Shown piece by piece: positions 1-35,042 of a DNA stretch of 35,042 nt. This DNA comes from a virus, in IMG/VR virus record IMGVR_UViG_3300031857_000670, positions 1 through 35,042 of that record; one strand, 5' to 3'. Both the position numbers and the translations under genes were made by a program. A model generated the notes under the pieces. The model was given only the letters and a program-made list of their open reading frames with translations. It was not told where the DNA came from and did not search any database. The first letter of the stretch is position 1, and every line of letters starts with the position of its first letter.

Positions 1-1066
1 TAACTCTTTCTGGTATCTGATACGCACCAAATGCAGCATTACCTACTATGTTCTTTGCGTGAGTAACTCCAGATGATAATAGACCGTTAATCCATGTCGA
101 GTACCACACATCACGAAATGTGCCTGAGATTGTCTTTTCTGCCAAAGCAGAACGAGCTGAACGACTATCCAACGCAGTGTAGCTATTAGCCAGCTCAAAT
201 GAATTCCTAATACCACCAGCCTCATTAAGGATTGTATCTAGCTGTGCGCCTCTAGCTGCGCTTGATGTACGAGCCTGTGAAAATATACCCAGCGTTCTAG
301 CTATGTCAGCCTGTCTTCCCTTGGCAGCTTTAAGCAGCACACCCTCAAGAGCTACAGCCTGATGAAACTTAGTGGCTAGATCAGCATTCAATGTTCCATT
401 ATTAGCTGCAAGTTTTACCTGCTCACCAAGATCAAACGCACGTTTTCCAGCATCAGTAATAGCAAGCATCATCTTGTATGCTTCCTCTGGACTGGCAGTT
501 GTTTGTACTTTAGGATCTAGTATCCTAGCTATAAAACGCTCGTCATAGCCGTCTTCAGCAGCCTTCTCAGCCACTTCCTTATAAGACATCTTAGGCAGCT
601 TATTAGCGCCATACTGTAATGCGGTAGCCTCAATGAATTGACGAACACCGTCTACGTCCTTAATCTGATCCAAATTAAATACAGTCTTCTCTACACCAGC
701 GTCCAATTGTGATTGAGTAGGAGATGGCTTACCTGATGCGGTTGTAGTTTGAGCTTTGTTTAGGATCTCATTAACTGGCGCATCCTCTCTAATAACTGTA
801 TACGCACCGACCTTGCCAGACTGGATATCTTTTTGCAGGATCTTGCGCTCTGTACTTAGCGGAGCTTTCTTGATCTGCTTTCTAACTAGCTGAGTAAATA
901 GACCAGCCTCCGGCACAAACTCGTCTACTGGCTGCTCATCGGCAGGTAGAATAGCCTCAGTATCCTCATTAAACGGTGGCTGCTCAATGTTAGGTAGCGT
1001 CTGCTGTACCTGTAAATTCTCAGGGGATAGTTGGTCTAAGCGCTGATTAAGAGATTCGATAGCCAT
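1..1066 (-). CDS. N-terminal part of a large phage ejection/internal virion protein (cut by window end)
   Basis: This open frame starts with ATG at 1066 and runs off the left edge with no stop (355 codons plus one base). Its start overlaps the TAA of the 986-aa gene upstream (TAATG). The N-terminus is acidic and proline-rich; a long alpha-helical, Ala-rich part follows, and the last residues visible (WINGLLSSGVTHAKNIVGN, then QIPER) are a pattern I associate with very large podovirus proteins thought to be carried in the head and ejected with DNA. The frame continues without a stop into the segment at 33469-35042 if the ends are joined, giving 879 aa in total. Function as an internal virion protein is inferred from position after the tail tube genes and from size. 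Confidence 0.75.
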   Translation of the reverse strand, partial: MAIESLNQRLDQLSPENLQVQQTLPNIEQPPFNEDTEAILPADEQPVDEFVPEAGLFTQLVRKQIKKAPLSTERKILQKDIQSGKVGAYTVIREDAPVNEILNKAQTTTASGKPSPTQSQLDAGVEKTVFNLDQIKDVDGVRQFIEATALQYGANKLPKMSYKEVAEKAAEDGYDERFIARILDPKVQTTASPEEAYKMMLAITDAGKRAFDLGEQVKLAANNGTLNADLATKFHQAVALEGVLLKAAKGRQADIARTLGIFSQARTSSAARGAQLDTILNEAGGIRNSFELANSYTALDSRSARSALAEKTISGTFRDVWYSTWINGLLSSGVTHAKNIVGNAAFGAYQIPERV

Positions 1067-4026
1067 TAGTCAGCCCCTTTGTTTTTAGCGGTACTAGTTT
1101 TATTTACTTTGCCTGTGGCTGCTCCCTTTTTACGGAGCCTGTCAGATACAGTTCTTGTAAATTCTTTCCCGACTTCTCCGCTTGTATCTGGTTCCGCAAC
1201 ATTTGCACCAGCGGATCCGACTCCCCGTTTTCCTTGATTTCCATTTCCAGCTGTTCTTGCAATGTAAGCATCGTAGTCATCCCTAAAATAAACTTTTGTG
1301 TCGTAATGCACAACACGAGCATCAGATACATTACCCTCTTTTATTATATCTCGAACAATCTTTCTAAACAGATTTTGTTTTTCCGTCATTATTGCTGATC
1401 TATTTGTTGCATTATATGCATCATCAAATTCAGGAATATATTGGAAACGTATACCATTTAAGCCAGCTGTATCTGCACCGCCAGCCTTTGCTTGTATATT
1501 AATACGATCACTAAATCGCATATCGGTTACATATGTAAACCCATCAACACCATATTTTCTTAACTTTTGTGTAACTGACTCCATTTGCTGTGGAGTTATT
1601 TTTTGCTTAAAGTAAATTTCTACAGCTGGACGAGCGTTAGGACTTGATCCATCCGGCAATACTTTAGATATAAATACAGCGTCTTGATCGTATTGCTTAC
1701 CTTGCTCAACAAGTCTTCTTTCTAATGCTGACGGATTAAATTTTTGTGTTGTAATAAATTCAGCATTTAAAGCTCTTTCTGTTTGACCCATAAAAGAACC
1801 AAACGTATTTGTAAGATTGTATGAAAGTACAGATTTATCATTACGCACAACGTCATCGTGTTCAGCCGCAAGTTCTGCTTGAGCATAGTTACTCATAGGT
1901 TTATTAGGGCGCTCACCAGAAATGCCAAGGACGTATCTATCTACATTTGCTTCCATAGATTTAAGTTGCGCTTTTTTCGCTGGCTTACCTGCCTCAAAAG
2001 CTTGCCTTGCTTTATTGTTTCTATATTCAAAAACTTGATAACCTGCGTCTTCTACTTCTGCTTTACGAGGTGATATTGATGTAAATCCTTTATTTATATC
2101 TCTACGCAAATCTTTAACTGCTTGCGGATCTGGTGCGCCAGCAAGAGACATTTCATAATCAAGTGATCCACCTTCACCAGCTTTACTTGTCCAGCCGCTA
2201 TTAGTCCATTTTTCTTTTTCAATAAACCAAGCTACAGCCTGTAAATCATCTGGGCCAAGGTTACCAATTTGTGGAGCTACACGCTTAACAATTCCGCTTT
2301 GATTTATTTGATCTGCCGCATCTTTAAATACTGCCTGACCAAATCCAAACTCACTGCCAACTTTTGGATTAAACAAGCTTGATCCAACAAGGTGTTTTCC
2401 TGCTACACCTTTTTCGGCTGGTGGCGGTATTCTTGGTAAGTCAGCCATTCTTCGTAACATACGAGCAGCCCACACATCAATAGTGGCTTCGTTTGTTAAA
2501 CCAATTAAATTACCTGTGAAGTTTGGTGTCTTTGGAGAATCACCGCTTTTTACTGATCTAAACATATCAAGCAAAGCAGCCATTGATGACGGACTATTTG
2601 TATTAAATAATTCACCACCAGCTTTTGTTATAAGAGGAAATTCTCCGCTCTTATGCATTGCTGTTAAAGTTTTAGGATCAACTGGCTTTCCAGATTTAAT
2701 TCTATTTTCGTATGCAGCTAATTCTTTATCATACTCACCACGAGAAAATCTACGCAATATTTCTACAGCGTTTTCAAAGTTTTGCTCTACACCAGTTTGT
2801 GCAGATGTGGTTCCAAGAACGTCAGCGAACACATCGCCAATACCACCAAATTCTTTACGCAGCCTGTCTCTCATTGAGCGATACCAGCTTGCTTGATTTA
2901 TTATTTCAACCGCTGCTTGATCACCAGAGTTAGCTCTTTTAACAACGTCTTGAACTTCACCAACTATTTTTGAAGTAATATTTGATTTCCAAACAGGCTC
3001 ACTAACTCCATCTGGTGGAATATGGAAGTTATATGGAACTTTCTCTGCTTCAATTTTTGGTGTTTTACTGCCATCTTTTGCAGTTTTAAATGTTAGATTT
3101 TTAATTTCTATTGGAACCCATCCATTTGATTCAGGATAGTTAGACTTAATATTTTGAACTGCGGTTTCACCTAACTTCATTAATTCTGGATTATCTCCAG
3201 CAGCATTAGTTACTATGCTTTTTTCAACATCATTAAACGGAGCTGGTGGCACAATGTCCATGATCATGCCAGTCTTACGCATTCCAGATTCCATAACATC
3301 AGCAATATTTGGAGCCAATGATTTAGCGCCAGCTTTTAATCCTTTGACAGCCATACCTACAGCAGGAATAGCTTCTGCGCCTTGCACCATACCAGTGCCA
3401 TACTCAAGAGCAGCCTGTCCTAAGTTGCCACGATCAGCAGACTTAAATGACTCTTGAGCTGATAGACCAGATTCCTGAAACGCTAGAGGTATAACAAACG
3501 GAGTCACATCAATTAAACCAAGACCTAGAGGAGCGCCACTTCTGTCACCACCAAATACACTTTCAGAAAGTCTGCCAGCTCTGTAATTATCAACACCAAA
3601 TTTATCAACAAGTAATTGCTGCATAGAATATGCTAACTCTTGACGCATAGTTCTATTTAAAGGTATCAGCTCTGATTTAGGTTCATTATTAAATGTTTCT
3701 CTAATTCGATCTGATACAGCACTAAACCTAAGAGCTGGGTCATTTATTAATTTATTTATTTGATCTGGAGTTAATGGTTCATTAGTTGCTGTTACAGTTA
3801 CTGGCGGCAATGATGTAAGGTTAGTAGGTTTAACTTGCTGACCATTTACGTTTGAACCAGACACGTTTGATTGAGCAGCTTCAGTAGCAAAGCCAACACC
3901 ATCTCCACGCTTACTAGCGGTAGAAGAAAATTGATCTGGATCTCTTATTGGAGGAAGAACCTCAACAATACCTTCAGGCAATTTTTCAGCAGCAGCTTGG
4001 TTTAAAAATCTTTCTTCGAGATTCAT
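1066..4026 (-). CDS. Large putative internal virion / polyvalent phage protein (986 aa)
   Basis: A 986-residue protein whose ATG overlaps the TGA of the preceding gene (ATGA). The middle region (about residues 440-610) contains a conserved-looking block with KSGEFPL, PKTPNFTGNLIG, NEATIDVWAARMLRRM and DDLQAVAWFIEKEKWT, which I recognise as a signature of large uncharacterised podovirus proteins encoded next to ejection proteins. The C-terminal 40 residues are Lys/Gly-rich. There is no membrane segment or recognised catalytic motif. Position between two ejection-type genes suggests a virion component delivered into the host, comparable to T7 gp15/gp16, but sequence evidence for that is only contextual. 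The gene is visibly AT-richer at third positions than the capsid genes. Confidence 0.8.
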   Translation of the reverse strand: MNLEERFLNQAAAEKLPEGIVEVLPPIRDPDQFSSTASKRGDGVGFATEAAQSNVSGSNVNGQQVKPTNLTSLPPVTVTATNEPLTPDQINKLINDPALRFSAVSDRIRETFNNEPKSELIPLNRTMRQELAYSMQQLLVDKFGVDNYRAGRLSESVFGGDRSGAPLGLGLIDVTPFVIPLAFQESGLSAQESFKSADRGNLGQAALEYGTGMVQGAEAIPAVGMAVKGLKAGAKSLAPNIADVMESGMRKTGMIMDIVPPAPFNDVEKSIVTNAAGDNPELMKLGETAVQNIKSNYPESNGWVPIEIKNLTFKTAKDGSKTPKIEAEKVPYNFHIPPDGVSEPVWKSNITSKIVGEVQDVVKRANSGDQAAVEIINQASWYRSMRDRLRKEFGGIGDVFADVLGTTSAQTGVEQNFENAVEILRRFSRGEYDKELAAYENRIKSGKPVDPKTLTAMHKSGEFPLITKAGGELFNTNSPSSMAALLDMFRSVKSGDSPKTPNFTGNLIGLTNEATIDVWAARMLRRMADLPRIPPPAEKGVAGKHLVGSSLFNPKVGSEFGFGQAVFKDAADQINQSGIVKRVAPQIGNLGPDDLQAVAWFIEKEKWTNSGWTSKAGEGGSLDYEMSLAGAPDPQAVKDLRRDINKGFTSISPRKAEVEDAGYQVFEYRNNKARQAFEAGKPAKKAQLKSMEANVDRYVLGISGERPNKPMSNYAQAELAAEHDDVVRNDKSVLSYNLTNTFGSFMGQTERALNAEFITTQKFNPSALERRLVEQGKQYDQDAVFISKVLPDGSSPNARPAVEIYFKQKITPQQMESVTQKLRKYGVDGFTYVTDMRFSDRINIQAKAGGADTAGLNGIRFQYIPEFDDAYNATNRSAIMTEKQNLFRKIVRDIIKEGNVSDARVVHYDTKVYFRDDYDAYIARTAGNGNQGKRGVGSAGANVAEPDTSGEVGKEFTRTVSDRLRKKGAATGKVNKTSTAKNKGAD

Positions 4027-5720
4027 TCTCTAGCCTCTTGTGCATTCTTTTGCAATTTTAAAATTATTTTTATATCTTCTTTTGAAAGAGTCCCTTTTTT
4101 ATCAGGAGTTGGGGTTCTTTTTAATTCATCCTCAGTAAAAAATGTTCCGTCTGAAGGAGGTGTATAACCAAGAAGTCTCCATCTGGCAGCTAAAGCTTCA
4201 TCCTTCTTTTTAATATTTTCTTGAGATAATTGGCTAGTACCTTCTACCGCCATTTTGTTTGCGTATGCAATTGGATTAAAAGGTTTGCCAGCAGCTATTG
4301 CCTCATTAGAAGCATTAATCAAATCAGCAAGCATAGAGCCATATTTCTCTTGCTGCTTTTTATATTGGTCACCTAATATAAACCCATCAGCTGGTAACTT
4401 TAATTTGCCTTTAAGTATCATTTTTGCATCAGCAAAATCCCTTGATTCTGTTTTAATCTGCTTTATAAAATCAAGAGATTCTTTAAGATTTATTTTTCCA
4501 TTAGCGTAATATTTTTCTATATCCTGTCTACCAAAAACTCCTTTATCAATTTGGTTGCCAACAAAGAATAACGTCTTTGCATCAGTTGGTTTTTCTTCTT
4601 GTGCGTATATTGATTTAAGAAAAGCAGGAGTTGCCTGACCAAGCGCTATTAATGTATTTACTATTTCTTCTTGACCTATTTCGCCTTTGTAATATTTGTT
4701 TAAAGCGTCAATTGAGTCCTCTTTATTTTGACTATCTTTTGCTTTTTGATCTACCTGTAAAGCTTTTTCTTTCTCGCCTTCACGCTTTAAGAATTGAGTC
4801 TTAATTTTTTCTTGTAACTCAGTAGGCAAGGTTGACCATACTGCTTGATACTTTCCTGCATTACCACTTTCAAGAGCAGCAAGTCTTGCTGAAAAACTTG
4901 TGTCTGGCGCAGCCATAGCAAATTCATCAGACGATAAATAATTAGATAATCTGTCTACATATGCTTTTTCAATTTTTGAATCTATAGCTTTTTGAGTAGC
5001 AGTAAATGCAGCAACATTATTTGTTTGTACTGCTTGAGTTAATATTGCTTTTCTGCCAATTTCTATCTGCTCGGAAAGTCTTTTTGGATCTGTTTCCTGA
5101 TCAATTAATGTTCTTAGTAATGGATCATAATCATCTAAAGATCTAGTTACCAAGTCTTCAATATACTTAGCTCTTAACTCGCCAATTTTCTTAGCGCCAG
5201 CCTGATAAACAGGATTAGCTGCTGCGGCAATTGATGCTTGAAAAGCATTTGCTTGCTCTGGATCTAATGATGCAATAACCTTACCGTTACCTTTTTGAAT
5301 TGCATAAAATTCATCATCTAAAGTTTTTATGTCTGTAATTGCACCAGCCTCTACCTGCTGATATATTCTGGCTATATCGCTTCTAGCTGTTAATTCTAGC
5401 GTAGATCTAAGTTGACCAGCCTGTATTTTTCTTGCTGCATCACCAAAGAATGTACCAGCCTTTGGCTGCTCTAGCGCAATATCCAAAGAGCCTAACTTGG
5501 CTCTCTTAATTTGATCATCAGAAACTGGGTTTTTATATGCCCATTGCTCACCTTCTCGTACTGCTTGTTTAGCAGCAGCCTTAAACGCAAACTCGCTCAA
5601 GCGATCAAGAGACTGCGACATCATTTGTGATGATCTCTCTGTCTCACGCAAATCAGCAAAGTCTAACTTTTGTGAAGGCGTGGATAACAATCCCATTTGT
5701 TGGTATGTTGGTAATGGCAT
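4023..5720 (-). CDS. Putative internal virion protein (565 aa, helical)
   Basis: It starts with ATG at 5720, five bases after the end of the 168-aa gene, and its stop overlaps the next start (ATGA). The protein is almost entirely predicted helical and rich in Lys, Glu, Ala and Gln. An N-terminal stretch (SLDRLSEFAFKAAAKQAVRE, then YKNPVSDDQIKRAK) resembles the start of internal virion/core proteins in pelagic and freshwater podoviruses. No enzyme motif is visible. Order in the operon (tail tube B, gp14-like, this, then two very large proteins) mirrors the T7 arrangement gp12, gp14, gp15, gp16, which supports an inner-core role. Confidence 0.75.
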   Translation of the reverse strand: MPLPTYQQMGLLSTPSQKLDFADLRETERSSQMMSQSLDRLSEFAFKAAAKQAVREGEQWAYKNPVSDDQIKRAKLGSLDIALEQPKAGTFFGDAARKIQAGQLRSTLELTARSDIARIYQQVEAGAITDIKTLDDEFYAIQKGNGKVIASLDPEQANAFQASIAAAANPVYQAGAKKIGELRAKYIEDLVTRSLDDYDPLLRTLIDQETDPKRLSEQIEIGRKAILTQAVQTNNVAAFTATQKAIDSKIEKAYVDRLSNYLSSDEFAMAAPDTSFSARLAALESGNAGKYQAVWSTLPTELQEKIKTQFLKREGEKEKALQVDQKAKDSQNKEDSIDALNKYYKGEIGQEEIVNTLIALGQATPAFLKSIYAQEEKPTDAKTLFFVGNQIDKGVFGRQDIEKYYANGKINLKESLDFIKQIKTESRDFADAKMILKGKLKLPADGFILGDQYKKQQEKYGSMLADLINASNEAIAAGKPFNPIAYANKMAVEGTSQLSQENIKKKDEALAARWRLLGYTPPSDGTFFTEDELKRTPTPDKKGTLSKEDIKIILKLQKNAQEARE

Positions 5721-5725
5721 ATTTA

Positions 5726-6232
5726 TTACCGTCTAAATGTGTAAGAAGAGGTATCTGTTGGTGCGCTGCCAACAGTTTGGGTAGCTGCCGGAGCAGCACC
5801 TATCTGACTGTACTGATATCCGCCTGACGCTAATGCTATAGCAGCATTAAAATAACCTTGCTTTTCAGCTTGGTTAGCAGCTGATGCATACATAGCCATT
5901 TGCGCCTGTCCCATTCTTTCAGCTCCAGCAGCACTAGTTAATGCAATATCAAACTCTTTACCAGCTCTACGAGTATTTACATCTTGAATTAAAGCAGCAG
6001 ATCCTTGGAATGATTGAACACCACCAGCAGATCCCCTTGCTCTAGCAGCTGCATTTGTTTCATTTAATCTTTGTAAAACTACATTTGCTTTTTGCTCTTC
6101 TTGTAATGCACGTTGCTGACCTTCAAGATTAGCTTGCGCTCCCTGCAAATGTAATTGTCTACCACGAGCTTGACCAGCTTGAATAGAACTAAATGCTTGT
6201 AATGCAGCCGCAACTAATACTAACTGTGCCAT
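5726..6232 (-). CDS. Internal virion protein A-like (T7 gp14 position)
   Basis: A 168-residue protein starting one base after the tail tube B stop. The first 15 residues are hydrophobic (MAQLVLVAAALQAF), followed by a Gln/Ala/Arg-rich helix and a Gly/Ser-containing segment (ARARGSAGGVQSFQGSAA). This hydrophobic N-terminus plus Ala/Gln helix is typical of the smallest podovirus ejection protein, which in T7 forms a channel in the outer membrane. Similarity is in architecture and position rather than a diagnostic motif. Confidence 0.7.
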   Translation of the reverse strand: MAQLVLVAAALQAFSSIQAGQARGRQLHLQGAQANLEGQQRALQEEQKANVVLQRLNETNAAARARGSAGGVQSFQGSAALIQDVNTRRAGKEFDIALTSAAGAERMGQAQMAMYASAANQAEKQGYFNAAIALASGGYQYSQIGAAPAATQTVGSAPTDTSSYTFRR

Positions 6233-6233
6233 G

Positions 6234-8231
6234 TTAAGTCCCTTGGTGTGTGGCTACTTTGTACTCAATACCGAGTAGCGTCATTTTCAATGGGAGGTTT
6301 TGAGATACGGTAATCTTTGCGTCCTGAGAATATCCCAAGATCCCATGCAATACCTTGATGCCAGTGAAGTCTGGAATGTCAGCATCCAATATGCTGGCAG
6401 TGTCAAAGCTTCTGATAGGCACTTCGATATTATTAATCTTTATATGCTGCGTATCTTTTAACACAGCATTCACTTCCACAATACGTTTTTTAAATCCAAT
6501 ACGAGTACCTGATGCCAACTTTAATTCAATCGGCTGAGTTGCTACAGTCACAGAATATGGTAAACCAACCTCATAAGATGACGTTGATGCTCTAGCAAAT
6601 GTGACAGTGCCACCAGCAGGTACTACCTGATCAGGCTGAATAGTTCCATCAAGCTTTATATTAACTGTCTTACCAATCAAATGAGACACAGACACGCTTG
6701 CAGCTGCCCCACCTTTTACAGCAGAATCCATGTAGGCATCATCATCAAAATACTCTACATAATATTGAGTTGCACCATTAACAGTGCGCTTAACGATTGC
6801 GTAAATTGTAGTGATATCCACACCGACATCAATAAACTCACCGTCAGTATCAAACTCTGATGGCGCAATAACATTCTGTTGGCGCAGCAATGAGAATACA
6901 GCTATTGATCCACCAGTAGCATTGACAATTAATAGTAAGTCATTCTCGTCAGTAGCCACAGTTCTACGCAGACCTAGGCGAGTAGGATTCTTTAGTAAAT
7001 GACCAGCCAGCAAAGATATCTTATTTGTTAGATACGTCAGCTGAGTATCCGAGAAAGCCATTTCATTTAGTGCTTTACCTTGGCGCTGAATAAATAGCGT
7101 ACCTGATTCTAACTGCTGTACTCGGATGCCTTCCTTGCTACCGTTACGACTAATTGTCTTTACAAAAAAGTTAGTCGGTGTAATTGGATCTAATCCGTTT
7201 TGCGGAATATAGAACTCACCACCAGTTGTAAAAACTTGCAAATCTCGACCTGAGATCATGTCAGTAATTGAGTTGTATGTATTGGTATCTAGTGTTGCTT
7301 CTACTGCATCATCATCCAATCCTTCGGTAGCCTCAAAGTCAAAGAATATACCTACCTTTGATCCCCATATAGTGGATGGTCTAGATTCGCTACCACCAAA
7401 ATAAAGTCTACCTTCGTGGAATGTAACAGTAGCCGGATAGCCTTTTGTAGCTGACCACACTGGCTCATAGCCAGCCTCATAGTCCCAGCTGCCTGTAGCA
7501 ATAGCTGAAGAGTTAAAGAATGGGAATTCAGTAATAGCGCTTACTACTGTAGTAGAGGTAAACGCAACAATCTTAGCTCTTCCCTGTGGACTAGCATTAA
7601 CGTACTGACCAACACTAGCAGAGGTAAATGATGCAGCTGATGCTGTTAGCGTAATCTTTCCAGATACTGCTGATGGTGTAAGAGTGCCAGCAGGATTAGT
7701 TACAGTTAATGTAAACGCATACTTAGGTACAGAGTCAAACGTAATTGCTGATCCAGTCCAGTCAGCATTGGTGGCTCCACGCACGATCTTGATTGGCGGT
7801 ATAGATGGATGTACCACGATCAAAGTATCGGCTGACTGAGTCCAACAAATCTTACCTAGTCTTGCTCCAGTTAAACCTAAAGCTGATGTACTGAGATAGC
7901 TATTGCCAGTTCCGTTGATGTTCGTAATTAATACCTTGTTTCGATACACATACATTCTGTTATGTGTGAAAACAAGCATATAACTATCAGAAGTTGAGAA
8001 CTCAAACGCAATACATCTAACACCATTAGCGGCAGACTCTGCACCAGTGTTTGGTAATGCAGACAAGTACCTTAAACCTGCTCTACGTCTCAATCCACCC
8101 TGCGGCTGGATCACTACGTTAGTAGCCTCAGACAAAGCATTCTGATAGGCAGCAAGATCCACACGAGCCAGCAGTAGTGGATCCATTTCTCCTGAAGAGA
8201 AGTTTGTCTGGAGTGATACAAAACGAGTCAT
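6234..8231 (-). CDS. Tail tubular protein B / nozzle (T7 gp12-like)
   Basis: A 665-residue beta-rich protein. The N-terminus (LQTNFSSGEMDPLLLARVDL, then YQNALSEATNVVIQPQGGLR) is the hallmark of phage tail nozzle proteins, and later parts (RLYFGGSESRPSTIWGSKVG, GGEFYIP) also match the family as I know it. Its role is to form the distal tail tube through which DNA leaves. The start (ATG at 8231) overlaps the stop of the tail tubular A gene (TAATG), as expected for a translationally coupled pair. Length is within the usual range for this family. Confidence 0.93.
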   Translation of the reverse strand: MTRFVSLQTNFSSGEMDPLLLARVDLAAYQNALSEATNVVIQPQGGLRRRAGLRYLSALPNTGAESAANGVRCIAFEFSTSDSYMLVFTHNRMYVYRNKVLITNINGTGNSYLSTSALGLTGARLGKICWTQSADTLIVVHPSIPPIKIVRGATNADWTGSAITFDSVPKYAFTLTVTNPAGTLTPSAVSGKITLTASAASFTSASVGQYVNASPQGRAKIVAFTSTTVVSAITEFPFFNSSAIATGSWDYEAGYEPVWSATKGYPATVTFHEGRLYFGGSESRPSTIWGSKVGIFFDFEATEGLDDDAVEATLDTNTYNSITDMISGRDLQVFTTGGEFYIPQNGLDPITPTNFFVKTISRNGSKEGIRVQQLESGTLFIQRQGKALNEMAFSDTQLTYLTNKISLLAGHLLKNPTRLGLRRTVATDENDLLLIVNATGGSIAVFSLLRQQNVIAPSEFDTDGEFIDVGVDITTIYAIVKRTVNGATQYYVEYFDDDAYMDSAVKGGAAASVSVSHLIGKTVNIKLDGTIQPDQVVPAGGTVTFARASTSSYEVGLPYSVTVATQPIELKLASGTRIGFKKRIVEVNAVLKDTQHIKINNIEVPIRSFDTASILDADIPDFTGIKVLHGILGYSQDAKITVSQNLPLKMTLLGIEYKVATHQGT

Positions 8232-8845
8232 TAGTATCTAACCGCTATCAGTGAGTAGTCTTCAATAGACTGTACAGGATTATTCTGTCCATCAATATTA
8301 ATGGATGTACGCATATATCCACCACGACCATTCTCAGCTGGAGATCCCACAGCTACGCTCTGCCAGTATTGAGCCTTATCTACCTGATCTGTGATTGGTA
8401 AAGCAAAGTGCCAAGCCATTACATATTTCAGCAGCTGCACAAAGTACGCTGGCATAGCAAACTCTGGAGTTGAATACTGATATTCAGCGTAGATAATCTG
8501 CTCATTTGTTAGCACCTTATCACCCATAATTTTATAATTTTGGATTGGATAAGCGCCAATATTTCCAGTGTTGAATATTTTGCGAGGAGATCCTAAACGA
8601 TCACCAGATAAAGCGTATTCGTATCTGTATTCATTGTTAGGAACCGTTACTAGCCTAGCTAGTTGTTCCTTTTTAAAACTAAATGACCAAGGGTAGGTCA
8701 TCAGAATCTGATCTCTTACGTCATGATAAAGTCGATCAGCTACAGTAGCCTCATCCGTACCATCATTAAAAGACGAGATCGGTCTAGCACCGAGCATGAT
8801 AAGTGCGTCTGAGCAGATTGATAAACTGGTATCTCCAGCAGCCAT
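8231..8845 (-). CDS. Tail tubular protein A / adaptor (T7 gp11-like)
   Basis: A 204-residue protein beginning with the family pattern SICSDALIMLGARPISSFND followed by ATVADRLYHDVRDQIL and YPWSFSFKK. This is the dodecameric adaptor that sits between portal and nozzle. It lies immediately before the nozzle gene and after a strong hairpin (8867-8897), so its transcripts come either from read-through of the capsid unit or from a promoter not recognised here. Confidence 0.93.
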   Translation of the reverse strand: MAAGDTSLSICSDALIMLGARPISSFNDGTDEATVADRLYHDVRDQILMTYPWSFSFKKEQLARLVTVPNNEYRYEYALSGDRLGSPRKIFNTGNIGAYPIQNYKIMGDKVLTNEQIIYAEYQYSTPEFAMPAYFVQLLKYVMAWHFALPITDQVDKAQYWQSVAVGSPAENGRGGYMRTSINIDGQNNPVQSIEDYSLIAVRY

Positions 8846-8866
8846 GTCAGATCCTTAACGTGAGAA

Positions 8867-8897
8867 AGGGCTACCCTTGTTGTACAAGAGCAGCCCT
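8867..8897 (-). terminator. Hairpin with short T tract after the capsid/91-aa unit
   Basis: A 14-bp stem (8867-8880 with 8884-8897, two positions being G-U wobbles) closes a three-base loop. On the minus strand the stem is followed by TTTCTC. It lies in the 71-bp gap between the 91-aa gene and tail tubular A. The stem is strong and the T tract short, so it may attenuate rather than stop transcription and thereby set the ratio of capsid to tail protein. Confidence 0.65.
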
Positions 8898-8916
8898 GTG
8901 CTTGATTCAGACCAGA

Positions 8917-9192
8917 TTAGTCTGTATCAGTTGCGCTTACAGTTGTACCGTCAGCGATATCAACAACACCAGCAGAAGAGACTGCATTGACGTAAGTCAA
9001 TACGAGGCTAGGTGTAGTGCTGTCATAAACAAAGATAACATCGCCAACTTTTAACAGCGATGCAATGCTGTCAAAATAGCTAACGGTATTAACAGTTGCT
9101 TGTGTATCAGCTGTTTTGTAAGAATAAATTGACGGTGCATTGCCAGCTTTACTGGCTGCTATTGTTGCAAAGCCATCTTTATTAAATGCCAT
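8917..9192 (-). CDS. Small protein downstream of the capsid gene, possible head decoration protein
   Basis: A 91-residue protein beginning MAFNKDGFATIAAS. It is rich in Val, Ser, Thr and Ala with a predicted beta-strand pattern (KVGDVIFVYD, LTYVNAVSSAG). It follows the major capsid gene by 12 bases and shares that gene's terminator-bounded unit, which suggests high-level expression. A decoration or capsid-stabilising role would fit the position and beta character, but no motif proves it. Confidence 0.7.
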   Translation of the reverse strand: MAFNKDGFATIAASKAGNAPSIYSYKTADTQATVNTVSYFDSIASLLKVGDVIFVYDSTTPSLVLTYVNAVSSAGVVDIADGTTVSATDTD

Positions 9193-9204
9193 GTCAGCCC
9201 CCTA

Positions 9205-10047
9205 TTAAGATTCACGGCAGGTAATTTGAACAATACCTTCCGCATCAATGGTTACAGCGCCAGCGCTGAATACTTCGTTGACTAACCAGCTAGTCTTCTC
9301 TGGAATGTAGTTGATCTCGGAGCGCATACCAATGCCTTCAGCGTAGCCGATTGCATCTTTGTGGAATGCGAAACAAGTACGATCCAATGAAGCATCGATA
9401 GCTAAACCACCTTCAGAGCGATCACCCAATACATGGAAAGTGAAACCCAAGTAAGTGTTAATCTCGCCTTGTACGAGAGCCTTGATGCTATTGAAGTCAG
9501 AAGAGGTTACAGCTGTCTCAGACAACAAGTTAGATAAACCATTTGCATGAATCAGAATATTACGACCTTCAGCAGGTACGTTATTCTTATCGAGCAAGCG
9601 CTTTGCCTCACGCAGTTTAGCTAAGTTCATATTGGTATTAGAACCACCAATGCTGTTAGCAACTGTCAATGAAGTACCAGAAGAACCTAATGCATCCAGA
9701 ATTAACTGGTCTTGTCTACGACCCATTGCAGAAGCTACAACTTGTACGAGTTCTTGACGCTCGTCAAAGTTTACTTTTTGCTGGGAGAAAATGTCTGAAT
9801 ACTCAGCTGCATTCCAGTCTTGCAGTGTGCAAGTTACTGAGCTGAATCCAACGTTCATGGGAGTCACATCAGTTTGGGTAATGCGAGCAGTCGCAACACC
9901 TTTACCGACTTTTGGGAATTTTACTGTTGAGCCTTCGACACCTCTACGTTGACGCACAGCGCCAACAAGCATAGCCTTACCTTGGAATGCTTGTTTGACT
10001 TCTGCATCAAACAGGGTAACGAAAGCGTTTGATAATGATACGCTCAT
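9205..10047 (-). CDS. Major capsid protein
   Basis: A 280-residue protein with a strong ribosome site (AAGGAGT) upstream of ATG 10047. The sequence contains features of HK97-fold coats used by small podoviruses: an N-terminal segment FVTLFDAEVKQAF, a charged loop VRQRRGVEGSTVKFPKVGKG, and later RRQDQLILDALGSSG. It follows the scaffold gene, as capsid genes normally do. It is set apart from its neighbours by a terminator upstream (10227-10253) and a hairpin downstream of its small partner (8867-8897), consistent with a highly expressed independent unit. Confidence 0.88.
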   Translation of the reverse strand: MSVSLSNAFVTLFDAEVKQAFQGKAMLVGAVRQRRGVEGSTVKFPKVGKGVATARITQTDVTPMNVGFSSVTCTLQDWNAAEYSDIFSQQKVNFDERQELVQVVASAMGRRQDQLILDALGSSGTSLTVANSIGGSNTNMNLAKLREAKRLLDKNNVPAEGRNILIHANGLSNLLSETAVTSSDFNSIKALVQGEINTYLGFTFHVLGDRSEGGLAIDASLDRTCFAFHKDAIGYAEGIGMRSEINYIPEKTSWLVNEVFSAGAVTIDAEGIVQITCRES

Positions 10048-10226
10048 GTTATACTCCTTAATAGTTTGATAAGATTGTTTTGCGCCACGATATGCCCATA
10101 GATGGGGTCTTAGCTTGCCTTTTACGTTAGCCTAAACGTCTGCATCCGCAGTGGTAAGGGTCAGTCTGATATCAGCCTGATATGCCTTGATGCTGTTTTA
10201 CACCATTTTTAGAAAAACGCAAAACG
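10048..10226 (-). promoter_or_regulatory. Leader/control region of the major capsid unit
   Basis: About 180 bases without a gene between the scaffold terminator and the capsid start. It must hold a promoter if the terminator is efficient. A weak candidate on the minus strand is TTGCGT, 16 bases, TAAAAC directly after the terminator T tract. A perfect inverted repeat ATATCAG-c-CTGATAT lies at 10169-10183, overlapping the palindrome CTGATATCAG at 10166-10175. The ribosome site is next to the capsid ATG. Promoter assignment is tentative. Confidence 0.45.
10166..10183. repeat. Operator-like overlapping palindromes upstream of the capsid gene
   Basis: Two overlapping perfect dyads share bases: CTGATATCAG and ATATCAG-c-CTGATAT (7-bp arms, one-base centre). 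The arrangement closely parallels the dyad ATATCGC-t-GCGATAT overlapping GCGATATCGC at 21160-21177 in the divergent control region. It could be a binding site for a phage regulator or a transcript hairpin. Confidence 0.45.
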
Positions 10227-10253
10227 AAAAAAAGCCCAGCACATGGACTGGGC
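10227..10253 (-). terminator. Rho-independent terminator after the scaffold gene
   Basis: Read on the minus strand: GCCCAG, an eight-base loop, CTGGGC, then seven T. The stem occupies 10234-10239 and 10248-10253 and the T tract is 10227-10233. It begins 24 bases after the scaffold stop. It separates the packaging/portal/scaffold transcript from the capsid unit. Confidence 0.8.
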
Positions 10254-10277
10254 AAACTCCGTGAAGGAGGGGAGACT

Positions 10278-11054
10278 TTAACCAAACGTCTGAGCAAACA
10301 TCTTTTCCACCTTTTGGCGGTAAGCTACGTCAGTCTTATATTTCGGATCATTAACCATTTGGTACAGCTCATCTTTGCTAGGAGCGCCATCAATTGGCAC
10401 TGAGTTGGTTGGAATCTTAGTGCCTTCATAAGTTTCACGCAACTTAGCCAAAGCTTTAATGCCTTTAGCTGTGCCAGCCATGATCTTAAATTCCTCAAAA
10501 TCATCAGCACCCCATATGCCTTTATTGACCATACCTCTACCCCAGTCAGTCATTGACTTGATCATAGCGTTTGCATTTGGGCCAAGTGCTTTAATTTCAG
10601 CCTCACGATTAAATGTAGCTTGCTGTTGTTGAGCGCCACCCATCTCAACTACCTGCCCTACTAACTTATCCAAAGCCAGTTGGCTGATACCGAATTCTTG
10701 CGCCCAGCCCATTACCGTATTTCTTACAGGATCATCCTCTGGTATTGAGCCGAATGCGCTGGTGTCGTATTTACCATCAGCTGGTGGTTTGTGTTTACCT
10801 TGAGAGATCTGCTTGCGGAGATCGCCCCAGCTTTTAGCTATTGCCTCCAAGTCTGGCTCTGCATCGTCCTTTTTCCAGAAGTTTTCAGGCCACCAGTCTG
10901 GACGTTCTAACGGACTATCATCATCCTCTGGTGTGGACGCTCTATGTTCTACAGCTGTAGCTACTGGATTAGCTTGGCTTTGAGTATCTTCAGTTGCGGT
11001 TGCACCATCCAATAAGCCAGTATCGCTACTGGGTTGGTTGTTGTCTTCCATCAT
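10278..11054 (-). CDS. Scaffold / capsid assembly protein (T7 gp9-like)
   Basis: A 258-residue acidic protein. Its N-terminal third is disordered-looking (Thr, Ser, Ala, Asp) followed by ERPDWWPENFWKKDDAEPD, the typical 'P-W-x-P-E-x-F-W' start of the ordered part of podovirus scaffolds, then helices that include QEFGISQLALDKLVGQVVEM. It sits directly upstream of the capsid gene. Two adjacent ATG codons (11052-11054 and the next one) are possible starts; an AAAGGA ribosome site precedes both. The gene overlaps the Bbp19-like gene by 29 bases. Confidence 0.88.
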   Translation of the reverse strand: MMEDNNQPSSDTGLLDGATATEDTQSQANPVATAVEHRASTPEDDDSPLERPDWWPENFWKKDDAEPDLEAIAKSWGDLRKQISQGKHKPPADGKYDTSAFGSIPEDDPVRNTVMGWAQEFGISQLALDKLVGQVVEMGGAQQQQATFNREAEIKALGPNANAMIKSMTDWGRGMVNKGIWGADDFEEFKIMAGTAKGIKALAKLRETYEGTKIPTNSVPIDGAPSKDELYQMVNDPKYKTDVAYRQKVEKMFAQTFG

Positions 11055-11319
11055 TTTCCTTTGGTTTGAGAGAGCGTTTTATTCTCGCCTCTATATCACG
11101 CACCACACTATTTTGTCCTTCCCTGTAATAAGCATAGGAAGAGTCGCAGTCTGGTGTGGCTACAGGCTGCTCCAACAAGGTAGAACGTAGCCACCTCATT
11201 AACTTTTGTCCGTCCTCGGTAGTCATTACCTTGGCACATAACATATCCAGATCATCAGACATTTGTGTCGCAACACGAATGTCAGTAGGTAGTTCATCAA
11301 AATCATCCCACCCAGCCAT
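11026..11319 (-). CDS. Bbp19-like small phage protein
   Basis: A 97-residue protein between portal and scaffold. The pattern GQKLMRWLRSTLL followed by YYREGQNSVVRDIEARIK matches the small domain known from Bordetella phage BPP-1 Bbp19 (wall of Leu/Trp residues, then 'EGxR/QN'). The family is regularly encoded between portal and scaffold or capsid genes but its role is unknown; a head-assembly function is inferred from position. Its start overlaps the portal stop (TAATG). Confidence 0.75.
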   Translation of the reverse strand: MAGWDDFDELPTDIRVATQMSDDLDMLCAKVMTTEDGQKLMRWLRSTLLEQPVATPDCDSSYAYYREGQNSVVRDIEARIKRSLKPKENDGRQQPTQ

Positions 11320-12911
11320 TAAACCATACCCCCACCTTGCACAGCTTTACCTACTGCTTGAGCAGCAGCGTCTGGATTAGCAGCTGCAAACTGCTGTGCC
11401 ATTTGTGCTGCTTTCTGCATCTCCATTGCTCGCTCTTCTGGTGAATAGCGCAAGCTTGCAGGTACACCAAGCTTCTCAGCGATCATATCCATTGCTTCAC
11501 CTTTCTTCAAAGCGAATTGCGCTTCCTGTCCAAAGCTTGCAGTGATCTGTGCGTATTGCATAATGTTCTGGATCTCTTCCATATTCTGCGACATAGCTAG
11601 TGGTGAAGTAGGCATTACACGAACTTCTAAACCATTAACTCGCAGTGGCATATCGATCAATCCACGATCATCCATTACCTGCAAAATCTTTTCTACTAGT
11701 GGAATCATCGTCTCATTAATCAAACGACCAAATGCAGAGCCAAGATTTTGTGATAACTCTTTCATGCGCTCTACTACCTCAGTAGCAGATCTTGCACTCA
11801 TGTTATCTGGTGGTAGTGACTCATCAAGCAGTATGCGTTTAATGTTTTGTTGCAGATCATTGATGACCAACTGCGACACATTAAAGTCACCAGATCTTGG
11901 TAATGCTTTTAATGATTCGCCCTGTGGACCACCGTTACGAGCTACTGGAATAATCGCACCAGCAACGATACGAATTGTTGCAGGATTTATGACACCATCA
12001 TCAGCGGCAGTGTAAACACCAGAAATTGCGAGCGCTGCATTTTTTAATAACAGCTCTTTTGTTTTGTTTAAAGTTTTAATATCTGGCAGTGCTGTGATAA
12101 CGGGACCACGACCATAGATTTCACCAGCTACTTTCATGTAACGTGATACAACCCAAGGTGAAACCTTAATTGTGCGATTTACAATTTTAGTTTTAGATTC
12201 TTTATGAATGACACAGTAAGAATAGTCACCACGCTTTTGATCAAATATAGTTGCCTCAACTAGTTCTACTTCCTCAGTAGGTTTTTCTTCTACTAATCTA
12301 GCTAATTGACCAGTGATCTCTGCATCAGACCATTGACGCTGAATTGCTTCAGCCTTAATACGCATACGTCTGTATACGTTATCGACTGCACCGTTTGCAC
12401 CCTCTTCAATTGCTACTAGATACTGTGGTACTGGTACAAAGTTAATAGGATTAACATCATCACCAGACTGCACCATCATCACAGCAGTACCAACTGACAG
12501 ATCAAGCAAGAACTCACCGATAGCTATATCAAAGTTTGATTGCTTGATTACAGAAAACATCTTGTCTAGGTAAACATCTAGAGCAAGTTGCGCCTCCATC
12601 TTACGATCTGGTGGTATATCTGTACCAGCCTCAAGCTTGCACCACTTGCGCTGTGGTGGGAATATGCCAGACTGCATACGGTTAGCAAAGCGCTGCACAG
12701 AGTTGATAGCGGTAGAGTCAAACACTCGCACCATCTTTTTCTGTCCACCTACTTTACCTTCCCAGTACCCGTCATACAGATTGCGCTGTGGAAGAGCAAA
12801 CTCATACGCATCCTCATACAATGCACGAAAGTCATCCTTGCGTCTTAGCGCTATGTCGTGTCGTTTAAGAATATCTTCCGCAGATAATTTTGATGTGTAT
12901 TTAGTAGCCAT
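11319..12911 (-). CDS. Portal protein / head-tail connector (T7 gp8-like)
   Basis: A 530-residue protein with the recognisable podovirus portal N-terminus: RKDDFRALYEDAYEFALPQR, then FDSTAINSVQRFANRMQSGI and FPPQRKWCKL. Further landmarks are GRGPVITALPDIKTLNK and LLDESLPPDNMSARSATEV, and a Gln/Ala-rich C-terminus ends in VQGGGMV. The portal is the dodecameric ring at the packaging vertex. ATG 12911 follows AAAGGT at normal spacing. Length is usual for the family. Confidence 0.94.
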   Translation of the reverse strand: MATKYTSKLSAEDILKRHDIALRRKDDFRALYEDAYEFALPQRNLYDGYWEGKVGGQKKMVRVFDSTAINSVQRFANRMQSGIFPPQRKWCKLEAGTDIPPDRKMEAQLALDVYLDKMFSVIKQSNFDIAIGEFLLDLSVGTAVMMVQSGDDVNPINFVPVPQYLVAIEEGANGAVDNVYRRMRIKAEAIQRQWSDAEITGQLARLVEEKPTEEVELVEATIFDQKRGDYSYCVIHKESKTKIVNRTIKVSPWVVSRYMKVAGEIYGRGPVITALPDIKTLNKTKELLLKNAALAISGVYTAADDGVINPATIRIVAGAIIPVARNGGPQGESLKALPRSGDFNVSQLVINDLQQNIKRILLDESLPPDNMSARSATEVVERMKELSQNLGSAFGRLINETMIPLVEKILQVMDDRGLIDMPLRVNGLEVRVMPTSPLAMSQNMEEIQNIMQYAQITASFGQEAQFALKKGEAMDMIAEKLGVPASLRYSPEERAMEMQKAAQMAQQFAAANPDAAAQAVGKAVQGGGMV

Positions 12912-12920
12912 AATTTACCT

Positions 12921-13514
12921 TTATTCGTACCACTCTAGTGCTAAATGAGCAGCATGAGAAGTTCCGTTTACATTAGTTAGCCTAAACAAGTATGTAGTTA
13001 ATGGTTTTAATACATACTCTAGAGATCCAGCTGTGCCACCACCTGATTTCTTACCTGCACCTCCAGCAATAATCTGTGCATCAATTTCAGTACCTAATGC
13101 TGTTACAGTAGGTGAAATGATCATTGCTATCTGGCTAGTATTGGTAAGTGCGTAATTTCTATTTCTATTTATTGGAGTAAATGAAGTGCCACCAGTTGCA
13201 CTAGCTCCTTCATAGATATAAAGTTCCGCATCACCTAAACACATAGCATCAATAGTTATATGCGGATACACACCAGCAGGAGCAGCGAGAGCAATATCCA
13301 AACTAGCGCCAGCTGCTAATGGCGCACTATCTGGATACATTTTGTAAGCAAAGAATGCACGACCATCGTGATTGCGCTGATGGTTTACGTCCACCATAAT
13401 CAATGGCGCATCAGATCCTGCGACTACATAAGTGCCAGCATTATTTTTTTGAGCAAGCGTAACGAACCTAGACTTGGTAGTTAGTGACTCAAGTTCTACT
13501 GGAGTTGTAGCCAT
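12921..13514 (-). CDS. Conserved phage structural-type protein of unknown function
   Basis: A 197-residue beta-rich protein. I choose ATG at 13514 because it overlaps the stop of the preceding 58-aa gene (TGATG); an upstream in-frame TTG is less likely. Landmarks are YEGASATGGTSF, PINRNRNYALTN and the C-terminal LTTYLFRLTNVNG ending in LALEWYE, a combination I associate with a family found beside podovirus portal genes. It resembles decoration or head-fibre proteins in its Thr/Ser/Gly-rich beta character, but the role is not established. Confidence 0.75.
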   Translation of the reverse strand: MATTPVELESLTTKSRFVTLAQKNNAGTYVVAGSDAPLIMVDVNHQRNHDGRAFFAYKMYPDSAPLAAGASLDIALAAPAGVYPHITIDAMCLGDAELYIYEGASATGGTSFTPINRNRNYALTNTSQIAMIISPTVTALGTEIDAQIIAGGAGKKSGGGTAGSLEYVLKPLTTYLFRLTNVNGTSHAAHLALEWYE

Positions 13515-13690
13515 CAATCATCCTCGTCTTCTAACTCAGCAGCCTTTTTAAAGTCCATTTCATTAGGCTTACTTCTGCCAGACTTCTGAGCAAGCATCTT
13601 TGCTACTTTCTTTTGAAAAGCAGTTGGCGCTGACTTTTCTTCTTTGTCATGCTTGTTGCCTTCCATCTCAACTTCTAGAGAAAATTTCAT
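13514..13690 (-). CDS. Small charged protein (58 aa), unknown
   Basis: A short frame beginning MKFSLEVEMEGNKHD and ending in the acidic tail AELEDEDD. It is rich in Lys and Glu and looks helical. Its stop overlaps the next start (TGATG), and the preceding 51-aa gene ends two bases upstream (1-base gap), so it sits in a compact series of mini-genes between portal and terminase. No family assigned. Confidence 0.65.
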   Translation of the reverse strand: MKFSLEVEMEGNKHDKEEKSAPTAFQKKVAKMLAQKSGRSKPNEMDFKKAAELEDEDD

Positions 13691-13691
13691 A

Positions 13692-13847
13692 TTATTTCTT
13701 CTTTGGTTTCATTGCGGTTTTAGCTGCTTTCTTAAATGCAGCATCAGTAGGAGCGCCCTCGGATCCAGCTTTACGCATCTTTTCACCAGATCCCTTTTCT
13801 ATACGCTCTCTCTTTTTATGAATATTGGCATAAAGTCCAGCTTTCAT
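13692..13847 (-). CDS. Small basic protein (51 aa), common phage mini-protein type
   Basis: Begins MKAGLYANIHKKRERIEKGS, contains GEKMRKAGSEGAPTDAAFKK and ends in poly-basic KPKKK. The 'KAGLYANIH.KR.RI..GSGE.MRK.G..GAPT..AFK.AAKTA' pattern is one I recognise as a recurring small podovirus protein without known function. The ATG overlaps the stop of the upstream gene (ATGA), supporting translational coupling. Confidence 0.72.
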   Translation of the reverse strand: MKAGLYANIHKKRERIEKGSGEKMRKAGSEGAPTDAAFKKAAKTAMKPKKK

Positions 13848-13996
13848 TTGCTACCTTTCTGCTTGATGCCAGCTTCAGACATAGCAATAGCAATAGCTTG
13901 ATCCTTGGATGTGACTTTATCGCCACTCGATGATTTCAGTTTGCCGGATTTATACTCACGCATAACCTTGGCAACTTTCTTTTTCATCTTATCCAT
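13844..13996 (-). CDS. DUF6496-like small protein (50 aa)
   Basis: The frame contains KVAKVMREYKSGKLKSSSG followed by KVTSKDQAIAIAMSEAG, which matches the small DUF6496-type pattern (KVMxEFKxGxLxSGSGxxVTxxxQAIAIALSEAG) seen in phages and bacteria. Function is unknown. It starts one base after the stop of the 75-aa gene and overlaps the following gene by four bases. Confidence 0.75.
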   Translation of the reverse strand: MDKMKKKVAKVMREYKSGKLKSSSGDKVTSKDQAIAIAMSEAGIKQKGSK

Positions 13997-13997
13997 A

Positions 13998-14225
13998 TCA
14001 GCCGCCTAGCGTATCTTTCAAACCTTCTTCGCCATCCATACGCTCAGTAGATAACAATGCACGAGCGCCACCACGCTGACGAGCTTTCATACCAGATTGC
14101 TGCTTCTCCAGCATATCTCGCTTTTCTGCTTCAGTCTGCGCTCTCATTCGTGCTGTTTCTTTTTGTTGCTCTGCCATTGCAGCTGCTGCACCACCGTCAC
14201 CACCACCACCGAACATTCCACCCAT
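13998..14225 (-). CDS. Small Gly-rich/coiled-coil protein (75 aa)
   Basis: The N-terminus is glycine-rich (MGGMFGGGGDGGAAAAM) and is followed by a charged helix (AEQQKETARMRAQTEAEKRD) with likely coiled-coil character. Small proteins of this build are frequent near podovirus portal genes; the role is unknown. It begins two bases after the GNAT-like gene stop. Confidence 0.7.
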   Translation of the reverse strand: MGGMFGGGGDGGAAAAMAEQQKETARMRAQTEAEKRDMLEKQQSGMKARQRGGARALLSTERMDGEEGLKDTLGG

Positions 14226-14227
14226 GA

Positions 14228-14710
14228 TTAAACCCTCGCTAAAATATAAGTATCCGCACCGTCAGGACTATATTTTTTCATTAGTCCTTCGATCTCAAAA
14301 CCAAGGTACTCTGCCCAGCGTAATGCCCTCGGCTCATCGGATCTTACCGTAAGTTGTAGCCTATGCAATGAGAGCGATTGCGCCACGATATCGCTAAATG
14401 ACTTAGCGACTATAGTTAGCTGCTTGGGATAGCGTCTGGCATCGTCAGATATGATTGACCACATCTCAGCCACACCAGTCCACAGCACAATGCAGCCAAA
14501 CATTGCCACAGGTTTACCATGAACTAGCGCAGTGACTGCGAGTCCGAGCCTAGCTTGCATCTCTAGCATGGTATCCATAGAGACAGCCTTCGCAAATGGC
14601 AGCTGATCCTCTGTAATTCTCATGTGATGTAGGTGGCTGGGAACCATTGGTATGTAGCACACCCCAGCCTTTCTAGGTAATCGCTCGTTTAACTCGATTA
14701 TGTTGATCAT
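14228..14710 (-). CDS. GNAT-fold acetyltransferase-like protein (T7 gp13-type neighbourhood)
   Basis: A 160-residue protein. The C-terminal half (LQLTVRSDEPRALRWAEYLG, then FEIEGLMKKYSPDG and ARV) is the typical end of a GNAT fold in which a residue series 'A..W...LGFE.EG..' forms the last strands. Podoviruses often carry such a protein between terminase and portal genes; T7 gp13 is related in fold and needed for assembly. Whether it acetylates anything is not known. ATG 14710 overlaps the terminase stop (ATGA). Confidence 0.75.
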   Translation of the reverse strand: MINIIELNERLPRKAGVCYIPMVPSHLHHMRITEDQLPFAKAVSMDTMLEMQARLGLAVTALVHGKPVAMFGCIVLWTGVAEMWSIISDDARRYPKQLTIVAKSFSDIVAQSLSLHRLQLTVRSDEPRALRWAEYLGFEIEGLMKKYSPDGADTYILARV

Positions 14711-16257
14711 TCAAACGGATCAAAGTCTGAATTAGCAATAGTCTGTACCACTATCGTATTTTGTAGGTGTTGCGGCTTGGTTAATCGCTTATGTTCACCA
14801 CCACCTAGTAGCAAATAACCAAATGCATCACCCACATGGCTATGCTCATTTTTATTTGGCGCATCTCGGAACCGTTCATGCCCTGCGCCCACAGCAATCC
14901 GCTTGAAATGGTAGCCACCAGCCAGAGATTTACGCAATAACTTGCACCGAGTGTTGACCATCAGCCCAGCTTTACCCTGAATCAGCCTTTGCATTGGAGC
15001 AGCTGCTGCCTCTCTACGCACCTTAAAGTCATTCGATGGCGCTGGTTGTGCGCGCAAACCCAAAGTGCGTAGGTAGTCAAAGCTTGTTACCTCGTAAATT
15101 GCATCACGAGCCATACCAGCTGGATCACCCCACAGCAATACTTGGAAGTTTGGGTACTTTGCATTTAATTCTGCAAGCAGTTGCTGACCAAAACGCTCCA
15201 AACCCATGTCTTCAGTGACAATTTCATCAAGAATATTCCACCTACCATTGGCTAAACGCTGACCAATGACAGCTGCTGGAGTCAAACCAAAGTCTAACCC
15301 TACCTGTATAGCCTGTGTTGGATCTACGTCTACCTCACCCGACATCATGGAGTCATCGTATTCCTGCCAGACTGGCTTACCTTCCTGAACATAGGTGTAT
15401 TTACCGCCAGCGTAGCAGCGGATCCAGTCTAGATTTTTACCTAGTAGCATTTGCTGGTAGTAGCCGGACGGTAAATTTTTTATATTCTCAGCTTTAGGGT
15501 TTAACTTCCACCATTTGCCTGATGCAAAAATATGATCGTTCGCCTCTGGATTATCTGGCAGCTGTGCAGGATCAGCCTCGACTACTCCACCCTCTTGCTT
15601 GAAGAACTTCCAAGCAAACTTGCCTGACATCTTTTCTTTTTCTGCTAGTTTAAACCACCAATGATCATCGTCCATCGGATTGGTATCCATCCATATACCG
15701 TGCCAAGTAGCCCCACCATCACGCTGAGTAGGATACCGACCAACCCTGTGAGTAAGACCATCAATAACGGCACGAGGTAATTCTCTTGCTTCATTAACCC
15801 ACGCTCCTGTAAGTTCTAAGGACAGTAGTTTTCTTACGTCCTTTGGTTGATCAAGTGCCAAAAATATGACTTCGCAATCCACACCAGCTGCACCATCTCT
15901 AGCTGGCAGCCTGATGTGATGGGTAATCGGTGGAGTCCAAAGCAGGGAACCAAATGTATTCTCAGGGAATAGATCCAGCCACGTTTTAATCGTAGTGGTC
16001 TTTAGCATTGGGTAGCTGTTACGTACTATCGCCCAGCGTGAGTAACGGATATTGTCTATAGGGCTGGGTTTTTGCTGGATAGCTTTGATAAATATCTTGG
16101 CTGCACAGGCATATGACTTACCGCTGCCGACTGGCCCCATTAAGCCTTGGACGAAATTGTCCGACTGCATGAACTCCCATACCTTTGGCGAGTCCGAAAA
16201 GTCTAGATTGATGCCAATGTCTGGCACTGACTTACCGCTGGATTCCTTAGTCTTCAT
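14707..16257 (-). CDS. Terminase large subunit
   Basis: A 516-residue packaging motor with both expected domains. The ATPase has Walker A GPVGSGKS at residues 41-48, a Walker-B-like segment GAWVNEARE at about 151-159, and MDTNP at 190-194 in the coupling region. The RNase-H-like nuclease has candidate catalytic aspartates D322 (VGLDFGLTPA), D378 (LLWGDPAG) and D477 (HVGDAFGYLL). It cuts and pumps DNA into the prohead at the portal. The start follows the PAPS-reductase-like stop directly (zero-base gap), so the small subunit, the PAPS-like protein and this gene form one translational block. Confidence 0.95.
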   Translation of the reverse strand: MKTKESSGKSVPDIGINLDFSDSPKVWEFMQSDNFVQGLMGPVGSGKSYACAAKIFIKAIQQKPSPIDNIRYSRWAIVRNSYPMLKTTTIKTWLDLFPENTFGSLLWTPPITHHIRLPARDGAAGVDCEVIFLALDQPKDVRKLLSLELTGAWVNEARELPRAVIDGLTHRVGRYPTQRDGGATWHGIWMDTNPMDDDHWWFKLAEKEKMSGKFAWKFFKQEGGVVEADPAQLPDNPEANDHIFASGKWWKLNPKAENIKNLPSGYYQQMLLGKNLDWIRCYAGGKYTYVQEGKPVWQEYDDSMMSGEVDVDPTQAIQVGLDFGLTPAAVIGQRLANGRWNILDEIVTEDMGLERFGQQLLAELNAKYPNFQVLLWGDPAGMARDAIYEVTSFDYLRTLGLRAQPAPSNDFKVRREAAAAPMQRLIQGKAGLMVNTRCKLLRKSLAGGYHFKRIAVGAGHERFRDAPNKNEHSHVGDAFGYLLLGGGEHKRLTKPQHLQNTIVVQTIANSDFDPFE

Positions 16258-17109
16258 TTAATCGCCACAAAAGCAAGCGATTGCTTCCTCATCTTTATCA
16301 AACATATTCATTTGTTCCTTATTAAACTTTATCATTGATGCATATGATGGACGATCAGACCTAAAAACCGCACCACTTTTTTTGTCAACCAATGTTGATA
16401 CCATGTCTTCCATCTCTGCCCACCAGATTGCTCTTGATGGTTTTTCTTGAATAAGGCTTATTATTTGATGACCACCTTTTAAGTAACAAAGATCGCAATT
16501 TCCATGCATGGTTACACCATTCATGTTTGGCAAGCCCAAATCAAAAGAATTATTTCTCCAAAATTCACCTACTATTTGCTTTGTTACACCAGCATCAGCA
16601 AGTGGCATTATTCTGCTAAATCCTTCTTCATCAGGTCTATTTCTAATTTTTACTACCCGCCTTTGTTCGTCAGCACGAATACCAACCATTTGCTGCCAGT
16701 CATCACCTAATGTTTTTAAGTATTGTGCAAATGGTCTTATCTTTAATAATAAAGTGCAAAACCTAGTAACTGGGTTTGGTAAATAACGTCTACTCTTTAT
16801 TGCTGCCGCAAATGGCTCACCATTTCTACTAGCAGTATCAAAATCTACTAGCCGCCATCTTTTTTTTGAATCCTCATTCCATTGATATTCTAGCCAATGA
16901 ATTTTTACGTTCCAGTTGTCTTGGCAGTCCTTAACAAATTGCAAGGTAGCCTCTTCCTCTTTGCCTGTATTAGCAAAACAGACAATAGCTTGATCAGGTA
17001 ATTTCCCATTATTAGATTGCAATACTCGCCAGAGCATATACGCTGAAGTCCTGCCACCAGAAAAACTAATACAGGTAGGTTCATCAATTATGAATGGATC
17101 ACTCTTCAT
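16258..17109 (-). CDS. PAPS-reductase-family PP-loop protein with cysteine cluster
   Basis: A 283-residue protein of the adenine-nucleotide alpha-hydrolase (PAPS reductase/DndC) family. The PP-loop SFSGGRTSAYM is at residues 15-25, and FANTGKEEE follows at 45-53. Cysteines C118 (VTRFCTLLLK), C205 and C208 (GNCDLC) and the C-terminal C279/C281 (ACFCGD) could bind an iron-sulphur cluster as in sulphur-transfer relatives. Genuine PAPS reduction is only one option; tRNA or DNA sulphuration-type chemistry, or nucleotide-dependent activation, are others. It lies between the two terminase genes and overlaps the small subunit by 11 bases. It is AT-richer than the large terminase gene, suggesting later insertion. 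Confidence 0.85.
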   Translation of the reverse strand: MKSDPFIIDEPTCISFSGGRTSAYMLWRVLQSNNGKLPDQAIVCFANTGKEEEATLQFVKDCQDNWNVKIHWLEYQWNEDSKKRWRLVDFDTASRNGEPFAAAIKSRRYLPNPVTRFCTLLLKIRPFAQYLKTLGDDWQQMVGIRADEQRRVVKIRNRPDEEGFSRIMPLADAGVTKQIVGEFWRNNSFDLGLPNMNGVTMHGNCDLCYLKGGHQIISLIQEKPSRAIWWAEMEDMVSTLVDKKSGAVFRSDRPSYASMIKFNKEQMNMFDKDEEAIACFCGD

Positions 17110-17542
17110 CGTTTACATCAATCACTGTTGGAGCCTTAATATTAATGCCAATCACGGATGGTTTATCGCCATTGTCACCACCGTCTAGCAGACCAGAGGC
17201 TTTAGCCAGCAGTCGCAATACCTGCACCTTGTCATGCAACTCGATCTCGATATAGGAATTACCTTCTCGATCTGTGCGACTGGTTAGCTTTTTGATGGCA
17301 TGAAGAGCGTGTTCGGGAATGTCTTTGCTGGCTTTGACCATGACATTACCAGAGGAATCCCATTCCATAATATCTGATAGCTTGGTATTAGCCATTGATA
17401 GTAGTGCATATGCGACTGCCTCCCGATTAGCCTCCAGAGTGCCGGATCTCTCCAGCCTTTTCTGGATGAGGCGCACACCACCATAGTTCTTCAATGGTGG
17501 TATCTGGTTTGGAAACTTCTCTTTTTCTTTCTTAGTTGCCAA
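17099..17542 (-). CDS. Terminase small subunit
   Basis: A 147-residue protein just upstream of the packaging genes. The middle part (TKLSDIMEWDSSGNVMVKAS, then IPEHALHAIKKLT and ELHDKVQVLRLLAKASGLLD) is typical of Terminase_2-type small subunits, which recognise the packaging site. The start is TTG at 17542: no ATG occurs early enough, and AGAGGT lies at good spacing before it. It overlaps the preceding gene by 11 bases. The N-terminus is Lys-rich. Confidence 0.82.
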   Translation of the reverse strand: MATKKEKEKFPNQIPPLKNYGGVRLIQKRLERSGTLEANREAVAYALLSMANTKLSDIMEWDSSGNVMVKASKDIPEHALHAIKKLTSRTDREGNSYIEIELHDKVQVLRLLAKASGLLDGGDNGDKPSVIGINIKAPTVIDVNDEE

Positions 17543-17786
17543 ACTGCGACCTCTTCCACAATGCCACCTCTACAGGCTTGGCTCCCAAGGCTTTCAACTC
17601 AATACCCAAGTAAGTATTAAAGTTGCTAACACCATAGGCTGGGCTGACATAGACTCGCTCATTGTAATGAGGTAGGTACAGGATACCTCGCAACTCATAT
17701 GCAATGTAGACATCCGTCTCCATCATTGCCCCAGCTGGCAGACCAGCTTCTGGATCTGGAGTGCGTACTCTTTTCTTGGTAGCCAT
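17532..17786 (-). CDS. Hypothetical protein (84 aa)
   Basis: A small basic-start protein (MATKKRVRTPDPEAGLPAG) with an aromatic-rich core containing YIAYELRGILYLPHYNERVY. I do not recognise the family. Its start overlaps the SSB-like gene's stop (TGATG), and it precedes the terminase small subunit, so it belongs to the packaging operon. Confidence 0.65.
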   Translation of the reverse strand: MATKKRVRTPDPEAGLPAGAMMETDVYIAYELRGILYLPHYNERVYVSPAYGVSNFNTYLGIELKALGAKPVEVALWKRSQFGN

Positions 17787-18058
17787 CAGAATGGGATATC
17801 GTCATCTACATGGCTGGCATTACCGTCAGATCTACCTTCAGATCTAGGACGAGCATTGCTCTTACTTTCGTACTGACCATCTTTCTCAGAGACTGCCAGA
17901 CTAAAGTATTTAGTACCTGCTTTAGATTCCTTTAGCCAAGCAGATAAGCGCATTTCAGTACCAGCAATATTAATAGTGCCAGTGTAATCAGGACTCTTCT
18001 CACTCTTCTTTTCTTTCGCTTTGAAAAGTGTGCCACGATTGGTATTGTCATAATCCAT
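17786..18058 (-). CDS. Single-stranded-DNA-binding-like protein (90 aa)
   Basis: ATG at 18058 is chosen because GGAGG lies eight bases upstream; a longer in-frame start at 18106 has no such site. The protein has a short OB-like beta region (TNRGTLFKAKEKKSE, YTGTINIAGTEMRLSAWLKE, GTKYFSLAVSE) and a C-terminus that is disordered and ends in DDDIPF, the acidic tip typical of bacterial and phage SSBs that recruit partner proteins. It is shorter than E. coli SSB. It would coat replication intermediates and cooperate with the annealing protein and nuclease genes on the other strand. Confidence 0.7.
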   Translation of the reverse strand: MDYDNTNRGTLFKAKEKKSEKSPDYTGTINIAGTEMRLSAWLKESKAGTKYFSLAVSEKDGQYESKSNARPRSEGRSDGNASHVDDDIPF

Positions 18059-18114
18059 TTTATCTCCCTCCAAAACAGCCATTAGTATCTCAAATTCTGC
18101 AAACAAGCATATGC

Positions 18115-18142
18115 ATTTTAACTATCGATAATACACTTTCAA
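18115..18142 (-). promoter_or_regulatory. Sigma70-like promoter for the packaging/late operon
   Basis: On the minus strand TTGAAA (18137-18142) is followed by a 16-base spacer and TAAAAT (18115-18120), five of six matches to each consensus hexamer. It lies about 57 bases upstream of the SSB-like ATG. It would drive the SSB, terminase, portal and scaffold genes up to the terminator at 10227-10253. Confidence 0.65.
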
Positions 18143-18203
18143 TAGTCTGTAAATGTATTATGTAAAAGGCATATTGCAATCATTTATAGTTGGTGTACAT
18201 TAC

Positions 18204-18221
18204 GGTTATGCAGCCATAACC
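18204..18221. repeat. Perfect 7-bp hairpin in the non-coding region
   Basis: GGTTATG, loop CAGC, CATAACC. It stands alone with no T tract on either strand, so a terminator role is unlikely; it may be part of an RNA structure or protein site. Confidence 0.5.
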
Positions 18222-18339
18222 CAGCTGTCCTTGCGGTAGTGCGTGACCAATAGGGATAAACGTAGCGAATGGTTAGGTCTTTCTTCTGTTAGCCCCTCGG
18301 ATGAGGATAAGCAACCAGATCGGAGCCAGTTTGATCATC

Positions 18340-18501
18340 TTAGTTTGGCAGACTAAGTAGCTTAGATAAACAAGAACGCACTCTCTTTTTAGAGATCATC
18401 CCTTTTTCTTCGGGTGTGGTTCCGTTAGCCGCATCTTTACTCTGGATCAAACTTATCGCTGTGATACCTTTTATATAAAAGATATTCTTTAGCGTAGCCA
18501 T
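18340..18501 (-). CDS. Possible small protein (53 aa), doubtful
   Basis: An ATG frame beginning MATLKNIFYIKGITAISLIQ with a Lys/Arg-rich second half ending LLSLPN. It overlaps the 46-aa candidate by 65 bases in another frame, and its ribosome site is poor (GAGA about nine bases upstream). No family recognised. It could equally be a chance frame in regulatory DNA. Confidence 0.22.
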   Translation of the reverse strand: MATLKNIFYIKGITAISLIQSKDAANGTTPEEKGMISKKRVRSCLSKLLSLPN

Positions 18502-18577
18502 CAAGTGATCTCAAAAACCTCTCAAACATCATCCCACCAAAAAAAATACACAAGTTGTAAATAATTAGACTAGTCAT
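18437..18577 (-). CDS. Possible small membrane protein (46 aa)
   Basis: ATG 18577 follows AGGA four bases upstream. The N-terminus is a hydrophobic segment (SLIIYNLCIFFGGMM) followed by a charged, aromatic tail (FERFLRSLDGYAKEYLLYKR) ending DKFDPE. The build is that of small phage inner-membrane proteins. It lies between the replication-type gene and the late promoter on the same strand. Composition looks protein-like, but there is no homology evidence. Confidence 0.45.
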   Translation of the reverse strand: MTSLIIYNLCIFFGGMMFERFLRSLDGYAKEYLLYKRYHSDKFDPE

Positions 18578-18616
18578 GATTTCCTAGGAAAAGTTTTGTG
18601 AGTCCCCCCATCGATA

Positions 18617-18635
18617 GGTGGTGGGGTGGGGGGGG
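18617..18635 (+). repeat. G-rich tract, possible G-quadruplex
   Basis: On the plus strand G runs of 2, 2, 4 and 8 are separated by single T residues, so a two-tetrad or larger quadruplex is possible. Six C at 18604-18609 could alternatively pair with part of the run. Confidence 0.5.
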
Positions 18636-18707
18636 ATAATGCCACTTTGATAACACAGCGTTAATTAATTGTTATCGTAACGTACCATAATGATAACGTA
18701 TTATGCC

Positions 18708-18743
18708 TGTACAAACTCGAATCGAACAGTTCGTTTTTGTACA
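18708..18743. repeat. Inverted repeat downstream of the replication-type gene
   Basis: Arms TGTACAAACTCGAA (18708-18721) and TTCGTTTTTGTACA (18730-18743) match at 12 of 14 positions across an eight-base loop. There is no T tract after the stem on the minus strand, so it looks more like a protein-binding or origin element than a standard terminator, although it lies 14 bases after the stop of the upstream gene. Confidence 0.55.
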
Positions 18744-18757
18744 GACACACCCAGTAC

Positions 18758-19534
18758 CTAGTCTTTACGTAATGCCAGTGCTACCTGCTTGTAATAACCT
18801 AGCCCTGCTGGTGGTTGCTTACCTGTTTGCTTGTGCCATGTGATCGATTCCACTAGCATTTGCTTGAACTGATCCATATCTACCTGATGTGTTGCTAATT
18901 CGGCAGCTATTTGCTTATCTTGCTCATTTGGCAAGCGCTCGACTCCGCAGATTGCTTGCGCTGTGCGAGAGAACTCTCGACTATAGTCTTCAGCCTTATA
19001 TACCTTCTGCACTTGCTCAACCTCCTGCTGTTGTATTTTGCTCTGCTGCTTTGGCTTTGCCATTGGAATGTCCTTTAAGAATGCGCCTATTGGCTGTGGT
19101 TGATGATTACGAAATGTCATTACTGGATCCTCTTGGTTGTACTGTTCTACTTCTAAATCGATACCGTTACCTGCTATTGAAACTGCATCCTGTGCGCTGA
19201 TCTTGGGATCGTAGATGATCCTGTAAGTGATACCTTTGATGCCAACTTTGTAACCTGATACCTTCTCGATGTAACCACAGTCTCTGAGCTTGCCAAGCAT
19301 TCTCTGGATAGCCTGTGGTGTTACTTTGAACTCCTCGCCAATCCTTTTCTGAGTCACCCAAGTGATTCCAGCCCTGTTAGCAAATGATGACATCATTGCA
19401 AGTACAGTACGATTCCTGTCAGTTATCCGTTTGTCAGTCAATGCTCTTAACGGCATGATTGCGTACTGTGTCTTCCTTGGTGGAGTCTTCCTCTTCTTTA
19501 AGGCTGGCTTGGGTGGTATCGTAAACTGCGTCAT
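18758..19534 (-). CDS. Winged-helix replication initiation-type protein
   Basis: A 258-residue protein. After a Lys/Pro-rich start, residues about 28-108 form a helix-turn-helix/winged-helix domain: LTDKRITDRNRTVLAMMSSF, then WVTQKRIGEEFKVTPQAIQR and LRDCGYIEKV. This is the layout of phage replication proteins (lambda O-like N-terminus) and of some regulators. A Gln-rich linker and a C-terminal helical domain ending PPAGLGYYKQVALALRKD follow; the last part resembles the C-terminus of DnaA/DnaT-like or primosomal loaders seen in phage replication proteins. It sits next to the origin-like segment. A pure transcription factor is the alternative. Confidence 0.65.
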   Translation of the reverse strand: MTQFTIPPKPALKKRKTPPRKTQYAIMPLRALTDKRITDRNRTVLAMMSSFANRAGITWVTQKRIGEEFKVTPQAIQRMLGKLRDCGYIEKVSGYKVGIKGITYRIIYDPKISAQDAVSIAGNGIDLEVEQYNQEDPVMTFRNHQPQPIGAFLKDIPMAKPKQQSKIQQQEVEQVQKVYKAEDYSREFSRTAQAICGVERLPNEQDKQIAAELATHQVDMDQFKQMLVESITWHKQTGKQPPAGLGYYKQVALALRKD

Positions 19535-19725
19535 TTAAGCCTGTCTAATTGGCTTTGCAAATGCTTGATGTCTTCCAACATCCTGATGCATTCCATTTTC
19601 CACTCATCAGCCATCGATACTGGCTCCTTTAGCCTGATCACAAGCATTGTCAGCGTCTCTGTACACAGGTTTGCATGAGTCATATACTCAGCGTATAGCT
19701 TCCAAAGTAAGTCTCTATCTGTCAT
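19531..19725 (-). CDS. Hypothetical helical protein (64 aa)
   Basis: A short, Leu/Met-rich helical protein (TDRDLLWKLYAEYM at the start and EDIKHLQSQLDRLK at the end) with coiled-coil potential. Both ends overlap neighbours by four bases (ATGA), so it is translationally coupled within the early minus-strand operon. No family recognised. Confidence 0.6.
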   Translation of the reverse strand: MTDRDLLWKLYAEYMTHANLCTETLTMLVIRLKEPVSMADEWKMECIRMLEDIKHLQSQLDRLK

Positions 19726-19994
19726 TTACTGCCCCTATATCGTTTAACCATCTCATCACGCATGGCTTTCCTTGTTGGATAACCTCTTTCCTTCTCTACC
19801 ATGTCCAAGTACATAAGCTTAGTAACCTTGGGCTTTCTAGCCTTGTCAGGGAACCGCATCACAGTCCTTAACTCGCACTCTGCCCTCCACTCCTCAGAAT
19901 ATGTACACACTTCCTTGCCATTTAATGTGACCACACCCATTGCCTGATGCGCTCTACCGCACAATGGACATGGACTAGGCTGTGCCTGATTCAT
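19722..19994 (-). CDS. Small cysteine-containing protein (90 aa)
   Basis: I choose ATG 19994 (MNQAQPSPCPLCGRAHQ) since GAGGG lies eight bases upstream; longer starts at 20000 and 20027 are possible. A CPLC pair near residue 10 and two further cysteines (VCTYSEEWRAEC) could bind zinc. The C-terminal half is basic and helical (RKAMRDEMVKRYRGSK), suggesting nucleic-acid contact. The family is not recognised. Confidence 0.6.
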   Translation of the reverse strand: MNQAQPSPCPLCGRAHQAMGVVTLNGKEVCTYSEEWRAECELRTVMRFPDKARKPKVTKLMYLDMVEKERGYPTRKAMRDEMVKRYRGSK

Positions 19995-20154
19995 ACTCAT
20001 AACCCTCACAATATCCAATAGACTCACAATCCCATAGCTTGCACCACAGCCCTTCAGCGTGTGCTACCGAGTGTTGGCAAGTCTGGCAACCCTTCTGGTA
20101 TTGCACTCCTTGCAGTTCCACCTCCGATTTAACCCTCTGTTGAACAGGATCCAT
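19975..20154 (-). CDS. Cys-rich mini-protein (59 aa) with strong ribosome site
   Basis: ATG 20154 is preceded by a long purine-rich Shine-Dalgarno stretch (GGAGGGAGGAGA). The protein contains GCQTCQHS, then WCKLWDCES and GYCEGYEYES, i.e. a CxxC pair and three further cysteines, as in small metal-binding phage proteins. It overlaps the 58-aa zinc-ribbon-like gene by 91 bases in another frame and the next gene by 20 bases. The ribosome site and Cys spacing argue that it is real. Confidence 0.6.
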   Translation of the reverse strand: MDPVQQRVKSEVELQGVQYQKGCQTCQHSVAHAEGLWCKLWDCESIGYCEGYEYESGTA

Positions 20155-20240
20155 TCTCCTCCCTCCGGCTTTTTCCTTTGTCTACAGCTGCTACACAGCC
20201 TGTCTTCAATGAAACCTTCTACCTTTTTGCCAGCTGCCAT
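20064..20240 (-). CDS. Zinc-ribbon-like mini-protein (58 aa)
   Basis: ATG 20240 has GGGAGAGG nine bases upstream. The sequence has two CxxC pairs, RLCSSCRQRKK and RWNCKECNTRR, about 25 residues apart, the standard layout of a small zinc ribbon, with many Arg/Lys residues. This suggests nucleic-acid binding. The start lies inside the end of the preceding gene (22-base overlap), and the 3' half is shared out of frame with the 59-aa Cys-rich frame. Confidence 0.6.
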   Translation of the reverse strand: MAAGKKVEGFIEDRLCSSCRQRKKPEGGEWILFNRGLNRRWNCKECNTRRVARLANTR

Positions 20241-20572
20241 ACGTTCACACCTCTCCCATTACCGCTAGTCCTAGCCTGTTTGCTAGATACCAGCTGACCT
20301 CTATTCTCCATGCGCTTACACAGCCTAAACAGTGACTCCATGCTGATCTGCTCACGCAATAGCAAGATCTCCTCGTGCAGCTCTGGTGTAGACAGACTGC
20401 CAGCCTCACGCAGTACATGAGCCACAATCAGATCAAAGTTGGATGTCCTTGGCTTACCTACCTTGGTTGGTGTGTCACCACCTATGCCAATGTTGATGAC
20501 CATCTTGCCAGCAACCCTGATGATCGGTGGATTAACACCCATCAACTGGTCAACCAGATACTTCCATGTCAT
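20219..20572 (-). CDS. Hypothetical protein, possible DNA-binding (117 aa)
   Basis: The frame is open further upstream, but ATG 20572 (MTWKYLVDQLMGVNPPIIR) overlaps the nuclease stop as ATGA, and the longer version would overlap that gene by 136 bases, so the short start is preferred. The C-terminal part (FDLIVAHVLREAGSLSTPEL, then ISMESLFRLCKRMENRGQLV) reads like a winged-helix domain. It lies between nuclease and zinc-ribbon genes. The function is unknown. Confidence 0.55.
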   Translation of the reverse strand: MTWKYLVDQLMGVNPPIIRVAGKMVINIGIGGDTPTKVGKPRTSNFDLIVAHVLREAGSLSTPELHEEILLLREQISMESLFRLCKRMENRGQLVSSKQARTSGNGRGVNVWQLAKR

Positions 20573-20889
20573 TCCAGTGCATCTCTCATTAGAGGGATAA
20601 AATCGTCTAGCTTCAAGCATACTCTCCATGGCTGTCCGTTCCTCCTGTATGCCAGTATTGGTATTTCTCCAGACTTGCTGCATGATTCCACTTGCTCTGA
20701 CCATTTATCCACCTGTAACCTTTCTTGTCGTTTAACTTCAATGCGGAACTTCTGAATAGTTATATCGTCAGCTCCATCCCTCGCCTGTCCTAGATTTCTT
20801 TTAACTTCAAACCCTAGGTGGTCTTTTAAGATACCTGCCAGCTCTCTCTCGCCAGCCGCACCCTTGTTACGCTTACCTCGTCCGTTCAT
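20569..20889 (-). CDS. PDDEXK-type endonuclease, Holliday-junction-resolvase-like
   Basis: A 106-residue protein with the small-resolvase arrangement: GAAGERELAGIL (E14/E16), then RNLGQARDGADDI (D38 or D41/D42) and the E-x-K motif IEVKRQE (E51, K53). A Lys/Arg-rich N-terminus precedes these. Proteins of this length and motif order act on branched DNA as dimers in phages. It would resolve junctions made by the recombination genes on the plus strand. ATG 20889 overlaps the regulator stop (ATGA). Confidence 0.72.
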   Translation of the reverse strand: MNGRGKRNKGAAGERELAGILKDHLGFEVKRNLGQARDGADDITIQKFRIEVKRQERLQVDKWSEQVESCSKSGEIPILAYRRNGQPWRVCLKLDDFIPLMRDALE

Positions 20890-21071
20890 GCCGCCCCCAG
20901 CATCTTGTTTAGCCTGTCCTGTGTGCTGTTGTAGCGCTGCTTGAGACTATCTAGCAGTAGCTCGTCAATGATTGACGCTCTGGATCTGCGCTGCTCTCCA
21001 GCCGCACGATCCAACAATGCTCTAGTTTCAGGACGTAGCCTAATTAGCAACGTGTTGTATTTATTTTCCAT
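20886..21071 (-). CDS. Ribbon-helix-helix (CopG/Arc-like) regulator
   Basis: A 61-residue protein: strand NTLLIRLRPETRALL, then helix ALLDRAAGEQRRS and helix RASIIDELLLDSL, the standard RHH layout. Such dimers bind short operators and often autoregulate. It is the first gene of the minus-strand early operon, with AAAGGAGG (21077-21085) just upstream, and faces the recombinase gene across the divergent control region, which holds a palindrome that could be its operator. Confidence 0.78.
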   Translation of the reverse strand: MENKYNTLLIRLRPETRALLDRAAGEQRRSRASIIDELLLDSLKQRYNSTQDRLNKMLGAA

Positions 21072-21155
21072 CTATACCTCCTTTTGTATTGCGCCAAGAT
21101 ATCACATTTGACCTGCGGAGCCATAAATTTATTTAAATTATTTTGATTTAGGGTA

Positions 21156-21184
21156 TTGCATATCGCTGCGATATCGCATACATT
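21156..21184 (+). promoter_or_regulatory. Candidate promoter of the recombinase cassette
   Basis: TTGCAT (21156-21161), a 17-base spacer and TACATT (21179-21184). Match to consensus is modest, but the spacing is ideal, and the palindrome fills the spacer, an arrangement typical of repressible promoters. Confidence 0.4.
21160..21177. repeat. Operator-like dyad in the divergent control region
   Basis: ATATCGC-t-GCGATAT (21160-21174, perfect 7-bp arms) overlaps the palindrome GCGATATCGC (21168-21177). It resembles the dyad at 10166-10183 in design and partly in sequence. Confidence 0.6.
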
Positions 21185-21237
21185 AACGGAACTGGCACTA
21201 CAAACCAGTCAATCTACCGAGAAACAGGAGATCTAAA

Positions 21238-21885
21238 ATGAATAAATATGTAGCTTACTTCCGAGTATCAACCACCAAGCAAGGTCAATCAGGCTTGGGT
21301 CTAGAGGCTCAACAAGACGCAGTCAAGCAATACGCTGACAGCATCATCCACTCATTCACCGAGATCGAATCAGGCAAGAACGATAGCCGCATCCAGTTGG
21401 CAGCAGCTATTGAGTTATGCCGTACCTCTGGCGCATCTTTACTGATCGCCAAGCTTGATCGTCTCAGTCGTGATGCAGCATTCTTAATGACTATCCGCAA
21501 GTCTGGTGTAGATATCGTGGCAGCTGATATGCCTAACTGCTCTACCTTAGAGTTCGGTATCAAGGCAGTGTTTGCACAGTACGAGCGTGAAGAGATCAGC
21601 AAACGCACCAAGGTAGCTCTGGCAGCAGCCAAGGCTCGTGGTGTAAAGCTTGGCACTAAGTCACCAGCAATCAGCTCTGCGGCTGGTGTAGCAGCTCTGC
21701 AAGCTAATGCAGACCAGTTCGCACAGAAAGTATTGCCAATCATTCGTGACTTGAAAGCAGCTGGTTACACAAGCTTGCGTCAGATTGCAGCAGCATTGAC
21801 AGAGCGCCAAGTTCAGACAGTTCGTGGCAGCACCAACTGGTCAGCATCACAAGTATCTAACATCATTGCAAGGGAGGCAGCATGA
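21238..21885 (+). CDS. Serine recombinase (resolvase/invertase type)
   Basis: A 215-residue protein with the catalytic domain of small serine recombinases: YFRVSTTKQG with nucleophile S11 and R9, AKLDRLSRD with R75 and R78, and the long helix start AQYEREEISKRTKVALAAAK. The C-terminal part (SLRQIAAALTERQV, then WSASQVSNIIA) is a helix-turn-helix. It is far smaller than large serine integrases, so resolution of multimers or inversion of a segment is more likely than phage integration. GGAG lies just upstream of ATG 21238. It heads the plus-strand cassette. Confidence 0.9.
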   Translation: MNKYVAYFRVSTTKQGQSGLGLEAQQDAVKQYADSIIHSFTEIESGKNDSRIQLAAAIELCRTSGASLLIAKLDRLSRDAAFLMTIRKSGVDIVAADMPNCSTLEFGIKAVFAQYEREEISKRTKVALAAAKARGVKLGTKSPAISSAAGVAALQANADQFAQKVLPIIRDLKAAGYTSLRQIAAALTERQVQTVRGSTNWSASQVSNIIAREAA

Positions 21886-22118
21886 GCAAAGCGGATATAG
21901 ATTTTTTATTTGATGCTTTAATTGCAGATACCGATGCATTAGAAGATGCAAAGATGACACTAGAAGTTATCAAGAAAATTGCGCCTGATATATATGATGA
22001 AATTATTGATAGCTCAATTTTTTTAATTAATAAAGCATTAAATAATTCTGTCATGAGTGTTATAGCAAGAATTCTTAATGATGAGGACTGGTACATAACT
22101 AATAAGGGGGGAAAATAA
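21882..22118 (+). CDS. Hypothetical acidic protein (78 aa)
   Basis: Starts with ATGA overlap to the recombinase and ends with TAATG overlap to the next small gene. It is helical and acidic (DIDFLFDALIADTDALEDAK) and markedly more AT-rich than the recombinase. No family recognised. It may be a recent small insertion in the cassette. Confidence 0.6.
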   Translation: MSKADIDFLFDALIADTDALEDAKMTLEVIKKIAPDIYDEIIDSSIFLINKALNNSVMSVIARILNDEDWYITNKGGK

Positions 22119-22201
22119 TGGATCACAAAGACATAATGGATAATGTAATTATCGCCATCGGCATAGCAGTTCTAGTCGCAGCTGTAGCGGGGTGGCTATG
22201 A
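22118..22201 (+). CDS. Tiny single-pass membrane protein (27 aa)
   Basis: ATG 22118 overlaps the preceding stop (TAATG) and follows the run AAGGGGGG. After MDHKDIMDN comes one hydrophobic helix (VIIAIGIAVLVAAVAGWL). The stop overlaps the next ATG (ATGA). Coupling at both ends and a clean membrane segment support expression despite the length. Confidence 0.55.
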   Translation: MDHKDIMDNVIIAIGIAVLVAAVAGWL

Positions 22202-22512
22202 GATCGGCATGGGAGATACCATCAGGCAAGCAGCTAAAGCTTGATGTCATGCGCCATCATGAGGAAACCAAGGCTGAGTATTTAGCAGCTGCAAGATCCT
22301 TTGCCATCGATTACAGCAGATTGCATGGTAGCGTCAGCATTAATGAAGTAAGAGAGGCAGTGCCTGTTCCTGATGATGTACATCCGTCAGTATTGGGCGC
22401 TGTATTTAGAGGCCATCAATGGCAGCCTGATGGTTTTACAGTAGCAAAGCACCCGAGCGCTCATGCTCGTACAATCCGCACCTATAAATACTTGGGAGAC
22501 ATAATATGGTAG
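22198..22512 (+). CDS. Conserved phage hypothetical protein (104 aa)
   Basis: ATG 22198 (MRSAWEIPSGKQLKLD) overlaps the preceding stop; an in-frame GTG six bases earlier is possible. The second half (SINEVREAVPVPDDVHPSVL, then GAVFRGHQWQP and AHARTIRTYKY) resembles a winged-helix-like phage protein found near recombination genes. Function unknown. Confidence 0.6.
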   Translation: MRSAWEIPSGKQLKLDVMRHHEETKAEYLAAARSFAIDYSRLHGSVSINEVREAVPVPDDVHPSVLGAVFRGHQWQPDGFTVAKHPSAHARTIRTYKYLGDIIW

Positions 22513-23465
22513 GCAAAGTAACACCAGATACAATCCTGTCAGCCAGCAGACTACCTGCTGTGATGGGTATGAGTAAGTACCGCAGCCCTAACGATGAATT
22601 GCAAGTTAGTCTAGGGGCAATTAATGGAAAAACTCCCCCTAATATTTCTAATGAGGCTATGGACTGGGGCAATCAGTTAGAGCCAATGATTTTGGCTGAG
22701 ACTGCAAAGCGCCTAGAGTTATCCGATCTCCAGCTAATTCATGAGAAGCCATACTTCCATGAGACGCTGCCGTTATGCTGCTCGCTCGATGGTCTAGCCG
22801 ATGGACGTAGCCAACTGATCAAGCATGATCCTGATGCAGGTATCTATGTGATGGGCGCGCCAAGCATTGTGCTGGACGGGCTCGGAGTACTGGAGGCAAA
22901 GCTTACAGGTAATGCACCAGAGGAAGAGCCACCATTGTGGCGAGGGGCAATCCAGTTACAGGCGCAAATGGATATCATGCAAGCTAAGTGGGGCGCTGTA
23001 GCTACACTGTATCAAGGCACTAAGTTACGCATATTCTTATTCACTCCACACCAAGCCACACTGGATCGTATTAAGGAAGTAGCACTAGACTTCCAGAATC
23101 GGCTGGAGATCTACAAGAATGAGCATAGGATCGAGGCATTCCCTGCACAGAATAGCAAGGACGCTGATCGTATGTATTCAGTAGCAAGCTCAGATTCTGA
23201 GCCACTAGAGCTTGATGATGCAGCAGCTGAATATGCAAAGCTTATTCTTGAATGCAAGGCTGAAATCGAGGCACGAACTGAATTGATAAACCAGTGCGAG
23301 ACGCAGCTCAAGGAATTGCTACAGGATAAACCTGTTGGTATTGCTGGCAAATATAAGATCAACTGGGGTATGCGTAACTACAAAGCCCAGCCTGAGAAAA
23401 TTACACCAGCGAAAGAGGCATACTCAGTGCGCCAATCTACATTAACCATTAAGGAATTGTCGTGA
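22506..23465 (+). CDS. YqaJ-family viral recombinase/exonuclease
   Basis: A 319-residue protein of the lambda-exonuclease-like YqaJ family. Early residues LSASRLPAVMGMSKYRSPND are typical. Candidate active-site residues are E59 (GNQLEP), D95 (CSLDGLADG), E130 and K132 (LEAKLTG) and Q140/Q142 in the following helix. It would resect double-stranded ends to give single strands for annealing. A helical C-terminal part (about 230-290) is likely coiled coil. It overlaps the preceding gene by seven bases and lies one small gene before the annealing protein, as paired recombination functions usually do. Confidence 0.87.
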   Translation: MVGKVTPDTILSASRLPAVMGMSKYRSPNDELQVSLGAINGKTPPNISNEAMDWGNQLEPMILAETAKRLELSDLQLIHEKPYFHETLPLCCSLDGLADGRSQLIKHDPDAGIYVMGAPSIVLDGLGVLEAKLTGNAPEEEPPLWRGAIQLQAQMDIMQAKWGAVATLYQGTKLRIFLFTPHQATLDRIKEVALDFQNRLEIYKNEHRIEAFPAQNSKDADRMYSVASSDSEPLELDDAAAEYAKLILECKAEIEARTELINQCETQLKELLQDKPVGIAGKYKINWGMRNYKAQPEKITPAKEAYSVRQSTLTIKELS

Positions 23466-23638
23466 ATATAAATGATGGAACTTTAATAAAGGCACGACTG
23501 GAGGCAGCCAAGGCAGTTCAGGCAGCAATAGACTATCCGCTGGAAGACAGATCTCTGTTAGCAGTAGATGCTATTGTGGCTGCAACTCTCGCAACCATTC
23601 AAGCATACATGGGAGGACATGATGTCAGAGATCAGTAA
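23462..23638 (+). CDS. Small helical protein (58 aa) between nuclease and annealing genes
   Basis: The frame starts with GTG at 23462, overlapping the nuclease TGA (GTGA). It is Ala-rich and helical (RLEAAKAVQAAIDYPLEDRS, then AVDAIVAATLATIQAYMGG). It overlaps the next gene by 17 bases. No family recognised. The position between exonuclease and annealing protein suggests an accessory role. Confidence 0.55.
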   Translation: MNINDGTLIKARLEAAKAVQAAIDYPLEDRSLLAVDAIVAATLATIQAYMGGHDVRDQ

Positions 23639-24398
23639 GTTTTCAGAGCTACGCAAAATCGATGTGTCTGGAATTGTAGAAAAAAAAATGGGGCTGTCAT
23701 ATCTGTCTTGGGCATGGGCAGTAGATACATTATTGCTTAATGATCCAGCTGCTACGTGGGAATACAGAGAGCCAGTACGGTGGAATGATACTGTCATGGT
23801 TTTCTGTACCGTCAAAGCTTTTGGTGTCGAACGTACAGCGCAGCTGCCAGTGATGGATCACAGGAATAAGGCAGTGCCTAATCCTGATGCTTTCCAAGTC
23901 AATACAGCAATGCAGCGCTGTCTTGCCAAGGCTATTGCTTTGCATGGTATAGGTCTGTATATCTATGCGGGTGAAGACACACCACAAGAGCCAGAGTCAG
24001 CCAATCCTTTGGATGCGATTAAGCCTGTAGCTACACCTATAACTGTACCTGCAAGTGATCCTGTGGCTGCACCTGTAGGTGAACCTGCAGGTAACCCTGA
24101 ATGGACATGGCATCTAATGTATCCAAACAAGGAAGAGCCAGCAGCCAGCTATATATCTAGCGATGAATGGGAGGATCAGTATAATAAACTAGCCATGAAG
24201 ACAGCTAAGTCTGGTAGCTATACGCACCGAGAGCGCATGACAAAACTGCGTGAACTCAAAGAGGCTAACCAAGCTACGCTAGATAAGCTAGATCCAGTAA
24301 GGAAATTGTGGCATGGGAAACAGTACGCTGACAGACTGAAAAGTCTTGGCGCTGCTATGCCACCAGCCCAGCCTGAGACTGAGCCAGTAGCAGAGTAA
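23622..24398 (+). CDS. Single-strand annealing protein, DUF1071/Sak3-like
   Basis: ATG 23622 is chosen because GGAGG lies five bases upstream; the frame is open further upstream but overlaps another gene. The N-terminal domain (residues about 1-125) contains FSELRKIDVSGIVEKK, GLSYLSWAWAVDTLL, YREPVRWNDTVMVFCTVKAF, NTAMQRCLAKAIALHGIG and LYIYAGED, the recognisable DUF1071 pattern of phage annealing proteins. A Pro/Ala-rich linker (about 135-165) follows and a charged helical C-terminus of unknown role ends in EPVAE. With the YqaJ nuclease it would form a Red-like recombination pair. Confidence 0.83.
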   Translation: MSEISKFSELRKIDVSGIVEKKMGLSYLSWAWAVDTLLLNDPAATWEYREPVRWNDTVMVFCTVKAFGVERTAQLPVMDHRNKAVPNPDAFQVNTAMQRCLAKAIALHGIGLYIYAGEDTPQEPESANPLDAIKPVATPITVPASDPVAAPVGEPAGNPEWTWHLMYPNKEEPAASYISSDEWEDQYNKLAMKTAKSGSYTHRERMTKLRELKEANQATLDKLDPVRKLWHGKQYADRLKSLGAAMPPAQPETEPVAE

Positions 24399-24403
24399 TG
24401 ACA

Positions 24404-24435
24404 AGGCACAGGACTACACAAATGGTCTTGTGCCT
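24404..24435. terminator. Hairpin between convergent operons
   Basis: Arms AGGCACAGGAC (24404-24414) and GTCTTGTGCCT (24425-24435) pair except for one G-T, with a ten-base loop. It spans the junction where plus- and minus-strand genes end head to head and slightly overlaps the last codons of the endolysin gene. T tracts are poor, so efficiency is uncertain. Confidence 0.5.
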
Positions 24436-24842
24436 GTCTTATCTATGATCAACTTCTGACCACGAGGTTTAGCATCAGCCGTATTAGGAATAGACACATG
24501 AGTCCACCTATCAAATTCTCTGATGACTTGATCGTATGGAAGACCAGCTGCGATGATCGCACGCACCACTTCATCAGGAGTCATTTGCGGAACTCGGATA
24601 TCAGCCGCACAGCCCAGCCTGTGCTGACTCCGATCCGAACTTTTTATGGCATCATTTACCTGCTTACTCCTAAATGCGCTATTTACGATGATCGGCTTGC
24701 CGCCTACCGCAGACTTCACCGTCTCCAGAAATGCAGCCAGTCGTTTCAAGTTCGCCAGCTCAGATTCATTCGGCACGTTATCAAACTCTCTGTGATCCGT
24801 ATGCGTAAGCTCATCAAGAGTAAAGTGTTCGCTTAAATTCAT
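24414..24842 (-). CDS. Endolysin: M15-family peptidase
   Basis: A 142-residue protein of the peptidase M15_3 type (zinc D-Ala-D-Ala-type peptidase used as phage endolysin). Start LSEHFTLDELTHTDH is typical. Zinc ligands are likely H74 and D81 (SQHRLGCAADIRV) and H115 (RWTHVSIP), with E109 as the catalytic acid candidate. There is no signal peptide, so release should depend on the holin. It follows the Rz/Rz1 pair with an ATGA overlap and closes the leftward transcription unit. Confidence 0.9.
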   Translation of the reverse strand: MNLSEHFTLDELTHTDHREFDNVPNESELANLKRLAAFLETVKSAVGGKPIIVNSAFRSKQVNDAIKSSDRSQHRLGCAADIRVPQMTPDEVVRAIIAAGLPYDQVIREFDRWTHVSIPNTADAKPRGQKLIIDKTGTRPFV

Positions 24843-25327
24843 TTACGTTCTTCCTCAAGTATCATCTGACAGGCAGTTAGTTGGAGAGTAATTTGGTCTG
24901 CTCTTGCGGATTCAGCTGCAAGGTCTTTGACAAATTCTGTAGGAAGTTGGCAGACTGTTTCTCCATCACTGCCGCTGGTACTGGCGGTAGCTTCGGGCAG
25001 TCCGTTACTATTGTTTGTACCCTTGGCGCTTGGGAGGCGCAACCCACCAGAGCCAATGTTATTAAGCAAAGCATTCTTTTCATCTTGTACCTTTCTATTG
25101 TCTGCAATTAACTTAGCCTCCACAGTTCTAAACTGTGCAACCTGTCTGCGCTCGGCAGCTATGGCTGCGTCCTGCGCTTTCTTAATAGCTAGTGCAGCTT
25201 GTGCATTAGCCTCCGCTTTCTCTGCTTGCCACTCAGCCTGTACGACAGCCTGTCCTTGCCTGTGTCCGTAGAAGTAGGCAGAGATAGCAACCACCAACAT
25301 CCCTAATATGATCCATGATCTAGGCAT
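24839..25327 (-). CDS. Rz: Inner-membrane spanin subunit (Rz-like)
   Basis: ATG 25327 is preferred: GGTGAGG lies nine bases upstream and residues 5-20 (WIILGMLVVAISAYFY) then form the N-terminal membrane anchor. A long Ala/Glu/Lys coiled coil (about 25-95) follows, then a Ser/Gly linker and a C-terminal helix. This is the i-spanin layout: anchored in the inner membrane, spanning the periplasm to its outer-membrane partner. A longer in-frame start at 25375 would overlap the holin by 56 bases. The Rz1-like frame is nested inside it. Confidence 0.82.
   Translation of the reverse strand: MPRSWIILGMLVVAISAYFYGHRQGQAVVQAEWQAEKAEANAQAALAIKKAQDAAIAAERRQVAQFRTVEAKLIADNRKVQDEKNALLNNIGSGGLRLPSAKGTNNSNGLPEATASTSGSDGETVCQLPTEFVKDLAAESARADQITLQLTACQMILEEERK
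24877..25083 (-). CDS. Rz1: Outer-membrane spanin lipoprotein (Rz1-like), nested in Rz
   Basis: A 68-residue frame wholly inside the Rz gene in another frame. From ATG 25083 (AAAGG six bases upstream) it reads MKRMLCLITLALVGC, a lipoprotein signal with lipobox LVGC and lipidation at C15, then a Pro-rich segment (CPKLPPVPAA) characteristic of Rz1 proteins. It would be attached to the outer membrane and bind Rz to fuse the membranes in the last step of lysis. Confidence 0.85.
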   Translation of the reverse strand: MKRMLCLITLALVGCASQAPRVQTIVTDCPKLPPVPAAVMEKQSANFLQNLSKTLQLNPQEQTKLLSN

Positions 25328-25607
25328 TTGATGGAGCCTCACCAACTTTAACTTTCTCGATGTTCTCTTGACCACGAGTCCATGCTGCGATACCTAGGAT
25401 TGCACCAAAGGATATATGAATCATGCCGCCACCTTGTAGCGTTAATGATGACCACATACCTACTGCTTGGTTAGGATTCCAGAATTGCAGTAGGTTATAT
25501 AGGATTGGTCCAAATATAAAATCAAAAAGGCAGATTGCCATGTAAGTCAGAGCCATCATTGGGCGCCACTTCTTAGTCATCCAATCATCACCAAATAATT
25601 CTTTCAT
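25320..25607 (-). CDS. Holin
   Basis: A 95-residue protein with two or three membrane segments (about 17-38 MALTYMAICLFDFIFGPILY and 60-75 GGMIHISFGAILGIAAW) and charged ends (KKWRP; RGQENIEKVKVGE). The pattern KWRPMMA followed by hydrophobic segments and GAILGIAAWTRGQ is familiar for phage holins of the three-helix kind. It sits immediately before the spanins and endolysin and overlaps the previous gene by four bases. Confidence 0.8.
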   Translation of the reverse strand: MKELFGDDWMTKKWRPMMALTYMAICLFDFIFGPILYNLLQFWNPNQAVGMWSSLTLQGGGMIHISFGAILGIAAWTRGQENIEKVKVGEAPSNA

Positions 25608-26227
25608 TGCGTTCCCCCTTGATTAAACATCCACCGAATAAACCATGCAAACCCTGCGATGATCAACGTGATTACAAAGCCACCGATACAGTTGTAAAAA
25701 ATTTCCCACCTACGCTGCCTTATTCTTAGCAGTCTCATTTTCTCAGCAGTTACAGCCAGTCTTCTCTCAGTCTCTTCCCTGCGTCTGGACTCTGCCTTCT
25801 CTTCACGATCCTGTCTAAGTTTATTAAGTCTTGATGAGAACTCATCCCACATTCCAGCTTCATCAAAGTGATAGATGAAGTAATGCTTGATGTCATCATA
25901 GTGCTGCTTGATCTGCCGATCAATGGACATCATCTCCATCACATACTCAGCGTCAGACATAGCATCAGCTACAGGATTGCCAGCAGCTATTGCTTTGTCT
26001 TGCTTTTCCTTTGCCTCTTCCAGCTGTAGTCGAGCAGCCTCATACTTACCAGTGGCGCTAAAGAATTTACCAATTGGAGCCATCGAGTCTTTAAGTTTTT
26101 TACCAGCCTCAACGCACTTATTGATTTCACCTACTGCCTTGTTAGCCTCATCAGCAAAGCTTCTGATACCTTTAACGATAGCGCCAACACCCTGCACAAC
26201 CATGATGGCAGTGGAGATAGGTTCCAT
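25604..26227 (-). CDS. Membrane-anchored coiled-coil protein (207 aa), unknown
   Basis: ATG 26227 (MEPISTAIMVVQGVGAIVKG) starts just after the preceding stop region; a longer frame from 26260 overlaps that gene more. The N-terminal 25 residues are hydrophobic and Gly-rich; a long charged coiled coil covers about 30-175 with a very Arg/Glu-rich stretch (REEKAESRRREETERR); residues about 180-200 (CIGGFVITLIIAGFAWFIRW) are a membrane helix near the C-terminus. Location between tail and holin genes suggests a lysis or entry-related membrane role. No family assigned. Confidence 0.65.
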   Translation of the reverse strand: MEPISTAIMVVQGVGAIVKGIRSFADEANKAVGEINKCVEAGKKLKDSMAPIGKFFSATGKYEAARLQLEEAKEKQDKAIAAGNPVADAMSDAEYVMEMMSIDRQIKQHYDDIKHYFIYHFDEAGMWDEFSSRLNKLRQDREEKAESRRREETERRLAVTAEKMRLLRIRQRRWEIFYNCIGGFVITLIIAGFAWFIRWMFNQGGTQ

Positions 26228-26228
26228 T

Positions 26229-26450
26229 TCATTTATCCTGCTTGCTATCCAGCTTGTCAAATATCTGTTTCAAGATTGCTTTAATCTCGCCAATGTCTGC
26301 ACGATAGTCATCCTTTTGGACGTACTCACGAGGTAGCTCTGCTAGTTTATCCTCAAGCTTCTGAAGCTTTCTAGTAATAGTGTTAAATACAAAGACACCA
26401 AGAAAGCCAGCAATAGCCACGACAAAATTAAATACAATCTGATTCTCCAT
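26229..26450 (-). CDS. Small membrane/coiled-coil protein (73 aa)
   Basis: An N-terminal membrane helix (FNFVVAIAGFLGVFVFNTI) is followed by a coiled coil (ITRKLQKLEDKLAEL) and the motif REYVQKDDYRADIGEIKAIL, which I recognise from small phage membrane proteins near lysis genes (XhlA-like build). It is probably part of the lysis region, but its function is not known. The gene lies two bases after the tail protein stop. Confidence 0.65.
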   Translation of the reverse strand: MENQIVFNFVVAIAGFLGVFVFNTITRKLQKLEDKLAELPREYVQKDDYRADIGEIKAILKQIFDKLDSKQDK

Positions 26451-26452
26451 GA

Positions 26453-27034
26453 TTATCTTTCGTACAAAACATTGATTGAACCAGCATCAAATGTGTCTGT
26501 GCCGTTAAGGGTAGTAATACGAACTCGGTCTAATACATCTGATAATGATTTGCCGCCAGATGTGAAATAAGTAGAGCCAGTTGCATCAGACCTTCCTAAA
26601 GAACCTGAAGCAACCCAATTATTTGTAGAACTATTTAATAAAGTAATAGTTATTGCACCGCTTACTATAACCGAGCTATTCCAATTTGCCGTATTAACGC
26701 CAAGACCAAATCCAGTAGTAAAAACTGCTTGAGCAGTACCGCCAGCAATAGCAGAGCTTGTTCCTGCGTAGCCAGTTGTTTCAACACCGCCTGAATCACC
26801 AATTTGAATTTGTGGTGGTGAAGTTCCACTGGTAGATACACCACTAAACATTACTGTAATGCGCTCAACTCCAGCAGGTATGCCAGTGAAATCAATACTA
26901 GTACCAGACGTAGAGTTTTGCGCTGTCATTAATACCATTGGAGAATTCCACGATCCATCACCACGCAGGAAGTTGCTAGCACTAGGTGTGCCAGTAGCCT
27001 CTATCATGTCTACCTGTGTCTTTGTTAATGGCAT
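26453..27034 (-). CDS. Putative tail/receptor-interacting protein (193 aa)
   Basis: A beta-rich protein. The N-terminus MPLTKTQVDMIEATGTPSAS, then NFLRGDGSW, matches an anchor motif often seen in short tail-fibre-associated proteins, and the core (SGTSIDFTGIPAGVERITVM, FSGVSTSGTS, IQIGDSGGVETTGY) is a domain I associate with distal tail proteins of freshwater and marine phages. AGGTAGGA precedes ATG 27034. It may bind the host surface. Confidence 0.7.
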   Translation of the reverse strand: MPLTKTQVDMIEATGTPSASNFLRGDGSWNSPMVLMTAQNSTSGTSIDFTGIPAGVERITVMFSGVSTSGTSPPQIQIGDSGGVETTGYAGTSSAIAGGTAQAVFTTGFGLGVNTANWNSSVIVSGAITITLLNSSTNNWVASGSLGRSDATGSTYFTSGGKSLSDVLDRVRITTLNGTDTFDAGSINVLYER

Positions 27035-27060
27035 AAACTTATCCTACCTTTCATATTAAA

Positions 27061-27663
27061 TTACTTGAATGCTGGCCCACCTACCCATAAAACCAAAGAG
27101 CGCCTAATACCTTTTGTTACTGGTGCAACTCTATGCAAAGTATATGATGGGAAGAACCATGCTCGACCTTGCTTTGTTTCCAATGTCTGCGCCTCATCAT
27201 TATTAGTCTTCACCTGAAACTCACCGCCTTCAAACTCAGAAGTATCTGACAGCAACATAGACATTGATAATTTTCTAGGCACGTTGCCATCATTAATGGA
27301 TGCGTCAGTGTGCCAGTTGTAATGACCTTTCTGTGTATCCGTATAAACACCCAACTGCATTGGCTCGTGAAAGCCAGTCAAATCAAAATGAAAAAAACTA
27401 CGGTTAACTTCTGCTACTGCATTTGCTAATTTATCCCATACTGGGCGCAATTCATCTTTCATACCAAGCCAGCATATCTGCGATGCCCTCACATCTTTAT
27501 TAACTTGACCACCTTCATCAGCTCCACCTATACACCCATCAGATAAACTTAACCACTCTGGCTGGCTAAGAATTAAATTAATATCTTCCTTACTTAAAAA
27601 GTTTTCCCAAAACGCAAGGCTGTCTTTGCCGTTAAAATTTCTTGGTGGGATTGGATAAATCAT
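27061..27663 (-). CDS. 2-oxoglutarate/Fe(II) oxygenase, PKHD/prolyl-hydroxylase type
   Basis: A 200-residue enzyme with the double-stranded beta-helix core. Iron ligands are H118 and D120 (NWHTDASIN) and H177 (YTLHRVAPVTKG); R187 or R188 (GIRRSLVLW) should hold 2-oxoglutarate. The segments SMLLSDTSEFEGGEFQV and GRAWFFPSY are typical of PiuC/PHD-type hydroxylases. It uses O2 and 2-oxoglutarate to hydroxylate a substrate that cannot be read from sequence. It is the last gene of the accessory block; its ATG overlaps the previous stop (ATGA). Confidence 0.9.
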   Translation of the reverse strand: MIYPIPPRNFNGKDSLAFWENFLSKEDINLILSQPEWLSLSDGCIGGADEGGQVNKDVRASQICWLGMKDELRPVWDKLANAVAEVNRSFFHFDLTGFHEPMQLGVYTDTQKGHYNWHTDASINDGNVPRKLSMSMLLSDTSEFEGGEFQVKTNNDEAQTLETKQGRAWFFPSYTLHRVAPVTKGIRRSLVLWVGGPAFK

Positions 27664-28148
27664 TTAAATTCCTCTAGAACGTAATCCCATATATTCACAG
27701 CTACTGACATACGAACCCCACTATAATCTTCAACCATGTGACGTATACTCGGAGACATAATAAGCATCCTGTTAGTTTTAGGTACAATAATTTCTGTTTC
27801 TGTTACAAAGTTACCGCTTACTAGATTTTCAATTATTGGATAATAAACAATTACACATAAAGGCAAACTAATCTCACCTGTTTTTATTTGCAATTTTTCA
27901 TCTATATCAATGTGCCAATTAGGTTTTGATTGATAATGCCCCCAATATTCACAACCAACCATATTTCGTATATCTATAAACCTAGCTGCGTACTTTACTA
28001 AATCACTTAATGGGGAATTATCAGTTAAAAAATTATTAAATGTACCGCTATGCCAATGATTTGTTCTAACTTTTGGAGAAGAAGAAAAGTAATCTTTAAC
28101 CCCTATCCTTTTATCTTCAGGTAGAACATCATCAATAATTACAATCAC
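27660..28148 (-). CDS. 2-oxoglutarate/Fe(II) oxygenase-like protein
   Basis: A 162-residue protein starting with GTG at 28148, which overlaps the preceding TGA. Candidate iron ligands are H79 and D81 (PNWHIDIDEK) and H137 (SPSIRHMVEDYSG), with R146 (VRMSVAVNIW) as the 2-oxoglutarate anchor; spacing fits the jelly-roll core. The segments IVVPKTNRMLIMSP-like and LPLCVIVYYP are core strands. The family is more divergent than the PKHD gene next to it. Substrate unknown. Confidence 0.8.
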   Translation of the reverse strand: MIVIIDDVLPEDKRIGVKDYFSSSPKVRTNHWHSGTFNNFLTDNSPLSDLVKYAARFIDIRNMVGCEYWGHYQSKPNWHIDIDEKLQIKTGEISLPLCVIVYYPIIENLVSGNFVTETEIIVPKTNRMLIMSPSIRHMVEDYSGVRMSVAVNIWDYVLEEFK

Positions 28149-28732
28149 TTATTCCCCATTAACTCTGTTCTATTTTTTATGTAAGAAAACACATCACGAA
28201 TTGTGGAGTCCCCAGCTTCAGAAGCATAATTTCCATTCTTACGCACATAATGTAAAAACACTTGCCCCGAATAATAACCATTAGGCCCTTCACATTTATC
28301 TCGCCAATGCTCTATGTCGCAACCCTTATAAATAATTCCATCGCCTTCAGCCATATCAAACCGCATACCGCCCATATAAATAGGCCAAGCATAATGATGC
28401 GATCTTCCAAGTTGTATAGTCACACTAACCTCACAAGCATTTCTGTCAGTGTGTTTTTCTAAAACATCACCGTTACTATAAAGCCTTGCATACGCATAAG
28501 TTGGTATTAATTCTTCACCTACTATGCTCTCTATTACATGCCAATACAATTCGTGCAGCGTCTCAAACATATATTCGTGGTCAAGAATAGATTTAGCGTT
28601 TGGTATTTGCTCGTCTCCACGAGGATTTAAATCTGCTTGACGCATTAATACATGCGTAAAAAACTTATAAAAATCTGGTGGCATTAATTTTGTTACATGC
28701 AACGCACCATGTTTTTCTAACAACTCATTCAT
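28145..28732 (-). CDS. 2-oxoglutarate/Fe(II) oxygenase-like protein (cyanophage-like type)
   Basis: A 195-residue protein. Likely ligands are H94 and D96 (LEKHTDRNACEVSVTIQLG) and H142 (KGCDIEHWRDKCEG); the strand SGQVFLHYV after it closes the core. This 'GDGIIYKGC.IEHWR....G...QVFLHYV' pattern is one I know from phage and marine-virus oxygenases of unknown substrate. The usual Arg anchor is not obvious after the distal His. It overlaps its neighbours by four bases on each side. Confidence 0.82.
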   Translation of the reverse strand: MNELLEKHGALHVTKLMPPDFYKFFTHVLMRQADLNPRGDEQIPNAKSILDHEYMFETLHELYWHVIESIVGEELIPTYAYARLYSNGDVLEKHTDRNACEVSVTIQLGRSHHYAWPIYMGGMRFDMAEGDGIIYKGCDIEHWRDKCEGPNGYYSGQVFLHYVRKNGNYASEAGDSTIRDVFSYIKNRTELMGNK

Positions 28733-29451
28733 TTTTGTACCAGTTTAATAAATTCATAACTTAAACACCACCCACCATCCTTTATATCCGATGGGCGCTC
28801 ATGGTGTTTAACATGGTTCCAGTCTGCCCAAGGAAACAGCAATATAAAAAACGGCACGTTTACAGGTTTATTACCAATATGGGTAAATATTTGATGGCAA
28901 GATACTGCTAAATAAAAATATGCCACTGGCAACATGTACCCAAAAACAAACAATTTATAATCTATTAAATATAATGCAACACTAAATAAAACACATAACA
29001 ACCCACCATAAATATGCAATAGTTTATGCACTGGATCTTTTAATAACGTCATTACATTTTTACTAGGTTTAACAATAACACTATTGTATTTCTTAAATAT
29101 AAAAAACCATAAACTTCTTACATGCGGGTCTTCTTCAGTGTCAGAAGTATTGTGATGTATGTAATGCAAATGCACCCAAGATATTGAACTTCCTTGAAAT
29201 GCTAATGTTCCACATACTGCAAACAAGTATTCCCAAAATTTGCTACACGAGTAAGACCTATGCGTAAGCAACTGATGAAACCCAGCAGTTACAGATATAT
29301 TAAATACAGAATACACAATGAATGACAAACCTATCCACCATAACGAATCCCCACTGGATAGCATATATATTCCATGCACTGAAAACAACAATGCAAAAAT
29401 ATTTATAACAGTTTGCCAGTTAGTCGTTATAACAAATAAATTTTTATTCAT
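28729..29451 (-). CDS. Membrane fatty-acid desaturase
   Basis: A 240-residue integral membrane protein (ATG 29451; an in-frame GTG one codon earlier is less likely). It has the three His boxes of acyl-lipid/acyl-CoA desaturases: HQLLTH (59-64), HYIHH (96-100) and HVKHH (213-217, in WNHVKHHERPSD). Hydrophobic segments at about 15-32, 37-56, 72-88, 144-175 and 178-205 flank them. DPH after box two is typical as well. It would introduce a double bond into fatty acyl chains using O2, diiron and host electron donors, or act as a related hydroxylase. It lies in the middle of the oxygenase series. Confidence 0.9.
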   Translation of the reverse strand: MNKNLFVITTNWQTVINIFALLFSVHGIYMLSSGDSLWWIGLSFIVYSVFNISVTAGFHQLLTHRSYSCSKFWEYLFAVCGTLAFQGSSISWVHLHYIHHNTSDTEEDPHVRSLWFFIFKKYNSVIVKPSKNVMTLLKDPVHKLLHIYGGLLCVLFSVALYLIDYKLFVFGYMLPVAYFYLAVSCHQIFTHIGNKPVNVPFFILLFPWADWNHVKHHERPSDIKDGGWCLSYEFIKLVQK

Positions 29452-29992
29452 CACAAAAATGTTTAACTACTTCTTCGTATGGGGTAGACACAAAAGAAAT
29501 AGTGACAGCCTTTCTAATATGAGGTGGAGATAACAAAACAGCGTGTGGTTTTGATACATTTATTAACCAACACTCACCATCACTCGCAATAAAACTTGAT
29601 AACTCTTCCACCTTCCCAGCTTTGTACTCATAATAAATAGTACGTTCCGCATGGGTATTAATATAAATGTTTAAACAGCACTTTCTGCCTATATCAACAT
29701 GTGGCGCTAACATTGTAGTTTTGTTATTGCTTGACGGTGTTACCGTTAATAACTTAACGGTTGGATTTTCTATCGCAAGCAAACCACTAGGCAATTGTTC
29801 ATACACTATTTCTTTAATACGCTCTTCAACTTTATACAATATATTAGGCACAGATATAAAGTCTTGTTTCTTTTTTAATGCTAATCCATATTTCTGTGGA
29901 GTTTTATATTCCTCTATAACGTCAGACGAATTTAAAGTAAATAAAATTTTATCTAACTCAAAACGCTTATTAGTTTTTAAAAATAAGTCCAT
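29444..29992 (-). CDS. Divergent 2-oxoglutarate/Fe(II) oxygenase-like protein
   Basis: A 182-residue protein. Candidate ligands are H98 and D100 (LAPHVDIGRKCCLNIYI), distal H150 (VSKPHAVLLSPPH) and R160 (HIRKAVTISFV). The spacing of H-x-D, distal His and Arg fits the double-stranded beta-helix family, and the start (EEYKTPQKYGLALKKK) reads like the helical N-terminal part of such enzymes. Similarity to known families is weaker than for its neighbours. It overlaps the desaturase by eight bases and the upstream gene by 23. Confidence 0.7.
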   Translation of the reverse strand: MDLFLKTNKRFELDKILFTLNSSDVIEEYKTPQKYGLALKKKQDFISVPNILYKVEERIKEIVYEQLPSGLLAIENPTVKLLTVTPSSNNKTTMLAPHVDIGRKCCLNIYINTHAERTIYYEYKAGKVEELSSFIASDGECWLINVSKPHAVLLSPPHIRKAVTISFVSTPYEEVVKHFCDE

Positions 29993-30515
29993 AGCAATCG
30001 CTTACAGCCGTGGCAATTTTATCTTCATTAACTACTTTAATCTGCTTCATGCTTGGTACAGTTGTTTCATCAATAGTTAGTAAGCCTTCAGCAAGAAATA
30101 ATTTAGTATCTTTAGGTAGCGTAGTTGATTTACCAGACTCTAATTTAAAAACTTCTAGCGGAGGTAAAGGTTTATCTTTATTTGCTGCGTGGGTATTAAA
30201 GCATAAAAAATCGCCTGATTCCAAAAACTTAGCGTCGTAAGACCCAACTGGTAATCCTTGTTCTAAAGAACAATACCCACGACTAAACGTGTGTGTTTCT
30301 CCAGTTTCTTTATTTTTATACTCATGTTTACCACTTAATATATAAAAAATATATTGCTTTCCTGTATTGCCTGATTTGCCGTGATCAGTAGGAGTAGTTT
30401 GTTGTGAGACAACCATAACATTATTTGTCATAAGGTCATCATTAAGCGTTTCTCCAGCTAACATATATGTTCTAAAAATGACATAACCAAATGCGGGGTG
30501 TGGTTTTGAAATCAT
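29970..30515 (-). CDS. Unknown beta-rich protein, possibly cupin-like
   Basis: A 181-residue protein. The central part (GKQYIFYILSGKHEYKNKET, GETHTFSRGYCSLEQGLP, then FLESGDFLCFN) reads like the strands of a small cupin barrel with turn Gly residues, but a full set of metal ligands is not certain. The C-terminal region (KDTKLFLAEGLLTI) adds further strands. It is the first gene of the accessory block, overlapping the tail-fibre-associated gene by four bases. An enzyme or a substrate-binding partner of the oxygenases are both open. Confidence 0.6.
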   Translation of the reverse strand: MISKPHPAFGYVIFRTYMLAGETLNDDLMTNNVMVVSQQTTPTDHGKSGNTGKQYIFYILSGKHEYKNKETGETHTFSRGYCSLEQGLPVGSYDAKFLESGDFLCFNTHAANKDKPLPPLEVFKLESGKSTTLPKDTKLFLAEGLLTIDETTVPSMKQIKVVNEDKIATAVSDCYGLIFKN

Positions 30516-30865
30516 ATTGGCTCTCCAAAAACATAATACTCAAGTTCAGGAGCTGGCGGAATTAAATCAGAAATATTATATTCAATCTCTTGTCCAACCA
30601 ATGCTTTGTACTCAGCAATTTTTGCAGGGTTGGCTATAAACGCTTCTTTTTTAGCTTGTTGTTCTACTTGCCACATACCTGAAACCGCAATATTTTTCTT
30701 TAAAGTATCAATGTCAGTTACATCAGGCCACATGGTTAGTGGTTGATACGCTAAAGAAGGGTACGATTCTGGGTTTTGGGACGCAGTGTCATCAGAAGCA
30801 AAAGCAACCAATAAAGAATTTGATTCTTCATCGTACCCAGTAATTTTCATTTTTAAAGTATTCAT
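30512..30865 (-). CDS. Small tail-fibre-associated protein (117 aa)
   Basis: Begins with MKITGYDEESNSLLVAFASD and continues PESYPSLAYQPLTMWPDVTD. I associate this 'SLLVxFASDxTxxxxPxxYxxxAYQPxTMWPD' pattern with small proteins encoded after tail-fibre genes in aquatic phages. A role in fibre assembly or as a small fibre component is inferred. The C-terminal half is helical and charged and ends YYVFGEPI. Confidence 0.65.
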   Translation of the reverse strand: MNTLKMKITGYDEESNSLLVAFASDDTASQNPESYPSLAYQPLTMWPDVTDIDTLKKNIAVSGMWQVEQQAKKEAFIANPAKIAEYKALVGQEIEYNISDLIPPAPELEYYVFGEPI

Positions 30866-30875
30866 GTTTTCCTCT

Positions 30876-31787
30876 TTAAGCTACATTACCTTGACGTGTT
30901 CCTGTTACAGGCCATGTTACAAATGGATTCCCAACAATATAATTACCCGTTGCGCCACCACCACCGCCAGCACCGCTGGAAGGTGCTCCAGCCGTACCCC
31001 CTGCGCCTCGACCACCGCCCGTACCGCCAACACCAGCACCGCTGCCAGCTCTTACACCACCACCAGCGCCACCAGCCGGACTAGTTCCCGAACCACCCAC
31101 AAAGCCGGTATATGCTGGGCCGCTACCAGTACCTCCAGCACCGCCAGCTCCTCCATTAAATCCAGCACCGCCACCACCACCACCACCGCCATACAAAGCA
31201 GGAGGAGATTTAGGGCTAACAAATACAGAGGAATAACTACCGCCACCGCCACCGCCACCACCACTAGCTACTACTCCATTGTTTGTGATGGTTGTTGGAC
31301 GATTAACATAAATAGCATTACCGCCAACTGAACCCGCTATTCCGTTACCACTACTACCACCAGCACCACCAGCACCGCCCATGCCTTGAATAACACCGTT
31401 GTTTACAATAGTTACGGTATCCGTTGGGCTAAATGCAGATGGAACAAGTAAAGCATAAGTAGGTGTAGATGTACTACCAACAGTTACGGGCGCTGCTACA
31501 GTAACTGTAATATCAGACGTACCAGCAACATAAGCAGGACTGCGGTTTGCGTATACGTCATAGTTATATGCTGGAGATGCTATAGGTAAAGCAATTGATA
31601 CTCTGTTTGCAGTTCCATAAAAATTATTTAATGCAATCTGACCAGAAGTTGGAACTGGAGTATTAGTAGGTGAGTTTGGTACAAGACCACCACCACGATA
31701 ATATTCATTTAAAGAATGAGGTACTGTGCCACCAAACTCAGTGGCAAGTGTATCCATTGATATTGTGCCGGACGCTGGTATAGGCAT
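30876..31787 (-). CDS. Glycine-rich tail adhesin-like protein
   Basis: A 303-residue protein. The N-terminus (MPIPASGTISMDTLATEFGG, then EYYRGGGLVP and SGQIALNNFYGTA) is a common anchor module of aquatic phage tail proteins. Residues about 130-290 are dominated by Gly runs with Ala/Ser/Thr, including blocks of eight Gly, similar to the polyglycine-II-sandwich adhesins (gp38-type) that sit at fibre tips. It lies directly after the T7-like fibre gene (two-base gap), so it is a good candidate for the receptor-binding tip. Confidence 0.72.
   Translation of the reverse strand: MPIPASGTISMDTLATEFGGTVPHSLNEYYRGGGLVPNSPTNTPVPTSGQIALNNFYGTANRVSIALPIASPAYNYDVYANRSPAYVAGTSDITVTVAAPVTVGSTSTPTYALLVPSAFSPTDTVTIVNNGVIQGMGGAGGAGGSSGNGIAGSVGGNAIYVNRPTTITNNGVVASGGGGGGGGSYSSVFVSPKSPPALYGGGGGGGGAGFNGGAGGAGGTGSGPAYTGFVGGSGTSPAGGAGGGVRAGSGAGVGGTGGGRGAGGTAGAPSSGAGGGGGATGNYIVGNPFVTWPVTGTRQGNVA
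30930..31390 (-). repeat. Low-complexity Gly-codon repeat in the adhesin gene
   Basis: The plus strand shows long runs of CCA/CCG/GCC triplets (for example around 30957-30975 and 31160-31190) that encode Gly runs on the minus strand. Such repeats can expand or contract by slippage, which may vary the adhesin. They also generate long open frames on the opposite strand that are artefacts. Confidence 0.75.
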
Positions 31788-31789
31788 AA

Positions 31790-33460
31790 TTATAAAGTCC
31801 CATAAGCCGTTACATTACCTGTAACAGTTAAGTTTCCAGAGCTATCAATTCTAAATTTATTTGTACCGCTATGCCTGAAAAAAAGCACACCACCTGATTC
31901 AAATACTGACCATGCACTTAACCCAAGATTAGCAGCAGCTGCGCCAGCTGCCATTTTTGCAGAAGTAACAGTGCCATCACTAGGCACACCAATAGACAGT
32001 GGAGCAGTCCACACTACCTCTATGTTGCCAGTGCCAGTAGGTGGTGCAGCAGAGAATGTCAGAGTAGTGCCTGACAATGAATAAGTATCTTTCTCTTGAT
32101 AGATTCCAGATACAAATACTTGAGTATTATTCTCACTACCTGCATCACCAGATAAAGTAAATGCTACGGTAGACCCATTGCCACTGAATTGATCAACTGC
32201 TACGTTAGTTGATCCAAGTCCACTAGTTACTGCAAGCCACTGGTTAGTCTCAAAGTCAGCAACAAATGTAGTGGTAGTGTATTGAGATCCTATGGCTGCT
32301 GAATTTGCGCCATTGATGGTGTCTGATCCAGATCTAACAATAGATACAGCATTAGAGTCACCAGTCCATTTAACTATAGCAACTTTAAATCCATCTACTA
32401 CTGTACTAATAGTTGGAAGAGTAATTGTAACTGCACCACTTGTTGTGGTTACACGAATTAAATCACCAGCATCATTTAAAACTACAGTGTAGTTTGCGCT
32501 TTTATCTATTACAGCAGAATACAATCCAGACGCAGCTGATGCAGCCGCTAATGCTGCTGAGTTGGATGCGTTGCTGGCAGAAGTAGATGCTGATGATGCA
32601 CTGTTACCTGCGTTTGTTTCGCTTGTCGCAGCAGCTGATGCACTGTTGGATGCATTGGTTGCTTGGGTTGTTGCTGTAGTAGCAGACGTTGATGCACTTG
32701 ATGCAGAGCTAGAAGCATTAGAAGCAGACGTACTTGCAGCGCTTGCGCTAGAAGCAGCAGCACTGGCAGAAGTTGCAGCATTACTAGCAGAAGTTGCAGC
32801 TGCCGCAGCATCTACAACTAATGCCCATTTTGCTGAATCAGCATTAGTGGTAATTGGTAGTGAGCCAGCAGACAAATGAGCAGACAATGCAATATATACA
32901 TTGCTGTTTGTTGTGTCTTTAATTAAGTCACGATTTTGATATGATGTTGCAGCAGCCCAATCACCTCGCCAGTTACCAATTGGATCCCCAGCTATAGGAT
33001 TACCGCTAGAATCAAATGCTAACGTCTTACCAACTCGTGAAGTCTGTGATGGTAGCGTCATGTTGATGTTGGTAGGATCCGTTACTGGAGCCTTGATGGA
33101 GCGTTCCGCTGTCTCTGCTACCTGCTGCACAAAGATAGTCTGCGAGTCGATCTCTTCATTCAGCGTATTAGCAAACAAGTCACCACCAGTTACAAAGTCT
33201 GTGGTTCGCTCAATCGCTCTAGCTCCGACAATGGTAATGCGATCACTGCCAGTAGCAGCTGATACCAGAGTCACAGATCCTGTGCCATTGCTGTTGATCG
33301 TGACAGAGTAGTTAGTAGTCAGCGTAAGTAGCGTGTCATTCTTATAGACATCTACGTCACCAGCTGCAATGATTTCAAATGAGAATGAGTATGGACCCAC
33401 ACCAGCACTACCTGTGTAGACCACTCTTCGTGATACGTTTGATATTGGATAGTTTGCCAT
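31790..33460 (-). CDS. Tail fibre protein (T7 gp17-like N-terminus)
   Basis: A 556-residue protein. Residues about 1-130 match the T7 fibre N-terminal domain that attaches to the tail (VVYTGSAGVGPYSFSFEII, GSDRITIVGARAIERTTDF, LNEEIDSQTIFVQQVAETAE). Residues about 218-315 are an Ala/Ser/Asn coiled-coil-like repeat (SASNAATSASAAASS type), and the C-terminal half is beta-rich with GTVTSAKMAAGAA and an end that resembles a trimer tip. AAGGA precedes ATG 33460. Confidence 0.88.
   Translation of the reverse strand: MANYPISNVSRRVVYTGSAGVGPYSFSFEIIAAGDVDVYKNDTLLTLTTNYSVTINSNGTGSVTLVSAATGSDRITIVGARAIERTTDFVTGGDLFANTLNEEIDSQTIFVQQVAETAERSIKAPVTDPTNINMTLPSQTSRVGKTLAFDSSGNPIAGDPIGNWRGDWAAATSYQNRDLIKDTTNSNVYIALSAHLSAGSLPITTNADSAKWALVVDAAAAATSASNAATSASAAASSASAASTSASNASSSASSASTSATTATTQATNASNSASAAATSETNAGNSASSASTSASNASNSAALAAASAASGLYSAVIDKSANYTVVLNDAGDLIRVTTTSGAVTITLPTISTVVDGFKVAIVKWTGDSNAVSIVRSGSDTINGANSAAIGSQYTTTTFVADFETNQWLAVTSGLGSTNVAVDQFSGNGSTVAFTLSGDAGSENNTQVFVSGIYQEKDTYSLSGTTLTFSAAPPTGTGNIEVVWTAPLSIGVPSDGTVTSAKMAAGAAAANLGLSAWSVFESGGVLFFRHSGTNKFRIDSSGNLTVTGNVTAYGTL
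32520..32815 (-). repeat. Ala/Ser repeat region in the tail fibre gene
   Basis: Repeated GCA/GCT-type codons encode a run of Ala, Ser, Asn and Thr in a loose seven- to eleven-residue period, expected for a trimeric fibre shaft. The plus strand is also open here, by composition only. Confidence 0.75.
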
Positions 33461-33468
33461 GTTAGTCC

Positions 33469-35042
33469 TTACTGTTTATATTTACCATATTCACGCTGCT
33501 TTTCTTTTACACCTTCAATTGCATCAGCTAGATCCATATTTTCTGGATCAGCAAGCAATATGTATTTAGCGCCTTGATTAGTTGGTGTTCCATTGTATGC
33601 ATCAGATATAAGCTTGGTTATCAATGATTGAGCGCCAGCAAGATCCTGTGATGCATATGCTTTAAACTCTTTACTAGATCCAAGCTTGACAATATTGTCT
33701 TCAAGATTAAATGTTTGAGTAGCTATTTCAATCCATTGATTGTATTGCTTGTCAGTTAATTCAACACCATCAATTTTCTTTGGTATCTTAGGCATTGGTA
33801 CTTTGTATTCCACTAGCACAGCATGAGCTGGAGAATACTTCCCATCGCTTGATTTAAACGGATCAAACATTTCAGCCCAGTTACCTTTACCAATACGTTT
33901 TTCACTGCCTGTAATTGGATCTAGCTGTACTGGTAGGGTATCTGATGTAAGTGGATTTCTAGATTTAGCTTGTGCGTATGCCTCCCAAAATCCTTTCTCA
34001 GCACCAGAAAGAATGCCAACATCATCAGGAGATACCGCTTCCATGACTAAGCTTTTCTCTGGTTTCATAACACGCTCAATGCTGGCAATAAATGATGAGT
34101 AAGCGCCAAGTGGAGATCCACCAATTACATATGAGCTAGTCTGTTTGGATACCTGTGCCATCACGTTATAAAGCATTGATGGTGCATCCTTTGCCTTGGA
34201 CGAAAACATTTTCATCAACTCACCGTAGCCTTGCAGCATAGGCTGTTCAGATGTGTATTGGTATAAACCTAAAGCGCCACCCATCATTAGCTTTTCCATG
34301 TCTACTTCGCTACCGTCTACCATCGCATACTCACCAGCTGTGGCGGCAATAGACAGCATGGAAGAGAATGGCTCGATACCAGCGTAGCTGATGTAAACTT
34401 TATCTGGTGTCTCTTTGATCTGAGTAATTTGTTTGTACTGAGCAATCAACTCTGGACTGACATCAGACTTATTAAACACAAATGAGAACTGCTGCCAGCC
34501 TGTACCTTCTAAAGCTTTCTTGTCCTCATCTCGCATTGGACCATACCCAGTTATTCTGCCATCAAGAGCATAAGATCCAGCTCCATAAATAATGCCAGAG
34601 CCTAAAGTAACTCTAGCAATTGCCATGTCTCTTTGAATACCACCAGCATTATAATCAGCCCAAAATCTAGGAGAGGCAAAATTTATAATTGGAGTACGAC
34701 TCATAGCCTCCATCGCAATATTGGTAGGAGTCTTTACAAATGGGAAGAATATTTTCAGGACTGGTGTGTCCTTCAAGAATCTTTGAGCGCCTTGTAATCC
34801 TTCTTCAAGATCACGAGTAAATGTAGTTGTAGCAGCCATTGATTTAGCCGCCTCTTCAATTTCAGCTGTAGGCTCAACCAAAAGCTTTTGATGCAATGCT
34901 GCCGATTGCTGTGCAGCTGTAACTTCATCAACACCATTTTTAATTAAGTTACTGTATTCCTTGTTAGCCTCTCTAGTTACCAGTGCATTTAATTCCATGC
35001 GGTATCCGACAGCTTTAAAGAATTCATCCTCTGCCATTAGCG
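33469..35042 (-). CDS. C-terminal part of the large ejection/internal virion protein (cut by window end)
   Basis: The frame is open to the right edge (524 codons including the stop, plus two bases) and can begin within it only at an internal-looking ATG (35037). The sequence continues that of the gene at 1-1066: codon ACG forms at the junction, then L-M-AEDEFFKAVGYRMEL. The segment holds hydrophobic stretches (TLGSGIIYGAGSYAL) and SPLGAYSSFIASIERV in a pattern shared by large podovirus ejection proteins. Relatives I recall carry roughly 100 further residues between QIPER and the EDEFFKA motif, so either this version is shorter or some sequence is missing at the ends. Confidence 0.75.
   Translation of the reverse strand, partial: LMAEDEFFKAVGYRMELNALVTREANKEYSNLIKNGVDEVTAAQQSAALHQKLLVEPTAEIEEAAKSMAATTTFTRDLEEGLQGAQRFLKDTPVLKIFFPFVKTPTNIAMEAMSRTPIINFASPRFWADYNAGGIQRDMAIARVTLGSGIIYGAGSYALDGRITGYGPMRDEDKKALEGTGWQQFSFVFNKSDVSPELIAQYKQITQIKETPDKVYISYAGIEPFSSMLSIAATAGEYAMVDGSEVDMEKLMMGGALGLYQYTSEQPMLQGYGELMKMFSSKAKDAPSMLYNVMAQVSKQTSSYVIGGSPLGAYSSFIASIERVMKPEKSLVMEAVSPDDVGILSGAEKGFWEAYAQAKSRNPLTSDTLPVQLDPITGSEKRIGKGNWAEMFDPFKSSDGKYSPAHAVLVEYKVPMPKIPKKIDGVELTDKQYNQWIEIATQTFNLEDNIVKLGSSKEFKAYASQDLAGAQSLITKLISDAYNGTPTNQGAKYILLADPENMDLADAIEGVKEKQREYGKYKQ

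Follow-up and report, generated by a model that had tools for sequence, protein, structure and literature searches.

A NinC-family PP-loop protein, nearest in sequence to SspD among the families compared, is encoded by an optional cargo gene between the terminase genes of a phage

SspD is the PP-loop subunit that transfers sulfur in SspABCD, the system for phosphorothioation of single-stranded DNA, and DndC belongs to the phosphorothioation of double-stranded DNA. In bacteria, SspD is reported to form a complex with the desulfurase SspA (PMC7188994), and DndC is described as having a three-cysteine 4Fe-4S centre together with a separate pair of cysteines that probably accepts sulfur (PMC10853773). 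In phage lambda, ninC is nonessential, and lambda without the nin genes has full plaque-forming ability, according to PMC10695390. Phage cysH genes are counted in viromes as sulfur metabolism, and phage PAPS-reductase genes are taken in this sense in PMC9301287 and PMC9144972. Evidence from sequences of the NinC family points to a PP-loop enzyme of the DNA-phosphorothioation type. This hint of SspD was already known from two papers: one on a Thermus phage describes a PAPS-reductase gene as an insert with a lambda relative, draws a connection to phosphorothioation and calls for more study (PMC11437467), and one on prophages gives PADLOC matches to SspD with E values of 1e-11 to 1e-15 and asks for their verification (PMC12429752). 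The Thermus phage, Tsatsa, resembles the phage analysed here in that comparison with a close phage shows a PAPS-reductase-like gene to be an insert (PMC11437467), but phage and site are different, and the likeness is one of description, not of sequence. A literature search on the function of phage NinC and PAPS-reductase proteins found no experimental assignment in the accessible parts of its sources. As far as this search shows, what is new below is the layout of the cysteines, the placement by tree, and the finding of a clean insertion and of mosaic alleles.

The window, by which we mean the whole stretch of DNA analysed, is the entire 35,042-base virus record IMGVR_UViG_3300031857_000670, with 45 ORFs. 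As read from the sequence, the gene under study (Table 1) starts with ATG, and the plus strand over the same positions is crowded with stop codons. An earlier note on this DNA had placed the gene between the terminase subunits, and this is indeed where it lies: terS is upstream, its last 11 bases being also the first 11 of the gene, and terL, downstream, begins at the first base past the stop codon. The product was said to be PAPS-reductase-like and matches Pfam PAPS_reduct (PF01507) with 28.8 bits, above the cut-off of 22.5. The SGG of its PP-loop (residues 17-19, part of SGGRTS) and the cysteines that the note had listed, C118, C205/C208 and C279/C281, are all present at those residues; further cysteines stand at 13, 44 and 62. 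Other ORFs of the window match head-tail connector and capsid proteins, an O-like replication protein, a serine recombinase (PF00239, 21238-21885, plus strand) and a Sak annealing protein (PF06378, 23568-24398, plus strand), the last two being matches among the 45 ORFs that were placed by reading the sequences. The window also encodes a 2OG-Fe(II) oxygenase at 27061-27663 on the minus strand (PF13640, 58 bits). At 28729-29454, on the same strand, there is a histidine-containing membrane protein that by eye is like a fatty-acid desaturase (GFHQLLTHRSYSC); no Pfam match at an E value of 0.001 was found for this product.

Table 1. Features of the locus, in coordinates of the window
Feature	Position	Strand	Detail or basis
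PAPS-reductase-like PP-loop protein, NinC/PHROG_424 family, SspD-like	16258..17109	-	283 aa; Pfam, PHROG, tree, hhalign
Terminase small subunit (terS)	17099..17542	-	Sub-threshold Terminase_2, 24.2 bits vs cut-off 26.1
Terminase large subunit (terL)	14707..16257	-	Terminase_3 above cut-off
PP-loop SGGRTS, residues 17-22; Thr in place of the Asp of SGGxDS	17044..17061	-	Alignment
Cys118 in RFCT, candidate Fe-S ligand	16756..16758	-	169/169 sequences
Cys205-x-x-Cys208 in GNCDLC, candidate Fe-S ligands	16486..16497	-	169/169 sequences
C-terminal Cys279-x-Cys281 pair, candidate persulfide acceptor	16267..16275	-	168/169 each
ATGAAGACT at terL start	16249..16257	-	Near-copy ATGAAGAGT at window gene start, 17101-17109
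Exchangeable middle, about residues 76-255	16345..16884	-	4-fold-site identity vs L003, L012

By sequence comparison, the protein belongs to the large phage family PHROG_424/NinC, lambda NinC included. It matches phrog_424 over residues 3-281 with an E value of 6.5e-49, and a tblastn search with it found 203 phage records, every one at less than 60% identity; lambda NinC and Salmonella phage Chi are among them, as are Riemerella and Vibrio phages. Lambda NinC (Orf290) is in the same clade and has the SGGRTS, the single cysteine, the CxxC and the C-terminal cysteine pair, although identity is 27% and its gene lies in the nin region. The C-terminal pair is CxC in the window protein but CxxxC in NinC and Chi, and in NinC an extra tail follows it. 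A comparison of 17 sequences, of which NinC is one, shows 23 invariant columns, which include G18, G19, S22, C118, K123, G143, R145, D147, N204, C205, C208 and K211. The sequence set of the family (A2) consisted of the window protein and 104 others from a non-redundant set of 107, from which L212, L331 and L002, the last being identical to the window, were left out.

We then compared 169 family sequences, comprising the window and 168 of 172 related loci, with near-duplicates included and four broken or odd-length reads dropped. Conservation of the five cysteines is so nearly complete (Table 1) that the set is not due to chance. In two alignments, C118 falls on the cysteine of RWCT in SspD and DndC and on the second cysteine of the CC motif of CysH, while C205/C208 fall on the CxxC of SspD, DndC and APS-type CysH. 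The cysteines on the CC and CxxC columns of APS-type CysH thus stand at the cluster positions of [4Fe-4S] PP-loop sulfurtransferases. By analogy, C118, C205 and C208 are candidate ligands of a [4Fe-4S] cluster, and the C279/C281 pair is a candidate acceptor of sulfur. The window protein shares the cysteine set and IRADE with SspD, but the Asp of SGGxDS is Thr in 162 of the 169 sequences, Ser in 6 and a gap in 1. With this Asp missing in nearly all members, the family may have changed or given up the classic chemistry of ATP pyrophosphatases, and the change from Asp to Thr is the chief reason for caution in assuming that chemistry in its simple form.

A maximum-likelihood tree of 54 rows combined the phage-type family with SspD, DndC, CysH, CysD and what we take to be IbrA-like references, all from whole genomes. 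The phage-type family forms one clade, with support of 97/92, and CysH a separate one (97/96). A branch with support of 94/86, below the star of the tool, holds SspD together with the phage family and leaves DndC, CysD, CysH and the IbrA-like set on the opposite side. Three ungrouped rows have long branches, about whose placement the tool warns, and row RAP44 follows the annotated start and so has no PP-loop. Comparison of profiles by hhalign, with unequal depths of 6 reference sequences for SspD, 4 for DndC and 7 for CysH, gave for SspD a probability of 99 and an E value of 4.6e-18 over 190 columns, with C118 and the CxxC paired. The corresponding values were 87.8 and 3.3e-6 for DndC, and 36 and 3.8e-4 for CysH, the weakest of the three. 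The PADLOC model for SspD was matched by 105 of 105 members, the models for DndC by 23 and 17, and that for BrxP by 23. Among the controls, two CysH proteins matched BrxP best, and their SspD match was absent in one and had an E value of 0.006 in the other; CysD matched BrxP only. By tree, profiles and cysteine layout, then, SspD is the nearest of the families tested at the level of sequence. The earlier note had named grouping with assimilatory CysH as part of the outcome that would count against its proposal, and the family is found on the side of SspD instead.

An assimilatory (P)APS reductase that boosts the sulfate assimilation of the host is what many records annotate, and the fold described below is closest to APS/PAPS reductases (Z 13.9), with C118 and the CxxC on the CC and CxxC columns of APS-type CysH. 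Nevertheless, CysH has a modified loop of its own, ECGLH and RRxQS, and a search of the window protein for the CysH-type loop, ECG[LI]H and RRxQS found none of them. Besides the separate clade and the weakest of the three profile matches, no sulfate-assimilation family was seen among 25 of the 41 Pfam families matched by neighbouring genes. Assimilatory CysH was rejected on tree, motifs and profiles, and we hold this reading to be very improbable.

SspD and the window protein have in common the PP-loop fold family, a length of about 280 aa and the order of motifs: SGG..S, DTGKE/NTGKE, LPxPxTRxCTxxLK, IRADE, CxxC and a C-terminal cysteine pair. Genuine SspD has one cysteine in RWCT, a CxxC and another CxxC at the very end, compared with RFCT, NCxxC and a C-terminal pair in the phage family; SGGKDS and the C-terminal CxxC of SspD are SGGRTS and CxC in the window protein. 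Against the PADLOC model, the window protein scores 62.7 bits and covers only profile positions 4-192 of 277. A search of 145 genomes yielded seven genuine SspD proteins, which match the entire profile with 362-465 bits; apart from these, the highest scores on the model are 58 bits in the same 145 genomes and 70 bits in 14 genomes with phage-type relatives. We also looked for partners in 16 gene-bearing virus records, namely the window and 15 viral contigs picked mainly for length. Neither SspC (PDLC02781, PDLC02780) nor a cysteine desulfurase (Aminotran_5) was found in any of the 16, some of which may be fragments; in the SspD-bearing control genome G009 both were found, with SspC adjoining SspD. 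Matches to the PADLOC models for Ssp and Dnd were likewise absent among the other 44 ORFs of the window. With SspC and desulfurase not found in the records searched, the phage cannot be an Ssp system alone. A genuine SspD was rejected on the score and on the lack of SspC in the 16 records, and the Asp-to-Thr change in the PP-loop is a further difference.

DndC shares the PP-loop, the RWCT and the CxxC with the window protein but has about 550 aa, a C-terminal end without the cysteine pair and a weaker match. Genuine DndC was rejected: its model TIGR03183 (cut-off 290.4 bits) is not among the five NCBIfam matches of the window protein up to an E value of 1, genuine DndC proteins score 530-661 bits on it, and DndC does not appear among the PADLOC matches up to an E value of 1. 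Isoelectric points were uninformative (6.83 for the window protein, 5.39-7.0 for SspD). A protein that is SspD-like and has its PP-loop Asp replaced might be a decoy or inhibitor, one that mimics SspD or DndC and poisons a phosphorothioation-based defence of the host without catalysis. That the gene's middle has been replaced more than once, as described below, would fit an arms race, and PMC12345140 reports a phage protein acting as an antagonist of DndBCDE-FGH. However, a pure decoy would not need the candidate catalytic cysteines, which are kept in 168-169 of 169 sequences, and we regard a decoy as improbable.

The AlphaFold2 model of the window protein has a mean pLDDT of 93.1 and a pTM of 0.89; the last ~13-20 residues, with the cysteine pair, are low, in blocks of 61 and 50. 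Among the matches listed, the nearest folds are APS/PAPS reductases at Z 13.9-13.0, and VIA-align puts APS reductase 2goy (Z 13.9, rmsd 3.6, 180 aligned) before PAPS reductase 1sur (Z 13.6). The [4Fe-4S] sulfurtransferases LarE (Z 12.1) and NcsA (Z 11.8) are also matched by fold, as is TilS (Z about 11), and Foldseek gives TtuA with an E value of 2e-4. Structures of SspD or DndC were not among the fold matches listed, which is no evidence either way. When the PDB was searched by sequence, no useful match emerged: the top profile hit was a prenyl synthase (E 0.073), and 2goy had an E value of 1.6. Matching both the reductases and LarE, NcsA and TilS, the predicted fold fits sulfur chemistry and leaves the substrate unchosen.

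The model's resemblance to NcsA, TtuA and TilS suits a role in thiolation of tRNA or other RNA, as carried out by three-cysteine [4Fe-4S] PP-loop thiolases, by which translation would be protected or retuned during infection. Single-subunit [4Fe-4S] enzymes of this fold do act on tRNA, and such an enzyme would need only the desulfurase of the host, which fits the absence of partners in the records searched. Yet kinship in sequence is to SspD and, more weakly, to DndC, neighbouring genes are of DNA-processing types, and Pfam finds no RNA-binding domain in the window protein; RNA thiolation is in our judgement unlikely, if still a serious candidate.

The position of the gene had led the earlier note to suggest a link between modification and packaging. 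We examined the terS-terL junction in the best 80 loci from each of a TerL and a TerS search, a sample from which frequencies are not population estimates. Among the matches listed, 145 loci with both genes gave 114 distinct junctions, with one odd case left out. In 40 of these, terS and terL are together, 69 have other inserts, not every one of which need hold a gene, and 5 have a window-type gene. The closest relatives, with TerS and TerL at about 95% or more, include 13 distinct contigs (a hand count, with 10 distinct junctions) in which terS and terL overlap and the gene is absent, and 3 contigs besides the window in which it is present, again among the matches listed. The empty site has a single ATGAAGACTAAG, at the start of terL. 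In the filled site, ATGAAGAGTGATCC stands where the window gene starts and, one ORF on, ATGAAGACTAAG where terL starts; the insertion is therefore exactly one ORF between like start sites. In cousins, the slot holds DUF6378, DUF3310, a metallophosphoesterase or a GT8 glycosyltransferase, and SprT-like and GNAT proteins match below threshold. Relatives of the window gene lie elsewhere in other phages; examples are lambda, where the place is the nin region, as well as Chi, C72C1 and a Rhizobium phage.

Functional coupling to the terminase, for example by marking DNA for packaging, could be argued from the 11-base overlap with terS and the direct abutment on terL, which imply co-expression. But the 13 near-identical contigs without the gene, among the matches listed, keep terS and terL in place, cousins have other genes in the slot, and relatives of the gene sit elsewhere. 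These results make such coupling most improbable; a packaging role was rejected on the empty sites and other occupants. With sites that are empty or occupied by unrelated genes, the window gene is an optional cargo gene, a moron, of a phage of ~35 kb. The interpretation in the earlier note is supported in part, by the separation from CysH and the SspD-like cysteine set, and is unsupported as to packaging. As separate observations, the terS-terL slot in L024-L173 is a hotspot of varied cargo, with metallophosphoesterase and SprT-like genes on the opposite strand within inserts of ~2.3-3.5 kb. In L002, a contig otherwise nearly identical to the window, terS (5627-6008) is matched in two tblastn pieces, suggesting a frameshift or a sequencing error.

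The gene itself differs much more than its surroundings between lineage-mates. Compared with L003 and L012, TerS has 100 and 98.6% identity and TerL 98.5 and 96.5%, whereas the product of the window gene has only 64 and 53%. DNA identity is at the level of the flank for the first ~150 bases or slightly beyond, falls to 35-70% over the middle part and rises again near the end. At 4-fold sites, identity to L003 and L012 is 71% and 79% in residues 1-50, 42% and 33% in residues 76-255, and 74% and 73% in terL; the last 28 residues contain few such sites, of which 4 of 4 and 2 of 2 are identical. Alleles of other lineages (L004-L011, L038, L125) reach just 20-47% at the 4-fold sites of residues 1-50, so the shared ends of the gene reflect descent. 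In a second lineage, L011 and L260 have flanks with 95.3% and 94.2% DNA identity and a protein identity of 64%, which is 88-89% in residues 1-50, 51-72% in about residues 51-250 and 87% at the end. As judged from these alignments, the middle has been swapped, with ends and flanks conserved, in the two lineage-mates and independently in the L011/L260 pair. Copies in bacterial genomes diverge along with their flanks (for example L183/L186: flanks 93.8 and 97.0%, protein 97.5%). Such swaps suggest that the encoded activity exists in variants whose exchange is of benefit. A neutral reading is possible as well: donors from other contexts would share only the window-type gene, and crossovers must then fall in its conserved ends.

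We also considered what lies next to the gene in other genomes. In viral contigs, 123 of 149 adjacent ORFs were used (24 on the opposite strand and 2 from duplicate phages left out), and the proteins that they encode, for which 25 of 41 matched Pfam families were considered, are most commonly RusA (14), with AAA_25 (7), Toprim (6), NinB (2) and NinG (1). For a wider range, 182 loci had a match, of which 21 were dropped where the ORF picker had lost the gene and 161 were used, repeats included (L002, L016 and L114 are one contig); one representative of each neighbour cluster was scanned. Among the loci listed, a C5-cytosine methylase lies within five genes at 29 of 161 (14 of 99 viral, 15 of 62 bacterial), and a ParB-N6/N4 methylase cluster at 11 of 161. 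Near the bacterial loci listed, DUF3275 occurs at 13 of 62 and DUF3577 at 12 of 62; we take both to be genes of integrative elements.

These data suggest an optional phage sulfurtransferase of the NinC/PHROG_424 family, akin to SspD, that would act on nucleic acid, probably DNA, with sulfur supplied by the host. As a whole, we propose this tentatively, as somewhat short of an even bet. Sulfurtransferase chemistry is in itself likely; given that chemistry, a nucleic-acid target is about equally likely, and, given such a target, DNA is rather to be expected than RNA. In the mechanism that we infer, a host cysteine desulfurase of the IscS type would load sulfur onto Cys279/Cys281, and Cys118, Cys205 and Cys208 would be the ligands of a [4Fe-4S] cluster in which one site stays open. 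The PP-loop would bind ATP and activate the target, and sulfur would be inserted into nucleic acid. The likeliest target is the DNA of the phage itself, which could then escape nucleases or restriction of the host. The variable middle of the gene may set the target or evade a host sensor.

In favour of this proposal are the place in the tree on the SspD side, the hhalign and PADLOC matches to SspD, the SspD-like cysteines, a fold near APS/PAPS reductases, LarE and NcsA, the DNA genes and cytosine methylases nearby, the insertion and mosaicism, and the precedent of the bacterial SspD-SspA complex. Against it, the top structure matches are APS/PAPS reductases and not nucleic-acid enzymes, DNA-type neighbours may merely reflect insertion into early regions, lambda plaques fully without its nin genes, SspC and desulfurase were not found in the 16 records, and nearly all members have lost the Asp of SGGxDS. 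A stronger version, which we consider doubtful, is that phages have in NinC-type proteins enzymes that sulfurate nucleic acid on their own and require only a host desulfurase. Sulfur would enter the backbone or bases of phage DNA, and swaps of the middle of the gene would alter the target, much as with the target domain of a methyltransferase, and so outpace restriction. If true, stand-alone sulfuration would give lambda NinC its function. For lambda ninC, the C-terminal cysteine pair and the three invariant cysteines make a concrete, testable prediction.

Two further observations concern copies of the gene in bacteria and its fusions. The bacterial copies L179-L258 are often near DUF3275 or DUF3577 and diverge with their flanks, unlike the copies in the phage slot. 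Of the long upstream extensions that might be fusions, most resemble start calls placed too far upstream. In Thalassospira (L377, 1120-2694, minus strand; L239, 13-1587, plus strand), a Bro-N domain (25.5 bits, cut-off 25.6) is fused to a family member, and this fusion may be real.
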